Source of the DNA: Pleionea litopenaei
GTDB taxonomy: Bacteria > Pseudomonadota > Gammaproteobacteria > Enterobacterales > Kangiellaceae
Direction of reading: 5' to 3'
Length of the DNA stretch: 64,000 bases
Assembly: GCF_031198435.1 (NCBI RefSeq)
Contig: NZ_CP133548.1
Location: 1,116,001 to 1,180,000, forward strand
This document shows, piece after piece, positions 1 through 64,000 of this stretch (position 1 is its first letter; each line of letters starts with the position of its first letter). Below the pieces are notes generated by a model. It was not told where the DNA came from. It worked only from the letters and a program-made list of their open reading frames with translations, and did no database searches. Position numbers and translations under genes: made by a program.

Positions 1-1
1 G

Positions 2-76
2 GTCTTAGGTTTAGGACTTTCTCTATCTCTCAATGCTCCACAACAAGATACGCAATTTGGCGTATTTAGAATGTAA
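2..76 (+). CDS. liuB: Methylcrotonoyl-CoA carboxylase beta subunit, C-terminal end (partial)
   Basis: Only the last 24 codons and the TAA stop lie in the window; the gene is open at the left edge. The peptide ends in FGVFRM, the usual C-terminus of the carboxyltransferase (beta) subunit of biotin-dependent methylcrotonoyl-CoA carboxylase. It stands directly upstream of liuC and liuD, the usual order liuB-liuC-liuD-liuE. The subunit would carboxylate 3-methylcrotonyl-CoA together with the biotin-bearing LiuD. The call rests on this short tail plus gene order. Confidence 0.75.
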   Translation, partial: VLGLGLSLSLNAPQQDTQFGVFRM

Positions 77-106
77 CATTTTGAGCGAAATAAACTGGAG
101 AACAGA

Positions 107-910
107 ATGAGCGACAATAAAACATTAAAGCTAGAAGTGACCCCAGACGGTGCCGGCATCATAACGATGAACCGCCCCGACGTTCATAATGCTTTTGATG
201 ATCAACTGATAAAAGATCTGACGCGTGCACTGCAAAAATTACAAAACCATGCCGCAACGCGGGTCATCGTTTTAAAGGCCGAGGGAAAAAGTTTCTCCGC
301 CGGAGCAGATTTAAACTGGATGAGAAGAATGGCCGATTACTCATGGTCAGAAAACTATCAAGACTCTCTTGCCCTTGCGACATTAATGCAAACACTGCAT
401 CAGTTAAAAAAGCCGACCATTGCTCTTGTTCAAGGGGCGGCATTTGGCGGTGGCGTTGGATTGGTTGCTGCGTGCGACATCGTATTGGCAAGCGAAAAAG
501 CAAAATTTTGTTTGTCGGAAGTTAAGCTGGGATTAATCCCTGCCGTTATTAGTCCGTATGTCATTAAAGCCATTGGCAGTCGACAGGCCAATCGCTACTT
601 TATTTCTGCCGAAGTCTTTACTGCAACGACCGCTCAAAACATTGGATTGGTGCACGAAGTATTTGAAGCTGAAAGTTTCGAATCTTCAAGCCAAGCGTTT
701 CTTGCTGACTTACTAAAAAATGGTCCGGAAGCAATACAAGCGGCTAAAAATTTAATTAGCTTTGTCGATGAGCATCCATTAAACGAAGAATTAATTCGAG
801 AAACTGCACAGAAAATCTCTGATATTCGAGCTTCTGCAGAGGGTAAAGAAGGCGTCAGTGCCTTTTTAGAAAAACGAAGCCCAAACTGGCAAGCTAAGAA
901 GGACGCATAA
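107..910 (+). CDS. liuC: Methylglutaconyl-CoA hydratase (enoyl-CoA hydratase family)
   Basis: A 267-residue crotonase-family enzyme expected to hydrate 3-methylglutaconyl-CoA to HMG-CoA, the penultimate step of leucine and isovalerate breakdown. Visible family features are the first oxyanion-hole strand SAGADL (residues 64-69), the glycine-rich helix start GAAFGGGVG (110-118) and the SEVKLGLIPAVISPYV stretch (137-152), which is typical of the LiuC/AtuE branch rather than FadB. The ATG is preceded by CTGGAG. The gene ends two bases before liuD and follows liuB by 30 bp, so it is surely co-transcribed. A generic enoyl-CoA hydratase is the only alternative, made unlikely by the neighbours. Confidence 0.93.
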   Translation: MSDNKTLKLEVTPDGAGIITMNRPDVHNAFDDQLIKDLTRALQKLQNHAATRVIVLKAEGKSFSAGADLNWMRRMADYSWSENYQDSLALATLMQTLHQLKKPTIALVQGAAFGGGVGLVAACDIVLASEKAKFCLSEVKLGLIPAVISPYVIKAIGSRQANRYFISAEVFTATTAQNIGLVHEVFEAESFESSSQAFLADLLKNGPEAIQAAKNLISFVDEHPLNEELIRETAQKISDIRASAEGKEGVSAFLEKRSPNWQAKKDA

Positions 911-912
911 TA

Positions 913-2913
913 ATGTTTGAGAAAATTCTTATAGCAAATCGCGGCGAAATTGCTTGTCGTATTATTAAAACCGCTCGCAAGCTGGGCGTAAAAACCGTTG
1001 CGGTTTATTCCGATGCCGATGCTAATGCACAGCATGTAAAGCTGGCCGACGAAGCTTACCGAGTTGGAACTGCAGCAGCGAAAGACAGTTATTTAAAAGC
1101 CGATTCCATTATTAACGTGGCTAAGAAAAGTGGCGCTCAAGCCATTCACCCTGGCTACGGCTTCTTGTCTGAAAATACGCATTTTGCCAACGCCTGCGCC
1201 GACCACGAAATAGCGTTTATTGGCCCCCCTGCTTCTGCGATTGATGCAATGGGCTCAAAGAGTGCGGCCAAGGAAATCATGCAAAAAGCGAAGGTTCCTC
1301 TTGTTCCTGGGTACCACGGCGATAATCAAGACCCTGACTATTTAAGCACGCAAGCCTTTGCTATTGGTTACCCTGTGTTAATCAAAGCAACCGCTGGCGG
1401 TGGTGGCAAAGGCATGCGTATTGTCGAGAAAAAAGAAGATTTTATTTCTGCCCTAGACTCTTGCAAACGTGAAGCCTTATCGTCATTCGGAAACGATGAA
1501 GTCTTGATTGAGAAATATTTAACGAAACCCCGCCATGTTGAAATACAAGTTTTTGCCGATAGCCATGGCAATGCCGTACACCTTTTCGAACGCGACTGCT
1601 CAGTACAACGACGTCACCAAAAAGTCATTGAAGAAGCACCAGCTCCGGGAATGACTGAAGAACTGCGAGAAAAAATGGGTGAAGTGGCAATTCAGGCTGC
1701 AAAAGCGATTGGGTATCAAGGCGCTGGTACTGTTGAGTTTCTTCTCGATGAAGATGGTTCTTTCTTTTTTATGGAAATGAATACTCGTCTTCAAGTAGAG
1801 CACCCGGTGACTGAAATGATTACAGGACAAGATCTGGTGGAGTGGCAGCTTCGTGTTGCCTACGGCGAAACCCTACCTGCCAACCAAAAAGACTTGTCTA
1901 TTCATGGCCATGCATTCGAAGCGCGAATTTACGCAGAAGATCCTGATAATGATTTTCTTCCCGCAACAGGAGCCTTGCATCACTTAAGAACGCCAGAAGA
2001 AAATGCTCATGTTCGAATCGATACCGGTATTATCGAATGCGATGAAGTGTCGGTTCACTACGACCCTATGATTGCAAAATTAATCGTTTGGGACACGGAT
2101 CGGTATAAAGCATTAGCTCGACTTAGAGGTGCATTAAAGGGTTATCAAGTTGTCGGTCTGAAAACCAATTTAAACTTCTTATATCAGCTTGCATCAAATG
2201 AAGGGTTTATTGAAGCTGACTTAGATACCCACTTTATTCAGCGGTATGAGAACAGTTTATTTACCGCTAAACCTGAGGTTGATGAGCGCGTATTAAGTGT
2301 TGCTGCACTTTATACCATGCTGAAACAGCGTAATCTCGGTGAAGGTCATGCGGCGGATCAAAGCGATCCCTACTCACCATGGGATACCACACTTGGTTGG
2401 CGCTTAAATGAAGATAACCATCATCATGTCACCTTTGTCGATCCAGTGAGTGGGAATGAATACCCTGTCATCGTGCACTTTAGAAACGATCACTTCTTAG
2501 TCGAAGTTAACGATAAAGAAATGCGCGTTGAAGGTGAAATTAATGACCATGACTTGCGCGTTAATTTGTCCGGAGAAGGTTTCAATGCGAGTATCGTAGA
2601 GCAAGATCATTCGCTGCATATTTTCGTCAATCATTGCGACTTTATGTTAACGGTAAAACAAGAAGGACTTGCTGACATTGATGCATCAAGTAATGCCAAC
2701 TTGTCCGCCCCAATGCCGGGAACCATTGTTTCCGTTATGGTTGAAGCAGGTCAAACCGTTTCAGCCGATCAACCTCTATTGGTAATGGAAGCAATGAAAA
2801 TGGAGCACACCATTAAGGCGCCAACCGATGGTGTGGTGACAGAAGTGCTTTATCAAGCCGGAGATCTTGTCGAAGATGGTGCCGAGCTTGTCCAGTTTGA
2901 AGCCAGCGAGTAA
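913..2913 (+). CDS. liuD: Methylcrotonoyl-CoA carboxylase alpha (biotin) subunit
   Basis: A 666-residue biotin-dependent carboxylase subunit. The N-terminal biotin carboxylase domain starts FEKILIANRGEIACRI and carries the ATP-grasp glycine loop GGGGKGMR (about 163-170). The C-terminal biotinyl domain has the AMKMEH motif with the acceptor lysine at residue 629. With LiuB it would carboxylate 3-methylcrotonyl-CoA in the cytosol. Length fits LiuD/MCC-alpha (about 650-720); a propionyl-CoA carboxylase alpha subunit is similar, but the surrounding liu genes decide the call. It starts two bases after liuC stops, so translation is probably coupled. Confidence 0.95.
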   Translation: MFEKILIANRGEIACRIIKTARKLGVKTVAVYSDADANAQHVKLADEAYRVGTAAAKDSYLKADSIINVAKKSGAQAIHPGYGFLSENTHFANACADHEIAFIGPPASAIDAMGSKSAAKEIMQKAKVPLVPGYHGDNQDPDYLSTQAFAIGYPVLIKATAGGGGKGMRIVEKKEDFISALDSCKREALSSFGNDEVLIEKYLTKPRHVEIQVFADSHGNAVHLFERDCSVQRRHQKVIEEAPAPGMTEELREKMGEVAIQAAKAIGYQGAGTVEFLLDEDGSFFFMEMNTRLQVEHPVTEMITGQDLVEWQLRVAYGETLPANQKDLSIHGHAFEARIYAEDPDNDFLPATGALHHLRTPEENAHVRIDTGIIECDEVSVHYDPMIAKLIVWDTDRYKALARLRGALKGYQVVGLKTNLNFLYQLASNEGFIEADLDTHFIQRYENSLFTAKPEVDERVLSVAALYTMLKQRNLGEGHAADQSDPYSPWDTTLGWRLNEDNHHHVTFVDPVSGNEYPVIVHFRNDHFLVEVNDKEMRVEGEINDHDLRVNLSGEGFNASIVEQDHSLHIFVNHCDFMLTVKQEGLADIDASSNANLSAPMPGTIVSVMVEAGQTVSADQPLLVMEAMKMEHTIKAPTDGVVTEVLYQAGDLVEDGAELVQFEASE

Positions 2914-2919
2914 TTCAAA

Positions 2920-3816
2920 GTGACTTATCCCAAACACGTAAAAATTGTCGAAGTTGGTCCGCGCGATGGATTGCAAAATGAAAAGCAAACCGTCTCAACC
3001 GACGATAAGGTCACCTTAATCAATAAGCTCAGCAACACGGGCCTTCAAGTTGTCGAAGCAACCAGCTTTGTGTCACCTAAATGGGTTCCGCAAATGGCTG
3101 ACAATCGTGACGTCATGGCTAAAATCGAGGCTAAAGCAGGTGTTAGCTACCCGGTATTGACCCCAAACATGAAAGGTTTCGAAGCTGCGCTTGCAGCCGG
3201 TGCAAAAGAAGTTGCCATTTTTGGTGCTGCCTCCGAGAGCTTTTCTCAGAAAAATATAAATTGCAGCATCAGCGAGAGCTTACAGCGCTTCGAACCTATC
3301 ATGCTCGCCGCTAAAGAACATCAAGTGCGAGTACGCGGTTACGTATCCTGTGTGCTTGGCTGTCCCTATGAAGGAGACATCGCAACGTCGAAGGTCGCTG
3401 ACGTCGCCAAGACGCTTTACGACATGGGGTGTTACGAGATTTCTCTCGGCGACACCATTGGTGTTGGTACCCCGCTCAAAGCGCAACAGATGGTCGAAGC
3501 TGTAACAAAGTCTATTCCAGTAGAGCACTGCGCCGTACATTTTCACGACACCTATGGACAAGCATTAAGCAATATCTTTGCCTGCTTACAATTGGGTATA
3601 AGTACGGTCGATAGTTCTATTGCAGGATTAGGAGGATGTCCCTATGCTAAGGGCGCATCAGGTAATGTGGCGACGGAAGATGTCGTCTACATGCTACAAG
3701 GTATGGGCATTGAAACAGGCATCGACCTCGATAAGCTATTGGTAGCAGGACATTTCATATCCAGCGTACTGGGTCGTAAACCTGTTTCAAAAGTCGCCAA
3801 CGCAATGGCTAACTAA
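2920..3816 (+). CDS. liuE: Hydroxymethylglutaryl-CoA lyase
   Basis: A 298-residue TIM-barrel enzyme of the HMGL-like family that cleaves HMG-CoA into acetyl-CoA and acetoacetate, the last step of leucine degradation. The substrate/metal motif [11 protein letters not shown] is at residues 12-22, and the signature [14 protein letters not shown] carries the active-site cysteine at residue 240. The start codon is GTG, six bases after the liuD stop, with no strong Shine-Dalgarno; translational coupling to liuD is likely. Acetoacetate produced here is the substrate of the two CoA-transferase genes that follow. Confidence 0.95.
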
Positions 3817-3852
3817 CTACATTAATAAAACACAAACGAACAAGGAGCTCTT

Positions 3853-4554
3853 ATGGCCGGTTTTGACAAAGTCGTTAAAACCTATGAAGAAGCAATGGCA
3901 GGTCTTGAAGATGGCATGACCGTAATCGCCGGTGGCTTTGGATTATGTGGAATACCAGAAGGTCTAATCGCACAAATTAAGTCCATGGGGACCAAAGACC
4001 TAACATTTGTATCAAATAACTGTGGGGTTGATGACTTTGGTTTAGGTATTCTGCTCCAAGGTAAACAAATTAAGAAAATGATCTCGTCATACGTTGGTGA
4101 AAACGCGGAGTTCGAACGTCAGTTTTTAGCAGGCGAGCTCGAAGTTGAACTAACACCACAGGGAACTTTGGCAGAAAAAATGCGTGCAGGCGGAGCCGGT
4201 ATTCCAGCGTTTTTTACTGCTACAGGTTTCGGAACTCCCGTCGCTGAAGGTAAAGAAGCACGTCAATTTAATGGTCGAGATTACATATTAGAAGAGTCCA
4301 TTACTGGCGACTTTGCCATAGTTCGAGCTTGGAAAGCTGACCGTTATGGCAACTGCATTTATCGTGATACTGCAATGAACTTTAATCCCATGGCGGCAAC
4401 CGCAGGAAAGATCACGGTCGTAGAAGCTGAAGAAATTGTCGAGCCAGGCGTTCTTAAGCCTACAGAAATTCATACGCCGGGCATTTACGTTAATCGAGTT
4501 ATTCAAGGCTCGTTTGAAAAACGCATTGAACGCTTAACCTTACGCAACCAATAA
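3853..4554 (+). CDS. scoA: 3-oxoacid CoA-transferase subunit A
   Basis: The 233-residue alpha subunit of a family I CoA-transferase, with the N-terminal [13 protein letters not shown] region (CoA-binding signature) at about residues 27-39. It pairs with the next gene to move CoA from succinyl-CoA to acetoacetate, giving acetoacetyl-CoA. Position right after HMG-CoA lyase supports acetoacetate as acceptor. A good ribosome site (AAGGAGCTC) precedes the ATG. Sequence alone does not separate the succinyl-CoA (ScoA/LpsI) from the acetyl-CoA (AtoD) type, so the symbol is by context. Confidence 0.9.
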
Positions 4555-4565
4555 GGAGAACGAAC

Positions 4566-5225
4566 ATGGCATTAACTCGTGATCAAATCGCCATGCGCGT
4601 CGCGCGTGAGCTTGAAGATGGATACTACGTTAACCTAGGCATTGGCATTCCTACCCTGGTCGCCAATTATGTTCCTGACGGCATCGAAGTTATGTTGCAG
4701 TCAGAAAACGGCCTACTCGGCATGGGTCCCTACCCGACTGAAGATCAAGTTGATCCAGATATGATCAATGCAGGAAAAGAAACGGTCACCGCTGCGACGG
4801 GCGCGGCAATTTTTAGCTCAGCTGAAAGTTTCGCGATGATTCGTGGTGGTCATGTCGACCTGACCGTTCTCGGAGCATTTGAGGTCGATGTACAAGGCAA
4901 TATTGCATCCTACATGATCCCTGGAAAACTGGTGAAAGGCATGGGCGGCGCAATGGATTTAGTAGCCGGAGCGCAAAATATCGTCGTAACCATGACACAC
5001 GCCGATAAACACGGTAACTCAAAGTTACTAGAGAATTGCACCCTACCTTTAACTGGTGTTAACTGCATCAACAAAATCGTCACAGATTTAGCCGTTGTTG
5101 AAATCAAAGATGGCGCCTTTCATTTAATCGAAAGAGCACCCGGCGTATCGGTAGAAGAAATTCAGCAAAAAACCGCTGGCAAGTTAGTCATTGAAGGCGA
5201 TGTGCCAGAAATGAAGTTTGATTGA
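4566..5225 (+). CDS. scoB: 3-oxoacid CoA-transferase subunit B
   Basis: The 219-residue beta subunit of the same enzyme. It carries the family I signature [10 protein letters not shown] (residues 39-48), in which the glutamate of SENG forms the covalent glutamyl-CoA intermediate. It starts 11 bases after subunit A with AAGGAG in front, so the two are translated at matched rates. It is the last gene of the liu-sco operon; a strong hairpin terminator follows about 50 bases downstream. Confidence 0.92.
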
Positions 5226-5274
5226 TATTTTGAAACACTTCTCATCTTCTTCGGGTAAAAATACCCAAGAATCT

Positions 5275-5303
5275 AAAAGGGCAATCTGCTAGATTGCCCT
5301 TTT
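5275..5303. terminator. Hairpin terminator after the liu-sco operon
   Basis: Arms 5275-5287 and 5291-5303 are perfectly complementary (13 bp) with a 3-base loop, A-rich on the left and T-rich on the right, so the stem contains both A and U tracts. It sits about 50 bases past scoB and about 100 before the S46 peptidase gene. Confidence 0.9.
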
Positions 5304-5406
5304 ACTTTTGTAGGTTTACACCTCACAAGAATAAACGATGAATTAAGTGATAATTGAATCTCGTTATCATTTACAATCAACATCAAAAATACAATAAGAG
5401 CGAACC

Positions 5407-7569
5407 ATGAAAAAATTACTACTCACAGCGACAGCATTAACTATGCTTGGCGCGGTTGCTAACGAGGGGATGTGGCAACCTCACCAACTTCCAGCAATCG
5501 CAAAAGATTTAAAAAAGGCTGGCTTGAAACTTAATCCGAAAGACTTAACCAATTTAACTGAATTCCCTATGGGCGCCATTGTCAGTCTTGGCGGTTGTAC
5601 GGCTTCATTTGTGTCAGATAAAGGGCTTGTAGTGACCAACCATCACTGTGCTTATGGCTCCATTCAATACAACTCGACCGAAGACAAAAACTTACTGGAC
5701 GATGGCTTTTTAGCGAAAGAGTTCAATCAAGAGCTTCCAGCGGCTCCTGGCTCTCGAATCTATGTTACAGAAGACATTCGTAACGTTACCGCTCAAATCA
5801 CGGCCGATCTATCCGACAAAATGAGTGGTGAAGATCGCTATGCACAAATTGACCAGCAGTCGAAGAAATTAGTGGCCGAATGCGAAAGTGATAAAGCTTA
5901 TCGCTGCTCGGTGGTTAACTTTCACGGTGGCTTGGAATACTACTTGTTCAAACAAATGACCATTCGCGATGTGCGCTTGGTTCATGCTCCTGCGAAAAGC
6001 ATTGGCAAATATGGCGGCGACATTGATAACTGGATGTGGCCTCGTCACACCGGAGACTATGCTTTTTACCGTGCTTATGTTGGACCCGACGGTAAACCGG
6101 CAGACTTTAGTGAAGATAACGTGCCGTTCGAACCTAAACATCACTTGAAGGTGAACGCCAAAGGCGTCGCTGATGGCGATTACATTATGGTACTTGGATA
6201 CCCTGGAAGTACTAATCGTTACCGTACTTCAGGCGAAGTTGATTTTACCTTTAATCAAAGTTACCCGCTCAGCAAAGAGTTAATGGGCTCATTGATTGAT
6301 ACCATTTATGCTAATTCAGCAGAAGGCAGTGATGCTCGTATTAAATATGAAAGCACTTTAGCTGGCCTGGCCAACTACGAAAAAAATCGTGGCAGCATGA
6401 TGGAAAGCTATCACAAGGGAACCACACAAGAGCGTAAAGATGCTCTCGATAAAGCGTTACGTCATTGGGTAAGCAAAGATAAAACGCGCCAACAAAAATA
6501 CGGCACAGCGATTGAACAACTCGACGCTTTAATCCAGCAATCTCAACAAACTTCTAAGCGAGACACTTTACTCGGATATACCAACTACGTTGGACAAATG
6601 ATGTCTTCAGCAGCAAGACTCCATCGACTAGCGGTTGAGAAGCAGAAAGACGATATGGATCGTGAGCGTGGCTATCAAGAGCGCGATATGAAAGGCTTCG
6701 AAGAAAGCATGAAACGGATTGATCGACGCTTTGATGCAAAAGTAGAAACAGCCATGGTTTTCAACATGCTCAATCGTTACGCTCAACTACCAAAAGCGCA
6801 ACGGGTTCCTGCCATTGATGCATTTTTTGGTATTCAAGACGGTTACAAACCGGAGCAACTACAGGCCAAATTATCGAACATGTACAGCACGACTAAGTTG
6901 ACTGAAAGTGATGTTCGACTTGAATGGATGAACAAGTCTGTAGAAGACTTTGAAGCAAGCGACGATCCTTTTATTCAATATGCTGTGCAAACATACGAAG
7001 CACGCCAAGCATTAGAAAAAGCGGGTAAAAAGGAATCGGGAGACTTTGCTGCAGTCCGCCCTAAATATATGGAAGCGATCATTGCGTACAATAAGTCGCA
7101 AAATCAACCCATCTATGCCGATGCGAATAGCACTTTACGCGTAACCTTTGGTAACGTTAAAGGCTACAGCCCGAAAGATGGTTTGTACGCGGTGCCCTTC
7201 ACTACCCTAGAGGGCATTACACAAAAAGACACCGGTGTCTGGCCATTCAATTCACCTAAGTCACAGCTTGATCTGATTGCCCAGAAAAAATACGGCAAGT
7301 ATTTTGATAAAACCGTTGGTTCGGTTCCGGTAAACTTTTTAGGAACTCTCGATATTACTGGCGGTAACTCTGGCTCTCCCACCTTAAATGCAAAAGCCGA
7401 GCTTGTAGGCTTAGTATTTGATGGTGTTTACGAGAGTATCATTGGCGACTGGGACTATGATCCAAGTTTGAACCGCTCAATTCATGTTGACGCTCGTTAC
7501 ATGCTTTGGGTGATGCAATATGTCGATGGTGCAGATAACTTGATTAAAGAAATGGATGTTATTGAGTAA
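5407..7569 (+). CDS. Secreted S46 family dipeptidyl-peptidase (DPP7-like)
   Basis: A 720-residue precursor with a short signal peptide (MKKLLLTATALTMLGAVA), then the S46 chymotrypsin-fold double barrel. The catalytic triad is visible as the TNHHC pair (His79/80), HTGD (Asp217) and GGNSGS (Ser657). These positions nearly match the numbering of characterised S46 enzymes. The specificity residue two after FD of the VFDG segment is Gly673, which in this family goes with DPP7-type hydrophobic P1 preference; DPP11 has Arg there. It would release dipeptides from oligopeptides in the periplasm. It stands alone between two terminators. The specificity claim is inferred from one residue. Confidence 0.93.
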   Translation: MKKLLLTATALTMLGAVANEGMWQPHQLPAIAKDLKKAGLKLNPKDLTNLTEFPMGAIVSLGGCTASFVSDKGLVVTNHHCAYGSIQYNSTEDKNLLDDGFLAKEFNQELPAAPGSRIYVTEDIRNVTAQITADLSDKMSGEDRYAQIDQQSKKLVAECESDKAYRCSVVNFHGGLEYYLFKQMTIRDVRLVHAPAKSIGKYGGDIDNWMWPRHTGDYAFYRAYVGPDGKPADFSEDNVPFEPKHHLKVNAKGVADGDYIMVLGYPGSTNRYRTSGEVDFTFNQSYPLSKELMGSLIDTIYANSAEGSDARIKYESTLAGLANYEKNRGSMMESYHKGTTQERKDALDKALRHWVSKDKTRQQKYGTAIEQLDALIQQSQQTSKRDTLLGYTNYVGQMMSSAARLHRLAVEKQKDDMDRERGYQERDMKGFEESMKRIDRRFDAKVETAMVFNMLNRYAQLPKAQRVPAIDAFFGIQDGYKPEQLQAKLSNMYSTTKLTESDVRLEWMNKSVEDFEASDDPFIQYAVQTYEARQALEKAGKKESGDFAAVRPKYMEAIIAYNKSQNQPIYADANSTLRVTFGNVKGYSPKDGLYAVPFTTLEGITQKDTGVWPFNSPKSQLDLIAQKKYGKYFDKTVGSVPVNFLGTLDITGGNSGSPTLNAKAELVGLVFDGVYESIIGDWDYDPSLNRSIHVDARYMLWVMQYVDGADNLIKEMDVIE

Positions 7570-7594
7570 TCAGTCTGTACTCATTACAACTGTA

Positions 7595-7620
7595 AAAAAG
7601 GGACCTCAGGGTCCCTTTTT
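7595..7620. terminator. Bidirectional terminator between convergent peptidase genes
   Basis: Arms 7595-7605 and 7610-7620 pair perfectly (11 bp) around a 4-base loop, with an A run on one side and a T run on the other. It serves the S46 gene on the plus strand and the M14 gene on the minus strand. Confidence 0.9.
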
Positions 7621-7662
7621 CGTTTTACTGCTTTTATTGCTCTATTATTCGGTGAGTACGTG

Positions 7663-10341
7663 CTATTGCCATTCGGCTCGAATGACTAATCCACTAAAGC
7701 TCGAGTAAGCTCGAACGCTAATGTACCAAACATCCGCTTGAGGAGCGCTAAAAGTACAGCTTTCTTCATTGCCCCAGCGATAGGGTCGGCAATCATAACT
7801 TGATGTTGTTGGCTGGCTACCTCGACGAACATAAAGGTCAGCATCACCAGTGCCACTTGATATCGTCGCGGTCAAGTTACTCATACCCGCAGGAATAGTC
7901 ACCGGATAATGTCGCCATTCGCCTGAATTTGCAGCAACGTCCAGTTCAACAAACTCGCCGCCACTTCCCTGCTCTTGATACTGGCCAACTAAAGAGACGC
8001 CCTGAAAAGCTTGATAAGCTCTTAGCATCACATAGTAAGTACCCGATTGTACATTACTAATCGCGCAGGTTTCGCTGTTACCATTTCGATAGGGTCGACA
8101 ATCATATTCCGTTTGTGTTGGCTCGGCATTAAAGCGTACATAAAGATCAGCGTCACCACTGCCACCAGAAATTGAAAAGCTCAGCGAACTCGCATTGGGC
8201 GGAACAACCATCCGATACATAACGGTTTCACCTTGCGATAAAAAGAGTCCATCAACGGGAACATTATTTTGCAGCAAATCGCCTGCTCCAGTACTGACGG
8301 ATATGGCTTGCGTTTCACTATCAGAATTACCTTGATTATCTTGTACGGTCAAGGTTACTTGGAACGTACCCGCTGCCCCATAGGTATGCGTCGTGGATAT
8401 GCCATTGGCGTTGTTTCCATCACCAAATTCCCATTGATAGGAGCTAATAGTTCCACTACTTGATGAGCCATCAAAGTCACAGGCTAATTGATTACAAGAA
8501 AAAGAAAAGTCTGCGTTTAAACTTGGCGTTCCATCGGTAATTTTCAAGAACACTGCGCTTATTGCACCGTTGACATTGTTAGCATCTCTCGATCTGACGA
8601 AAACGATGTGTTCTCCGACGCTCAAAGACGACGTATCTATTGTTGCAGTTAACCCTTCAGTCGAAGAATTGTAGTTTCCATCGCTCGCATTAATCGATTG
8701 TGCAACAGCCCCTGATTGCCACGGTGGAACATCAATAAAATACTCAGCAGAAATGATTGACTGAGTCGACTCATTACCATTTCGGCTACTAAAACGAGTG
8801 TCGGTCGCTTGAGCAGTTAAGGTAACCGAAGTTCCCGCAGGCACGCCGACATCTGATGCGCCATCGCTTAATTGCAAGGATAAAATATCAGGGCCTGACG
8901 GCGTGATATACGGTGTTCTAACCACTTTTGCGGCGTAGACTAACGCTGGCAAGTTGTCTGGATTAATGGTGTTGTTGTAAGTGGAGCAGTTTTGGAAAAA
9001 ACTGGTTCCTAATTCAAAAGTAAAAGCCGCCACACCGAGTTCACTGTAACTAACATTATCGCTGGTTCCGTCGGTGGGATATAACCCTATCGACTGTTGT
9101 GGCATATAACCGTTGAAGAAGGCAAACTTTCGGCCCAAGGTTTGTAGTGCACTGCCGTTGGGTGCTGGTGAGCTCTTATCACCCCAAGGCCAAAGAACCA
9201 GTTCACTGTAACTGTGTAAATCAATGTGAATTCCTGACGTGTCACTCGGCGCAGCATCTGAATCACTAGACCCACGACGGTCTGGCCACAACGATCGTAC
9301 ATAGTTTTCCAATGCTTGAATTTCGGGTTCCGATCCAGCGGATGGGCCGCGGTAAGTCGAACTGCACTGGGAACCACTGGACCCAGAACCATTGGTGATG
9401 TTCCACCGGTCCGTAAAGTTACGATTTAAGTCAGCGCCCCGACTCGAAGAGGTTGCTCCACAATAATTCTGATTGGTATTTTTACGCCAGCTGCTGCCGG
9501 CTTCCGCTCGTTTACGGCCATCAGGATTGGTCTGCAACATTAAATGAACTTCATGATGATCCAAGATCCATCGCGCATCGGCATTGTCTTGATAACCCTC
9601 AACTAACCACTTGGCGAAATCTAAGTTTAATGGTGCAGTGGTGTATTCTCTGGCATGAATCGCACTGTTAATAAACAGCTTGGGCTTATCTCCACTGATC
9701 GCACTGTTGGTCAGCACCAAAACGCGAATGTCATAGCCACCCAAGTTATTGCTCTTTTCCCACGAATCTCCCACGTCAATCCACGATGCCAATTGTGGAT
9801 AATTCGAAGCTAAACTGTTGGCTTCAGTGAAAGTCTCTTCAACGGTTTCATAACATGAATAGCCCGGTATTGCCGTCGCCGACACAGATGCATTTAGCGA
9901 TTGTTGATGGGCATCTTTCAAACGTTCTTGCCACTGCTCAACAAATATCGGAGCAGGTTTCACCGTAATGCCTTTTTTAGTTAATTGTTCCTTCTCGAAC
10001 TCATCAAGCTGTAAAATTAAATAGCCAAGGTTATCTCGAGTTTCCATCAACTGCGCATGAAAGCTGATTGAAATTTGGTTTCGCTGTTCTATCGAGTCAA
10101 AGTAAACACGATAGAAATTCTGTTGTTGCATTTCTTGCGAGAGAATATTCTGAATATCTTGTTGTATGGTCACCGATGAAGGTGCCTGCATAGTTGATTG
10201 CAAAGTTGACTGCATAGTTGATTGCAAAGTTGACTGCAATGCCACTTGATAGTTGCTAGATTGTTGTTCATTTGAAAGTGCTGTTGCGGGAATACTGCCC
10301 ATAGACCCAAGCAACAGAAAAGAACAGATTGTTTTCTTCAT
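7663..10341 (-). CDS. Secreted M14 zinc carboxypeptidase with PKD and two PPC domains
   Basis: An 892-residue exported protein. A signal peptide (about 1-22) is followed by a Gln/Ser/Thr-rich repeat segment (35-52), a propeptide-like region, and the M14 catalytic domain (about 160-475). Zinc ligands are His229 and Glu232 (HAREYT) and His376 (DLHSYS). NPDG, GADLNRNF and the catalytic Glu443 in FTFELG complete the active site. A PKD domain (about 605-685, FGDGN...HTY) follows, then two bacterial pre-peptidase C-terminal (PPC) domains, each with DLYVR and YDCRPYR motifs. The PPC domains are normally removed during secretion maturation. It is transcribed towards the S46 peptidase and ends at a shared terminator. 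Confidence 0.93.
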   Translation of the reverse strand: MKKTICSFLLLGSMGSIPATALSNEQQSSNYQVALQSTLQSTMQSTLQSTMQAPSSVTIQQDIQNILSQEMQQQNFYRVYFDSIEQRNQISISFHAQLMETRDNLGYLILQLDEFEKEQLTKKGITVKPAPIFVEQWQERLKDAHQQSLNASVSATAIPGYSCYETVEETFTEANSLASNYPQLASWIDVGDSWEKSNNLGGYDIRVLVLTNSAISGDKPKLFINSAIHAREYTTAPLNLDFAKWLVEGYQDNADARWILDHHEVHLMLQTNPDGRKRAEAGSSWRKNTNQNYCGATSSSRGADLNRNFTDRWNITNGSGSSGSQCSSTYRGPSAGSEPEIQALENYVRSLWPDRRGSSDSDAAPSDTSGIHIDLHSYSELVLWPWGDKSSPAPNGSALQTLGRKFAFFNGYMPQQSIGLYPTDGTSDNVSYSELGVAAFTFELGTSFFQNCSTYNNTINPDNLPALVYAAKVVRTPYITPSGPDILSLQLSDGASDVGVPAGTSVTLTAQATDTRFSSRNGNESTQSIISAEYFIDVPPWQSGAVAQSINASDGNYNSSTEGLTATIDTSSLSVGEHIVFVRSRDANNVNGAISAVFLKITDGTPSLNADFSFSCNQLACDFDGSSSSGTISSYQWEFGDGNNANGISTTHTYGAAGTFQVTLTVQDNQGNSDSETQAISVSTGAGDLLQNNVPVDGLFLSQGETVMYRMVVPPNASSLSFSISGGSGDADLYVRFNAEPTQTEYDCRPYRNGNSETCAISNVQSGTYYVMLRAYQAFQGVSLVGQYQEQGSGGEFVELDVAANSGEWRHYPVTIPAGMSNLTATISSGTGDADLYVRRGSQPTTSSYDCRPYRWGNEESCTFSAPQADVWYISVRAYSSFSGLVIRAEWQ
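10187..10234 (-). repeat. 24-bp tandem repeat inside the M14 peptidase gene
   Basis: Two exact 24-bp copies (10187-10210 and 10211-10234) with further partial copies on the edges. Being a multiple of three, they encode an in-frame LQSTMQST-type repeat just after the signal peptide, so copy-number change would alter linker length without breaking the frame. Confidence 0.85.
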
Positions 10342-10587
10342 TGATTGGTCCTCATTATAGTGATTTTAAAATGCCTCGGCGACCGCTAGAATCCTACCCC
10401 TACACCGTTTGGCTTCAGCAGCATACGCTTAACGAGAAATCTGTTTTGAGATAAAAATAAGGATGTTCCTTCTTGAGATGCCAAATCTTTCAGATTCGCG
10501 ATATTCGAATGAAAACAACGACGTGAGTCATCTAACAAGTGACGTGGCTATCAAGTGAATTGAAAAAGTAGAAGAGACTGACCGATT

Positions 10588-10616
10588 TTGACAGAGCATC
10601 TGTTTTGGCATTTAAT
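10588..10616 (+). promoter_or_regulatory. Sigma-70 type promoter for the small Cys-rich gene
   Basis: TTGACA at 10588-10593 is a perfect -35 box, followed after exactly 17 bases by TTTAAT at 10611-10616 (five of six matches to -10). The start codon of the next gene is 30 bases downstream. The rest of the divergent gap 10342-10645 shows no gene. Confidence 0.8.
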
Positions 10617-10645
10617 AAAACAATGAGATTACTGGAGCATTTCTT

Positions 10646-11122
10646 ATGAAACGAACAACACTCCCTACCGCTTTACTCTTGTGTATTGGGCTTATTATTT
10701 CGCCCGTATCAATTGATGCGAAAGAATTGATTAATATGAATGGTATTGCGCTTTATGCGATGCAACCTAACGTCGAGGCAGGCGGAGAATGTGGCTGTTA
10801 CTATCGATTAAAGGGAAAGACCGAAGAGGAAGCCTTCGTCTTATATTGGCCGTTTTATGAAGATGCTGGAAAGATTAAAATTAATGGTCAAATAGAAACG
10901 TTAAAAATTGAGCAAGATGATATTACCTCTGAGGAGTATGATCCCACAAAGGTCATCTTTAAACTCAGCAATGAGCGGTTAAATGTTTCTGGTCTGTGCA
11001 GTCGCGATGCCATTTGTGATGGCAATGAAGATTGTGAAATCTCGGGTTACCGCGGCACAATGACCATCCGACTGGGCGAAAAGGAATTAACCACTGAAGT
11101 TGAAGGCGTTTGCGGTTGTTAG
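10646..11122 (+). CDS. Exported Cys-rich small protein of unknown function
   Basis: A 158-residue protein with a clear signal peptide (MKRTTLPTALLLCIGLIISPVSIDA) and a mature part of about 133 residues carrying CGC near the start (ECGCYY), a four-residue-spaced Cys cluster (LCSRDAICDGNEDC) and a second CGC at the very end. The even, clustered cysteines suggest disulfide bonding or metal binding in the periplasm. I do not recognise the family. A strong promoter and an ACTGGAG ribosome site precede it. It is divergent from the M14 peptidase; an inhibitor or accessory role is possible but not shown. Confidence 0.75.
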   Translation: MKRTTLPTALLLCIGLIISPVSIDAKELINMNGIALYAMQPNVEAGGECGCYYRLKGKTEEEAFVLYWPFYEDAGKIKINGQIETLKIEQDDITSEEYDPTKVIFKLSNERLNVSGLCSRDAICDGNEDCEISGYRGTMTIRLGEKELTTEVEGVCGC

Positions 11123-11199
11123 TTAGGATAAAAACGTCTTTCGCTTTCAAAAATCGATTTTGGGTGCAGCTAATTTATTCTTTTCGATTGAATGTATGT

Positions 11200-11535
11200 G
11201 TTGGGTTACGCTGCGCTAACCCAACCTACGCTCGCAATTATCCATTTAAGGTCAGTTAGCACTCTTCTACTCGTAGGTTGGGCTGACAGAGGAAACCCAA
11301 CATAGACATTACATTTAAATCATTCATCGTTTCAATGGATTGCAATTTGTTGGGTTACGCGACGCTAACCCAACCTTCGCTCGCAATTATCCATTTAAGG
11401 TTCGCAAGCACGCTTTTTCTTCGTAGGTTGGGTTGGGTTGTATTGATTGCGGAAACCCAACCTAGACATTACATTTAAATCATTCATTGTTTCAATGGAT
11501 TGCAATTTGTTGGGTTACGCTGCGCTAACCCAACC
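11200..11535. repeat. Array of palindromic GTTGGGT/ACCCAAC repeats
   Basis: Three near-identical palindromes of the form GTTGGGTTACGC-N-GCTAACCCAAC lie at 11200-11225, 11349-11374 and 11509-11535. They alternate with two longer TAGGTTGGG...AAACCCAACNTA palindromes at 11274-11303 and 11423-11463, giving a unit of about 149-160 bp. The spacers (AATTATCCATTTAAGG, ACATTTAAATCATTCAT and TTTCAATGGATTGCAATTT) are also repeated, so whole units were duplicated. They resemble REP-type palindromes moved by REP-associated tyrosine transposases, but no such transposase is in the window. The 421-bp gap 11123-11543 holds nothing else; an 86-codon plus-strand frame across it is a repeat artefact. Confidence 0.9.
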
Positions 11536-11543
11536 TACGCTCG

Positions 11544-11975
11544 CTAGGAAGTATGAAAAATATAATATTTTTCATATACAACATAGCCGACCGCAAAAAT
11601 CAAAAATGCAATCAGCACTCCAACAAAAATCATCATACCTTGCGACTTCCCAATATCATTTTTTAGCATCTTATCAAATTTACTTTCCGCGTCTAAAGAC
11701 CCTCTAGTATTCTTACTATTTTCTTCAGAGTGATTTCCCCATCTTTTCTTCCTTGTGCTTTCTAACTCTTCCCTAAATTTTTCTAACTTACGTTCAGCTA
11801 TCATGTAATAAATCGTTTTAATTAGAATAAAGACCAAAAACCCACCGGGAATTGCAACCCAAAGAGAATATTCAAACGCTCTAAGTAATCTCCACGTTAC
11901 CGCCCAACCAACAAAACTTAGTATTGTTATCCAGATGGGAAATGTTACTTCTATAGGCAATTTTTCATCTTTCAT
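11544..11975 (-). CDS. Small membrane protein of unknown function
   Basis: About 143 residues with two hydrophobic segments near the N-terminus (about 12-28 and 38-58), a charged coiled-coil-like middle (KLEKFREELESTRKKR) and a third membrane segment close to the C-terminus. The ATG at 11975 is preferred over a TTG one codon earlier. The stop codon TAG abuts the edge of the palindromic repeat array, and a degenerate repeat lies just upstream, so the gene is bracketed by repeats. Its base composition looks more AT-rich than its neighbours. No family recognised. Confidence 0.6.
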   Translation of the reverse strand: MKDEKLPIEVTFPIWITILSFVGWAVTWRLLRAFEYSLWVAIPGGFLVFILIKTIYYMIAERKLEKFREELESTRKKRWGNHSEENSKNTRGSLDAESKFDKMLKNDIGKSQGMMIFVGVLIAFLIFAVGYVVYEKYYIFHTS

Positions 11976-12011
11976 CAATTTACATCTTTTCCAGATTTCC
12001 TTATTTATTAG

Positions 12012-12040
12012 GATAAGCTGCGCAAACCCAACCCACGCTA
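12012..12040. repeat. Degenerate copy of the GTTGGGT/ACCCAAC repeat
   Basis: The stretch around AAGCTGCGCAAACCCAACCCACGC matches one half of the palindromes at 11200-11535 with several substitutions. It lies upstream of the small membrane protein gene and downstream of the DUF1801 gene. Confidence 0.6.
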
Positions 12041-12048
12041 GCTCTCTA

Positions 12049-12456
12049 TCAAACTCCCAACATCGGCAAATGCTTAATTCGCTTATATTGCAATGCTAAT
12101 TGAATACAATGGCGAACAGCCTGTTCAGGAAGTTTATGTTCAACATTCAAAACAATCGCTCGATTTCCTGAACACTCCAGTATATCTCCGTACAACTCTC
12201 GAAAGGTGTCGACTAGCTTTGTTTGGCAATGAAAGAACAGATAATGTTGATTAGGTGTCTTTTCTTTCCAATCAATTCTAATTGGACTTCCATCTTTGAC
12301 TGAATAACTTGGTTCTCCCCATTTGAGCGACTCATTAACAGGTCCAAGATCGAGTTCACCGGCAACACTAAAGATCAGTACTCTAAGTCTATTTATTAAT
12401 GGAAAGATAGACTCAGGATAACTATTAAATCGTCTTTCAACCAATTGATTCATCAT
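12049..12456 (-). CDS. DUF1801 domain protein
   Basis: About 135 residues from the ATG at 12456; a longer frame needs a TTG start. The pattern fits DUF1801/YdhG-like proteins: an N-terminal helix ending PLINRLRVLI, the central LKWGEPSYSVKDGSPIRIDWK strand region and a C-terminal helix with RHCIQLALQYKRIKHLPM. Function of the family is unknown; an iron-chaperone-like frataxin fold has been proposed for relatives. It sits among small accessory genes, all on the minus strand, and such proteins are common in mobile cassettes. Confidence 0.8.
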   Translation of the reverse strand: MMNQLVERRFNSYPESIFPLINRLRVLIFSVAGELDLGPVNESLKWGEPSYSVKDGSPIRIDWKEKTPNQHYLFFHCQTKLVDTFRELYGDILECSGNRAIVLNVEHKLPEQAVRHCIQLALQYKRIKHLPMLGV

Positions 12457-12544
12457 TGTTCTCGAATAAGGCGACCTACTCCAACTCACCAAGAAAGCTA
12501 AAACTTGAGCAAAACAATCATGGTTATAGTCGCCTCTCAGTTTT

Positions 12545-13066
12545 CTAACCGTTCCATTCGCTTCGTATAAGTGAGAATTGGTTTAAATCAACAAGTTGAC
12601 CTTTAAAGTATCGAGCTTGCCTTAAAATGCCCTCATGTTTAAATCCAAATTTTTGTAACATTGCCTCAGACACTTTGTTTCCATCAACAGTAACGGCTTG
12701 AATTCTATTCATCGGTGAAGATTCAAACAACAGCTTTACCAATAAAGCAAGCGCTTCAGATGCATACCCTCTATTTCGATATCCACTGAAGACTCGATAA
12801 TAGATCTCTCTGCCATCGATATAATGTGTTGTTTTAAAACAACCTACTTCACCAACCATTTGTCCTGTTTGATCTTCTACAATGAGCTTACCACTAAAAT
12901 CTTCCCAAAAGCCGGTTCTCTCGAATTCACGCTTAAATGCCGTCTCTGACACTAAGTTTAAAGGCATATACTCGCCTGCATCGGTATAATCAAATGATAA
13001 CGTATATAGCTCGTCGATATCGGCTTGTTTCACGTTTCGAATTGTTACTAATTTTCCTTTGATCAT
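12545..13066 (-). CDS. GNAT family N-acetyltransferase (RimJ/RimL-like)
   Basis: About 173 residues from the ATG at 13066, which has AGAGGT in front. A longer frame reaching 13153 would overlap the upstream gene and lacks a good start. The acetyl-CoA binding loop is seen as SGYRNRGYASEAL, followed by the typical RimJ/RimL ending NKVSEAMLQKFGFKHEGILRQ. It would acetylate an amine or protein N-terminus; the substrate cannot be read. A second GNAT gene lies immediately upstream on the same strand, and the two share the same architecture. Confidence 0.88.
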   Translation of the reverse strand: MIKGKLVTIRNVKQADIDELYTLSFDYTDAGEYMPLNLVSETAFKREFERTGFWEDFSGKLIVEDQTGQMVGEVGCFKTTHYIDGREIYYRVFSGYRNRGYASEALALLVKLLFESSPMNRIQAVTVDGNKVSEAMLQKFGFKHEGILRQARYFKGQLVDLNQFSLIRSEWNG

Positions 13067-13118
13067 AAGACCTCTATGCTGATTCGTTATTCGCCTTGCT
13101 ACCTGAACTTGTATGATT

Positions 13119-13676
13119 TTAGTTTGTGACAAACTCTGAACGCAGTAAGCCAAAACATTTCAGGTCATGATACTGATTCTTCCAAAATCCACTTTCTCGC
13201 CTTAACCCCTCTTCTTTGAAACCGAGGCGAAGTAAAAGCGCCTCGGATGCTTCGTTACCGGGAATAGTATCCGCTTGAATTCGATTTAACTCACCGCATA
13301 TCAGCTCCCCAGCAAACCCTGCGCTGACAATACGACTAACCGCTTCTGAAGCATAGCCACATCCCCAAAAGTCTGGATGGAGCTCATAGCCGATAACGGC
13401 ATTACGCATTTTTATATTCCATGAATTAAAACCACAGGTTCCAATTAATTGCCCAGTGCTTTTTAAACGTATTCCCCAGCGAATACCCAACGAGTCCTGA
13501 AAACGAGCTTTAAACATACGAATTAAATCATCCGCTTGATTTGACGAAGCAAAGGCTTCAACATCATAATAAGCAATTACGGACGTGTTGGAAAACAGCT
13601 TAAATATATCAGACTCGTCATCCGACTTAACTTCTGAGAGATACAGCCTCTCACTTTCTAAACTTGGAAATTGCAC
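13119..13676 (-). CDS. GNAT family N-acetyltransferase (RimJ/RimL-like)
   Basis: About 185 residues. I place the start at the GTG at 13676, six bases after AAGGG; the TTG two codons earlier leaves no room for a ribosome site. The fold is shown by GYELHPDFWGCGYASEAV (acetyl-CoA loop) and NEASEALLLRLGFKEEGLRRE near the C-terminus. It is followed after about 50 bases by the second GNAT gene, which looks like an ancient tandem duplicate. Substrate unknown. Confidence 0.87.
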   Translation of the reverse strand: MQFPSLESERLYLSEVKSDDESDIFKLFSNTSVIAYYDVEAFASSNQADDLIRMFKARFQDSLGIRWGIRLKSTGQLIGTCGFNSWNIKMRNAVIGYELHPDFWGCGYASEAVSRIVSAGFAGELICGELNRIQADTIPGNEASEALLLRLGFKEEGLRRESGFWKNQYHDLKCFGLLRSEFVTN

Positions 13677-13732
13677 TTTCAACCCTTATCAATTTTTAAC
13701 TGGTGTAAAAAATTAAACTCTACCTTTTTAAA

Positions 13733-13764
13733 CAACTAAACTCAGTCAAATCTGAGTCTAGTTG
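13733..13764. terminator. Imperfect 13-bp hairpin, possible terminator
   Basis: CAACTAAACTCAG (13733-13745) pairs with CTGAGTCTAGTTG (13752-13764) with one mismatch and a 6-base loop. It lies between the stop of the DUF4190-like membrane gene and the start of a GNAT gene; on the minus strand it is followed by a short T-containing run. It is either a weak terminator or an unrelated hairpin. Confidence 0.4.
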
Positions 13765-13808
13765 CAACAAAATGACTTAAAAGAAAATCTATCGATAAAA
13801 ATGCTGTT

Positions 13809-14252
13809 CTAATCAGCTAAAACGCCCAACACAATGAGAAAGACTATAAATAGCAGAAAGATTGAACTAATACTTACGCTCAAAATAGCAAACACTCTAC
13901 GCTTTTCCTTTTGCAACAAACCTAGAATACCTAGCGTAAAACCAACGAGGAATAATAGCCCACTGAACAGGAACCCAAAACCAACCAGAATTTCATCTTC
14001 TTCTGTTGTAGGTTCAACTTGATACTCTACCAAATATCCAACATACACAATACTCATCAAGCAAATAATCACAGCCAATAAAGAGAATATAAAAGACAAT
14101 ATACCAAGTTTTGAATGACGATTAGCCTCTCGCTGAGAGGCATTGAGAGTTTCGGAGGTTGGAGCTTGGTACATGGTGCTATCGTTAAACTTATTTTTGC
14201 TCATTGAATTATTGAAATTTGGTTGCATAACAGTTACATCGTGAACACGCAT
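13809..14252 (-). CDS. Small integral membrane protein (DUF4190-like layout)
   Basis: About 147 residues if translation starts at the ATG at 14252, whose A is shared with the upstream stop codon (TAATG), giving a coupled start; later in-frame ATGs at 14228 and 14204 are alternatives. The N-terminal third is polar and Asn/Ser-rich. Then come two membrane segments (LGILSFIFSLLAVIICLMSIV, and FLFSGLLFLVGFTLGILGLL), a short KEKRR loop and a third segment. The layout is like DUF4190 proteins, but the match is only by eye. Function unknown. Confidence 0.6.
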   Translation of the reverse strand: MRVHDVTVMQPNFNNSMSKNKFNDSTMYQAPTSETLNASQREANRHSKLGILSFIFSLLAVIICLMSIVYVGYLVEYQVEPTTEEDEILVGFGFLFSGLLFLVGFTLGILGLLQKEKRRVFAILSVSISSIFLLFIVFLIVLGVLAD

Positions 14253-14536
14253 TAAACCTGTTTGCTCTTGGGTTTTCCATCTTTTTTTCGATGAGAACAT
14301 CCTGGCCAACAGCAAGGTCTGGATTTACCTGACTCAAGATCATTAATCGCTCTGCTAATTCTCTTCTGTCGTGTGGCGTCTTTCTTGGCATCTTCAACCC
14401 AGCATATCCATTCATTGCGTGCTAACGGAGTAATAGCTTGCCACTTCAGAGTCGCCTTTTCAGATGAAGCGATGGCTAATTCAACATCTTCGGGCAAACG
14501 ATGCACGATGCCTGGTAATAATTTAACTTTAGACAT
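14252..14536 (-). CDS. YdeI/OmpD-associated family protein
   Basis: A 94-residue protein resembling the C-terminal half of YdeI/OmpD-associated proteins: LPEDVELAIASSEKATLKWQ followed by ARNEWICWVEDAKKDATRQKRI, and the CCWPGCSHR ending found in short members. A clear AAGGAG precedes the ATG. The stop codon overlaps the start of the downstream membrane protein gene by one base, so the two form an operon. The family has been linked to bacteriocin or peptide protection, but the biochemical role is unknown. Confidence 0.8.
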   Translation of the reverse strand: MSKVKLLPGIVHRLPEDVELAIASSEKATLKWQAITPLARNEWICWVEDAKKDATRQKRISRAINDLESGKSRPCCWPGCSHRKKDGKPKSKQV

Positions 14537-14569
14537 AAGCTCCTTCTATAGGAAAATGAGCAATTATAT

Positions 14570-15370
14570 TTAGTTGTTTGACATCACTTGATCAATCCAA
14601 TGATTAAACGCAGACACTCTAACCAGAACAGAAACGCTGTCATAAATGCCCCCTTGAAAACGGCTTAATTGCCCCTGATAATCACGAAAACTTTGGATGC
14701 CTATCAACAAAACTTCTCCATCTTCGCTAACAACCGTCGGGCCACCACTATCACCAGAACCGTGAATGCCTTCAAGCGCTAAGGCGCGACTAGAGGTATC
14801 AAAACGCATAGTTAAAAAGTTTTCGTAGACACTTTCAATGCGATTTTCGAAAAACAGTATGCTTCGACGCTCTTTCGTATTTAACTGTTCCCCTGTTAAT
14901 CCGTTTCCTAACGCACCTGAACCATAAGATATTGTTTTCTTGAAAAGTTCATCCGATCCATAGTAACGCGACACTGAATTAACATGCGTTACCGGTTTTG
15001 CTAATTTAACGAGGACAAGATCCGTTCGACCGTACAAAAAGTCCATCAATGGCTTTGCATCGCCTTCAAAGGGTTGCTTTGGCATTCGTTTAAAATCCGA
15101 ATGAAATATTACTTTTTCAATGACGTTATCGACACCGTGCACATTGATTGTCTTTCCTACATAACTTTCGTAGTAGATCACATGGCCAGCCGTTAATAAC
15201 CAGTGTTTATCAATAAGTGCAGCAGAACCCTCATGCGGCATATTGATAAAATAGCCAGGGACTGACTTTGGCTGGTATTCTTCGAGCGCCACATCATGTC
15301 GTATAACAACCGCTTGAACAGTCGTAGCACTCAAAAGCAGACAGAGAGCCTTAACAATTCTCCACCTCAT
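14570..15370 (-). CDS. Exported trypsin-like serine protease (S1 family)
   Basis: About 266 residues from the ATG at 15370, which gives a clean signal peptide (MRWRIVKALCLLLSATTVQA); frames starting at 15388 or at a TTG at 15394 are less likely. The triad is visible as LTAGH (His71 in the longer frame), GRTDLVLVKL (Asp125) and GSGDSGGP (Ser216). The residue six before the serine is not the trypsin Asp, so the specificity is open. It lies 33 bases downstream of the YdeI-like gene's promoter side and probably has its own promoter. Confidence 0.88.
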   Translation of the reverse strand: MRWRIVKALCLLLSATTVQAVVIRHDVALEEYQPKSVPGYFINMPHEGSAALIDKHWLLTAGHVIYYESYVGKTINVHGVDNVIEKVIFHSDFKRMPKQPFEGDAKPLMDFLYGRTDLVLVKLAKPVTHVNSVSRYYGSDELFKKTISYGSGALGNGLTGEQLNTKERRSILFFENRIESVYENFLTMRFDTSSRALALEGIHGSGDSGGPTVVSEDGEVLLIGIQSFRDYQGQLSRFQGGIYDSVSVLVRVSAFNHWIDQVMSNN

Positions 15371-15473
15371 AAACAATCCGTCTTTCATAAACAATTCGCC
15401 ATCTCACAAACTAGAATCCACTTCATATTTAGACCTTTTAACGCGATAAGCTACCGAAAAATTATCCTGTTAA

Positions 15474-16014
15474 TTACCGCATACCAAACCGAATAACCGA
15501 TTCGGTAAATACACTGATAGACCAACGCAAGGGCTGATACCAGATAGAGTTCGCCCCACCCTGCGCTAGCCCTTCATCTCGATGATTGACTTCATCGTCC
15601 ATAATCGCTTGCACCGTTGCAAGCGCCTCTTGATCATTTGCATTGCCTAGATAAATAAGCTGCTCTTTTAAATGATTAATAACCACAGACTCTACCGCCC
15701 AAGTGCAAGCCATGATGCCCCGTCTTCCTAGCAAAGCAGACATAAATCCCATCACATAACCGCCGAGACCACAAAGCCAATAACTTTTTGCACTTTACTC
15801 CATTGCGACGATTGATTTCTTGCCAAAATATATCCAAGTGACGTTTCTCGTCATTTAAAAATGACTCCAGTAGCGGCACCAAATCTTTCATGAAAAACCG
15901 GGCAATAAATAATTGACTACGGTAAATATTAATCGCGCCAAATTCTCCTGCATGATTAACCTTTAGAATTTTTTTCGGCGTATCAATTTTGCCGTTGCTA
16001 TCCGTGTACTTCAT
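15474..16014 (-). pseudogene. Coq7-family di-iron protein, split by a frameshift
   Basis: Two overlapping frames together make one demethoxyubiquinone hydroxylase (Coq7)-family protein. The first (from ATG 16014) carries VNHAGEFGAINIYRSQ and the ExxH motif LNDEKRHLDIFW. The second (through 15474) resumes with GGYVMGFMSALLGRRG and ends with the second ExxH motif DDEVNHRDEG. The break lies near 15765-15775, where one extra base in GCTTTGTGGTCTCGG shifts the frame; removing one T restores ALGLGGYVMGF. All di-iron ligands would be present in the joined protein. It may be a true pseudogene or a sequencing error. The C-terminus is short for a full Coq7, so a ubiquinone role is not certain. Confidence 0.8.
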
Positions 16015-16363
16015 TGAAACCAAATGTTTTAGGGTTGATGAACGTGAAACATTATGGCATGACGAAAGATTTTTGACGAATTCGTGATGTCAGTTTTAGA
16101 GAGTGACTAAAAACGTTTAACTATGACTAACTGATCGGAGCTGTCGCCTGCTGCACAATCTCATATAGATATAGACAACAAGCCTCTTGGGATGGACACC
16201 CATCGTAAGAAAAATGAAAGAACAAGATGTCGGATTTCAACGAATAGCTAGGTTCATGAATCCATCTGAGACATTGCTTTATCAAACGCCTGTGCAACAC
16301 TCAATAAATCCTCGTATTGAGTGGTTGCGACGATATATATCATAAATAACAAGAGGATAGATA
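16015..16363. other. Intergenic region without recognised gene
   Basis: About 350 bases between the divergent Coq7-like and M35-like genes. No open frame of interest, repeat or convincing hairpin was seen. It must hold the promoters of both genes, but no box pair stands out. Confidence 0.5.
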
Positions 16364-17443
16364 ATGATGCTTACAAGACTTATTGTACTTCTCAGCGGCC
16401 TTGTATTTTCGATGTTAGGTTTTGCTCAAAATAACTCTGGAATTGATATCAAGATCAAAGCGTTAAAAAATCAGGTGAACAGCACCGAGGATATCTGGGT
16501 AAAAATCACTCTTCACAACCGTTCAGGAGAAACTCAAAAAATACTTAAATGGTACCTCCCCGATGCCGAGGGCAACATTGAAGATGATATTTTCTCCATA
16601 AATCGCGATGGTGAAGCAGTGATGTATTTGGGACGTCACTACAAGCGTCCGGCAGCTACCGATGCAGACTATCTGGAGCTACCCGATAATAAAAAAATCA
16701 CCTATACCGCGGAACTATCGAGTGTTTATGACTTTTCAACGGCTGGTCAATATCAAATAGAATTCAGTGCACATAATTTCGCGCTTGTGACTAAAAACCA
16801 AAATAGAGGAAATGCTCCAGACTTCTCCGCAAGCTTAAAAAGTCAAAATCAAACCTACATATTATTGACTCAAGCGCGCAAAGGAAAACCTTGCAATCCA
16901 CGGAAAGAAGATTGCGGAGGTAATGGCGGTGGAGAAGACGTGAGCTTCACCGGAAGCTGCAGTAACTCTGAGCAAAATGCCGTACTTTCAGCTTTGGCAG
17001 CTGCAAAACTGATGGCAAATGATTCGGTTAGTTACCTGAATGGCTCCACGGGTTCTCGATACACTACCTGGTTCGGTGAGTATGCCAGCAGCCGCTGGAG
17101 TAAAGTGGGTAGTAATTTCGATGCCATTAAAGATGCTCTAGACAATAAGCCTAAAACTTTCGACTGCAGTTGCAATCAAAATTACTTTGCTTATGTCTAT
17201 CCATCTCAACCCTATACGGTGTATTTGTGCCGAGTCTTCTGGCAAGTTCCCACCACTGGCACCGATTCTAAAGCCGGAACGATTATCCACGAGATCAGTC
17301 ATTTTAATGTTGTGGCGGGTACGGATGATATTGTTTATGGCCAATCAGGAGCCAAAGCGCTCGCAGAAAGCAACCCGAGTGATGCAATTAAGAACGCTGA
17401 CAGTCACGAATACTTTGCCGAAAATACGCCTTCTCTCGACTAA
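16364..17443 (+). CDS. Secreted M35/LysMEP-like zinc metallopeptidase
   Basis: A 359-residue exported protein with a signal peptide (about 1-21), an N-terminal beta-sandwich-like domain (about 25-165) and a C-terminal peptidase domain. The latter has HEISH (309-313) followed by GTDD-IVYG (319-326), the aspzincin arrangement in which the Asp of GTXD is the third zinc ligand. This is the pattern of deuterolysin and peptidyl-Lys endopeptidases (M35). A Cys-rich linker with GNGGGED sits between the domains. The product is probably secreted to digest proteins. The ribosome site AAGAGGA precedes two consecutive ATG codons. Confidence 0.88.
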   Translation: MMLTRLIVLLSGLVFSMLGFAQNNSGIDIKIKALKNQVNSTEDIWVKITLHNRSGETQKILKWYLPDAEGNIEDDIFSINRDGEAVMYLGRHYKRPAATDADYLELPDNKKITYTAELSSVYDFSTAGQYQIEFSAHNFALVTKNQNRGNAPDFSASLKSQNQTYILLTQARKGKPCNPRKEDCGGNGGGEDVSFTGSCSNSEQNAVLSALAAAKLMANDSVSYLNGSTGSRYTTWFGEYASSRWSKVGSNFDAIKDALDNKPKTFDCSCNQNYFAYVYPSQPYTVYLCRVFWQVPTTGTDSKAGTIIHEISHFNVVAGTDDIVYGQSGAKALAESNPSDAIKNADSHEYFAENTPSLD

Positions 17444-17488
17444 CATAAGCCATTGATCATCAAAGAAGTAAAGCTCACAAGAGCAATT

Positions 17489-17508
17489 CCGGCGGCAAAT
17501 GCCGCCGG
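17489..17508. terminator. GC-rich hairpin between convergent genes
   Basis: CCGGCGGCA (17489-17497) pairs exactly with TGCCGCCGG (17500-17508). The loop is tiny and no T run follows, so it is a very stable hairpin that may stop transcription from either side or protect 3' ends. It lies between the M35-like gene and a minus-strand lipoprotein gene. Confidence 0.55.
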
Positions 17509-17517
17509 GACTCAATC

Positions 17518-18033
17518 TTAAAGAGCCGCTTCTGTCGTGCAAACGCGAACTCCGCGCCAAGGATCAGTATAAGCTTGTTGGACCGGTACGGTAAAAGAAA
17601 TGCCATTTTCTTGAGTCGCTTTAATTTCCAGCCGGCAGCCATATTGTGTGGGGCGAACCAAGACTTTGTAACTCACTTTCGCATTGGTGTAAAAATAACC
17701 AGTGGCATTGCAAACCGTCCTGTTCATAACCTGCAAGTACTTAACAAAAACATTTCGATTGTGAGGCACCTGTTGTTCAATGTACCCATTACGTAACTTT
17801 TTCTCGGGCACATCAGCAGAATACAATTCTGCACACCCCTGATTGTCTGATACACCAAAGAAAACCTCAGTATAGCGCGTGTTTTCAGTACTAAAGAGCC
17901 CTGACTTAGAATAAGGGTTCGGCAAATAAAGTGTTGCGGACTTTTCTGACACCGGCGCTTTATAGCCCTTTTTAAATCCACAAGACGCAACTAGTAGAAT
18001 AACTATCCCTACCAAGGCAATCCGTCGAGTCAT
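17518..18033 (-). CDS. Putative lipoprotein of unknown function
   Basis: 171 residues with a short signal sequence ending in the lipobox LVASC (Cys19 modified), so a membrane-anchored periplasmic lipoprotein is expected. The mature part contains five more cysteines (GCAELY, RTVCNATGYF, YGCRLEI and VRVCTTE among them) and is probably beta-rich. I do not recognise the family. It is convergent with the M35-like peptidase gene and separated from it by a GC-rich hairpin. Confidence 0.7.
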   Translation of the reverse strand: MTRRIALVGIVILLVASCGFKKGYKAPVSEKSATLYLPNPYSKSGLFSTENTRYTEVFFGVSDNQGCAELYSADVPEKKLRNGYIEQQVPHNRNVFVKYLQVMNRTVCNATGYFYTNAKVSYKVLVRPTQYGCRLEIKATQENGISFTVPVQQAYTDPWRGVRVCTTEAAL

Positions 18034-18168
18034 CTCTCTTATTCCTTTAATTAAAGGGGTGCGACTATACCTATAATGAGATAATATTTAAAGAAAGGAT
18101 TGATGCGAACTATTAACACTTCGCATAATTATCGTGTGATCATCATTGAATAAACGGAGTATCCTGAA

Positions 18169-18681
18169 GTGCTTAAAGAAGCCTTTATCGCCACACTCTA
18201 TGGTGGAGTTCCAGTATTTTTGTTTACCTGTGGATTACTTTATTGGGCCAAACAAAAAGGCTATCGAGTAAGATATCGCAACGACAAGAAAAGCGAGTTC
18301 GAGGAACATAAGCCTGAGACCAAGCGCTTATCAGCCGAAGGCATAGTGCTCAATAAATGGCTTACTTTTGGCGGTGGCTACTACGGTATGATGGCATTAC
18401 TGACTTACCTTCATGTTGAAGTGAGTGACATCATCGGCGCTTTTGCCAACTTTGAAAGTATTCAGCACTTTATCGATCAAATTTCAATTGGCTTTTTTAT
18501 CGGCTTAATTGTTGAAGCGTTCAAAAATATCATAGTGGCCTTTCTCTGGTTTCAATATTGGGGAGACATCCTCCCCATCAATAACGGTTGGGTTTGGCTG
18601 GCCGCCACTTATGGTGCCTTCATGATCGCAGAAGAGCTGATCCCTCAGGCCTTGTTGCCGAAATCAGAAGAGCCTACTTGA
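18169..18681 (+). CDS. Conserved-looking integral membrane protein
   Basis: 170 residues from a GTG start with ACGGAG nine bases upstream. There are four likely membrane segments: about 6-27, 64-82, 104-130 and 140-160, with a long polar loop (RNDKKSEFEEHKPETKRLSAEG) after the first. No catalytic motif or family recognised. It is convergent with the following minus-strand gene and only 28 bases separate their ends. Confidence 0.65.
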   Translation: MLKEAFIATLYGGVPVFLFTCGLLYWAKQKGYRVRYRNDKKSEFEEHKPETKRLSAEGIVLNKWLTFGGGYYGMMALLTYLHVEVSDIIGAFANFESIQHFIDQISIGFFIGLIVEAFKNIIVAFLWFQYWGDILPINNGWVWLAATYGAFMIAEELIPQALLPKSEEPT

Positions 18682-18709
18682 ATGCTTAAACATCTCTGAA
18701 GCACTTATA

Positions 18710-20425
18710 TTATTGTAATTTAGTGTACATTCGTTGAGCGTATTGATTGGTCGGAACAATCGCGAGAGACTCTTTGAACACCTTGCGCGCTTCGTCGTAG
18801 CGTTCCACTTGATACAAATCGTAGCCATAGCGATTAAGCCAATCATTTCTGCGACCATGAAACAGTGCTTTTTGCATCACCGCAATCGCTTCTCGATGAT
18901 ACCCTCTCTCACTCAAATTTCGAGCACGTGTGTACCACTCATAGCCAAGTAAGCAACGCAATTCTGAATTTGCTTCGATAAAACTTTGCGCTCTTAGAGC
19001 CAAGGCGCGAATTTTTTCGACACTGCCACCCCAACGCGGAGAATAAATCAACATGAGGCGTGCCCGCGGGTAAAACGCTTGTGGTAAATTCTCCTCAAGC
19101 TTTGTAAGCCACTGATAAACTAATTCATCACTATCTTTATCAGCAAAGCGAACGGCAAATAGAGCTTCATAACTTAACGGAATTTTTAAATTCAGATTCA
19201 AAGCCGTTAAAGCGGGTTCTTTTGAGCGCATCATGATCTGTTTAAAATCACCTAGCTGAGCGTTCGACGTATTTCTAACGCCTTTACTGCCACGAATATC
19301 CCAAGCAATTTCTTGCAGCGTCAATGCCTCCGCTAGATACGCATACTCTGATCCAGTTGCCGCTTGCCAAGTATTGATAGCGTCTAGTTTTAAAGAGCTT
19401 TCAAAACCAAGTCGCCAAAGCAGTTTATTAAACCCCCACTCTGGCAGCCGCTTTTCTAAATACAAACCATGCATTCTCGAAAAATAATCATCGAGCTTCA
19501 CGAAGGCTTTATTCTCTAACAACTGAGCAAGTTCCTTTTGTGAATACAGGGTGAAGTTAGGGTTATCAATTTGCCCATCAATAAAAATGGCATCTTGCCA
19601 ATTCGGATAAACGGCCGCTTGACCAAAGCCCTGTTGGTAATCGAAGTCGTCAAATAAACCCTGTTGATTAAAAGTGACCACTTGCCGAACTTTACTGAGC
19701 GCTTCTTTACGATTTTCAACAATTGAGCCTGGTTGCCCAAATGCAAATGCTAGTACCAACAACGCAGAGGTTAAAAGGAATAAAATCATTGGCCATGCGC
19801 TGTCCTTTAATTTCTCTGGCGGTAAAGGCTCAAATGAAAAGTCGGTATAATGCGTCAGCTCATCAATATAAGGTTTGGGAAGTCGACCATAGCGCTGCTG
19901 ATATATTTTTGCCGTCGCCAGCATGGAGTAACCACCCTGCGACTTGCCCTTTTCGTCAGTAAGTACCCAATCGAGCACATCATCTAAGGCAATTTTTTGT
20001 CGTAATCGAACGATTTGCTGAGTGGTTTCAGCATAATCATCAACCGAGGTATACACAGTGTTATCTTCGATCTTATGAACGGGCCCCCATAAAACTTCAC
20101 TATCATCATCACCAAATTGATAATGAAAGCGCACACTGGCTTCATCTTTTGAGTCTTTAACACCCTGAATAAAACGCGACAAATTTTGTTTTGCAAGGAT
20201 TTCGGATTCGCGCATTACTGGATCATCTTGACTGATTTGAAGAGTAAGAATATCGGGTTTTCCACTCCACTTCTTGAGCCAATACCATGGCAGTAGACAC
20301 CAACTTACTGCGATCGCTAACAGCGCAGAGTAATCTTCATTTAAACCAAATACTTCAAACGCAATAACAAAAGCGGGAAAAAAAGCCAGCAGTGATACCA
20401 CTGCGACTATCAATAAACGAGTCAT
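18710..20425 (-). CDS. Membrane protein with DUF2314-like domain and TPR-like tail
   Basis: 571 residues. Two membrane segments lie at the N-terminus (about 4-25 and 33-50). A domain at about 80-190 resembles DUF2314 (QNLSRFIQGVKDS...VLWGPVHKIEDNTVY...DVLDWVLTDEKGKSQGGYSMLATAKI). A third membrane segment follows at about 212-230. The C-terminal 300 residues are helical and end in TPR-like units (ALFHGRRNDWLNRYGYDLYQVERYDEARKVFKESLAI). DUF2314 has no assigned function. The product is probably inner-membrane anchored; transcription starts just after a 9-bp inverted repeat. Confidence 0.7.
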   Translation of the reverse strand: MTRLLIVAVVSLLAFFPAFVIAFEVFGLNEDYSALLAIAVSWCLLPWYWLKKWSGKPDILTLQISQDDPVMRESEILAKQNLSRFIQGVKDSKDEASVRFHYQFGDDDSEVLWGPVHKIEDNTVYTSVDDYAETTQQIVRLRQKIALDDVLDWVLTDEKGKSQGGYSMLATAKIYQQRYGRLPKPYIDELTHYTDFSFEPLPPEKLKDSAWPMILFLLTSALLVLAFAFGQPGSIVENRKEALSKVRQVVTFNQQGLFDDFDYQQGFGQAAVYPNWQDAIFIDGQIDNPNFTLYSQKELAQLLENKAFVKLDDYFSRMHGLYLEKRLPEWGFNKLLWRLGFESSLKLDAINTWQAATGSEYAYLAEALTLQEIAWDIRGSKGVRNTSNAQLGDFKQIMMRSKEPALTALNLNLKIPLSYEALFAVRFADKDSDELVYQWLTKLEENLPQAFYPRARLMLIYSPRWGGSVEKIRALALRAQSFIEANSELRCLLGYEWYTRARNLSERGYHREAIAVMQKALFHGRRNDWLNRYGYDLYQVERYDEARKVFKESLAIVPTNQYAQRMYTKLQ

Positions 20426-20452
20426 AACTATCCTTTACGATAAATTCCTAAT

Positions 20453-20484
20453 GAAGTCGCTCAACGCTTGCTCAGAGCGACTTC
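20453..20484. promoter_or_regulatory. 9-bp inverted repeat in front of the DUF2314-like gene
   Basis: GAAGTCGCT (20453-20461) and AGCGACTTC (20476-20484) are exact complements with a 14-base spacer, 28 bases upstream of the minus-strand start codon. It could be an operator or a leader hairpin. The rest of the 384-base gap 20426-20809 shows no gene or repeat I can support. Confidence 0.4.
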
Positions 20485-20809
20485 GATTCTCATCATCCTT
20501 AACTCAACTAATACCGGCTACAAACCGATCAACGCCTTTGTTTACCGCCCTCTTCCACTGAAGACAATCAACAAGACGCTGTATTATATCGAAGATTGGC
20601 AGCGTTTTCATTAACTCACATTGCGAAGTTCTACGGCTTAAGCCCACTTGACAAAAGATCCCATGGCTTTTGAAAAAATCGCAAAAACACTGCAAAAAAT
20701 CCCTTTACCTTGCTTTCTCCCTTGAGATCCGTTTTCTTAAATCGTGAATGATAACTCTCATTAGCTCGAACAAAATGTTGCTAATGCATTTTCGAAGAAG
20801 GAAATTATT

Positions 20810-21997
20810 ATGAAACAAACTGCTTTGACTGCGGCGCTTATTATGGCCATGACTTACTTACCGAGTAGCCATAGCCATACCCCGCTGAATGAAGTTCCTG
20901 ATTTAAGTCAGTACACTGAATCGGTGCAAGACTGGGAAGACCATCGCGCTTTTTTTGAGGGACAATCTTTGGATGTGCTCGATATTCATTTGCACCCGGG
21001 CAGTTATGATAAGTTAGGACCAAAAGGTAAAGAGTTTGTTAAAAGCGTTTTTCCCGTTAATTTACCCGATGTTCTTAAAGTGCCTATTTTACGGCTGTTC
21101 TCGTCATTTCAACTTAATCCCTATGGTGCCTTTATTGGAATCAAAAATGAGTGTCGCAAAGCATCGGCAAACAACTGCATTCTATTTGCTACCTATGCCC
21201 CAGAAACTTGGGGAATTGAACCCAATGAAGACCTCATCGGCTACTTAGATGACAGCAGGAATCAGTTCAACAACCAAACCTTTTTCTATGGATTAGCCAG
21301 CTTAAGCGTTGAAAACTGGTCAACCAATAAAGAAAATAGCCTGAATCAACTTCGTAACGCGTTGTCTCATCCTAAAATTGTTGGAATCAAACTCGCGTTT
21401 GCCCATACCTTAACGGCGTTTGATGACCGTCAATACTTTGATATTTATGAGGTCGCAAAAAGTTTCAACAAACCGGTTTATCATCATGTTGGTACCAGTC
21501 CATTAAGAAAAGTGTCTGAGTTTGAGGAAGAAGAACGTGAGTATGTTTTCCGCACATTTGATCCTATGTATTTAGAAACGGCTATTAAAGAATTTCCAGA
21601 CGTAAATTTTATAATGGGTCATGCTGGCAACGATGCTAATGTTGAAGGCTTTGATAAAGTTGACGAAGTGTTTTTCCTTGCAGAAAAATATCCAAATGTC
21701 TTTATCGAGGTATCAGCCCTTGGTTCATCAAGGAGTGATCCAGATGGTTCAAAGATGGAACGCATTCTAATGCAAGCTAAATCGCTGAACATTATTCATA
21801 AACTTATTTATGGCTCAGATGGCCCCGGAAGCCCAGGAAATATACAAGGCTACAAAGAGCGTGTGATTGAAAGCTTACAACGAGCAAATTATACATTTGA
21901 ACAAGCGCAAATGGTAATGGCCAGTAATGCGAGAAGTCTATTCTCTATTCCAGCAGCAAACACCATTGTTGAAAGCAATGTTCAAAAGCCAGAGTAG
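20810..21997 (+). CDS. Exported amidohydrolase-family (amidohydro_2) protein
   Basis: 395 residues with a signal peptide (about 1-22) and a metal-dependent TIM-barrel hydrolase domain. Metal-binding hallmarks are LDIHLHP (His60, His62), the later His in PVYHHVGTS, GHAGND after the fifth strand and the C-terminal YGSDGPG carrying the catalytic-type Asp. This is the amidohydro_2 (decarboxylase/lactonase-like) branch. The substrate is unknown; export to the periplasm is unusual for that branch. The ribosome site GAAGAAGGAA precedes the ATG. A bidirectional terminator follows. Confidence 0.82.
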   Translation: MKQTALTAALIMAMTYLPSSHSHTPLNEVPDLSQYTESVQDWEDHRAFFEGQSLDVLDIHLHPGSYDKLGPKGKEFVKSVFPVNLPDVLKVPILRLFSSFQLNPYGAFIGIKNECRKASANNCILFATYAPETWGIEPNEDLIGYLDDSRNQFNNQTFFYGLASLSVENWSTNKENSLNQLRNALSHPKIVGIKLAFAHTLTAFDDRQYFDIYEVAKSFNKPVYHHVGTSPLRKVSEFEEEEREYVFRTFDPMYLETAIKEFPDVNFIMGHAGNDANVEGFDKVDEVFFLAEKYPNVFIEVSALGSSRSDPDGSKMERILMQAKSLNIIHKLIYGSDGPGSPGNIQGYKERVIESLQRANYTFEQAQMVMASNARSLFSIPAANTIVESNVQKPE

Positions 21998-22028
21998 TAG
22001 CCTAGCCAAGGATTAATAATCAATACCC

Positions 22029-22060
22029 AAATGAGCTAAAGAATATCCTTTAGCTCATTT
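22029..22060. terminator. Bidirectional terminator
   Basis: AAATGAGCTAAA (22029-22040) pairs with TTTAGCTCATTT (22049-22060), a perfect 12-bp stem with an 8-base loop, between the convergent amidohydrolase and pectate lyase genes. Confidence 0.85.
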
Positions 22061-22088
22061 GCTCTTGATGCCTTCAATCTTAAATAAT

Positions 22089-23818
22089 TCAAGGCAAAAC
22101 GAAACAAGATTTAATGGTTCCGAATAATGGGTCACCAAATACTTGATTGTTACAATGAACACCATCACGATGAATTTGAATATAATAGCGGTCCGCAGCA
22201 CCATAATAGACTGTTTTAACACCTTCAAACGCGCAGAACTGATGTTCGCTTGAGCAAAGCATAGCCTCTTTCGGAAGCCACTTCATCGTGTCAGACGCAG
22301 TAGAATGGTAAAGCTCAAATTCAGCGATTTGCACTAGCTTTGATGCGTGATCGATCGCTAAAGTCACTTTGTCAATGGATAGCAATGGCAAACCTTGAAT
22401 CACCGTTTCAGGTCCTAATTGTTCGCCCGCTGCTAGCGTTACTTGGTTCGACTCATCGATCAAGCGCCAACTTCGCGTTGCGAAGTTTCTTTCACGAATA
22501 ATAATTTTATTGAAGGGTTGCATGCGTTTAATTGAAATGCTCTCTTGAGTTGCACTTCTTGGCATCCAAAAGGAATTCAAATCTCCATCACGAACGTTCG
22601 AATAACTACTGCCTGACTGTTCGCTACTGCCATCAGAACCCGCGTTGAGCGCTAAGTTATCTCCATCGTTTGGTGGTTCAGGATTCGGTGGTGTTGGTGG
22701 CTCTGGAGGGTTGGTAGAACCGTCCGGTACTAGGTTACATTGACCATCTGAGCGCACAAGGCCTTTTCCGGCTCCCGCTGCCGCCAACACCATTTCTCTT
22801 ACACAGTGACTTGGATCCATATAATAACGATAAGGTAATTCAACGGAGGTCGTTGATTTCATTGCCTCACCAGCGATCTCGCCATCACTTGAAGCCTTCC
22901 AAGAAACTCCGTCGAGTAGGTTATTTCGTAAATCCCAATACCCTACTCGATCGCTATAAAAGGAGACGATAGGATTATGACTTTGTTCAAACACATTCTG
23001 TTCGACTCTTAACTTAGCATCCATGCGACTATTGATACCTGAGTCTTGAACGTTCAAGTAATAATTATTAAAGACATGACCGATGCCAAAACGAAATAAA
23101 GGTGCTCGAGAATTTATATTTTCGAATCGATTGTGATGAAAGGTAATTTTTCGCTCACCCCAATCACTGTCACTCGAGCCATGCAAGCTGGCTTTCCAGC
23201 TATCATGAAAATAATTGTAAGATACTGTAATGTTTCTAGCTCCTCGCTTAGTATCAAACAGTCTATCATAGTAATCTTCATGAACGGCTAAACTTGCAAA
23301 AAACTCATTATGGTCAACCCAGATATGATGGCTGTCGCCTTCAATTCCTAGCGCATCTTTGGCACCAATATCAACATGATGAATAATAAGATTACGAAGA
23401 ATAATATTTTGAGAATCGGTGATCTTTATTCCAATCCCAGAAAACTCAGCGCCCCCTAATTGCCCTTGAATGGTGAGGTTTTTAACACGTTTTATATCAA
23501 TTTGTTTTTGTCCGGTATTTTCTGGCGTTATACGACCATCGATAATAATCGTTAGTGGTTGGTCATTATTTTTTTATCTTTCAACACTTGATATAAATCA
23601 GCTCCATTGTTGATATAGATTGTCTCTCCGCCACTTCCACCGGTAGTCATGCCATCTACGGTAGCAAAGCCTTGAGGCCCGGCATGCACTGCTGAAAGAT
23701 TTATGAGAATACCTAAGGCTATCGACTTAGAGAATAATTTTGTGCGACGTTTAACTCGTTGATACATCGTCGAAACGTAACGCCCCATTCCCACCCTTTT
23801 ATTCACGGTGTTATTCAT
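22089..23818 (-). pseudogene. Pectate lyase (PL1-like) with two C-terminal modules, frameshifted
   Basis: The start (ATG 23818) encodes a signal peptide and the PL1 opening GPQGFATVDGMTTGGSGGETIYI, but the frame stops at 23552. Shifting at a run of seven A (minus strand, 23569-23575) joins it to an open frame running to 22089. That frame holds the parallel beta-helix core (NLTIQGQLGG, IKITDSQNIILRNL, GIEGDSHHIWVDHNEF, SWKASLHGSSDSDWG), a Pro-rich linker, a discoidin-like module (about 120 residues) and a terminal Cys-containing module ending CNNQVFGDPLFGTIKSCFVLP. One more A would restore the frame. Either the homopolymer is misread, or the gene is phase-variable, or it is decayed. Function if intact: pectin cleavage outside the cell. 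Confidence 0.85.
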
Positions 23819-23990
23819 GGCTTCATTCCTTGTGTTGTTCTATTTAGTTTTTAATCGATTTAAACCTTGATGAGCGAGCTTGAATGACCAAGCTTTATTG
23901 GCGCGGGATAGTTACAAATTACTGGTCGGATTAGTGAGATTCAATGCTCACTTTCCTCCTGAAAAGAAAAAAAAATAGAAAGTACTTTGA

Positions 23991-24012
23991 CGGAGGTTCT
24001 AGTTTACCTCCG
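23991..24012. promoter_or_regulatory. Inverted repeat upstream of the pectate lyase gene
   Basis: CGGAGGT (23991-23997) and ACCTCCG (24006-24012) are exact complements with an 8-base spacer, about 175 bases before the pectate lyase start. It could be an operator. The rest of the 304-base gap 23819-24122 is AT-rich and holds, besides this, only the terminator of the next gene. Confidence 0.35.
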
Positions 24013-24069
24013 TATATAAATAAGTGAGATTGCTGATGCTCAATATAAAATGTCGAGAATTAGAATAGA

Positions 24070-24099
24070 AAAAAGCTCACCGTGTAAGATGAGCTTTTT
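24070..24099. terminator. Terminator of the phytase-like lipoprotein gene
   Basis: AAAAAGCTCA (24070-24079) pairs with TGAGCTTTTT (24090-24099) around a 10-base loop. Read on the minus strand it ends in a T run, 24 bases after the stop of the gene at 24123-26633. Confidence 0.85.
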
Positions 24100-24122
24100 A
24101 TTGGAATATTCGCACTTAATGT

Positions 24123-26633
24123 TTAGAACGAGAGAGAACCAAGATTGATCAACTGTGTCTCACCGCTGTTATCATCAACGCCATCATTATCGTTGACCAC
24201 ATAAACCTTTCCATCAAGAGCGACCGTCAAGCCTTCAACTTTTTCAACCACTAATCCACCCGCTAAGGTTAAGTCTGCCATTAAGTCACGAACTAATGAC
24301 TTAGTGATGGTCGAATTAGCAACAGGACTCGATAAATCAATTTCGTAGATCCGCTTAATTGAGGCATCTGGTCCAGCTTGATTATCTCGCTCTAGCACTA
24401 AGAAACGTCCATTGCCTAACGACGATATGTCAGATAATCCAACCCAACCGCCATTTTGAGACGTCGCTGAATCCAGCGGATAAAATACGAAACTCCAGCT
24501 TTCGGCGACTAAATCATAAATCCCTATTCGAGGATTGCCATCAGCTCCCCAAGTACGCTGAATGGCTACATAGAGCTTGTCATCATATTCTGCAATGCCT
24601 TCAAAACCAAAGCGAACTTGCTGATTGTTTAAAGACTCTGGCAAAGTAATGACTTGCTCGATGGTTCCTTGCTCATCGGTTTTAAAAATAAAGTTCAATG
24701 AGTTGATTGGCCGGTCAGTATCGCCAATGGTTCCGGAGCCTTCAGATGCTAACCAAAAACCACCATCAGAAGCCTGCGCTATGCCTTCTAAATCCAAGTT
24801 AACCGTTTTATCTTGATTGATCATGGCTGCTAAGTCTGCAATGTCGAACACGGAAACACGTGTTGGATCATCGTCATCAACTTGACTGTCAGCTAAATCT
24901 ACTGCGGCAAAATTTTCAAATACGGCTTGCTCATCATTGACCCTAAGTTCAGTGGTAATTCTCGCTGGAGAACGAGACGTATCAATCGTAAAAATTCGAC
25001 TAGCATTATAAAAACTGTCTTCAACGGCGTACAAACGACTGACGATATTATTGTCTGCGGCAAGTCCCGATAACGCGGCCCATGGTATAGGCGTTCCATT
25101 CTCACGATCGCTTGATGCGATCGTTGGGTAATAGGCTTCAGTATAGTTGTATTGGTAGACATTAATAACCGAGCGCATTTTGTCGTCACGGTTATCTTCT
25201 TCACTAGCAACAAACAACAGATTTCGCGAAGGTAATGCTACGCCGCCTTCTGGAGCCGCCGCCGCGGGCAACACTTGTTTGAATAGCGGGCGCGTTGGAT
25301 CGGCAACGTCGTAGACGAAAATCAAACTCGAACGTTCAGAGTTTACAAACAAATACCGCTCTTCCCCAAAAATACCCAATTCTATATTTTCAGGTTCATT
25401 ACCTTTATTGCCCGAACGCGCATCGGGATAGTGACCAAATCGAGCGGCGTAATGATCGAGACTAGCACCACTCGACCATACGATCTCACCCGATCGGTGA
25501 AACACCGTAAATCCTCGACTGCCACCGTTTAGATCACCTTCATCGGCGGTCGCAAAATAATCATTGTTGATCCATGAGACACCATCTGGCTCTCGTGGAA
25601 TGTTGGTTAATGATTCCGTCTGCTCAATCATTAATCCATCGCCTTCGGTTGCATCGATCAAGTTCAGATCAACGGTTCCCGCAGAAAAAGATTCGGTCAC
25701 GGTTGCCGAAGCCAAGTCAACAATCACAATGTGGTTGTTTTCTTGTAATGTCACCACCGCTTGATTGTCACTGTTGATATCAACATATTCTGGTTCTGGA
25801 TCATCGGCGTATAGATCGGCAAGGCCAGTTAGAGAAACTCTTGAGAGACTCCAGTTATCCGGGTCGGAATCACTTAAGTCGATTACAATTAACTCGCCTG
25901 CGGGTAACTGTGGAGGTTCTCCATCACCTAAGTCTTCATCTCGTTCATTCTCAATCACAACCGCCGCATACTGACCATCGGGACTCACCGCGATCGAGTC
26001 CGGTTGTCCTCCTAGATCAATACTCGTAACAAGGGCCTGAGAAGCAATGTCTACAACGTCAAGTTGACCAGATACGTTTACATAATCTTGTGATGTGTTC
26101 ACGGCTACCAACGCGAAATCATTTAACGTTGCAACGGATGTTGGTTCTCCGGTTAACGCTAAAGTGCCCAATGCTGATGGCGAATTGGGGTTGGAAATAT
26201 CGACAAAGCCAATTTGCTCACTTGGACTGTCACTGTATATTAAAGTCATTCCATCACTACTGACCGCAGCAATTTCTGCAGCAGTTTCTTCATCAGTGTT
26301 GCATTGGTTATCGATTTGCAAACACACCGGGAAAGAAGCAATACGATTAAAGTTTTCGTTTGAATTAACCTGAGCTGCGTGACATTGGAACGTCGTTTGA
26401 TTGATCTCACTGGCCTCTAAAAGACCATTGCGATTGGAATCTTGTCCGGAGTCAATACGAATTCCGCCTTTGAAACATTGGGCGTCTCCAGCGGCTAACT
26501 GAGTTTGAGTTATCAGTGCGTCGATACCGTCGACGCCGTTGCTTCCATCTAAGCCATCTTTTCCATCATCGCTGCAACCACTGAGAAGCGCGATCAAAAT
26601 GCTCGCGGGTAATGCTAAAATTCGTTTATTCAT
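24123..26633 (-). CDS. Lipoprotein with phytase-like beta-propeller domain
   Basis: 836 residues. The lipobox LLSGC puts the modified cysteine at 20. A short collagen-like GXX stretch (GKDGLDGSNGVDGIDA) leads into a module with CFKGG and DSNRNGLLEASEI (DUF7151-like). A beta-propeller of WD/YVTN-type blades follows (ISPDGQYAAVV, VSWINNDYFATADEG). The C-terminal part matches the 'esterase-like activity of phytase' family (LEGIAQASDGGFWLASEG, FGFEGIAEYDDKLYVA, EGLTVALDGKVYVVNDNDG). It is expected on the outer face of a membrane; phosphate-ester hydrolysis is only suggested by the family name. It has its own terminator and probably its own promoter. Confidence 0.82.
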   Translation of the reverse strand: MNKRILALPASILIALLSGCSDDGKDGLDGSNGVDGIDALITQTQLAAGDAQCFKGGIRIDSGQDSNRNGLLEASEINQTTFQCHAAQVNSNENFNRIASFPVCLQIDNQCNTDEETAAEIAAVSSDGMTLIYSDSPSEQIGFVDISNPNSPSALGTLALTGEPTSVATLNDFALVAVNTSQDYVNVSGQLDVVDIASQALVTSIDLGGQPDSIAVSPDGQYAAVVIENERDEDLGDGEPPQLPAGELIVIDLSDSDPDNWSLSRVSLTGLADLYADDPEPEYVDINSDNQAVVTLQENNHIVIVDLASATVTESFSAGTVDLNLIDATEGDGLMIEQTESLTNIPREPDGVSWINNDYFATADEGDLNGGSRGFTVFHRSGEIVWSSGASLDHYAARFGHYPDARSGNKGNEPENIELGIFGEERYLFVNSERSSLIFVYDVADPTRPLFKQVLPAAAAPEGGVALPSRNLLFVASEEDNRDDKMRSVINVYQYNYTEAYYPTIASSDRENGTPIPWAALSGLAADNNIVSRLYAVEDSFYNASRIFTIDTSRSPARITTELRVNDEQAVFENFAAVDLADSQVDDDDPTRVSVFDIADLAAMINQDKTVNLDLEGIAQASDGGFWLASEGSGTIGDTDRPINSLNFIFKTDEQGTIEQVITLPESLNNQQVRFGFEGIAEYDDKLYVAIQRTWGADGNPRIGIYDLVAESWSFVFYPLDSATSQNGGWVGLSDISSLGNGRFLVLERDNQAGPDASIKRIYEIDLSSPVANSTITKSLVRDLMADLTLAGGLVVEKVEGLTVALDGKVYVVNDNDGVDDNSGETQLINLGSLSF

Positions 26634-26728
26634 TTTTTATCCAGCTTGAAATTTATTGTTAATTTGCGATTTTTGCCGCTGGATATGACAAATTAAAGCA
26701 ATCTTTATGACGTTTTTTTTAAACTAAA

Positions 26729-26758
26729 AATACGGAATAAAACGACTTACTCCGTATT
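26729..26758. promoter_or_regulatory. Inverted repeat upstream of the phytase-like gene
   Basis: AATACGGA (26729-26736) and TCCGTATT (26751-26758) are exact complements with a 14-base spacer, about 100 bases upstream of the start at 26633. The half-site TCCGTAT also occurs in the inverted repeat in front of the pectate lyase gene. A shared operator is possible but unproven. Confidence 0.4.
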
Positions 26759-26833
26759 CAATGCTGTATTAAGAATTTATTGGCGACTGACAATAAAGAA
26801 TTTTTAATGTCAGACAATGGGCTCTCGTTACGC

Positions 26834-28066
26834 TTAGCTGATCCAAAACCCAGCAAGAACGACTGCTGCAAATCCTAAGGTATAAGCGATTAAAAGATAA
26901 ATCGAAAATCTTAAATAACTGATAAACGTTAAACTTTGTACTTTACTCATTGCCACGACACCGGCAGCAGAGCCAATCACCAATAAAGAGCCACCAACGC
27001 CAACGGCGTATGTCAAAGCTAACCATTCTGCCAAGTCCATTTCTACGCCTGACTTTAGCAATGCGGCGGTTAATGGCACATTGTCAAAAAGTGCGCTAAA
27101 CAAACCGACCACATAGTTTGCGGCAAGAGGCGGCAGTACATCATAGAGCTTAGGAAAGTACATTAATACGCCGAGTTCTTTGAGCATGCCTACTAACAAC
27201 AATACGCCGAGGAAAAATAGCAAGGTATCGAATTCTATTCGTCGAATGTAATCGAGCACGGGCTCATCTTTATTTAAAAACTGAACCACCATGAACATTA
27301 ACGATAAACCGAAAAGAAACGATAAAACCGGTGGTATGGTGAAAAAGACATTGAGTAACAGAGTTCCTGCAATGGTGCTTAAAAACAATCCAGAGATCAG
27401 CCAGTCATTGCCTGATACAGAAACTTTTTGCGGGGTAAACGTTAAGGTCCCTTTCATGGTTAATGACAGCATTAACGCTAAACTAAACACAGCAAAAATA
27501 GCCGGTAACACAATCAACAATAAATCTGGAATTTCAACTTTACCGGCTAAGAAAATCATTAGGGTTGTAACATCGCCCGTTATGAGGCTAGCACCTCCGG
27601 CATTGACCGCAAAAACCACCAACACTAAATACCGTAGCCGTTGCTTCTCCGTTAACGGCAAACTCATTAGAACGCCAATACACACCAAGGTCGCGGTTAT
27701 ATTGTCAGCAAAAGATGAGAATAAAAAGGCAAATAGCCCCGTTATAAGCATTAACTTACGTTCAGACACTCGCTCCGGCATGACCTTATTGACCAAAGCA
27801 TCAATCACGCCTTTTGACGATATATAGGCGACAAACGTCATCGCAGCCATTAAGAATAACCAAAGCGTCGCAATATCTAGGAGGTTCTCGTTTAGAGCGT
27901 GCTGTACTTGTTCGACCGAAAGCTCGTGTGGGGGATGAATATAGAAGAGAATCCAAACTAACGAACCAAAAAACAGGGTGGTCTTGGCTTTGTCGATGTG
28001 AACTAGGTCTTCAACGACAATCGATAAAAATCCTAAACCGACCAAAATCAGCAATAAAACAGTCAC
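26834..28066 (-). CDS. nhaD: NhaD-type Na+/H+ antiporter
   Basis: 410 residues with about 11-12 hydrophobic segments and the NhaD/ion-transporter signature FLFSSFADNITATLVCIGVLMSLPL (about 115-140), plus NAGGASLITGDVTTLMIF and FDNVPLTAALLK, which carry the conserved Asp, Asn and Thr residues of the family. It would expel sodium in exchange for protons at alkaline pH, fitting a marine cell. The start is GTG at 28066 with AAGG in front. It is shorter at the N-terminus than some NhaD proteins, which carry a signal-like leader. Confidence 0.9.
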   Translation of the reverse strand: MTVLLLILVGLGFLSIVVEDLVHIDKAKTTLFFGSLVWILFYIHPPHELSVEQVQHALNENLLDIATLWLFLMAAMTFVAYISSKGVIDALVNKVMPERVSERKLMLITGLFAFLFSSFADNITATLVCIGVLMSLPLTEKQRLRYLVLVVFAVNAGGASLITGDVTTLMIFLAGKVEIPDLLLIVLPAIFAVFSLALMLSLTMKGTLTFTPQKVSVSGNDWLISGLFLSTIAGTLLLNVFFTIPPVLSFLFGLSLMFMVVQFLNKDEPVLDYIRRIEFDTLLFFLGVLLLVGMLKELGVLMYFPKLYDVLPPLAANYVVGLFSALFDNVPLTAALLKSGVEMDLAEWLALTYAVGVGGSLLVIGSAAGVVAMSKVQSLTFISYLRFSIYLLIAYTLGFAAVVLAGFWIS

Positions 28067-28201
28067 GGCGCTACCTTACATCAGTACATCAGTTATTTTT
28101 GCTGCAGCGCATTATACGCCCTTTTCTACCGATTGGGAGTAAATTTTAACGCCTCCTTGTCGACTCTATTGAGAAATGGTCAATCGATTTCAGAGTGAAT
28201 A

Positions 28202-30181
28202 TCATACTGTTTCAATACGATCTCTACCAAGCGCCTTTGCCTTATAAAGAGCTTGGTCTATTTGTTTTAAATAGCTGGCTATGTAGGTTTGAACGGTATG
28301 ACTTTCATCATTAAACTCTGACGGAGTTAATACACCAATACCGGCTGAACAAGAAACGTTCAAAGTCGCCAGATCCAGTTTAGAGCTGATTTGTCGAATA
28401 TCCGAAAGTAAGGACTCCAGTAAACGTATTGCGCCTTTTTCATCAGTGTTTGGCAGTAACACCATGAACTCCTCTCCGCCAACACGACCAATCGCATCAC
28501 TCTGTCGTAGTCTTGCTCTCGCAACCTCGGCAAATAGCTTAAGCACTTGGTCACCAACGGAGTGGCCGAAACTATCATTAATTTGTTTAAAGTGATCGAG
28601 ATCCAACAACGCAATGGCTAAAGGGCTTTTTAGTCTTCGCATTAGTTCAAATCTTTGCGCAAGAAGATGATAAATATGACGTCGATTAAACAGTTTTGTT
28701 AAGCCATCAACCTCAGCCATCTGTTGTAAAGTTCGACGGTAGCGAAAACTCCTAAATAAAAACAAACTCAATAAGATTGCAATAACCAACAATAAAGCAA
28801 TTCCAATGCTCATAAAGCGCTTTTGATCTTCTGCTCTCTGCAACGCTAATTGCTGTAGTTGCATGCTCTTTTTTTGTTGAGAGGTTAGATATTCTGCATA
28901 GATATCTTGTAATCGAGAGAAACTTTGTTGACGGTTTTGCTCTCTACGTTGTCGACTTACCTCTGATAGGTCGCGAAAAGCCTTTTCATACTGTTGATTA
29001 GCCGCAGCTAAATTAGCTCCATGTTCCAATGCCTGCAGCTTATGTTCGGGCATATTGTCAGAGTCGAGAAAAGTTAGAGCCTTTGAGAAATAGAGCTCCG
29101 CATCGATTAATCTCTCTTGCAATATGGCAATATGACTTAACTTCAAGTTAATCCCAAAAAGCATGTATGGGTTATTTGATTCAGCGAATTTATCACTTGC
29201 TTGCTTTAGAACATCGATGGCCGCTTCATATTTTTCTTGTGCAATTAACACTCCACCTAACTCTTGAAGTGAATAGGCAACCCCTTGTTGATCTTTAATT
29301 TCTCGAGCCAAATTAAGCGATTCTTGAAACTGTAGCTCGGCAGTATGATAATTCTTTAGTCGATTATTGGCTCGAGCGCTACCATACAAAGCAATGCTCA
29401 ATTCGAGTCGTTGGCTCAACAGACGATAGTGATTCACGGCCTCTTCAAAATATCGTATCGCAACTTCTGGCTCCCCTCGGTACTCAAAAACCAATGCGAG
29501 TAAACCAGCAATATCCCCCTTGCTTTGCCAAGGATGATCTTTAGATAGGTTATCAGGCGCTCGTTGATAGGCCTCCAACAACATTTCGTATGCGCTGATG
29601 TACTTTGCTAAAGATATTTGGATTAGTCCGTAGGTGACTAAGGATTCTAGATATACAGCTTCATCTAAGTTCTTCGCCATGTTAGTCACTTGCTCGGCAA
29701 TGAGTACTCCCTCACGAGCATTCCCTTTTAAATCGAGCGCTGATGCCTTCGATAATAAAAGGCGCAGATATAATATCTGATTGCCTTGATTGGATTGGTT
29801 GCATTCTTCAGGAAACAAAGAGTCCTTTTTGTTTACGCTAGCAAGATCACTTCTGTATTCGGGACACAATATCGCTACGCCTTCATCTGCTGAGATGATC
29901 GCTTTTTCAGGATAAACCAGAGCGATGTGCGCTTGTGACTTGATTAGTTGAATGAATGCGCGAGATGGCCCTTTAACTGGAAGACTGGAAGTATCTTCTA
30001 GTTGACGTAAAACTTGGTTTGGATCATCACGTAACGCTTGATAATAGGCAACCAATTGCGTCTCATTTTGCCAGCCCTCTTGAACTACCGCTAATGCAGA
30101 AGTGATAGCAAAGAAAAAGCTTAACCTTTTTACTGGAATGACAATAAAACTCTTTAATACTTTATAAGCAAGCTTAAACAT
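28202..30181 (-). CDS. TPR-containing membrane diguanylate cyclase
   Basis: 659 residues: an N-terminal hydrophobic segment, a periplasmic array of tetratricopeptide repeats (about 90-420), a coiled-coil, one membrane segment (about 455-475) and a GGDEF domain. The active site is GGEEF (568-572), a catalytically competent variant, and an inhibitory RxxD site (RQSD, 559-562) sits five residues before it, so feedback inhibition by c-di-GMP is expected. The TPR part may sense a periplasmic protein or peptide. It is followed 135 bases later by nhaD on the same strand. Confidence 0.9.
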   Translation of the reverse strand: MFKLAYKVLKSFIVIPVKRLSFFFAITSALAVVQEGWQNETQLVAYYQALRDDPNQVLRQLEDTSSLPVKGPSRAFIQLIKSQAHIALVYPEKAIISADEGVAILCPEYRSDLASVNKKDSLFPEECNQSNQGNQILYLRLLLSKASALDLKGNAREGVLIAEQVTNMAKNLDEAVYLESLVTYGLIQISLAKYISAYEMLLEAYQRAPDNLSKDHPWQSKGDIAGLLALVFEYRGEPEVAIRYFEEAVNHYRLLSQRLELSIALYGSARANNRLKNYHTAELQFQESLNLAREIKDQQGVAYSLQELGGVLIAQEKYEAAIDVLKQASDKFAESNNPYMLFGINLKLSHIAILQERLIDAELYFSKALTFLDSDNMPEHKLQALEHGANLAAANQQYEKAFRDLSEVSRQRREQNRQQSFSRLQDIYAEYLTSQQKKSMQLQQLALQRAEDQKRFMSIGIALLLVIAILLSLFLFRSFRYRRTLQQMAEVDGLTKLFNRRHIYHLLAQRFELMRRLKSPLAIALLDLDHFKQINDSFGHSVGDQVLKLFAEVARARLRQSDAIGRVGGEEFMVLLPNTDEKGAIRLLESLLSDIRQISSKLDLATLNVSCSAGIGVLTPSEFNDESHTVQTYIASYLKQIDQALYKAKALGRDRIETV

Positions 30182-30368
30182 AGTTAAAAACCCTTTCTCC
30201 CTTGTTAAGTCTAGTTGCTAACCTTAGGAAATCTACCTAACAGTTTTACACTGCTTAACGCGCTTCTAGTCCTTGAGACACCTTTTAAATAAGCTATATA
30301 AAGTTTACACTTAATCGTTCTACCTTATTTTATGCGATTAAGAAAGTATTAATAAAAAGGAGCCTCTC

Positions 30369-31019
30369 ATGAAAATTGCGGTTGTTTTATCCGGTTGCGG
30401 CGTGTTTGATGGTGCAGAAATCCATGAAAGTGTTTTAACCCTTTGGAGTTTAGAACAAAATCAGGTTGACTATGACTGCTTAGCGCCTAACGTTCAACAG
30501 GCACACGTCATTAATCATATGACAGGCGAAGAGATGGCAGAGTCAAGAAATGCACTGGTCGAAGCAGCCCGAATCTCTCGAGGAGCTATAATCGATGTGG
30601 CTAAAGCTAGTGCCGATGACTACGATGCCTTGATCTTTCCAGGCGGATTTGGCGCAGCGAAAAACCTCAGTGATTTTGCATTCAAAGGTGCCGATTGTTG
30701 CACCAACCCTGATGTATTGGCATTCGCTCAAAAGTTTGCCAGTGCTAATAAACCCATGGGTTTTATTTGCATCGCACCAGCTATGATTCCTAAAATTTTT
30801 AACGAGACGATCGATTTAACAATAGGTTCGGACAAAGAAACAGCCAAAGCAATCAATCAAATGGGCGGACACCATGTAGAATGTCCGGTAACGGAGATGG
30901 TGGTTGATGAACAACATAAAGTCGTCTCTACACCCGCTTACATGCTTGCCGAAAATATCTCTCAAGCAGCTTCCGGTATATCAAAGCTGGTAAAAGAAGT
31001 GATTCGTTTAGCAAAATAG
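30369..31019 (+). CDS. elbB: ElbB-like DJ-1/PfpI-fold glyoxalase
   Basis: 216 residues starting MKIAVVLSGCGVFDGAEIHES, the ElbB opening, with FPGGFGAAKNL and the nucleophile-elbow GFICIAPAM (Cys at about 133) of the class I glutamine-amidotransferase-like fold. ElbB relatives have glyoxalase activity and have been tied to isoprenoid metabolism. The ribosome site AAAGGAGCC is close to consensus. It is a stand-alone gene, convergent with a small exported protein gene. Confidence 0.93.
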   Translation: MKIAVVLSGCGVFDGAEIHESVLTLWSLEQNQVDYDCLAPNVQQAHVINHMTGEEMAESRNALVEAARISRGAIIDVAKASADDYDALIFPGGFGAAKNLSDFAFKGADCCTNPDVLAFAQKFASANKPMGFICIAPAMIPKIFNETIDLTIGSDKETAKAINQMGGHHVECPVTEMVVDEQHKVVSTPAYMLAENISQAASGISKLVKEVIRLAK

Positions 31020-31080
31020 GCTGTGTAACATCACAAAGCTCTCAGCTGATGCATCAAAATGACTGTTGACGTTAAGGAAA

Positions 31081-31106
31081 GCGTGAACAACTAAACTTGT
31101 TCGCGC
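31081..31106. terminator. Hairpin between convergent genes
   Basis: GCGTGAACAA (31081-31090) pairs with TTGTTCGCGC (31097-31106), ten pairs including one G-U, with a 6-base loop. No strong T run follows, so a terminator role is only suggested by its place between elbB and the convergent gene. Confidence 0.4.
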
Positions 31107-31226
31107 TAACCTTGTTCGGATAAAGCAACGTTCAGAAAAAACAATGTTCAGAATCAGATCATCAGCGAAGTTCGGCTTCTTAAAAAGAAGCATTACGGAT
31201 AATTAACTCGATAAAGCTTTGACCTT

Positions 31227-31622
31227 TTAAATGACGTTAAACCAAGTGTTAAAAGTGTTTTCAGGGACATACAAATAGCTGACTCCATTCTTACTCTTGA
31301 TAGAAAACCTTTCTTTTGTTTTCGTCACAATCCTTGTTTCATAAAATAGGGGTAAACAAAAACCACTTGCATTCCTCTCTAACACTGTCGGCTCAGGGCA
31401 GCCAAAGCAACAGGTGCTTACAGTATTTTCATCAGAAGAAACTTCATTGCCAGCAGTGATTTGTTTCGCCCATGGACTCGATAACACCGACTCAGATACC
31501 GAAAGGTTAGCCGGGAATTCCACTACAGCGTCTGAGGTATGGGTTTCGTTAGCCCTTAGCTCCTGGGCAAATAGAAATATCAGTGCGACTAAAAACAAAT
31601 ATTTGTACATGATATGGTTCAT
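31227..31622 (-). CDS. Small exported protein with CC..C motif, unknown
   Basis: 131 residues with a signal peptide (YLFLVALIFLFAQELRA) and a mature part containing the tight cysteine cluster CCFGC plus one more Cys 19 residues on (FCLPLFYETR). Either the first ATG (31622) or the ATG at 31610 may be used; AAGGG lies just in front of both. The ending (SYLYVPENTFNTWFNVI) is not familiar. It follows the beta-lactamase-like gene on the same strand with 31 bases between them, so the two may be one transcript. Confidence 0.6.
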   Translation of the reverse strand: MNHIMYKYLFLVALIFLFAQELRANETHTSDAVVEFPANLSVSESVLSSPWAKQITAGNEVSSDENTVSTCCFGCPEPTVLERNASGFCLPLFYETRIVTKTKERFSIKSKNGVSYLYVPENTFNTWFNVI

Positions 31623-31653
31623 CCCTTTGTATACTTACCACCCAGTGAGGTCG

Positions 31654-33315
31654 TTATTTTTTGACAAACTCAATGTTCTTGACTCGGCCCGCGTCTAAAT
31701 GAAAGCCTTTAACTTGACCATCTTGCCTATAAAAATTAGCCAGCATGCTGCGCAGAGTCAATGTATCTGGAGCTGCGACTGAGACTAGGATAGGCGTGTT
31801 ATTGGCTACTTTCAAATAAATTTTCCCGCCACTCACTGACAGTTGGTAATTCACATACAGTTCTTCACTGTAATAGTTACCGACAAAGTCATTGATATCG
31901 ACAGTAGAAACATCGACTGCTTTAACACGCTTCCACAGGGAGTCACCGCCAGCTTGCGATACCGTCATCAGTTGCGACTGATTGTCTTTAACTTCGGTGA
32001 AAGTGAACTTGATGGCGTCATCACCGTCGATGTGGTAAGTGTTGCTATTGTCACTGACCGCTACCAAATCGTATTCTTTTTGGTTCCACATTTGAAAGCC
32101 ATGCAACTGGCCATCGACATCAGTTATGTCTAATACGATACCCGTTTCGACTTCATATTGCCCCACGATTTGTTGGTGGGTGAGTTTCTGTTCTGTGTTG
32201 GCTTGTGTCGATTTCTTGTCGTTTTCTTTGACGGGTTTAAAAGCCTGCGCCAAATAAATATCCGCCACTTGATAGGCCATCTTCGTTGGATTGGCGTCAC
32301 TTCGGTTGGCAAACACTGCGACTGAAAACTTGTGCTCAGGAAAACGCAGCAGTTCAGCCCTGAAACCAACAAACGCACCGCCATGACTGACGGTTTTCAG
32401 CCCTTTGTATTCGCCAATTAACAAACCAGCGGCATAATCAAGTGCTTCACCGCTATTCAAAACACCAACTTCGGTCATGGTCTTCCAAAATGATGCTGGC
32501 AAGACCTTCGATTGATAATAGGCATCGTCCCAAATTTTGATGTCATTGATGGTGGTGAAAATGCCACCATCGCCAATCATGTCCAATTTAGTCATGCTGA
32601 TTTCATAAACGCCTTCTTCTGAACTGGGCGCATAACCGGAAGCACGGTTTTTCACCACTTGCTTGTGATTATTGTGAAAGTGAGTGTTTTTCATGCCCAA
32701 AGGTTTAAACAACGCTTTTTCAGCGTAAGTTGCCATGTCCATGCCAGCTACTTGCTTGACGATTTGGCCCAATAGCCAGTAGCCCGAATTACTGTACAAG
32801 TGTTCATCACCGGGTTTGAAGTTCAATGCTTTCTGCGCCGACAACCACTTAATGACATCATCATCGGTGTAATAATCTTCATCACCCAGCCCTTTTAAAT
32901 ACGACAACATCAAATAATCTCTGACACCGCTGGTGTGATGCAGTAATTGTTTCACGGTGATGCTTTTCATGTGGTCAGGTAAGTCCGAGAAAAATGCACC
33001 CAGGCGATCATCCAAACTGAGCTTGCCTTGTTCACTCAACATAACAATGCAGGCCGCAGTGAATTGCTTTGAAGTCGAACCAATGCGAAACACACTGTTT
33101 TCATTGTTAGGCAGGTCATACTCCAAATTGGCCATACCATAACCACGTGCATAAACTATTTTCCCGTCTTTAAATATACCGACGGCCGCACCTGGCGAAA
33201 CCTGGTTGTCCCATTTAGCAAACACTGCATCCACAGCTTTCTGTTCGACCGTATTATTCGCCATAGACGTGGATGAAATAATCACCAAAGACAACATTAA
33301 TAAACGAACCATCAT
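31654..33315 (-). CDS. Serine beta-lactamase-like hydrolase (class C / PBP4*-like)
   Basis: About 553 residues. GAGG in front of three consecutive ATG codons places the start at 33312-33318. A signal peptide is followed by the serine hydrolase domain: SxxK at GSTSKQF, YSN in LYSNSGYW, and HGG in VSHGGAFVGF near residue 310. The C-terminal 180 residues form a separate beta-rich domain typical of these exported 'beta-lactamase family' proteins. It would act on peptides, esters or D-amino-acid peptides in the periplasm; antibiotic hydrolysis cannot be inferred. Confidence 0.88.
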   Translation of the reverse strand: MMVRLLMLSLVIISSTSMANNTVEQKAVDAVFAKWDNQVSPGAAVGIFKDGKIVYARGYGMANLEYDLPNNENSVFRIGSTSKQFTAACIVMLSEQGKLSLDDRLGAFFSDLPDHMKSITVKQLLHHTSGVRDYLMLSYLKGLGDEDYYTDDDVIKWLSAQKALNFKPGDEHLYSNSGYWLLGQIVKQVAGMDMATYAEKALFKPLGMKNTHFHNNHKQVVKNRASGYAPSSEEGVYEISMTKLDMIGDGGIFTTINDIKIWDDAYYQSKVLPASFWKTMTEVGVLNSGEALDYAAGLLIGEYKGLKTVSHGGAFVGFRAELLRFPEHKFSVAVFANRSDANPTKMAYQVADIYLAQAFKPVKENDKKSTQANTEQKLTHQQIVGQYEVETGIVLDITDVDGQLHGFQMWNQKEYDLVAVSDNSNTYHIDGDDAIKFTFTEVKDNQSQLMTVSQAGGDSLWKRVKAVDVSTVDINDFVGNYYSEELYVNYQLSVSGGKIYLKVANNTPILVSVAAPDTLTLRSMLANFYRQDGQVKGFHLDAGRVKNIEFVKK

Positions 33316-33536
33316 CATAAACCTCAGCATAAAAGCATTGTTTCTAAATCAATTTAGGCTTTGTGTCTTATCCTTGAACTCGACTTAGACTATTTTCGTA
33401 CCTAATCCTTATCAATGTATTGAGAACATCAACAAGCTCTTCTATTGAATACTCTCTATAATTTAGGCTCATAGAATCCATTTACTCGGAGCTCTAACGT
33501 CCTAAGCAGGCGTGTGTTGTTATACATTGATTCCCT

Positions 33537-33866
33537 TTACTGCTGTGTAATCTCTTCGCTCAAAGCAAGCATATCATTTAATATTTGTTCTTCCGATTGC
33601 TTCGATACATGCGAATGCTCCTCTCGATAATAAAACATTGGCTTTAGTTTTATTAGCCACTGCTTCGCTCCACTTCGACTCAACTCCACTTCGACACCTG
33701 TCGTCCTATTGATAAGTATAGGCTCTTTAAATTTTGGCGCTTTAGGATCAACACTCGCTACAGGATACATCAGCCAATATTCACATGAATCATCCGACTG
33801 AAAAGATACGATCAAAGAACCTCCATCTCGTAGCTTTTCAAATCGAAATATATGATTGATCTTCAT
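33537..33866 (-). CDS. Small hypothetical protein
   Basis: 109 residues, no signal peptide or membrane segment. It has an even mix of charged and hydrophobic residues (FRFEKLRDGGSLIVSFQSDD, EYWLMYPVASVDPKAPKFKEPILI) suggesting a small beta-sheet protein. No family recognised. It lies next to the DUF4253 gene on the same strand, 84 bases apart; both look like small accessory genes. Confidence 0.5.
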   Translation of the reverse strand: MKINHIFRFEKLRDGGSLIVSFQSDDSCEYWLMYPVASVDPKAPKFKEPILINRTTGVEVELSRSGAKQWLIKLKPMFYYREEHSHVSKQSEEQILNDMLALSEEITQQ

Positions 33867-33949
33867 GTGCCTTTTTCACTTAACGTATACGCCAATGATT
33901 AGTAAAACGCAGCGCAGCGTAACTACCCCACTGCATGTACTGTTTATGC

Positions 33950-34348
33950 TTAATCCCACCATAACACTAATTTCTTGTCTTTACTCATAACATTCTGAAG
34001 GACTTTTAAACCATAACCGTCGTCATTCAAATCGACGCCTTCAATTTGCTCTTTAATCGAGTCAGGGATAAGTTGCTCAGATTCTTCGAACATTTCAATC
34101 ATTTCATCTAAACAGCCATAACCTTGTTCAATGATATCTGGGCAGAATGAATAAATGTCTTGAGCTAAAGCCTCAAGGTTATCGGGTAGAGTGGTAAATG
34201 AAATTTCGAAACGATTATGATCTACATGACTAATTGAAACACCATATTTGGAGTTCCAATCGATCAATTTATTGATAATATCTTCTGAAGATAAGTCATA
34301 ATTAGCGCCATTGGTTTTCTTTTCCTTGATAATGTCAAACTCGTTCAT
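33950..34348 (-). CDS. DUF4253 domain protein
   Basis: 132 residues matching the DUF4253 layout as I know it: KKTNGANYDLSSEDIINKLIDWNSKYGVSI at the start, YSFCPDIIEQGYG in the middle and LVLWWD as the last residues. The function of the family is unknown; its members are cytosolic and often accessory. GGAAAG precedes the ATG. The upstream side holds a 28-bp tandem repeat. Confidence 0.78.
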   Translation of the reverse strand: MNEFDIIKEKKTNGANYDLSSEDIINKLIDWNSKYGVSISHVDHNRFEISFTTLPDNLEALAQDIYSFCPDIIEQGYGCLDEMIEMFEESEQLIPDSIKEQIEGVDLNDDGYGLKVLQNVMSKDKKLVLWWD

Positions 34349-34437
34349 TGTGATCTTCTTTCCTTAGATAGAGACATAACAGTTGATTGGTTTCTGTAAT
34401 TAAACATTCAATATCAGTACTCAATAGGATGATACGG

Positions 34438-34556
34438 CAACTTTAAACGATACAGGATACTTATCCAACTTTAAACAACTCAGAATATTGTCCAACTTTA
34501 AACAACTCAGGATACTTGCCCAACTTTAAACAACTCAGGATACTTGCCCAACTTTA
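34438..34556. repeat. 28-bp tandem repeat, four copies
   Basis: Units start at 34438, 34466, 34493 and 34521 and a partial fifth at 34549. The unit is CAACTTTAAACAACTCAGGA followed by TACTTGCC; copies 3 and 4 are identical, copies 1 and 2 have diverged and copy 2 is one base shorter. It fills most of the 328-base gap between the DUF4253 and kinase-SDR genes. Without unique spacers it is not a CRISPR array. Confidence 0.93.
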
Positions 34557-34676
34557 CTAAGAAGTCAATGTCGTAAGTTGGCTTCACCAATGCATAGCGT
34601 TGCTGGCTTACTTTATGTCGCTCTTTAAAATCAATTAGTTAAAAAGCTCAAAGCATCATAAACATACTAATTCGCA

Positions 34677-36539
34677 CTAGCACAATAAACCACCGTCAAC
34701 GGGTAATTGAACACCGGTAATGTAACTTGCGGCATCACTCGCTAAGAATAAAAACGCAGGTGCAATTTCTTCAGGTTGTGCCATTCGATTCATCGGAATG
34801 AGCGGCAATATCATTTTCAACATCTTCTCATTTTTCGTTAAGGCTTGCGCAAACTTAGTATCGGTTAGACCAGGTAATACTGCATTAACACGAATATTAT
34901 ACTTAGCGCACTCTTTTGCTAAAGCAGCGGTCATCGACATCACCGTTGCTTTGGTCATGGAGTAGATCCCTTGCATGGGCGCAGGAATAACACCGTTTAC
35001 AGACGCTGTATTAATAATTACGCCACCACCGGTATCACGCATCTGCTTGCCGACTAACTGACTCATGGTTAAATAACCTTTGATATTCACATCAATGGTT
35101 TTTTCGATTGCACTATCTGGCGTATCGAGCAATTCTCCAAAAAAGGGATTTGTGGCTGCGTTATTAATCAACACATCAATTTTTCCAAAATCACGTTTAA
35201 TATTCTCGAGCAGTTGACTCATGGCTGCGTGTTCACCAATATGACATGCCATGGCAGTGACCTTGTCACTCCCAATATCTTTAGCTAATTCATCTAACGC
35301 CTCTTGGTTTCGACTCGAAATAATCACATTCGCACCGTTAGCAACAAACAACCGGGCAACGGCTTCTCCTATGCCTCGACTTGCACCGGTAATTAATACA
35401 TTTTTCCCTTGTAATCCGAATAACGTTTGGGCTTGTAGTGACATAGTTGCTTCCTTTGTGCTTTCATTAAATTCACGAATGTTTCGAATCGCTGTTGCGA
35501 CTAGAATTCCAACTAACTTACCAAAGTCTTTAAACATAGGGTTATCTGTTTGACCATGGTAAAACCGGTAATAAATTTGCTGCGCAATTCCGGCGAGACG
35601 AAATAGCCCAAAAATGTAATAGGGTTTAATTGACTGCTGGGTCAAATCTTTAAATCCCATTTCTTTGCAGTAGACTTCAAAAACTTGATCACGGCTAAAC
35701 ATTCCGGGTAAATGCGTCGGCATTCGACGGATCATTTGTAACTCCGTAGGATCATTGGCCTCTACCCAATAAGCCAATGAACAACCAAGATCTAATAAAG
35801 GGTCGCCAAGTGTACTCATTTCCCAGTCAACAACGCCGATGATTTCGGTCGGGTTGTCTTTATCTAAAATCATGTTGTCAAACTTAAAGTCATTATGAAT
35901 AAAGCTCGCACGCGTAGATTGTTTTGGAAGATTTTCGTTCAGCCACTCAGCAATAAAATCAATATCAGGAACATCAGGAGTTTGCGCTTTCTTGTATCGC
36001 TCGATCCAGCCAGTCAGTTGTCTTTCAACATAACCTTCAGGCTTTCCAAGCGAACGGATATCAGGCGTAGTGATGTCTAATGAATGCAGCTCGACTAATT
36101 TATGGACCCAATGTAGACACAGCTCAGAACATTGCTCGGGAGAGGCTTCAAATGGCAGTTTTTTGCCAATCGTGTCGCCTCGAATATCATCCATCAAGAA
36201 AAAGTCACTGCCGACAACATCGTGATCTTCACAGACCTTGAGTACCTTTGGTGCTGCCGAATAATGGTCATCTAATGAGGCAATAACTCGAGCTTCGCGC
36301 ACCATATCGTGCGCTGTTTTAGCCTTTGTTCCACTGGGCGGTCTTCGTAGAATGACACTCGTTTCACCCTGCGACACCCGATAAGTTAAATTAGACGCGC
36401 CACCTTGCAACTGCTCGATGACAAAAGACTCATTGTTAGTGTCATTGAAATAGTCTGGAAGTTCTTTGCACAGATAACCGATCAAAGGTTGCTCAGGCAG
36501 TCTATCTTGCGTCCGGCTATTTTGTGTTACCTTATACAT
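34677..36539 (-). CDS. Fusion of acyl-CoA-type APH kinase and short-chain dehydrogenase
   Basis: 620 residues. Domain 1 (about 35-350) is an aminoglycoside-phosphotransferase-like kinase of the ACAD10/11 and LvaA type, with LQGGASNLTYRV, the catalytic loop HNDFKFDN (His215-Asn222) and metal Asp238 in VDWE. Domain 2 (about 373-620) is a classical SDR: GASRGIG (385-391), NNAA (459-462), Ser513, Tyr526 and Lys530. The two are usually separate genes. An internal ATG at 35444 with AAGGAAG in front could also give a free SDR. It overlaps the TetR gene by 8 bases. Inferred role: reduction and phosphorylation of hydroxy/keto acyl-CoAs for the neighbouring acyl-CoA dehydrogenase. Confidence 0.9.
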   Translation of the reverse strand: MYKVTQNSRTQDRLPEQPLIGYLCKELPDYFNDTNNESFVIEQLQGGASNLTYRVSQGETSVILRRPPSGTKAKTAHDMVREARVIASLDDHYSAAPKVLKVCEDHDVVGSDFFLMDDIRGDTIGKKLPFEASPEQCSELCLHWVHKLVELHSLDITTPDIRSLGKPEGYVERQLTGWIERYKKAQTPDVPDIDFIAEWLNENLPKQSTRASFIHNDFKFDNMILDKDNPTEIIGVVDWEMSTLGDPLLDLGCSLAYWVEANDPTELQMIRRMPTHLPGMFSRDQVFEVYCKEMGFKDLTQQSIKPYYIFGLFRLAGIAQQIYYRFYHGQTDNPMFKDFGKLVGILVATAIRNIREFNESTKEATMSLQAQTLFGLQGKNVLITGASRGIGEAVARLFVANGANVIISSRNQEALDELAKDIGSDKVTAMACHIGEHAAMSQLLENIKRDFGKIDVLINNAATNPFFGELLDTPDSAIEKTIDVNIKGYLTMSQLVGKQMRDTGGGVIINTASVNGVIPAPMQGIYSMTKATVMSMTAALAKECAKYNIRVNAVLPGLTDTKFAQALTKNEKMLKMILPLIPMNRMAQPEEIAPAFLFLASDAASYITGVQLPVDGGLLC

Positions 36540-37293
36540 TCAAATCTCCTTTCATTAAGCCGCTGGCTAAATGATGAATAAAGTGCTCAGCAGAAATATG
36601 GTTCTTTTTGTACAAAGGTCGCTTTAAATACCAAGATTGAAGTTGCGACTTTAATGACATAGCCAATAAGAAGGCTTGCGGTTTATCTTTAGTGTTTGTG
36701 TAGCATTGACCTATGACCGACTCTAACAGTGCTTGTGTTTGAGCTTCATTACTTAAGGCGACCTTTTTAATTTCGGGCGACGAATATTTAGCTTCCATGT
36801 AGGCGAAGAAAAACCATGGCGTCAACCATTCACTTAAATACACATGTTCCTTTATCATCTGAATAAGTCGACTTCTCGGCGATATCTGTGTGTTTTCTAA
36901 CAACAGGTCGCTGTTGGTTACTCGCTTAAAAATAAAAGGTAGGAACTGATGAATCATTAATGCGAGCTGCTCTTTGCTGCCAATATAACTGTATATTCCA
37001 CCTAAACTTATTCCAGACGCCTTACTCAAATCTCGCAAAGTCATCAGAGCATAGCCTTTTTGCTGACTGATTTGGAAAGTTGTTAAGATTATTTTCTTAA
37101 GTTTTTCCTTCGCGACTGACGCTTTTTTGATTTCAATAGTCTTATGATGTAATTCATAAAACCATGACCATAGGTTTTCCTGCGACAACCCATGCTGTTT
37201 CTTAAATTCATCAAAAGACTCAATTTTCTCAATTTCGTTCACAAGCTCATTCACAGATTCGTTTATAAAAAGCAGACTCACAAATTGACTCAC
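36532..37293 (-). CDS. TetR family transcriptional regulator
   Basis: 253 residues. The DNA-binding helix-turn-helix is at about 82-105 (MTLRDLSKASGISLGGIYSYIGSKEQL), preceded by an unusual 65-residue N-terminal extension rich in Glu and Lys. The C-terminal ligand domain is helical. It starts with GTG, overlapping the acyl-CoA dehydrogenase stop by one base (TAGTG), and its end overlaps the kinase-SDR start, so it is co-transcribed with both. It probably represses this operon, with an acyl-CoA or related thioester as ligand (inference). Confidence 0.88.
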   Translation of the reverse strand: MSQFVSLLFINESVNELVNEIEKIESFDEFKKQHGLSQENLWSWFYELHHKTIEIKKASVAKEKLKKIILTTFQISQQKGYALMTLRDLSKASGISLGGIYSYIGSKEQLALMIHQFLPFIFKRVTNSDLLLENTQISPRSRLIQMIKEHVYLSEWLTPWFFFAYMEAKYSSPEIKKVALSNEAQTQALLESVIGQCYTNTKDKPQAFLLAMSLKSQLQSWYLKRPLYKKNHISAEHFIHHLASGLMKGDLNV

Positions 37294-38498
37294 TAGTGTG
37301 AACTTTGATAGAGATTGTTTTTTAACAAACTTCTAGCCACTAAATTTTTATGAACTTCATCCGGACCATCATAAATTCGGGCGGCTCGTTCATGTCGAAA
37401 GAAGAAAGCAATGATAGTGTCATCGGTCATACCTAGTGCGCCAAGTGTTTGAAGACTACGATCGAGAACTTTCTGCAAGACATTCGCAGTAAAATACTTA
37501 ATCATCGAGACTTGTGTTTTTGCTTTCATAAAACCCAGCCGCTCAATTTGCTCTGCAGTCTTTAATACCAAACATCTAGCAGCTTCAATTTCGGCAGCCG
37601 ATTCAGCGATCCAATTTTGAATCGTTTGCATATCACCTAAATTATGACGGTTTGATACTTGTCGTTTATTGGCATAATCGATCATTATATTCAAAGCTCT
37701 TCGACAAATTCCTAGCCAGCGCATGCAATGATGAATTCGACCAGGCCCAAGTCGAGTTTGAGCGAGCGCAAAACCCTCACCCACGCCGCCTAACAGAGCA
37801 TTTTTAGGTACTTTACAGTCACTGAACTCAACTTCTGAATGACTGAAATAGCCTGAGCCAGGCTCCCCCATAACCGAAATATTTCGAATAATTTTAAAAC
37901 CAGGCGTTGATTTAGGAACAATAAACATACTTGCTCTCTGATGCTTTGCTGCATCTTCGTCAGTAACGGCCATGACAATACAAACATCGGCACCGTCAGC
38001 GCTCGAGGTAAACCACTTTCGTCCATTAATCACCCATTGATCACTCACTAACTCAGCACGGGTTTTTAACAATGTGGGGTTTGATCCAGCCGTGTCTGGT
38101 TCGGTCATTGCAAAACAACTGCGAATGCTTCCTTCGATGAGCGGCTGTAACCACGTTTGCTGCTGCTCTGTTGAACCAAAATGTGCCAATAGCTCCATAT
38201 TGCCAGCATCAGGAGCCTGACAACCAAAAACATAATGGCCAATCGGCGTTTGACCAAGCACTTCAGAAAGCCTTCCAAGTGCTTCAAGAGATTGGCAAGT
38301 ACCCCCCACGCTCTCAGGCATATGAGGCGCCCAAAGTCCTTGCCGCTTTACTGTCTCTCTTAATTCAGCTAAACGCGATTCGACCGAAGCAAAGTCGGCA
38401 TGTATGATTTCTTGCTCTATCGGTATCAATTGCTCTTTAACAAATTGATCCGCCCATTGAAGCTGTTGATTAAATTCGGTTAACTTATCTTTACTCAT
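37293..38498 (-). CDS. Acyl-CoA dehydrogenase
   Basis: 401 residues of the FAD-dependent acyl-CoA dehydrogenase fold: CFAMTEPDTAGSNPTLLKT (FAD/substrate binding) and WFTSSADGAD in the first half, the C-terminal helical domain with LGALGMTDDT and the ending RIYDGPDEVHKNLVARSLL. This is the branch that accompanies phosphotransferase genes (LvaC, ACAD10/11 dehydrogenase domains). First gene of the operon ACAD-tetR-kinase/SDR. Substrate unknown; with the kinase it may eliminate phosphate from a 4-phospho-acyl-CoA. Confidence 0.92.
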   Translation of the reverse strand: MSKDKLTEFNQQLQWADQFVKEQLIPIEQEIIHADFASVESRLAELRETVKRQGLWAPHMPESVGGTCQSLEALGRLSEVLGQTPIGHYVFGCQAPDAGNMELLAHFGSTEQQQTWLQPLIEGSIRSCFAMTEPDTAGSNPTLLKTRAELVSDQWVINGRKWFTSSADGADVCIVMAVTDEDAAKHQRASMFIVPKSTPGFKIIRNISVMGEPGSGYFSHSEVEFSDCKVPKNALLGGVGEGFALAQTRLGPGRIHHCMRWLGICRRALNIMIDYANKRQVSNRHNLGDMQTIQNWIAESAAEIEAARCLVLKTAEQIERLGFMKAKTQVSMIKYFTANVLQKVLDRSLQTLGALGMTDDTIIAFFFRHERAARIYDGPDEVHKNLVARSLLKNNLYQSSH

Positions 38499-38666
38499 GG
38501 CCCACTCACTTTCGATGCGTTTTTTGAGTTCACTTTTATTCGACTGATTCTTTTCGACTGACTGTTATTCGACAGACACTTTCTACCTTACTAATTCTGT
38601 TTACGACTATCTGTTATTACGTTTCAGATACGCTACTTATCACCACCCTGCTACATTCAACTTTGG

Positions 38667-39365
38667 CTATAGAACCGTGACTAATTCATTATTCCCTTCA
38701 ATTCTCTCAGGCAACCAATTCACCCGACCTAAAGTCCATTCTTTTTGATCAATCAAAATCTCTGTGATACTGGCGTTTCTAAGCTTCAAAGCGCTATCAA
38801 GGAGTTGTTCTAAATTGAGTTGTTGCAGGTGTTGAATAACGCTAGCAATGACACCGCCTGAGGTAACCAATAAAATCGTTGTATTGGCTTGAGAAGAACC
38901 TTGATGGCACGACGATGTTAGCAACTCTAACCCTTGAATGATGCGAGCTTTAAACTGCTTAAACGATTCAAACGGACACTGCTCATCGGCATGCCATCGA
39001 GTGATCAATTGTTTAAGTACGTAAGGGAACGACTCTCTCGTTACCTCACTTAGCTCGATCGACTGACGCGTCTCTGTTCGAAAAACACTGGCTCCGTAAT
39101 GTCGGATAAGTTGCGCACTGTCGAGTTCATTCAACCATGGCATACATTGATAAGTAAGATCGTCACCTAAGCGATCGAGCAACTGCTCTGCCGTTTGGCG
39201 CTGTCTTTTAAGCGAACCACTGGCAATAATGTCAGGGATCTCACCTGACTCATACATGGCGTCGGCCACCCTGCGCGCCTGCAAAAAGCCATTCGGTGAT
39301 AGGTGATCATAGTCAGCATGCCCAAACTGAGCTTGCCCATGGCGCATAAGTAAAATTTTAATCAT
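38667..39365 (-). CDS. Histidine phosphatase family protein
   Basis: About 232 residues from the ATG at 39365; a GTG at 39383 is an alternative. The catalytic RHG is seen near the start (KILLMRHGQAQFG), with a later TSGGVIASVI carrying the usual second-His region in altered form (Ser-Gly-Gly rather than His-Gly). The cofactor-dependent phosphoglycerate mutase/phosphatase fold fits. Such genes often sit beside acyl-CoA dehydrogenase and kinase genes, so it may dephosphorylate a pathway intermediate (inference). Confidence 0.82.
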   Translation of the reverse strand: MIKILLMRHGQAQFGHADYDHLSPNGFLQARRVADAMYESGEIPDIIASGSLKRQRQTAEQLLDRLGDDLTYQCMPWLNELDSAQLIRHYGASVFRTETRQSIELSEVTRESFPYVLKQLITRWHADEQCPFESFKQFKARIIQGLELLTSSCHQGSSQANTTILLVTSGGVIASVIQHLQQLNLEQLLDSALKLRNASITEILIDQKEWTLGRVNWLPERIEGNNELVTVL

Positions 39366-39533
39366 TTTGATATCCGCAAGCACAGTAAAACACGATCTTC
39401 GTCGCTACGTCTCTATACGTCTAAGTTCTTCGCTTTAAATTCCAACCACCCCATTCTAAATTCCAAGTGCTGTCTAATCGCTAACGTCTCGACACTCAAT
39501 AACCTAACTCGCTTTATGAACTCCTGTCAATAT

Positions 39534-39547
39534 CGAACGGTCGTTCG
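39534..39547. promoter_or_regulatory. TetR-type palindrome in a divergent promoter region
   Basis: CGAACGGTCGTTCG has 6-bp arms (CGAACG/CGTTCG) around a 2-base centre, the size and style of TetR-family operators. It lies 52 bases upstream of the SDR start at 39599, between weak promoter-like boxes. The TetR protein encoded nearby is the obvious candidate. Confidence 0.55.
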
Positions 39548-39598
39548 TTTTATTTTCAGTTAATTTGGTTTACTATGTCGAAAACAGGAGACTTAGCC

Positions 39599-40480
39599 AT
39601 GCTAGAGCGCTTTAAACATCGACGTGTATTGATTACAGGGGGAGGCTCCGGGCTCGGTGCAGCCCTGGTAAAACAGTTTCTAAAACTAAGGTGGCAGGTA
39701 TGGATTGCCGATATCGACCTTGATCGTGCGCAGCGTTTTATCGACTCTTTAACCGAATCAAAAGACTACTCTGCTGATTTCCTGACTCAAGCGGTTAAGC
39801 TATCTCACTGCGATATTTCTGACATCCATTCTTTTCAACAGCTACAGTCGGAAGTAGAAAACACTTGGGGCAACCTTGACGTATTAATCAACAATGCAGG
39901 AATTGCTTCATCTGGATTATTAGAAGACACGACACCTGAGCAATGGAACAGAACGCTTGGAGTAAACTTAACCGGCGTCTACCACGGGTGTTATCTATTT
40001 GCTCCGCTGCTATCGCGAGATGGTCCTAGTCACATGGTTAACGTCGCTTCTTTTGCCGGTATCGCCCTTGCTCCCGCAATGCTCTCGTACAATGTGAGTA
40101 AAGCCGGGGTTATCGCACTCAGCGAAAGCCTAAAAATGGAGCTTTGCGTTCAAAATATTAGTGTTTCAGTGGCCTGCCCGGCTTTCTTCGAAACCAACTT
40201 GGTATCCTCTATGTCTGGCACGCCAGAGGCGATAAAAGCTCAAGTCAACAAATGGATGAAAGCATCGAAAGTCAATGCCGACCAAGTTGCCGAACAAATC
40301 GTTAAATCAATTGATGCCAATAAATTCATGACCATTGCACACGATTACGCTCGTAAACTACACTGGCTAAAACGTTTCTTCCCTAACTTTTATTATCGTA
40401 AGGTGATGGCCAAGATGCCTTCAATGGTTGCTCGCCTCAAAAGCAAACATACACCGTCATCAAATTCATCAAACTCATAA
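39599..40480 (+). CDS. Short-chain dehydrogenase/reductase
   Basis: About 293 residues from the ATG at 39599, which has CAGGAG eight bases upstream; a frame starting at 39575 would place that ribosome site inside the gene. NAD(P) binding is shown by TGGGSGLGA, then NNAG, and the catalytic Ser (VASFAG), Tyr-x-x-x-Lys (YNVSKAG). The C-terminal tail is basic and ends in a Ser-rich stretch. It overlaps no neighbour but is 9 bases from the next gene, so the two form an operon, divergent from the histidine phosphatase. Confidence 0.88.
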   Translation: MLERFKHRRVLITGGGSGLGAALVKQFLKLRWQVWIADIDLDRAQRFIDSLTESKDYSADFLTQAVKLSHCDISDIHSFQQLQSEVENTWGNLDVLINNAGIASSGLLEDTTPEQWNRTLGVNLTGVYHGCYLFAPLLSRDGPSHMVNVASFAGIALAPAMLSYNVSKAGVIALSESLKMELCVQNISVSVACPAFFETNLVSSMSGTPEAIKAQVNKWMKASKVNADQVAEQIVKSIDANKFMTIAHDYARKLHWLKRFFPNFYYRKVMAKMPSMVARLKSKHTPSSNSSNS

Positions 40481-40489
40481 GGGTAAACC

Positions 40490-41548
40490 ATGTCAAACAT
40501 CTTAATATATGGCGCCAACGGCTACACCGGACAACTCATCGTCGATACCGCCCACAAGCAGCAACTTCAATTCACTATCGCTGGTCGTAATGCTACGGCA
40601 ATCGAACAGTTAGCCAACCATTACCAATGTCCGAGCTTAGCGTTTGACTTGTCAAATCATGAAGTTTTGACCAACCATCTAAAAGCATTCGACATGGTGA
40701 TTCACTGTGCAGGCCCCTTTTCTGCTACGGCGGAACCTATGATGCAAGCCTGTCTCGCCAGCCAAACTCACTACTTGGATATCACGGGAGAAATCCAAGT
40801 ATTTGAACGCGCGCAACAACTCAACCAGCGCGCCAAAGACGCAGGAATTGTTCTATGCCCGGGCGTTGGCTTTGACGTCATACCGACCGACTGTATTGCA
40901 AGTCAATTAAAAGAAAAACTTCCCGATGCGACGCACCTTAAGCTGGGTTTCGACTCTGGAAGTGGACTTAGCCCTGGCACCGCAAAAACAAGCATTGAGG
41001 GCCTCGGACAAGGCGGTAAGATCCGTAAAAATAAACAGATCGTTCAAGTTCCTTTGGCGTATCGATGTGAAACCATCGACTTTGGAAATGGCGAGAAAAA
41101 TGCAATGACAATACCATGGGGTGATGTGTCGACTGCCTATCACTCTACCGGTATCCCTAACATTGAGGTATTTATTCCAATCTCACCTCGTCGCGCCAAA
41201 AGTCTCCGACGCTTGAACTGGGTTCGCTGGGTTCTAGGATTATCACCGGTGCAAAACTATTTGAAAAAGAAAATCGCTAAAAGCTCAAAAGGTCCTAATG
41301 AAGAACAACGAGCAAAACTTGAAACCTATGTCTGGGGAGAAGTTAGAAACGCTGCCGGAAAAACAGTTACCGCTCGAATCAAAACCGCGAATGGCTACGA
41401 ATTGACTCACCTCGGTGCCGTCGAAGTCGCTAAGTTTCTAACGGATTATCAAGGCAATGGCGGTGCATTTACGCCGTCAAAGCTGATCGATTCTCACTTA
41501 GTGGAGCGCTTAGAAGGCAGTTCTGAGGTCTCGTTCGAGTATTCTTAA
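40490..41548 (+). CDS. Saccharopine dehydrogenase-family NAD(P)-binding reductase
   Basis: 352 residues with an N-terminal Rossmann fold (ILIYGANGYTGQLIVD, then IAGRN) and the family's CPGVGFDVIPTDC segment near residue 125. Related proteins are trans-acting enoyl reductases or lipid-modifying reductases rather than true saccharopine dehydrogenases. It follows the SDR gene closely on the same strand. Substrate unknown; lipid or acyl-chain reduction fits the surroundings. Confidence 0.85.
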   Translation: MSNILIYGANGYTGQLIVDTAHKQQLQFTIAGRNATAIEQLANHYQCPSLAFDLSNHEVLTNHLKAFDMVIHCAGPFSATAEPMMQACLASQTHYLDITGEIQVFERAQQLNQRAKDAGIVLCPGVGFDVIPTDCIASQLKEKLPDATHLKLGFDSGSGLSPGTAKTSIEGLGQGGKIRKNKQIVQVPLAYRCETIDFGNGEKNAMTIPWGDVSTAYHSTGIPNIEVFIPISPRRAKSLRRLNWVRWVLGLSPVQNYLKKKIAKSSKGPNEEQRAKLETYVWGEVRNAAGKTVTARIKTANGYELTHLGAVEVAKFLTDYQGNGGAFTPSKLIDSHLVERLEGSSEVSFEYS

Positions 41549-41644
41549 CGGATAAATTCATATAATCTAACAAAATAACAATTAACCTAACGCCCAAGTT
41601 TGGGCAATATAATTCTAATAACCGTTAAATTTTTGGGAGTATAA

Positions 41645-43567
41645 ATGAGTATCCTAGGTTCAAACAATCGATTAGAGGGACACCGGAGCCCCATAATTAA
41701 AACCGTTGCAGCGGTTTCTTTGGCACTCTTGATCAGTGCTTGTGACAAAGCGGAGACTCAATCGACGTCGCCACAACCGTCGCCGCAACAAACGACTGCC
41801 GCCAATGACAATCAAGCATCACCGAATCAAGCAGAAGCGCAAAAAAGTGAATTAACCGAGTCAGAAAAAGCCAATGAACTCTTTGAAGAAATGTTCATGG
41901 CGGCGGTTATGCGCAGCCCTATGTACCAATCGTATTTAGGCATCAAACAAGATCAAGACAAATGGGATGATATGAGTGAGCAACGAGCACTCGACGATCT
42001 TAACATTAGCAAAGAAAATCTTAAAAAGCTGCGAGAATTAAATTTCGCTGCTCTAGACTCGCAAACTCAGTTGAGCTATCGACTACTCGAGCAGCAACTC
42101 GAAGATGAAATCAAAGATTTTAAATGGCGTCATTACAACTACCCGGTTAACCAAATGTTTGGCCTACACTCAGGCGTTGTTTCTTTGATGATCAATCAAC
42201 ATCGTATTGGCGATGTTACTGATGCAGAGGCATATATCGCTCGACTCAACGGACTCCCTAAACTGTTCAGCCAGTTGTCAGATAATTTAACTCTACGCGC
42301 AGACAAAGGTATTCTAGCACCTAAGTTTGTTTATCCTTATGTTATTGATGACAGTAAAAATATTATTTCTGGCGCGCCATTTGACGACGGAGAAGCCAGT
42401 CCCCTACTTCAAGATTTCTCAAGTAAACTCGACCAACTAGAACTGACGGCAGAACAGCGAGCAGCGCTAGATAAAGCAGCTAACGAAGCTTTGGTTCAGT
42501 CGGTTAAGCCAGCTTACCAGAGTTTAATTTCTACCTTAGAAAAGCTCTCAGATAAAGCCAATGATAAAGACGGTGTGTGGAAGTTTCCTGAAGGTGAAGC
42601 CTTTTACAACCGAGCGCTACAAAATACGACCACGACCGACATGACAGCAAACGACATTCATGAAGTTGGCTTATCAGAAGTTAAAAGAATCCACGATGAA
42701 ATGCGTGTAATTATGAATAAAGTTGGCTTCAAGGGTACCTTGCAAGAGTTTTTTGTTCATATGCGTAACAGCCAGGAGTTTGTTTATGCTAATGACGAAC
42801 AAGGTCGCAAAAAGTACTTAGATGAAGCCACAGCCCTAATCGATAATATGAAAACCCGCTTGGACGAATTGTTCATAACCAAACCAAAAGCGGATCTGAT
42901 CGTCAAAGCGGTGGAACCTTTCCGTGAAAAATCAGCAGGAAAGGCCTTTTATCAACAACCGTCAATGGACGGTACTCGACCAGGTATTTACTACGCAAAC
43001 CTCTACGATATGGAAGCCATGCCAACCTATCAGATGGAAGCCTTGGCGTACCATGAAGGTATACCAGGACATCACATGCAAATCGCCATAGCACAAGAGT
43101 TAAAAAACGTACCCAAATTTAGAAAGTTTGGCCGTTACACGGCTTACACTGAAGGCTGGGGACTTTATAGCGAATTAGTACCCAAAGAAATTGGACTCTA
43201 TCAAGATCCCTATTCTGACTTTGGTCGTCTTGCTATGGAACTATGGCGAGCGTGTCGTTTGGTTGTCGACACGGGTATTCATGCAAAGAAATGGACTCGT
43301 GAAGAAGGCATTGAATTCTATGTAAACAATACGCCTAATGCTAAATCCGACGCGGTAAAAATGGTTGAGCGACACATTGTCATGCCATCTCAAGCGACCG
43401 CGTACAAAATTGGTATGCTCAAAATTGTTCAGCTTCGTGAAAAAGCGAAAAAAGCGATGGGCGATAAGTTCGACATCCGAGAATTCCATGACGTTGTATT
43501 AGCCAATGGACCAGTACCACTTACCGTTCTAGAAGATTTTGTTGATCAATACATTGCCAGCAAATAA
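41645..43567 (+). CDS. DUF885 family lipoprotein metallopeptidase
   Basis: 640 residues with the lipobox LLISAC (Cys33), a Gln/Pro/Ser-rich linker, then the DUF885 domain with the zinc motif HEGIPGHH (470-477) and TEGWGLYSE (about 502-510) supplying the third ligand glutamate. Such proteins are M32-like-fold carboxy- or oligopeptidases in the periplasm. GGGAG precedes the ATG. A strong terminator follows, shared with the convergent map gene. Confidence 0.9.
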   Translation: MSILGSNNRLEGHRSPIIKTVAAVSLALLISACDKAETQSTSPQPSPQQTTAANDNQASPNQAEAQKSELTESEKANELFEEMFMAAVMRSPMYQSYLGIKQDQDKWDDMSEQRALDDLNISKENLKKLRELNFAALDSQTQLSYRLLEQQLEDEIKDFKWRHYNYPVNQMFGLHSGVVSLMINQHRIGDVTDAEAYIARLNGLPKLFSQLSDNLTLRADKGILAPKFVYPYVIDDSKNIISGAPFDDGEASPLLQDFSSKLDQLELTAEQRAALDKAANEALVQSVKPAYQSLISTLEKLSDKANDKDGVWKFPEGEAFYNRALQNTTTTDMTANDIHEVGLSEVKRIHDEMRVIMNKVGFKGTLQEFFVHMRNSQEFVYANDEQGRKKYLDEATALIDNMKTRLDELFITKPKADLIVKAVEPFREKSAGKAFYQQPSMDGTRPGIYYANLYDMEAMPTYQMEALAYHEGIPGHHMQIAIAQELKNVPKFRKFGRYTAYTEGWGLYSELVPKEIGLYQDPYSDFGRLAMELWRACRLVVDTGIHAKKWTREEGIEFYVNNTPNAKSDAVKMVERHIVMPSQATAYKIGMLKIVQLREKAKKAMGDKFDIREFHDVVLANGPVPLTVLEDFVDQYIASK

Positions 43568-43585
43568 TCATTCTCTGGTTTGTTA

Positions 43586-43612
43586 AAAAAAGCCCGCGAT
43601 GCGGGCTTTTTT
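43586..43612. terminator. Bidirectional terminator between DUF885 and map genes
   Basis: AAAAAAGCCCGC (43586-43597) pairs with GCGGGCTTTTTT (43601-43612), a perfect 12-bp stem with a 3-base loop, A- and T-runs on both sides. Confidence 0.93.
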
Positions 43613-43624
43613 ATTTATCACGAA

Positions 43625-44371
43625 TCAAACTTTCGTCAATATTTGGGGCGGATCTTTGCTGATAACCATAGTATGTTCAAACTGAGCCGAACGATTTCCT
43701 TTGCGCGTTGTTAATGTCCACCCATCACTGGCCGTTACCGTGCTAGTACATCGTGTCGATAAAAATGGTTCAATGGTAATGACCATATTATTTTCTAATT
43801 TGCGCTTGTCTCGTTTGTCATAATAGTTAGGTATCGTTTCAGGATACTCATGCAATGAACGTCCTATTCCATGGCTGGCTAAATCACGTAATGTTTTGTA
43901 ACCTGACTTCTTTGCGACCTGCTCAATTGCGCGACCAATTTCATTAATGGGTACGCCTGCTCGAGCAATATTCATCGCTTCTTTCAACGCGGCTTTGGTT
44001 GTGTCTATTAGATGTTTGTGGGCAGCGTTAACCGGTTCAATTAAAAATGTATAACCCGTATCACCAAAAAATCCATTTCGTTCTGCGGAAACATCGATAT
44101 TCACGATGTCTCCGGCACAAATTTTCCGCTTGCCGGGAATTCCATGCGCTGCCTCTTCATTCACACTGATGCAGGTGGTTCCCGGAAAGTTATACATCAC
44201 TTGTGGCGCAGAGCGAGCACCGTGTCGAAGCAAAAAATCTGCGCCGATATTATCCAGCTCTGAGGTTGTCATACCTACTTTTATTGATTCTCCCATGTGC
44301 TGAACACACTTTGCGACAATGCTTCCAATTTGCTGCATCTCATGAAGCTCTTGCGGCGTTTTAATAATCAA
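43625..44371 (-). CDS. map: Type I methionine aminopeptidase
   Basis: 248 residues that fit MetAP type I. Metal ligands can be followed: the Asp of VNIDVSAE, the Asp of FFGDTGYTF, the His of SHGIGRSLHEYP, the Glu of TIEPFLST and the Glu of AQFEHTMVI. The second last motif lacks the usual Ser/Phe pattern slightly but is complete. It would remove N-terminal methionine. There is no rpsB neighbour, so this may be a second, stand-alone copy. AAGGAG precedes the ATG. Confidence 0.93.
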   Translation of the reverse strand: MIIKTPQELHEMQQIGSIVAKCVQHMGESIKVGMTTSELDNIGADFLLRHGARSAPQVMYNFPGTTCISVNEEAAHGIPGKRKICAGDIVNIDVSAERNGFFGDTGYTFLIEPVNAAHKHLIDTTKAALKEAMNIARAGVPINEIGRAIEQVAKKSGYKTLRDLASHGIGRSLHEYPETIPNYYDKRDKRKLENNMVITIEPFLSTRCTSTVTASDGWTLTTRKGNRSAQFEHTMVISKDPPQILTKV

Positions 44372-44401
44372 AGAAACTCCTTATTATTGTCATTCAGTTG
44401 C

Positions 44402-45502
44402 TTAATTATTTTCGTCAGCTGCGCCATATATTGCGGTTACCACTTCACCTTTAGCATTAATGTAACCACGATACATTCCTGGCGTGTTAAAAGAAAAAAT
44501 AGGTTCTCCGGTGCTAGACATTCCAACGATGCCACCTTCCCCATTCATGTTCTTCAACTTTTCTTGAATAACTTCGTCCGCCGCTTGTTGTAGCGATATC
44601 TTTTTATACAGCACCCGAGCACAAATATCATGCGCAACAGCTGCACGGATAAAGAACTCACCATGACCGGTTGCGGATATTGCACAGGCCTTATTATCAG
44701 CATAAGTGCCTGCGCCAATAATGGGTGAGTCACCGATACGCCCAAACTTTTTGTTGGTCATCCCACCGGTTGATGTTCCAGCCGCTAAATCACCAAATTG
44801 ATCCAATGCCACAGCACCAACGGTTCCGAATTTTTTATCATCTGGCCAATCGCTAGAGTTCGATGTTTGAGACAACTTATTGCCCTCATCTTCAGACAGT
44901 TGCGAGGCATCTGGATCGGTTTTGAGCACATCTTGTAATTGCAACCATCGTCTTTCCGTGTAAAAGTATTTAGGATCGACTAAATCAAATCCCTGTTGCA
45001 CTGCGAACTCTTGTGCTCGTTCACCACTGAGCATTACATGACTAGATTTTTCCATAACTTCTGCCGCTAGCAGAATGGGATTTTTAATTCTAGAGACACC
45101 AGTAATGGCACCTGCATTAAGATCACTGCCGCGCATAATAGACGCATCCAACTCATTGGTTTCATGATGAGTGTAGACAGCACCTTTTCCAGCATTAAAC
45201 AGTTCAGAGTCTTCCATAATAACAATTGCTGCTTGCACGGCTTCAACACTCGACTTGCCTTGTTTTAACAAGGCATACCCGGTCTTCAACGCTTGTTCTA
45301 GCTTCTGGTGATACGCTTTTTCGAGTTCAGGGGTCATCTTACTTTTTAGAATAGTCCCAGCACCACCATGAATCGCAATCGCAATGGTTTTATTCTTGTC
45401 AGTCACATTATTGTTGTCAGTCGCGTTCTCTGCATGACTCATAAGCACTCCGCCGATTGCAAAACTTATCAATAGCTTTCTTAGTACCCTAAACTTTCTC
45501 AT
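44402..45502 (-). CDS. Exported isoaspartyl peptidase / plant-type asparaginase
   Basis: About 366 residues from ATG 45502, with AGGAGG right upstream and a 4-base ATGA overlap with the MAPEG gene; a longer frame to 45583 would bury that site. A signal peptide (KLLISFAIGGVLMSHA) precedes an Ntn-hydrolase. The autocleavage Thr is in KKFGTVGAVALD, with GTSTGGMTNKKFGRIGDSPIIGAGTYAD and GHGEFFIR completing the active site. The precursor cleaves itself before the Thr into alpha and beta chains. It would split isoaspartyl dipeptides or asparagine. Confidence 0.92.
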   Translation of the reverse strand: MRKFRVLRKLLISFAIGGVLMSHAENATDNNNVTDKNKTIAIAIHGGAGTILKSKMTPELEKAYHQKLEQALKTGYALLKQGKSSVEAVQAAIVIMEDSELFNAGKGAVYTHHETNELDASIMRGSDLNAGAITGVSRIKNPILLAAEVMEKSSHVMLSGERAQEFAVQQGFDLVDPKYFYTERRWLQLQDVLKTDPDASQLSEDEGNKLSQTSNSSDWPDDKKFGTVGAVALDQFGDLAAGTSTGGMTNKKFGRIGDSPIIGAGTYADNKACAISATGHGEFFIRAAVAHDICARVLYKKISLQQAADEVIQEKLKNMNGEGGIVGMSSTGEPIFSFNTPGMYRGYINAKGEVVTAIYGAADENN

Positions 45503-45900
45503 ACCTGGCCTCCTAGAAAAAACAACGATAAGTTTGCGATGGATAAAACAAGAATCGATACCCAAGTGAACAAGGTTCCCCAAAACCGTCCGAAGGATAC
45601 ACCCGGGTTACTTCCTAGGCCCTGAGCATGCAACGCACGACCAATTACCAGTAACATTCCCATGGCGTGAGCAAGATAAGTATTACCTTGATTCGACTCA
45701 AAAATAGCCAGCAAAAGTAACGCAATTGGAATGTATTCAATCGCATTCGAATGAACACGAATGGCACGCTCTAAAGACTTTTCGCTACCACTGCCAATGC
45801 CAATTTTAAAACGGCGTCGTTGCCGAACAACTTGAAACGCCAAGACCAAAACCAATAAACCACACAAAGAGGCATAAAGCCCGGTAATCGGAAAACCCAT
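45499..45900 (-). CDS. MAPEG family membrane protein
   Basis: 133 residues with four membrane segments and the MAPEG features RAIRVHSNAIEYIPIALLLLAIFE and RALHAQGLG. Bacterial members are glutathione-transferase-like or of unknown use; no substrate can be named. Its stop codon overlaps the asparaginase-like start (ATGA), so the two genes are translated in a coupled way. Confidence 0.87.
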   Translation of the reverse strand: MGFPITGLYASLCGLLVLVLAFQVVRQRRRFKIGIGSGSEKSLERAIRVHSNAIEYIPIALLLLAIFESNQGNTYLAHAMGMLLVIGRALHAQGLGSNPGVSFGRFWGTLFTWVSILVLSIANLSLFFLGGQV

Positions 45901-45940
45901 AGCAAATCCCCAAGTATTAAAACAACTGAGTATACGACTT

Positions 45941-45969
45941 AAGTCAATAAAGTTAAACTCTGCTATAAT
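45941..45969 (+). promoter_or_regulatory. Extended -10 promoter for the PepSY gene
   Basis: TGCTATAAT ends at 45969: a perfect TATAAT (45964-45969) with the extended TGn element. The -35 position, 17 bases earlier (AAGTCA), is weak, as is usual for extended -10 promoters. The start codon is 32 bases downstream. Confidence 0.65.
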
Positions 45970-46000
45970 CCTCGCAAAAAATGACTAAAGAATAACGAAT

Positions 46001-46717
46001 ATGGCTAAACCTATTGTTTGGATGCGCAAGCTTCACAAATGGATCGGATTGATTATCGGAATTCAAGTATTCTTATGGATTCTGGGTGGCACCGTCATGA
46101 GTATTTTGCCACTCGATCAAGTTCACGGAGATCACCTCCATAAGCCAGTAAAGCAGCTAGCCATCACTTCACAACAGCGACAAGCAGCCGGAGCCATTTT
46201 AAATACGCTAGACGCCCCTATTGTGGCCTACCAAGTCAAATCAGTCTTTAATCGCCCATTACTTGTTGTCAATACTGAATCTTCGCCCTCATTAGTGTTT
46301 GACCTCAATCATTCAAAACCAATAAATGGTATGACAGAGCAAGAAATTTCTTTGAACGCAATGAGCATATACACTGGCGATGGAAAGATCTCAGCAGTGT
46401 CTTTAATTAATGAAAGAACGTCGGAATACAAAAAGTCATTACCAGCGTGGCAGGTGACTTTTGATGATTCTACTGCGACGGCATTTTACTTTAACCCTCA
46501 TACCGGTGAGTTAAACTCCGTTCGAAACCGACAATGGCGAGTATTTGATTTTTTCTGGATGTTGCACATAATGGATTATCAAGAACGAGAAAACTTCAAC
46601 CACCCATTATTAATTATCTGTGCCTTAATTGCATTGCTTCTTACGCTGAGTGGCGTGTACCTGCTGGTCAAAGTTTTTTCTAAACGAGACTTCTCTTGGC
46701 TAACTAAAAAGCGCTAG
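46001..46717 (+). CDS. PepSY-TM-like membrane protein
   Basis: 238 residues with an N-terminal membrane helix (WIGLIIGIQVFLWILGGTVMS), a periplasmic part holding a PepSY-like unit (AWQVTFDDSTATAFYFNPHTGEL), the conserved RVFDFFWMLHIMDY segment and a C-terminal helix (ICALIALLLTLSGVYLL). This is the layout of PepSY-TM proteins, often linked to iron-siderophore uptake or redox. No partner gene is beside it, so the role is open. Driven by an extended -10 promoter. Confidence 0.85.
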   Translation: MAKPIVWMRKLHKWIGLIIGIQVFLWILGGTVMSILPLDQVHGDHLHKPVKQLAITSQQRQAAGAILNTLDAPIVAYQVKSVFNRPLLVVNTESSPSLVFDLNHSKPINGMTEQEISLNAMSIYTGDGKISAVSLINERTSEYKKSLPAWQVTFDDSTATAFYFNPHTGELNSVRNRQWRVFDFFWMLHIMDYQERENFNHPLLIICALIALLLTLSGVYLLVKVFSKRDFSWLTKKR

Positions 46718-46743
46718 TCAAAAAATGAGTTGCGGTCCTATTC

Positions 46744-46782
46744 ATAGAGATAGTTCACAGAGATAGTTTACAGAGATAGTTA
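46744..46782. repeat. 13-bp tandem repeat, three copies
   Basis: Units at 46744, 46757 and 46770 read ATAGAGATAGTTC, ACAGAGATAGTTT and ACAGAGATAGTTA. It fills the short gap between two convergent genes where a terminator would be expected, and none is seen. Confidence 0.8.
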
Positions 46783-46789
46783 AGAAAAT

Positions 46790-47413
46790 TTATTGACAAA
46801 ACAAAGCGGATTCCGAAGCTTTAGGGTTCTTTATAAATTGAGCTTCTTGTAAGATCACAGGGTAAGCTGGCACTTGATCGCCAACATCTGAAACCTCTCC
46901 TACCGGTAACCTGGCGATCTCATCGACCACCTCCATTCCAGAAACAACTTCAGCGAACACGGCGTAGCCGAATCCTAAGTTGGTGTCATTGCGGTGATCT
47001 AGATGGCTATTGTCTTTCAAGTTGATAAAGAACTGGCTATCGGCGCTGTCTTTCGAAGTATATCTCGCCATCGCAACGCGTCCACGTAAATTTAAAACGC
47101 CGTTTTTAGCTTCATTAATAATGGGTTCTAAAGTCTCAATGGGTTGCATTTGTTTATCGTAACCACCGCCTTGAATAACATGATCTTTAGCGACTCGATG
47201 AAACAGAGTCCCATCAAAACGACCGCTTTCTACATAGTTTAAAAAGTTAGCCGTGGTTATTGGCGCGGCTTCGTTCATTAACCGCAAAGTGATTTCACCG
47301 TAGTTGGTTATTAACAAAACCAACTGGCAAGATTTTGATTCAGCTTTTAGTTCAGCACTCAAAAATACTAATAAAAGGAACAACAGGCCAATGGTAATTC
47401 TATTAATAGACAT
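46790..47413 (-). CDS. Exported cyclophilin-type peptidyl-prolyl isomerase
   Basis: 207 residues with a signal peptide (about 1-24) and a compact cyclophilin domain: FHRVAKDHVIQGGGYD, the SQFFINLKDN loop and GYAVFAEVVSGMEVVDEIARLPVG. The protein would catalyse proline isomerisation in the periplasm, as PpiA does. The usual tryptophan of the cyclosporin site is not obvious, as in other bacterial types. Convergent with the PepSY gene. Confidence 0.93.
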   Translation of the reverse strand: MSINRITIGLLFLLLVFLSAELKAESKSCQLVLLITNYGEITLRLMNEAAPITTANFLNYVESGRFDGTLFHRVAKDHVIQGGGYDKQMQPIETLEPIINEAKNGVLNLRGRVAMARYTSKDSADSQFFINLKDNSHLDHRNDTNLGFGYAVFAEVVSGMEVVDEIARLPVGEVSDVGDQVPAYPVILQEAQFIKNPKASESALFCQ

Positions 47414-47530
47414 AAAGATTAGAATAAGAATGAATTTTTCTCAGACTAACACACTTTAAAAAATTAGAGTAGATGAAAGCAGCACTCGGCTGAATGCTGC
47501 ACAGTAAAAGTATACTTAATACCCGAAGTT

Positions 47531-48754
47531 CTAAGCCACTTTTCCAAAAAGTAATGAGGCATTTGTTCCGCCAAAACCAAACGAGTTCGACATTGCATAA
47601 TCAATCGATTTTTCACGAACCCGATTTGCCGTATACTCCAAATCACAATCAGGATCCGGTTGATTTAAATTAATGGTCGGCGGAATTTTTCGCTCATTGA
47701 TTGCCAATATACTAAATATGGCTTCAGCCACTCCGGCAGCGCCGAGCATATGACCGGTCATTGATTTTGTTGAGCTAATCGAAAGTTCTTTAGCATGACC
47801 ATTAAACAAACGTTTTATTGCGATGGTTTCTACCTTATCGTTTAGAGGCGTTGAAGTACCATGAGCATTAATATATCCAATTTGTTCCGGTGCGATTCCA
47901 GCCATATGCACAGCTCGCTCCATCGCTTGAAACTGTCCTTGCCCGTCTGCGGTAGGAGCCGTGATGTGATTGGCATCACTCGACGCACCAAAACCCACAA
48001 TTTCACCATAAATAGTCGCTCCGCGACGAACGGCAGTCGCCATGTTTTCGAGGACTAAAATGCCAGCGCCCTCTCCTGAGACAAACCCACTGCGCGTTTT
48101 ATCGAATGGTCTCGAGGCGGTTAGCGGATTATTCACTTCTACATTTAATGCATTCAACCGGACAAATCCGGCCAAACTCAAAGGTGTAATGGTAGCCTCA
48201 GATCCACCCGTGACGACCGCGTCGACTTCTCCCACTGCAATCATTTTACAAGCATCCATAATGGCATGGGCCGACGTCGCGCAGGCAGAACTCACACCAT
48301 AACTAGGTCCTTTAAAGCCATATTTGGCCGATATAATTCCAGAGGCCATTCCAATCACTGATGAAGGTATGAAAAACGGCGTCACTCGACGAAACTTGCC
48401 ACTCATTACTTTAGGGTATTCTCGCTCAATATTGCTAATACCACCTTGGCCCGAACCTACGACCACTCCAACATTACTGAGATCCTTTAAATTAGCACAA
48501 TCGAGTGCTTCTTGAGCCGCGATGAGCGCATACTGAATAAATGGATCTAAGTGCTTTGTATCTTTACTGGGTAGATAATCGGCGATATTTTCTGACACTT
48601 CGGCGGCAATTTTGACCGGAAAGTCAGACGTATCAAACTTAGAAATAAAGCCAACGCCCGACTTTCCTTGTATTGCAGACGACCAATTTTTAGCAACGCC
48701 CACGCCAAGTGGCGAGACCATCCCCATTCCTGTAATCGCTATTCGATGATACAT
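47531..48754 (-). CDS. fabF: 3-oxoacyl-ACP synthase II
   Basis: 407 residues of the beta-ketoacyl-ACP synthase family. The Cys-His-His triad is visible as SSACATS (Cys158), NAHGTSTPLND (His about 298) and KSMTGHMLGAAG (His about 335), with SNSFGFGGTNASL near the end. Length and sequence fit FabF rather than FabB. It is not beside other fab genes, so it may be a second copy with a special role, for instance in a particular fatty acid or secondary lipid. Confidence 0.92.
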   Translation of the reverse strand: MYHRIAITGMGMVSPLGVGVAKNWSSAIQGKSGVGFISKFDTSDFPVKIAAEVSENIADYLPSKDTKHLDPFIQYALIAAQEALDCANLKDLSNVGVVVGSGQGGISNIEREYPKVMSGKFRRVTPFFIPSSVIGMASGIISAKYGFKGPSYGVSSACATSAHAIMDACKMIAVGEVDAVVTGGSEATITPLSLAGFVRLNALNVEVNNPLTASRPFDKTRSGFVSGEGAGILVLENMATAVRRGATIYGEIVGFGASSDANHITAPTADGQGQFQAMERAVHMAGIAPEQIGYINAHGTSTPLNDKVETIAIKRLFNGHAKELSISSTKSMTGHMLGAAGVAEAIFSILAINERKIPPTINLNQPDPDCDLEYTANRVREKSIDYAMSNSFGFGGTNASLLFGKVA

Positions 48755-48843
48755 TGCAAATTCTCATTAGATTGACTCGACACAGTATTTGCCGAAAAGA
48801 TGAACTTGCTATGGCAGTTTTATGGCGAACAAATGACAGTCAA

Positions 48844-50925
48844 TTAAGAAGGCGAACTAACCACCGCTTTTTGCTGTAACAACAACTCCAACGCTCTTTC
48901 TTCAGTAATGGGGCGATACAAATCAAATCCTTGAGCTTCTTCGCAACCAAACTGCTTGATAAAAGCAAATTGTTCTGGCGATTCAATGCCCTCTGCGACC
49001 ACCGTTTTCCCCAAACCATGAGCGAGCGAAGATATCGCTTTAACGATACTTGCAGAAGTGGCGTCTTCTTCTAGCGATTGAATAAAGGATCGATCAATTT
49101 TTATTTTATCGACAGGCAATTGCCGTAAGTAACTCATCGATGAATATCCGGTTCCGAAGTCATCTAATGCGACCGCAATCTTCAACGATTTTAATGCCGA
49201 TAAAACATCAACACCCAGTTGTATATCTTGAATGGCGGTACTTTCGACTATTTCTAGCTGCAAACAATCAGGCGGAATATCGTATTTTTTTAACTGCTGT
49301 TCAATACGTACAGGTAATTCAGGATCTTGAAACAACAACGGCGATAGGTTAACCGATAAGTAGCTTGAATATTGATAATGATGATACCACTGACTAACGA
49401 TTGAAAGAGATTTTTCTAATACAACACGATCAAGCTGAGGCATAAGATTCATTCGTTCGAGTGCCGGTAAAAACATCGCGGGTGACATTAAGCCTTCGGT
49501 TGGATGCTGCCAACGAACAAGAACCTCAAACCCGTTGATGTGCCCCGTATTAACGCTGACTAAAGGCTGAAAATGTAAAACAAACTGATCATGCTCAAAT
49601 GCGTCTTTCAGCTCAAGCTGCAATTTTCGGTCACGTTCATGTCCTTCGCTCATCCATGTTTCATAATTGGTGGTTTGATTCCCACCTTCTGCTTTTGAGT
49701 GGTACAAAGCATATTCAGCACTTTTGATTAAACTTTCAGTTGTAATGCCATGGTCAGGAGCCAGTGAAATGCCGATCGAACAAGATACCTTATGCCTCTT
49801 TCCACCATCAGTTCTAAAGTCGCTTTCAAAAACCGACGCAATTTTGCTCATTAATAAATCGATGGTTGCTTGCTCTTTGATTCTTTCAAACACTAGACCA
49901 AACACATCTCCATCTAGTCGAGCAATCGATGACGCGGTTGGGCAATGATTTTGCAAGCGATTTGCAACCGACACTAAAACTCGATCGCCATCATTGAGCG
50001 TTGCGCTTTCGTTGATTTTTTTAAAGTCATCTAATCCAACCAAAACGAGCATAGTTTTAAAGTCAGAATTTCTTCGTTGAAAGGTATACTGATCGAGACG
50101 CTCAATAAATGTATTTCTGTTTAATAAACCGGTTAATTGGTCATGGTAATTTAAATATTTTACTTGCGTATCTATCGTATCAATTGTAGCTCGGTCAGTT
50201 TCTTGGTCCGTGAGCAGCAATGCAACGATGACCAAAAAATAACTGAGCCAGTTGATATATCCGAAACTGTATAAGTGATTGTGAGCACTCATATCATCAA
50301 TATAAACATGGCTAGTAATCATTGAAACGAGAAGGGAAAGTGCGGCGATCATCAAGCAAACGGCGAGTGCTCGAAATTGATTACCTGTTTTACCAAATAA
50401 AAATAAGAATAAAGATAAGTAAGTCACCATGGCTAAAATTTTAGGCAACAGCCAAAAGTGAGCCGAATATTCAAATGAAGATAGAAAACGTCTTGGGTCA
50501 TGAAATAAAACTAAGCTAATGGTGCCTACGACGACCGGTACAATGATGCTCAAAAACAAGGCTCGCCACTTTGCTGAACCGTGGGCATCAGGACTTTTCA
50601 CCGCACTGCTATCGACACCTGATAAGGTGGCCGCTTGACCTATGATGGCTTTAGCAATTCCCCAAAGCTGTGCGGTATAAGCCAAATAAGCAACGACCGC
50701 TAGCATTAGTGTTAATACCAGGGAAATAGACCAATGATACAAAGCACTGGGTAACCAGATTTCCATCGCAAGATGGAAGATGGCTCCAATCAGTGAAATA
50801 TTAATAAAGCCTTTATAGGGGAGCTTAACTAAGATAGACGACCAGTTAACACCAGCAAGCAAGATTAGCGCACAGAAAATGAAAAGCGCATTTAAGATGA
50901 AATAGTCGTTATAGGCTGCCAGCAT
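48844..50925 (-). CDS. Membrane EAL phosphodiesterase with degenerate GGDEF
   Basis: About 693 residues from ATG 50925 (a GTG two codons earlier is possible). The N-terminal 230 residues hold about seven membrane helices, resembling a sensor of the MASE type. The GGDEF-like domain has RLDGDVFG in place of GGDEF, so it should not make c-di-GMP. The EAL domain has EVL for EAL (GFEVLVRW) and an intact loop (ALDDFGTGYSSMSYLRQLPVDKIKIDRSFI), so c-di-GMP breakdown is plausible. A lone gene between fabF and prc. Confidence 0.9.
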   Translation of the reverse strand: MLAAYNDYFILNALFIFCALILLAGVNWSSILVKLPYKGFINISLIGAIFHLAMEIWLPSALYHWSISLVLTLMLAVVAYLAYTAQLWGIAKAIIGQAATLSGVDSSAVKSPDAHGSAKWRALFLSIIVPVVVGTISLVLFHDPRRFLSSFEYSAHFWLLPKILAMVTYLSLFLFLFGKTGNQFRALAVCLMIAALSLLVSMITSHVYIDDMSAHNHLYSFGYINWLSYFLVIVALLLTDQETDRATIDTIDTQVKYLNYHDQLTGLLNRNTFIERLDQYTFQRRNSDFKTMLVLVGLDDFKKINESATLNDGDRVLVSVANRLQNHCPTASSIARLDGDVFGLVFERIKEQATIDLLMSKIASVFESDFRTDGGKRHKVSCSIGISLAPDHGITTESLIKSAEYALYHSKAEGGNQTTNYETWMSEGHERDRKLQLELKDAFEHDQFVLHFQPLVSVNTGHINGFEVLVRWQHPTEGLMSPAMFLPALERMNLMPQLDRVVLEKSLSIVSQWYHHYQYSSYLSVNLSPLLFQDPELPVRIEQQLKKYDIPPDCLQLEIVESTAIQDIQLGVDVLSALKSLKIAVALDDFGTGYSSMSYLRQLPVDKIKIDRSFIQSLEEDATSASIVKAISSLAHGLGKTVVAEGIESPEQFAFIKQFGCEEAQGFDLYRPITEERALELLLQQKAVVSSPS

Positions 50926-50947
50926 GATCACATCACATATTCAAGTC

Positions 50948-50977
50948 AAAAAAAGGAAGGCTATGGCCTTCCCTTTT
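50948..50977 (-). terminator. Terminator after prc
   Basis: GGAAGGC (50955-50961) pairs with GCCTTCC (50966-50972) around TATG, extended by A- and T-runs with one bulged C. It lies 15 bases past the prc stop on the minus strand. Confidence 0.75.
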
Positions 50978-50991
50978 AATAGTCTAGACAA

Positions 50992-53148
50992 TCAATGCTT
51001 TTCGGCAAGTTTTTTCCTGTTTTTCAGCACAATATAATCGGCCAATATATTCCCAGACTCTTGCAGTCTAAAATCATCTTCTTCAAAGATCTTCTCGTCG
51101 AAATCTTTCAATGATTCAACTGGCTTCAAGCCTTTGTCAACCAGTCGCTGGTTAATCCGTTTTAAGCGTTTCGCTTTTTGTTCATCAATTTCTTTGCGAC
51201 GCTCAGTCAGACTCAAGGAAATATCTTTATCATCTTTACGAGCTAAATATTCCTCAATATCCTTTTGCAGATAAGAAAACTCTTTGCTTGTCGCGCGACG
51301 CTGCAAGTGGCGTTCGTTGAGAGCGCCAATCACACCTTCAAACCGATTCTCAGGCTTAAATTTGGCTTTCGAAATCGTGTCCCAAGCAAGGGCGTTCTCA
51401 TAACTGCTTTCGCCAAATTCTTCTGGACTAAACGCACTTGGAAACTGAATATCTGGCACAACACCACGGTGTTGAGTCGTCTCTCCAGACACTCGATAAA
51501 ATTTTGACGTAGTCAATTTTAAGTGACCCAGCTGAGAATCTCTGAGTGACCGATAATAATTTAAGTCGATCATGCTCTGCACAGTCCCTTTTCCAAAGGT
51601 TTGTTCACCAATAACGATTCCACGACCATAGTCTTGGATAGCTCCAGCAAAAATCTCTGATGCTGAAGCACTACCACCGTTAACCAATACAGCTAAGGGG
51701 CCGTTATAGACGATACCCGGTTGATTATCGTCGAAAGAAGTCACTTGATTGCGTGAGTCTCGCTGTTGCACCACAGGACCTTGGTCGATAAACAAGCCAG
51801 TCAACTCTACGGCTTCATCTAACGCTCCACCACCGTTATTACGTAAGTCAATGATAAGGCCATCGATATTCTCTTTCTCGAAAGCTTTCAGAAACTTTTC
51901 GACGTCACGGGTTGTGCTTTTGTAGTCATCTAATCGCAACCGGTTTTTTGCATCCCAATCAACATAAAACTTAGGAATCTCGATAACACCAAAGGTTAAC
52001 TGTTGATTATTCATATCGACTTTAATGGTTTCAGACTTTGCCGATAGCTCTTCAAGTTTCACCTGCTCACGCGTTAGGGTAACAACTTTCGTCTCGCCAC
52101 CCACTTCTCCCTTTGGAAGAATTTGCAATCGAACTTTAGAGCCCGCTTCCCCACGAATTAAATCGACAACATCATCCAAACGCCAGCCCACAACATCTTC
52201 AATCGGCTCTTTACCTTGGCCAACACCAACAATCCGATCGCCTTCTTGAATTTGCTTCGATTTCTCTGCTGGCGCTCCTGTTACAAGCTTATTCACTTTG
52301 GTATACACATCATCCATTTGTAAAATAGCGCCAATACCTTCTAGAGAAAGCTTCATTTCAATATCAAAATTCTCGGCTTCACGAGGTGAGAAATACGATG
52401 AATGCGGCTCAACCGTTAAAGCAAAGGCATTCATAAAATATTCAAACACATCTTCGCTTTTGTTTTGTTCAATTCTTCTTTGCGCCATTTTATAACGCTT
52501 AACCAAAATCTCTTTGGTTTCTTCCCAAGATTTATCGGCCAACATCAAGCTTAGGGCTTCCGCTTTGACTCGCTTTCGCCATAGTTCATTCAACTCTTGC
52601 AGTGATGTCGCCCAACCACGATCTTCTCGATCAAAGTGATAAGATTCTTGCTTTTGAAAGTCAAATGGCTTTTCTAACAACTCAATCGCATAGTTGTACC
52701 TTTCTAAAGTTCGAGTTTGAAACACTTGGTACATATCGAATGCAGGCTTCAGTTGACCGCTGATAATGCTGTCGTCGATCAACTTACGATATCGTTGGAA
52801 GGATTGTACGTCGTCGGCATAAAAATAACTTTTATTACCATCTAGAAGCTCGATGTACTTTCCTAAGATTTGCTCAGATAGAGCATCATTACTCTCTAGA
52901 TTGGTTTTCAAATAATGTTCACGAGCAATTAGCAATGCAATCATACGACTGACACTGCTATGAGATGGCAAAGGCATCAAGCTTTCGACAGATGTTGGGG
53001 TATTGAGTAAAGCTTTGTCACGATTGTCTTTGGTAGCGGCTTTGTTCTCGAGAACGCCTTGTCCAAATAGAGCTAATGGAACCGCAACTCCTAGTCCTAC
53101 AATAACGGACTTCATCAACGAATAGCTTTTTTTAGCTTGAAACATCAT
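50992..53148 (-). CDS. prc: Tail-specific (C-terminal processing) protease
   Basis: 718 residues of the S41A family. An N-terminal hydrophobic anchor/signal is followed by a helical domain, a PDZ domain (about 262-345) and the protease domain. The catalytic Ser495 is in NGGSASASEIF and Lys520 in TFGKGTVQ, 25 residues apart as in E. coli Prc. The C-terminal part is highly charged and coiled (RRKEIDEQKAKRLKRIN). It would trim penicillin-binding proteins and degrade periplasmic proteins with nonpolar C-termini. TAGGAAG precedes two ATG codons. Confidence 0.95.
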   Translation of the reverse strand: MMFQAKKSYSLMKSVIVGLGVAVPLALFGQGVLENKAATKDNRDKALLNTPTSVESLMPLPSHSSVSRMIALLIAREHYLKTNLESNDALSEQILGKYIELLDGNKSYFYADDVQSFQRYRKLIDDSIISGQLKPAFDMYQVFQTRTLERYNYAIELLEKPFDFQKQESYHFDREDRGWATSLQELNELWRKRVKAEALSLMLADKSWEETKEILVKRYKMAQRRIEQNKSEDVFEYFMNAFALTVEPHSSYFSPREAENFDIEMKLSLEGIGAILQMDDVYTKVNKLVTGAPAEKSKQIQEGDRIVGVGQGKEPIEDVVGWRLDDVVDLIRGEAGSKVRLQILPKGEVGGETKVVTLTREQVKLEELSAKSETIKVDMNNQQLTFGVIEIPKFYVDWDAKNRLRLDDYKSTTRDVEKFLKAFEKENIDGLIIDLRNNGGGALDEAVELTGLFIDQGPVVQQRDSRNQVTSFDDNQPGIVYNGPLAVLVNGGSASASEIFAGAIQDYGRGIVIGEQTFGKGTVQSMIDLNYYRSLRDSQLGHLKLTTSKFYRVSGETTQHRGVVPDIQFPSAFSPEEFGESSYENALAWDTISKAKFKPENRFEGVIGALNERHLQRRATSKEFSYLQKDIEEYLARKDDKDISLSLTERRKEIDEQKAKRLKRINQRLVDKGLKPVESLKDFDEKIFEEDDFRLQESGNILADYIVLKNRKKLAEKH

Positions 53149-53565
53149 AACTTCCTAGCGTTATTTCATGGATTTTGATTGAGCCAAATTGAACAAAGTT
53201 GGAACAATCGTATCGAACTCACAATGCAATTCTCTTACCTTGCAATTCTCAAACCTTACAAAGGTCAGGCAATGCCTCGCTCGATGCCGAATCGAGCTAA
53301 TCAATGTCAGAGTGCAATTCGGCTTTCGGGCAACCTTAATCGAAACCCAGGTTAGTAAAACCTACGACGGCCGAGCCTGCTTCTAGGCCATGAGACCATT
53401 ATTCAGGTATAAAATTCAACATTAATTAACTATATAGCTTATATATGCCGATTCAAGTCACACATTGCAAGCAAACATTTCACAATTATAGAACATTCGA
53501 ATAGTTTGATAAGCCCGCTAACTTTAAACTATAGTTCTACTAACCTTTTGTTTTTAAGATAAATA
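53149..53565. other. 417-bp intergenic region, nothing recognised
   Basis: This gap between the divergent prc and YiiX-like genes holds the promoters of both but no gene or clear hairpin. GCAATTCTC occurs twice (near 53226 and 53241). The short open frames across it show no coding character. Confidence 0.5.
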
Positions 53566-54375
53566 ATGTTTAAATTTCTCAAACGAGCCATTGAACGATG
53601 GTTGAACAAAGAATCGCCTGCACCAGACTTCCCACAGTCAGATTTCGAGCGACTCAGGTATGGACTGAGACCTGGCGATGTTCTATTAGTTGAGGGACGT
53701 ACGAGAGTTTCTGAGGTCATAAAGCTGATCACCCAGAGCCGCTGGTCACATGCTGCGCTCTACATTGGTCGCTTACATGATATAGAGTCTGAAGACATCC
53801 GCCAAAGGATTCTACAGCACGCTACGTTCGAGCCATCGGAGCAACTCATCATCGAAGGTCTGCTCGGTCAAGGCACTGTGGTCAACAAGCTCAGCGACTA
53901 CCAACGCGACAATTTGCGCATTTGTCGGCCATCGGCCCTTTCGCACGGTGACGCCAAAGAAGTGGTGAACTACGCGAGCCAACATCTTGGTACTCCGTAT
54001 AATTTTCGACAAATGCTCGACCTAGCCCGACTGCTGTTTCCGTGGAGTATTGTGCCTCGCCGATGGCGCTCTTCTTTATTCACTAATAACGTTGGGGAGC
54101 CGACTCGCACGGTTTGCTCGTCAATGCTCGCCGAGGCCTTTGGTCAAGTTAACTACCCTGTACTTCCAAAGTTTAAAAAGGTCGGCAAAGATCGAGTGGA
54201 ATTGATCAAGCGCAATACTAAGCTGTTCACGCCGGCTGACTTTGACTACTCCCCTTATTTCAAGGTTATCAAATTCCCTTTTTGGGGCCAGGTAGATAAT
54301 GCTCACTATCGGGCTTTACCGTGGAATAAAGATGGGTTGATGTCTAACGACGAGGACGACTTTACCATTGGTTAA
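53566..54375 (+). CDS. YiiX/C92-like permuted papain amidase
   Basis: 269 residues with the permuted NlpC/P60 layout: an early LRPGDVLLVEG, the catalytic-type His62 in SRWSHAALYIG, and the nucleophile Cys184 near the other end in RTVCSSMLAEAF. This is the reverse order of classical NlpC/P60, as in YiiX (C92). It would cleave a peptidoglycan or lipid amide. No signal peptide is seen, so it may be cytosolic or anchored through its basic N-terminus. Followed by a terminator. Confidence 0.83.
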   Translation: MFKFLKRAIERWLNKESPAPDFPQSDFERLRYGLRPGDVLLVEGRTRVSEVIKLITQSRWSHAALYIGRLHDIESEDIRQRILQHATFEPSEQLIIEGLLGQGTVVNKLSDYQRDNLRICRPSALSHGDAKEVVNYASQHLGTPYNFRQMLDLARLLFPWSIVPRRWRSSLFTNNVGEPTRTVCSSMLAEAFGQVNYPVLPKFKKVGKDRVELIKRNTKLFTPADFDYSPYFKVIKFPFWGQVDNAHYRALPWNKDGLMSNDEDDFTIG

Positions 54376-54462
54376 ATTTCGAACATTTTTTCTTGAATTC
54401 GGATATTTTTGATCTAGAGTTATTCAGAGGGTCATCGAATTTAGATTCTCCCAATTCCCCTA

Positions 54463-54497
54463 ACCCAGGTTACCTTACGGGCCTGGGTATTTTTTTG
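54463..54497 (+). terminator. Terminator after the YiiX-like gene
   Basis: ACCCAGG (54463-54469) pairs with CCTGGGT (54482-54488), followed by A and a run of T. The 12-base loop could pair further. Confidence 0.7.
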
Positions 54498-54535
54498 TGC
54501 GATAGTCGAGTACCAGTCAACCTACGGCGACCGGC

Positions 54536-57268
54536 TTAAAGATGTGTACGGCGAGAACGTTTAAACGCCATTACCATTAAAATTAATGCGCCCCACACCG
54601 GAACTGAACCACTCGAGCTAGAGTAGCCATTAATCACTTGCACGACGACGGACTCGGTATCGCTTGCACCGTGAACATCGGTCACCGTCACGGTAAAGGT
54701 GAGAGAGCCACCGTTGTCTGGTGCAACAAATGTTGTACTGGCCGAATTAGGTGCGGTCAAGGTTACACTGTCACCTTGAGTCTGTACCCATTGGTAGGTC
54801 AGCGGGTCTTGCTCGAAATCAGACGCGACGGCCGATAATGAAACCGTTTGTCGAGTATTCACTTCAAAATTACTAAGCGACTGTAATTCAGGCGCATTAT
54901 TAGAGTCATCATCTTGTACATAAACATCTATAACCGCATTTTGCCCCACTTCGCTGTTGTTTACGGGTTGCAGAGCCACTCTAAAAATTTCTCTATCTTC
55001 GTCCTCGCTGTCATCAATAATGGGCACCGAAATTTGTTTCGAGGCTAAATCGCCATCAGTCCAAGTTAAACGGCCTTGAACTTCCTCAAAGTCGACACCC
55101 ATCACCGCGGTAATGCCTTGTGATTGATAATCCACCTCAAGTTGGCCATAGGAGCCCCCGACACGGTTAACGGAAATTGTTACGGTTCCAACCGATTCGG
55201 CTACCGATAGCTCCGCATTGGTAAACTCTAACTTTCCGGCTCTTGGAGCTCCGTCTAACATAACTTTTAAGTACGAAATATCACCTAAGGTTGCACCGTT
55301 TCTAGGATCAAACAAACGAATAAAAAACTCTTCATCGGGCTGCATTCCCGTTGTGTCGTCAAGAATCGATAATGCAATGCTTTTCTCTCCAACCTCGCCG
55401 GCAGCCCACTGAAGTTGCCCATCGGCAAGGACAAAATCTTCGTCTTTTTCGGCGTTACCGCTAATCACTTGATAGCTTACCTCAACCGATGAATTATTCG
55501 ATCCCGCACCAGAACGTGCGACAGCAATTTCAACATCTTGATTTCGCGTAAAGCTCACTTCTGACTGAGTAAATCCTAATTGTCCTTGTGTAGAAACCCG
55601 GGTGTTCTCTCGAAGAACGTATAGGCCACTATTGATATCACTGACTAAAATGAGCCCTGAAGGAAGAAATGGATAGGTTCCCCAAGCACCATTGTAAGAA
55701 GCATTATTACTTGCAGGAAAAGTATCAAAAAATCCGACTTCAACCGGACTTGCAGGGTCAGAAATGTCGAGAATCGTTAGGCCTCTCTCATAGTTCGACA
55801 TGTAATAACGATTACCTCGGACAAAACCATTATGATCAACCGCTCTTGTTGGCCCTGTCCACTGGCCCACTTGCACAGGTTGTTGTAAATTATCGATTTG
55901 AAATATACGAACAGTCGAGTTGAGTCCGGCGTTGGCTTCATCGAACTCATCGTGCAAGAATACAAAGCGTTTGTCATCGGATACCCACCCAGAATGCACG
56001 TATTTAGCTCCAGGGGGCACGTCGGTATACGTCGTCACCGACAGTCGTTCTGTTTGGGTTGGATCGGAGATGTCCCATAACACCATTTCTTTTTCGTTAA
56101 AGTCGACGAACACGGTGCATTGTTCAGTCGCATTCACACAGCCATTTGCCACTCGGCCATCGTTCAATGTTACGGACGCGCCATCGTGGGTATATCCATA
56201 AAAACTGCTCTGGTTACTCATTTCACTTAACTGCTCAGGTGCGTCCAATGAGTAAGAATGGAAGGAGCCTGAATAACGATTGGCGCCAATGAGTTGTAAT
56301 CGCGCTACCGTACCATCAAGCTGAGTATTCAATGTGTAATCGACATTGCTTATATAAACGTTATGCGCATCAGAAACAGACGAATCTCTGCGTACCAATG
56401 AAATGGAGTTGGGTAAATTATTTAAATCGATAATGCTAACGCCTTCTGTCGCGTTATCAATGGTCGAATAAGCATAGGCTTGCCATTCGCCAACGGCATC
56501 GTCAAAGTACTGGTAAACCTTGATGTCTCTCCAAGTGGAGTTTTGCCCTGTTATGGTCCCCACTTCCCGTGGTGCTTCAGGATTACTCAGGTCAAAAACA
56601 GCCACGCCATCTCTAACCCCCATAATGGCATACTCATTGCCAGAGTTAAGGTCAACATGTCCCCAAATATCATTTCCGCTGCTGGGTCTGGAAGAAAACT
56701 GTTGCAACGGCACATGAGCGACTAAGTCGATGTTTTGGCAAGGAAATCCGGCAGCCGAGCCACCGTCACAGTTTACCAACACTTGTCTTTGCTCTAATTG
56801 CTCAAGCTGCTTTAACTGACGATTGAGCTTCTCTGAATCGATCCCTTTACCATCGGCAATAACATTGAAGCCTTTCTTTCTTAGCTGCTCGACAAATTTT
56901 CGAGGAACCCCGGTTAGTCGAGTTGGATTGCTGTCTGGACTTTGCGATTGAAAGTGGTCGAAACGATTAAACCCCGCCAGAACGGGTACTATATCACTGG
57001 TTAGATTGAACAGGTCATCGACCCCATTCACTGGGTAACTGCCTGCAGCAACTCGAATATGGTCACCTTTTTTAGCCTGTTGTACGGCATAAGAAATCGA
57101 CTTACAGGGTCGAATAGGATTATCACAACGCCCTAAATCAGTACCTGTTTCCGCCACATAACGCGCTTTATCAGGCTCGGAGTGAGCCATTGCTGCACCA
57201 CTTAGCGACGCTAAGCCAAACAGCAAAATGTAAGGCTTGATATTGGTTATTTTACTCAAAGCCGACAC
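54536..57268 (-). CDS. Choice-of-anchor B surface protein with Calx-beta domains
   Basis: About 910 residues from GTG 57268, which has AAAGGAGAG in front; a TTG frame to 57298 would place that site inside the gene. A signal peptide (about 14-28) is followed by a large LVIVD-repeat beta-propeller domain (DLSNPEAPREVG, DISDPTQTERLS, DISDPASPVEVG) of the choice-of-anchor B type, two Calx-beta domains (about 590-800), an Ig/cadherin-like domain and a C-terminal tail (GSVPVWGALILMVMAFKRSRR) of hydrophobic helix plus basic residues, like a protein-sorting signal. It is divergent from the MbnP-like gene, so shared regulation is possible. Confidence 0.85.
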   Translation of the reverse strand: MSALSKITNIKPYILLFGLASLSGAAMAHSEPDKARYVAETGTDLGRCDNPIRPCKSISYAVQQAKKGDHIRVAAGSYPVNGVDDLFNLTSDIVPVLAGFNRFDHFQSQSPDSNPTRLTGVPRKFVEQLRKKGFNVIADGKGIDSEKLNRQLKQLEQLEQRQVLVNCDGGSAAGFPCQNIDLVAHVPLQQFSSRPSSGNDIWGHVDLNSGNEYAIMGVRDGVAVFDLSNPEAPREVGTITGQNSTWRDIKVYQYFDDAVGEWQAYAYSTIDNATEGVSIIDLNNLPNSISLVRRDSSVSDAHNVYISNVDYTLNTQLDGTVARLQLIGANRYSGSFHSYSLDAPEQLSEMSNQSSFYGYTHDGASVTLNDGRVANGCVNATEQCTVFVDFNEKEMVLWDISDPTQTERLSVTTYTDVPPGAKYVHSGWVSDDKRFVFLHDEFDEANAGLNSTVRIFQIDNLQQPVQVGQWTGPTRAVDHNGFVRGNRYYMSNYERGLTILDISDPASPVEVGFFDTFPASNNASYNGAWGTYPFLPSGLILVSDINSGLYVLRENTRVSTQGQLGFTQSEVSFTRNQDVEIAVARSGAGSNNSSVEVSYQVISGNAEKDEDFVLADGQLQWAAGEVGEKSIALSILDDTTGMQPDEEFFIRLFDPRNGATLGDISYLKVMLDGAPRAGKLEFTNAELSVAESVGTVTISVNRVGGSYGQLEVDYQSQGITAVMGVDFEEVQGRLTWTDGDLASKQISVPIIDDSEDEDREIFRVALQPVNNSEVGQNAVIDVYVQDDDSNNAPELQSLSNFEVNTRQTVSLSAVASDFEQDPLTYQWVQTQGDSVTLTAPNSASTTFVAPDNGGSLTFTVTVTDVHGASDTESVVVQVINGYSSSSGSVPVWGALILMVMAFKRSRRTHL

Positions 57269-57554
57269 TTTAGCTCTCCTTTCCAAGATTGATAACAACG
57301 GTTGCTAAGCAAAACTGAACTCACTGGCGACTATCTTCTACTCAAAGCCTAATTCGGGTAAAAACCAAATTCGAGGTCGTCTTAAATTCCTAAATTCAAG
57401 GCTCAAGCCAGATGCTGCTTCGACGATTTAGATGAGTCTTTATTAATGCAGTATTGAGGCGAACCCAATACAATGCAATTAAAACTGACTTCATCAGCTT
57501 ATCATCAAACAACTATGACTGATTTTAAAGTTAATATTAACAACTAATTACAAT

Positions 57555-57582
57555 AATTGTGATTTCGTTCTAATTCACAATT
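57555..57582. promoter_or_regulatory. Inverted repeat between divergent genes
   Basis: AATTGTGA (57555-57562) and TCACAATT (57575-57582) are perfect complements with a 12-base spacer, 61 bases before the MbnP-like start. TGTGA/TCACA half-sites recall CRP, but the spacer is twice the CRP length of six. It may be an operator for another regulator. The rest of the 375-base gap 57269-57643 is AT-rich without a gene; no short peptide gene like a methanobactin precursor was seen. Confidence 0.5.
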
Positions 57583-57643
57583 AACGGATAATTGAATACA
57601 AATAGAACTTGCCGCTCGAAAATGAAACCGTCAGAATAATCTT

Positions 57644-58420
57644 ATGAAAAATTTGAACATCATCATATTATTAGCAAGCGCTTGCCTGCTCGCTTCTTGC
57701 TCACCATCTACTCAAGACGTCACGGTAAACTGGCAGCTGAATCTGGCGCATGGAACTGATACCTGCCAAACAAACGAACGAAAAAACCAATCGGCTCCAA
57801 CCTCGGTATGGTCTGAAATAGGTTTTTATGCTTATGACTTCAAATTACTCAACGCCCAGAATGAAGCATTTCCTTTGCAGCTAACACAATCACGTGATTT
57901 GATATACGTTGATTTAACCTGCAAGCCTGGCTCATCTAATGAAGAAAGCACACACCAATTTACTTTTACTGGCGCTGTGTCAGGCGCTGACATCCTTGAA
58001 TTTACCATTGGTGTGCCATTTGCAAAAAATCACTTGAATCCTCTACAACAGCAATACCCTCTCAATCAGCCAGCAATGTTTTGGGTTTGGCAAACTGGCC
58101 ACAAATTCTTTCGGCTAGAGGGCACGCAATCTGGCAGAGATGTCTTGTTTCACCTCGGATCAACAGGTTGCGTTTCGGCGTCCGCCCTGCGCCCGCCTGA
58201 AATGCCTTGTCAGCATCCTAACCGAGTTACTGTACAAGTACCGCTAACTGCCTACCAAGGCAACTCTTTGACATTGACACTTGATCCAACAAAGCTGCTT
58301 AAAACGAGTAGTTCTGACTCCAGTATACGCTGTCAGTCTGAGCAAGATAACACGCAATGTCCGGCTCTAATTTCAGCGTTGAAAAATAATATTGAAAGTG
58401 GTGTGTTTACCTTACAATGA
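57644..58420 (+). CDS. MbnP-like copper-binding lipoprotein
   Basis: 258 residues with the lipobox LLASC (Cys19). The mature part matches the 'metallo-mystery pair' four-Cys/MbnP family: FTIGVPFAKNH (120-130), AMFWVWQTGHKFFRLEG (144-160), LFHLGSTGC (168-176), then MPCQHPNR. Six other cysteines are visible (41, 93, 176, 189, 230, 239). In methanotroph MbnP, a tryptophan is turned into kynurenine by MbnH and the product binds copper; Trp30, 56, 147 and 149 are candidates here. It overlaps the next gene by ATGA. Identity is by motif; copper binding is inference. Confidence 0.85.
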   Translation: MKNLNIIILLASACLLASCSPSTQDVTVNWQLNLAHGTDTCQTNERKNQSAPTSVWSEIGFYAYDFKLLNAQNEAFPLQLTQSRDLIYVDLTCKPGSSNEESTHQFTFTGAVSGADILEFTIGVPFAKNHLNPLQQQYPLNQPAMFWVWQTGHKFFRLEGTQSGRDVLFHLGSTGCVSASALRPPEMPCQHPNRVTVQVPLTAYQGNSLTLTLDPTKLLKTSSSDSSIRCQSEQDNTQCPALISALKNNIESGVFTLQ

Positions 58421-59541
58421 AGAGACTTCAGGCACTTTTAATTTCCCTATTGCTCATAGCTCTAATAGCCAGTTGCCATGAAAGTCAACAAGACTATCAA
58501 TGGTCATTACCTGAGGGATTTCCTCGACCAATTGTTCCAGTAGACAATCCCATGACCGAAGCCAAAGTCGAACTGGGTCGGCACCTGTTTTACGACAACG
58601 CATTATCGGCAAATAACACACAGTCTTGCTCAAGTTGCCATCAACAAAGCTATGCGTTTGCTGAGCCGAAAGCTCTGTCAGTTGGAAGTACAGGTCAACA
58701 CCACCGACGAAACGCTCTCGCGCTCGTTAATGTTGCTTACAACAAAACGCTCACTTGGGCACACCCCGGCCTCACCTCTATCGAACAGCAATTATTAATT
58801 CCGATGTTCGGAGAGCAACCGATCGAGTTAGGTATTTCGGGTCATGAAGAAGTGATCTTGAAGCGCTTTACCTCGCCTAAATATGAAAAGTTATTTCTGC
58901 AAGCTTTTGGAGATAAAGAGCCCAGTTTTTTGCGTATCAATCAAGCGTTATCAAGCTTCACTCGGAGCCTTATTTCTATTCAAAGCCCGTTTGACCGATA
59001 CGCTTATCAAAACGACGATCAAGCACTGAGTGAGTCTGCAATCCGCGGTATGAATTTATTTTTTTCCGAAGAGTTCGAGTGTCATCATTGTCATGGTGGT
59101 TTTAACTTTACGCAATCCACCTTTCACCAACAACAAAGACTTGATCGTCGCCCCTTTCATAACACTGGCTTATACAATGTTGAGAGTCACGACCAATACC
59201 CGCAAATCGATACTGGACTCATGGAGCTCACGGGTAATGCAGCCGACAATGGAAAATTTCGAGCGCCGACACTACGTAATATTGAGTTAACCGCTCCATA
59301 TATGCACGATGGAAGTATGTCGACCTTGGCTGAAGTTTTAGACTTCTACGCTGCCGGAGGTCGACACATCAGCTCAGGAGATTATGCTGGCGACGGTAGA
59401 AATAACCAATATAAAAGTCCATTCGTCACAGGGTTTGAAATGTCGGAACAACAAAGAGATGACTTGATCGCATTTTTACAATCATTGACAGACAGTCATT
59501 TTGTGTCAAACCCCAAGCACGCGAATCCTAACCTGCAGTAA
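58417..59541 (+). CDS. MbnH-like di-haem enzyme (cytochrome c peroxidase family)
   Basis: 374 residues, lipoprotein signal (IASC, Cys20), with two c-type haem sites: CSSCH (71-75) and CHHCH (222-226). Other family features are VELGRHLFYD, RRNALALVNVAYN and FRAPTLRNIELTAPYMHDGSMSTLAEVLDFY. The gene sits in a 4-base overlap behind its partner, the classic MbnP-MbnH order. MbnH uses a bis-Fe(IV) state to oxidise a tryptophan of MbnP. Ordinary di-haem peroxidase is the alternative; the MbnP neighbour argues against it. Confidence 0.88.
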   Translation: MKRLQALLISLLLIALIASCHESQQDYQWSLPEGFPRPIVPVDNPMTEAKVELGRHLFYDNALSANNTQSCSSCHQQSYAFAEPKALSVGSTGQHHRRNALALVNVAYNKTLTWAHPGLTSIEQQLLIPMFGEQPIELGISGHEEVILKRFTSPKYEKLFLQAFGDKEPSFLRINQALSSFTRSLISIQSPFDRYAYQNDDQALSESAIRGMNLFFSEEFECHHCHGGFNFTQSTFHQQQRLDRRPFHNTGLYNVESHDQYPQIDTGLMELTGNAADNGKFRAPTLRNIELTAPYMHDGSMSTLAEVLDFYAAGGRHISSGDYAGDGRNNQYKSPFVTGFEMSEQQRDDLIAFLQSLTDSHFVSNPKHANPNLQ

Positions 59542-59645
59542 CTTCTTTCGTAAAGGAAAAGGTATTAATCTGAAAGGCGGTTGCAGTCGTACAACAATCG
59601 CATTAAGCTCATTTTTTCAGCCTATATGAACCCAAGGATAAAAAT

Positions 59646-60617
59646 ATGAAAACCTTAGCGTTAAGCTGTTTACTCACCCTTAGTTTTACCAGCACTTTGC
59701 TGGTCGCAGACAATCACGAACAATCGGTTAAATTCTCAGTTCAAGAAGTTTCCCCGGGAGTTTATATGCTCATGGGCGTGGGTGGCTTTACTGGAGGCAA
59801 TATTGGCCTTTCCATTGGCAATGACGGAGTAGTCATGATCGACGATGCAATGCCAAGTAGCCTAGACATTATGCAAGATGCGATTAAATCAGTCACCAAA
59901 GAGCCTATCGACTTCTTAATCAACACGCATGTTCACGGCGACCATACTGGCAATAATGTTGTCATGAGCAAACAAGGCGCTCGCATCGTTGCGCATGAAA
60001 ACCTAAGAGAGCATTTGAAGAAAAAAGGCATCAAAAACGGCGATAAGATGGAAAAAGCACCAGAAGCCATGCTCCCAGTGATTACCTTTTCAACCTCAAT
60101 GAGTTTTCATCTCAATGGACAAGACGCTCGTCTCACTCACTTACCACACGCCCACACCGATGGCGATGCAGTTATTCATTTTGAGCAAGCGAACGTTATA
60201 CATACTGGCGATGTACTATTTAATGGACTTTTTCCTTTCATCGACGTTAACAGTGGCGGATCGGCTAAAGGCTATTTAAATGCCCAAAAAGCGCTTCTAA
60301 AATTAGCAGACAAGAATACCAAAATCATCCCGGGTCATGGGCCACTCGCGACACGCGCCGACCTTGAACGCTCAGTTGCGATGCTCGAAGACAGCATCAA
60401 AATTATCTCAGCGTTAATTCAACAAGGGAAAACCGAAGAGCAAGTCGTCACGCTCAATCCGCTACAAAAGTATCACAACGACTGGAACTGGGGTTTCATT
60501 ACCACCGAGAGAATGACTCGTCAGCTCTTCCAGAGCTTATCAAGCTCACAACAACACACCGCTCATGCTGATGCTCATACCCAAAAAGATCACAACAACA
60601 AGGGGCATCATCATTAA
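59646..60617 (+). CDS. Exported metallo-beta-lactamase-fold hydrolase with His-rich tail
   Basis: 323 residues with a signal peptide (about 1-21) and the MBL signature HVHGDH (95-100), followed by LPHAHTDGDAVIHF, IHTGDVLFNG and IIPGHGPLA, which supply the remaining zinc ligands. The last 20 residues contain seven histidines, ending GHHH, a likely metal-binding tail. The 'quinoprotein relay' type of this fold is also common in the periplasm. It is third in the MbnP-MbnH cluster with AAGGA in front. Substrate unknown; zinc or copper handling is inference. Confidence 0.87.
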   Translation: MKTLALSCLLTLSFTSTLLVADNHEQSVKFSVQEVSPGVYMLMGVGGFTGGNIGLSIGNDGVVMIDDAMPSSLDIMQDAIKSVTKEPIDFLINTHVHGDHTGNNVVMSKQGARIVAHENLREHLKKKGIKNGDKMEKAPEAMLPVITFSTSMSFHLNGQDARLTHLPHAHTDGDAVIHFEQANVIHTGDVLFNGLFPFIDVNSGGSAKGYLNAQKALLKLADKNTKIIPGHGPLATRADLERSVAMLEDSIKIISALIQQGKTEEQVVTLNPLQKYHNDWNWGFITTERMTRQLFQSLSSSQQHTAHADAHTQKDHNNKGHHH

Positions 60618-60670
60618 ATAAAATAATCCATTGCATCTCCCTCATCGTATCAATGGTGAGGGGGACACTT

Positions 60671-61549
60671 ATGACTATAAAATCACTTTTAATAACATCT
60701 CTAATTTGCACTCACCTTTCACTTCATGCCGACAGTAACACTGACTTCGCAGGTAGTGGTAAACTCAATTTAACCGGCTTAATACCCAATATTGACGGCG
60801 TCGCTGGCGCGGGAATCAGCCACTCAGCGATCATCGGAGGTTACGGCACCGAGGACCAAATAGGTGCTGCGGGAAACTTCTCCCAGGTACAACTCAGTGA
60901 CTTTAAACTCTCAACACAATCCGTCTTAGTAGGCTTTTACAATCGTATCGAACTGTCTCACTCCAAAAGCGAGTTCGATACACAGGACGTTGGCGCGCAA
61001 CTTGGTCTGGGTGAAGGCTATACGTTTAAAAACCAGACCACCTCGTTAAAGCTCAGATTGATGGGCGATGCGATTTTGGATCAAGACAGCTGGCTCCCAC
61101 AGATAGCAATAGGTTATTCGGAAAAATCCAGTGATAATGCCGCTGTACTCAACTTAATTGGTAGCCAATCCGACGACGATTCAGAAGTTTTTGTCAGTGC
61201 TTCAAAACTATTCTTAAGTCAATCATTACTGTTAAATTTAAATCTACGTAATACTCGCGCTAATCAAAACGGAATTCTGGGATTCGGCGGCGATAAAGAG
61301 TCGAAAAAGGAATGGCTGTTCGAGGGTTCTCTGGCGTATCTACTGAACGATAATTTAGCACTCGGCTACGAGTATAAAGCAAGTCCTGACAACCTAAGCT
61401 TTGCTAAACAAGAAGACTGGCAAGATCTCTTTCTTTTGTATAACCCCAGTAAGCATGTGAGCTTAACGGTCGCCTACGTTTCTCTGGGCGAGATAGCGCT
61501 GCAACCCGATCAAACTGGTTACTATGCCAGTATCTCAATTCAGTTTTAG
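60671..61549 (+). CDS. DUF3034 family outer-membrane-like protein
   Basis: About 292 residues from ATG 60671, which has GAGGGGG in front; an earlier ATG at 60653 places that site inside the gene. After a signal peptide (SLLITSLICTHLSLHA) the sequence follows DUF3034: KLNLTGLIPNIDGVAGAGISH, AIIGGYGTEDQIGA, VGFYNRIELSHSKSEFDT, LGLGEGY, KLRLMGDAILDQDSWLPQIAIG. Alternating beta strands and a final Phe (SISIQF) suggest an outer-membrane barrel. DUF3034 has no assigned function. It is 53 bases downstream of the MBL gene. Confidence 0.88.
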   Translation: MTIKSLLITSLICTHLSLHADSNTDFAGSGKLNLTGLIPNIDGVAGAGISHSAIIGGYGTEDQIGAAGNFSQVQLSDFKLSTQSVLVGFYNRIELSHSKSEFDTQDVGAQLGLGEGYTFKNQTTSLKLRLMGDAILDQDSWLPQIAIGYSEKSSDNAAVLNLIGSQSDDDSEVFVSASKLFLSQSLLLNLNLRNTRANQNGILGFGGDKESKKEWLFEGSLAYLLNDNLALGYEYKASPDNLSFAKQEDWQDLFLLYNPSKHVSLTVAYVSLGEIALQPDQTGYYASISIQF

Positions 61550-61558
61550 GGGAGTCTT

Positions 61559-61981
61559 ATGAAACCTATATCAACCACAATTCAACTATTAATTCTAGTA
61601 TTCGCAGTTTCAACTCAACCTTTATTTGCAAGTGATGACTTTAAAGCCTTTGGAGGAAAAGAGGGCCTCACCACTATTGTCGATACTGCGTTCGAACATA
61701 TTTTAAACGATCAAAGAATCAATTCGTTTTTCCAAGAAACTGATAACGAATTTATCAAGGAACAACTGGTCCTACAGTTTTGTGACGTGCTTGACGGCCC
61801 ATGTAAGTATGATGGCGCTTCAATGAAGGATTCTCACGTTGGACTTAATATCAAACGTGAACACTTCAATGCTCTTGTTGAAGCCGTCAGAAAGAGTATG
61901 CACACTCATAATGTACCGTTTGCTAGCCAAAATCGCTTTTTAGCAAAACTTGCACCAATGCACGCGGATATTATCGAATAG
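61559..61981 (+). CDS. Exported group I truncated haemoglobin
   Basis: 140 residues: signal peptide (about 1-24, ending LFA) and a trHb1 globin. It shows GGKEGLTTIVDTAFEHILND, INSFF, and DGASMKDSHVGLNI with the proximal His93 by comparison with HbN. Two Cys (75, 82) are in the middle part. Globins are usually cytosolic, so a secreted form is unusual; it could bind NO or oxygen beside the di-haem enzyme. It follows the DUF3034 gene after 9 bases and ends the cluster before a hairpin. Confidence 0.85.
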   Translation: MKPISTTIQLLILVFAVSTQPLFASDDFKAFGGKEGLTTIVDTAFEHILNDQRINSFFQETDNEFIKEQLVLQFCDVLDGPCKYDGASMKDSHVGLNIKREHFNALVEAVRKSMHTHNVPFASQNRFLAKLAPMHADIIE

Positions 61982-62033
61982 CTTTGTAGAATAACTTTTC
62001 CTAATAACCCTATCTAATAACCCTAACTTCGCT

Positions 62034-62066
62034 CTTCTACGCTGGGAGTCACGCCCAGCTTAGAAG
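62034..62066. terminator. Hairpin between convergent genes
   Basis: CTTCTACGCTGGG (62034-62046) pairs with CCCAGCTTAGAAG (62054-62066) with one mismatch. It overlaps the end of the minus-strand cupredoxin gene and lies 50 bases after the haemoglobin stop, so it may end both transcripts. Confidence 0.6.
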
Positions 62067-62698
62067 AAAGTGATGGTACCTATTTCACGCCCTTCTTCAG
62101 TGATCTTGTGAACACCCTTTGAATAGTCAATCGGATCCACATTTCGATACGGCAATGCAAGATAAATCACCTCGGGCTTCTTCGCGTACTCGATAGAAAA
62201 TGGATAATCAACCGGAGCGACTTTAAAAGGAACTTTCGGGTTATTATTATTGAAGACCAATGCGTCATATTCGTTACTGGGAATCGATATTACATAAGAA
62301 ATCATCGTTGAATGTATAAAACAGCCCACTCTGGCAATGTGCTCCGTTGGCCAATCAACTTGATATTCGCGGCTCTCATTACGTCTCAAAATACCTGTGT
62401 TAAGTTTGAAGTCTGTCTGCAAATTATTAATAAACACATTGTGTCGACTGCGATCACTGTTTTTTATTGTCACTTTTGATCCAGGCTGAGTGACATAGAC
62501 GGGTTCATGAAAAATTCTTTGTGTTTGATCAATTATTAGGGACTTTGGTGAGAAGGATTCAGGTTTCAAGTAAATCACTCCCACGTCCACCTTAACACTA
62601 TCGGCTAGCGTCAATTGACCTTTAAGTTCACTGGCTGAACTTATCAATGAGGTGGTTAAAAGAACAAATACGCTCGCAATCTTAATTTTTATCAACAT
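62060..62698 (-). CDS. Exported cupredoxin-like protein
   Basis: 212 residues, signal peptide (about 1-21, ending SSA). Type 1 copper ligands can be followed: His86 in SRHNVFI, then Cys126, His129 and Met132 in GCFIHSTMISYV, the arrangement of MauL-like and plastocyanin-like proteins. The remainder (IPSNEYDALVFNNNNPKVPFKVAPVDYPF) is not catalytic. It faces the MbnP/MbnH cluster from the other strand, and would carry electrons or copper in the periplasm. AAAGGAG precedes the ATG. Copper binding is inferred from the ligands. Confidence 0.82.
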   Translation of the reverse strand: MLIKIKIASVFVLLTTSLISSASELKGQLTLADSVKVDVGVIYLKPESFSPKSLIIDQTQRIFHEPVYVTQPGSKVTIKNSDRSRHNVFINNLQTDFKLNTGILRRNESREYQVDWPTEHIARVGCFIHSTMISYVISIPSNEYDALVFNNNNPKVPFKVAPVDYPFSIEYAKKPEVIYLALPYRNVDPIDYSKGVHKITEEGREIGTITFF

Positions 62699-62748
62699 AG
62701 AATCTCCTTTGAACTCTTCCTTTGTACGCGGAAATTCTTAGGTTAGAT

Positions 62749-62777
62749 AAAAAAGCCCTCATTGAGAGGGCTTTTTT
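62749..62777 (-). terminator. Terminator after phhA
   Basis: AAAAAAGCCCTC (62749-62760) pairs with GAGGGCTTTTTT (62766-62777), a perfect 12-bp stem with a 5-base loop, eight bases beyond the phhA stop. Confidence 0.92.
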
Positions 62778-62784
62778 GGACATC

Positions 62785-63585
62785 TTAGCTTGCTAGCTTG
62801 TCTTCTTTCGGTGGATAGGTAGGCTCAAATAACCCAAGCTGCTTCGCTTCTTTCACATGAGCCATGATATCCATATTAGCAATTTCAAATAATTGCTTCA
62901 TTCCATCAATCGTGTAGTAAATCGGCTGCATAATGTCGATACGATAAGGAGTTCGCAGCACCGTCATAATATCAAACGGGCGATGTTCTGGTTCATCAGT
63001 CAAGGCATACTGCGACTCGCCAATCGACGATAAAATTCCGCCACCATAAATACGACGGCCATTCGGTGTATTCATTAAGCCGAATTCAACGGTAAACCAA
63101 TATAAACGCGCCAACCATACGTGATACTCTTTCTCAGCTTGATCACCCAGTTTGCCGTAAGTGTGAGTAAACTCGGCAAAATACGGATTGGTCAACAACG
63201 CGCAATGTCCGAAAATTTCATGAAAAACATCGGGCTCCTGCAAATAGTCCATCTCTTCACGAGTACGAATAAACGTCGCACACGGGAATTTCTTATTCGC
63301 TAACAAGTTAAAGAATTTAGTGAATGGAATCAGTGCCGGAACCCAGGCAACTTCCCAACCAGTTGTTTTACGTAAAACTTGATTAACGTCTTCTAACTGT
63401 GGAATCTTGTCCGCCGTGATGCCTAGCTTCTCGATACCTTCCATGTACTCATCGCAAGCACGACCTTGAATAATCTCCATTTGGCGCTCGAAGAGCTCAC
63501 CCCAAACTGCGTGTTCGTCTTGAGTATAGTGGATAAAGCCATTTTCATCTGCTTCTCGGGCCGTGTATTTTGTACCCTTTGCCAT
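62785..63585 (-). CDS. phhA: Phenylalanine 4-monooxygenase
   Basis: 266 residues from ATG 63585; a TTG two codons earlier has a better-spaced AGAGG and cannot be excluded. The iron ligands of aromatic amino acid hydroxylases are seen as the two His of DVFHEIFGH and the Glu of YWFTVEFGL, with EIFGHCALLTNPYFAEF and FDIMTVLRTPYRIDIMQP. It makes tyrosine from phenylalanine with a pterin cofactor. No phhB (pterin carbinolamine dehydratase) gene is next to it. Own terminator. Confidence 0.95.
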   Translation of the reverse strand: MAKGTKYTAREADENGFIHYTQDEHAVWGELFERQMEIIQGRACDEYMEGIEKLGITADKIPQLEDVNQVLRKTTGWEVAWVPALIPFTKFFNLLANKKFPCATFIRTREEMDYLQEPDVFHEIFGHCALLTNPYFAEFTHTYGKLGDQAEKEYHVWLARLYWFTVEFGLMNTPNGRRIYGGGILSSIGESQYALTDEPEHRPFDIMTVLRTPYRIDIMQPIYYTIDGMKQLFEIANMDIMAHVKEAKQLGLFEPTYPPKEDKLAS

Positions 63586-63744
63586 AAACAAATAAACCTC
63601 TTATCTGTACTCTGTGTGTTCAATGTCGAAACGATCGTAGGATCTATATCGAACCATTTATATTTTTCTTTAGCGCTGATTATCTCGCGTTTCATTCAGC
63701 AGACGCAAGTTAAGTCGGTATTTCTACCCGCTTAACTGCTCTGA

Positions 63745-64000
63745 TCAGTTGCCAGATTTCATCGCTTCTAACTCTTCCCATCGGTCCAATTGTTGCTCAA
63801 GCTGTTGCTGTAAAACGGCTAGTTGCTCAAAATGCGCTTGCATCTCCGTTGGTGCTTTTGACTGAAATTCAGCGGAAGCAGCCTGTATCTCTAGGTCTGA
63901 AATGTCTGTTTCAAGCCGCTCCAACAATGCTGGCAGCGCATCGAGCTCTCTTTGGAACTTATACGATAGTTTAACCGCCGCGGTCTTTTTAGGACTTTCT
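63745..64000 (-). CDS. uup: ABC-F ATPase Uup-like, C-terminal end (partial)
   Basis: Only the last 84 codons are in the window; the reading frame is open to the right edge. The tail KKTAAVKLSYKFQRELDALP followed by LLERLETDISDLE, then a Gln/Glu-rich coiled coil ending RWEELEAMKSGN, fits the C-terminal DNA/ribosome-binding extension of Uup, a two-ATPase-domain ABC-F protein. The call rests on this coiled coil alone. Confidence 0.7.
   Translation of the reverse strand, partial: ESPKKTAAVKLSYKFQRELDALPALLERLETDISDLEIQAASAEFQSKAPTEMQAHFEQLAVLQQQLEQQLDRWEELEAMKSGN

Follow-up and report, generated by a model that had tools for sequence, protein, structure and literature searches.

The window, by which we mean the whole 64,000-nucleotide stretch of Pleionea litopenaei DNA that was analysed, contains an MbnP/MbnH gene pair followed by further genes for predicted exported proteins. 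The question raised by this locus is whether these genes work together or whether the pair has its partner elsewhere. The first-pass annotation had proposed a single copper/redox cluster headed by MbnP. All open reading frames lay where that annotation had placed them, but our comparisons with related genomes make it probable that the window carries two independent conserved modules side by side and that the known pair has a new partner in it. The features are collected in Table 1.

Table 1. Features of the locus, with positions in the window and the basis of each assignment.
Feature	Positions	Strand	Basis
Choice-of-anchor B family (propeller) protein, divergent neighbour of MbnP/MbnH	54536..57298	-	TIGR04312 444.9 bits (cut-off 100), synteny, tree
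Divergent intergenic region, propeller gene / mbnP	57299..57643	.	Gene layout
MbnP-family putative copper-binding lipoprotein	57644..58420	+	TIGR04052 151.6 bits (cut-off 140), Pfam MbnP 101.1 bits, PDB 7l6g E 1.4e-11, conservation across 44 rows
MbnH-family di-haem enzyme, N-terminus lipobox-like	58417..59541	+	TIGR04039 517.8 bits (cut-off 362.85), PDB 6e1c E 5.9e-103
Exported (by eye) MBL-fold protein, His-rich tail	59646..60617	+	PF00753 72.5 bits
DUF3034 protein, first gene of module B	60653..61549	+	PF11231 286.5 bits
Exported (by eye) group-1-like truncated haemoglobin, module B	61559..61981	+	PF01152 45.6 bits (cut-off 21)
Cupredoxin-like protein, module B, convergent to globin gene	62060..62698	-	Type-1 copper ligand pattern

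The pair itself was readily identified. Both products pass the curated cut-offs of their families, which bears out the earlier reading of a four-Cys lipoprotein and a di-haem enzyme as MbnP and MbnH, and the 4-base overlap said to couple the two genes was found as ATGA. The MbnH translation carries two CxxCH haem motifs, CSSCH and CHHCH. Both tryptophans of the MbnP WxW motif, Trp147 and Trp149, align with PDB entry 7l6g, titled 'metallo-mystery pair' protein, and each is kept in 44/44 rows. MbnP shares only 32-38% identity even with its relatives in the genus. The putative ligands His130 (41/44 rows) and Met145 (40/44 rows) also align with 7l6g; their presumed ligand roles are taken from the MbnP structure. 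The N-terminus of MbnH carries a lipobox-like LIASC, so that MbnH, like MbnP, resembles a lipoprotein. Both are probably exported, as judged by eye from their N-termini, which is how export was called for all proteins of the window. From these sequences we infer copper chemistry and kynurenine formation for the pair.

The locus had also been put forward as a new setting for tryptophan-based copper chemistry. In agreement with this, a genome-wide search detected no MbnB-type maturase gene in the window's genome. The sole DUF692 match, about 178 kb from the pair, was rejected as a methanobactin-like maturase candidate, because it is of the HvfB type (39.4 with the MbnB model, against a cut-off of 325). 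However, MbnP/MbnH pairs without methanobactin are already known, as one report describes (PMC3621798), so that a methanobactin-free pair is not in itself new.

The genes downstream of the pair were correctly named in the first-pass annotation, although their grouping with it did not hold. The MBL-fold protein has an HxHxDH motif in addition to its PF00753 match, and 7 His among its last 25 residues; 4 to 7 His occur in this tail in 4/5 genus genomes. Its assignment as a quinoprotein relay metallohydrolase (TIGR04559) was rejected, the score of 114.4 bits being below the cut-off of 280. The gene adjoins MbnH in 5/5 genus genomes; in the MbnH loci read from other genera, tblastn did not detect it next to MbnH. 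Module B, as we call the DUF3034-haemoglobin-cupredoxin block, occupies this position in 2/5 genus genomes; in a third (G002) it sits elsewhere (L062), and in the MbnH loci read from other genera tblastn did not detect it either. Outside the genus, therefore, conservation past the first two genes was not detected for these neighbours, which argues against one cluster headed by MbnP. That the pair, the MBL-fold protein, the DUF3034 protein, the haemoglobin and the cupredoxin cooperate as one exported copper/redox system would fit the export-like N-termini of all of them, their retained metal or haem motifs, the short gaps (35 bases between the MBL and DUF3034 genes, 9 between the DUF3034 and globin genes) and the identical gene order at L017. 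Nevertheless, with the block displaced in G002, undetected beside the pair outside the genus and belonging to a separate operon elsewhere, such cooperation is highly improbable. The absence of module B from this place in 3/5 genus genomes, which counts for two modules, means that it adjoins module A in part of the genus only. Against two modules, the short gaps would permit co-transcription of the MBL gene with module B, in an order kept in 2/5 genus genomes.

The separate operon was found by comparing DUF3034 loci across the order. It consists of genes for a cupredoxin, a dCache-GGDEF-EAL enzyme of c-di-GMP metabolism, a DUF3034 protein and an exported globin, and is complete in 25/29 loci (globin in 29, cupredoxin in 28 and c-di-GMP enzyme in 26 of the 29). 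The three loci without the enzyme, namely the window, L017 and L062, are mutual closest relatives in both globin and cupredoxin, and the window's genome also has a complete four-gene version at L065. The window block, in which the c-di-GMP enzyme is the gene missing from the four, is by these comparisons a second, stripped copy of the operon. Its members agree with their annotation through PF11231, PF01152 and the copper ligand pattern. The DUF3034 protein, of which a higher-scoring copy exists elsewhere in the genome, might, at a guess, be an outer-membrane barrel. The globin has PDB relatives in group 1, and its proximal His and two Cys are each kept in 36/36 aligned sequences. The cupredoxin-like protein had no Pfam, curated-family or PDB sequence match, and its relative L067 matched Cupredoxin_1 below the cut-off (18.1 vs 27 bits); each residue of its type-1 ligand pattern, H...C-x2-H-x2-M, is present in 35/35 aligned rows, window included. 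Module B would most likely sense or relay a redox or gas signal at the envelope. Our literature searches returned no paper on the four-gene operon. The comparison uncovers a conserved operon in which a blue-copper-like protein is encoded together with an exported haemoglobin and a c-di-GMP enzyme.

The first-pass annotation overlooked a conserved neighbour on the other side of the pair, the divergent choice-of-anchor B gene. Its product contains LVIVD repeats, Calx-beta and PKD-like domains and an anchor-like C-terminal tail; most relatives have a similar tail, judged by eye, which we take to be of the GlyGly-CTERM type. Among informative MbnH loci, the propeller gene was present in 24/32 from the order and in 0/9 from outside it. 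When one set of 295 genomes from the order was sampled, it occurred in 21/29 genomes with MbnH (E 1e-105) and in 25/266 without, kinship being ignored in this count. In all 21 co-occurring genomes the gene adjoins the pair or lies within about 6 kb of it, the locus of G330 being split across two contigs. The MbnH-linked propellers form one clade in the tree (support 100/100; 28 rows, 26 of them linked), in which L075 and L076 have no MbnP/MbnH match nearby. Because the propeller is missing from 8/32 loci of the order and from all nine outside, and because L075 and L076 are unlinked, the pair and the propeller are not obligate partners.

The propeller protein has four invariant His, and a fifth is specific to the MbnH-linked clade. 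Four of the ten clade-specific residues are His or Trp (hypergeometric p 0.015, which ignores descent). When seven repeats were cut by hand, several of them made to begin near a His, and aligned with MAFFT, the five His shared one column. Profile-profile comparisons among these repeats were mostly weak, and with repeats cut in this way the His ring is therefore to be read as a prediction; the protein is most likely a metalloprotein with such a ring at its channel, the candidate residues being His214, His312, His371, His435 and His489. AlphaFold2 models of 529- and 360-residue stretches, built from 4 rows only, had mean pLDDT values of 45.6 and 49.4. A Foldseek search with the 360-residue model gave nothing with E <=0.001. 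Among the 50 matches shown for this low-confidence model, the SBP56 entry 2ece ranked fourth and the phosphotriesterase 5hrm sixth, and many of the others are proteins that we recall as propellers, which lends weak support to a propeller fold. SBP56 itself has this fold. Homology to it was rejected (hhalign probability 4%, with a 7-row SBP56 alignment), and a 38-row propeller profile found nothing convincing among PDB sequences (best E 0.12, 5hrm).

No operator common to all loci was found in the divergent regions. A GTTGAATATTCAC-like palindrome, which had been chosen by eye in some of the family f1 loci, was rejected as a candidate: only 5/25 divergent regions fit it at <=2 mismatches (30 resamplings of the background gave a mean of 0.8 and at most 3), and even its best match in the window differs at 4 positions. 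It is therefore not claimed as an operator. Rfam at gathering scores gave no match in 53000-64000. Promoter-like sites numbered 12 (mean of shuffled sequences 10.8) and terminator-like sites 7 (shuffled mean 4.8), and no argument here relies on either.

In our favoured reading, module A would comprise the divergent surface propeller, MbnP and MbnH. MbnH acts on the first WxW Trp of MbnP in this family; here it would oxidise Trp147 to kynurenine and so create a Cu(I) site, after which MbnP would store, sense or pass on copper at the cell envelope, with the propeller as the usual surface partner of the pair in this order. The gaps in the propeller's distribution, within the order and outside it, and its low-confidence models stand against module A. 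Those same gaps would suit a pair that runs envelope copper homeostasis alone and shares just a promoter region with the propeller gene. This we consider unlikely, since the adjacency spans families f1, f6, f7 and f16 while most other neighbours vary, and since the linked propellers form one clade. It is likewise doubtful that MbnP/MbnH mature and metallate a propeller that is itself a copper enzyme. The invariant and clade-specific His, the share of His and Trp among the clade-specific residues, and the single His column would be expected of such a client, and the mtoX operon, which joins a Cu-dependent SBP56 protein, SCO1 and a MauG homologue, offers an analogy (PMC5739008); yet SBP56 homology was undetectable, the propeller also occurs in genomes without MbnH, and its structure models are of low confidence. 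Quite unlikely, in our estimate, is the fuller proposal that in this order the pair serves one dedicated client, the propeller as a lipid-anchored, His-ring copper enzyme at the surface. MbnH would make the kynurenine copper site of MbnP, and may also oxidise a clade-specific Trp of this client, and MbnP would load the client with copper. If true, the MtoX-SCO1-MauG principle would have arisen a second time, in an unrelated form. Under the two-module reading, MbnP/MbnH pairs outside methanobactin operons gain a concrete, testable candidate partner.

The closest comparisons are with four known systems. The mtoX-SCO1-mauG operon (PMC5739008) likewise encodes a protein with several conserved His together with a MauG-like di-haem enzyme; in contrast, the propeller shows no detected SBP56 homology, and the window has MbnP in place of SCO1, to which none of the eight proteins scanned around the pair had a match. 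The CorA/CorB and MopE systems of methanotrophs share the kynurenine-copper protein predicted here, and CorA is partnered by the di-haem peroxidase CorB, according to reports on them (PMC3621798, PMC3912023, PMC3423442). The locus resembles other MbnP/MbnH systems in its adjacent genes, in passing both family cut-offs and in keeping the WxW motif and the putative His and Met ligands, and differs from them in having a divergent choice-of-anchor B gene in a genome without an MbnB-type maturase. The window propeller is like the choice-of-anchor B family at large in its TIGR04312 score and its anchor-like tail, whereas the MbnH-linked clade has its own His214, Trp272, His449 and Trp480.

Both members of the MbnP/MbnH pair scored above the curated cut-offs, the window MbnP matching the solved MbnP-family chain 7l6g and the window MbnH the di-haem enzyme 6e1c, and the mbnP stop and the mbnH start overlap by 4 bases. 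All six genes described by the first-pass annotation are present in the window. Across 44 MbnP rows from the window and the fetched loci, neither WxW tryptophan varies, while 41 rows retain His130 and 40 retain Met145; the MbnP of L016, a locus from a genus relative, lacks Met145. According to the MbnP structure paper, the His, the Met and the first Trp reportedly form the copper site once the Trp has been oxidized to kynurenine. The window pair is an ordinary MbnP/MbnH. Its occurrence without a methanobactin operon is in itself not new, as indicated by PMC3621798, besides which the matches listed from the CC-licensed literature held nothing further on point.

To place the pair in its genus, we compared five genomes (the window, L016, L017, L018 and L020). 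All five carry genes for a C92-type peptidase, the choice-of-anchor B propeller protein, MbnP, MbnH, the MBL-fold protein and phenylalanine hydroxylase in that order, with choice-of-anchor B on the strand opposite MbnP. A block of DUF3034, globin and cupredoxin lies between the MBL-fold and phenylalanine hydroxylase genes in the window and L017 only; the corresponding gap is less than 100 bases in L016 and L018 and about 260 in L020. The genome of L020 (G002) carries the block at another place, locus L062, and no MbnP/MbnH match was found in the 18 kb read around it. The single MbnP-headed cluster proposed earlier does not survive this distribution, with the block at this place in two of five genus genomes and elsewhere in G002; that cluster is a juxtaposition.

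Coordinates of the features discussed (L, comparison locus; G, sample genome; C, contig)
Feature	Coordinates	Remark
Permuted papain-like C92 peptidase gene	window 53566-54375	beside the unit in 5/5 genus genomes
Choice-of-anchor B propeller gene	window 54536-57298 (-)	
mbnP	window 57644-58420 (+)	
mbnH	window 58417-59541 (+)	
MBL-fold gene	window 59646-60617	
DUF3034 gene	window 60653-61549	
Globin gene	window 61559-61981	
Cupredoxin gene	window 62060-62698 (-)	
Four-gene operon (cupredoxin, dCache-GGDEF-EAL enzyme, DUF3034, exported globin)	L065:5772-10087; window genome contig C1 ~551-555 kb	
Members of the ~375-420-residue family	L025:10306-11451; L036:8388-9638; L050:7921-9045	recurrence near MbnH
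HvfB- and HvfC-family genes	L138:5182-7374; window genome contig C1 ~994-996 kb	
SBP56-family genes near di-haem genes	G163:C51 54-57 kb; G116:C86 1.5-4.6 kb; G111:C63 12-20 kb	

In wider samples, MbnH was found in 14 of 61 genomes of relatives, in 11 of 240 of the class over the cut-off, and in 29 of 295 of the order at E 1e-105 (28 over the cut-off), each sample including the window genome. The order set comprises 33 MbnH loci counting the window. A propeller gene is found in 23 of them, and in L044 the contig breaks off within a propeller gene that begins next to MbnH. The propeller is therefore present at 24 of 32 informative loci of the order, a denominator that leaves out L028 because it holds only an mbnH fragment at a contig end. 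At L052 the propeller and mbnP lie about 6 kb apart. No propeller was found at eight order loci (L025, L027, L050, L051, L054, L059, L060 and L061), at each of which more than 7 kb of upstream sequence was available. Outside the order, none was found at the ten MbnH loci L033-L042, an informative count of 0/9 because L039 has only 563 bases upstream of MbnH. Of the loci with a named source, those from Rheinheimera (L030) and Colwellia (L032) carry the propeller, and the Myxococcales contig L031 has none within 2.2 kb upstream; L029 and L016 are one contig, judged by length and matches. Choice-of-anchor B occurs in 21 of 29 genomes with MbnH versus 25 of 266 without (Fisher p 2e-13, kinship ignored). 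Seventeen of these 25 belong to genus g5, in which its open frames span 605-874 residues, versus 880-991 next to MbnH.

Several side observations concern these loci. In genome G330, the contig of L081 carries mbnP and a complete propeller gene, and that of L044 carries MbnH and a propeller start with no mbnP between them; the two contig ends have a 49-50 base stretch in common, and the layout is possibly a duplication or a misassembly. An AT-rich, GTTGAATATTYAC-like palindrome between propeller and mbnP, at about 57530 in the window and in L019, L020, L021, L023 and L024, was noted in several family f1 loci and fits only 5 of 25 such intergenic regions. A family of about 375-420 residues recurs near MbnH in five propeller-less loci (L025, L036, L050, L051 and L054); domain scans gave no match for the L025 member and a weak porin match for that of L036.

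In a tree of 38 propeller domains, the MbnH-linked ones fall within one 100/100 clade of 28 rows, of which L075 and L076 are the two other members. The 38 rows show no variation at His312, His371, His435 and His489 or at the acidic positions 450, 451, 453 and 454. His214, Trp272, His449 and Trp480 are fixed or near-fixed within the clade and seldom occur elsewhere, and are four of only ten clade-specific positions (outgroup taken without the very divergent rows L071 and L073). When seven hand-cut repeats were aligned, His214, 312, 371, 435 and 489 fell in one column, which suggests that His residues ring the axis of the propeller; we put this no higher than an inference from sequence because profile comparisons among the repeats were weak. 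The structure models were too poor to display such a ring. Most C-termini show a Gly/Ser stretch, then a hydrophobic segment, then Arg/Lys, which we take to be a GlyGly-CTERM type anchor.

The DUF3034 block has its own company. The order sample gave 30 DUF3034 matches in 27 genomes, and 29 loci were read after exclusion of a short, stop-bearing match in G525. These contain the globin in 29 cases, the cupredoxin in 28 (it was not detected in L097), a GGDEF/EAL enzyme in 26 and all four genes in 25; the three enzymes scanned each have dCache_3, GGDEF and EAL domains. The loci without the enzyme are the window, L017 and L062, which are mutually closest (globin 58-65%, cupredoxin 47-62% identity). 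In the class sample, DUF3034 occurred in 13 of 240 genomes and gave 12 new loci, seven with both globin and cupredoxin beside it; L120 has the cupredoxin and an 868-residue neighbour, and L124-L127, with divergent DUF3034, have neither globin nor cupredoxin at the locus. Among rows gathered from DUF3034 loci, the proximal His and two Cys are kept in 36/36 globins and the copper ligand pattern in 35/35 cupredoxins. At the globin position corresponding to HbN Tyr B10, 35 of 36 rows carry Ile, Leu, Val or Phe. A lipobox-like motif is present in 26 of 36 globins; none was found in that of the window. Thus, conservation links the c-di-GMP enzyme to a blue-copper-like protein and to a haem protein that is probably exported, and the operon may feed a gas or redox signal from the envelope into c-di-GMP. 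Separately, DUF3034 matches with an in-frame stop (G134:C54 and G525:C4) are possibly pseudogenes or assembly errors, and the GGDEF/EAL match at L116 (G134) is fragmented.

What merits follow-up is the propeller, which had been overlooked, and the separate four-gene operon. Within the CC-licensed literature, no paper was found on choice-of-anchor B or 'metallo-mystery pair', nor on a group 1 truncated hemoglobin combined with GGDEF and EAL, and DUF3034 matched two papers; the propeller could already figure in the neighbourhood analysis of the main MbnP paper.

Two other metal-related settings were seen. At L138, a 162-residue ORF with repeated GKCGEGKCGEG precedes the HvfB/HvfC genes; together they probably form a RiPP system that binds metal and bears no relation to methanobactin. 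In G163, G116 and G111, SBP56-family genes lie at most about 4.2 kb from di-haem genes that score below the MbnH cut-off, and the G163 SBP56 protein exceeds the methanethiol oxidase cut-off (729.9 versus 650 bits). The arrangement in these three genomes resembles the mtoX-mauG layout.
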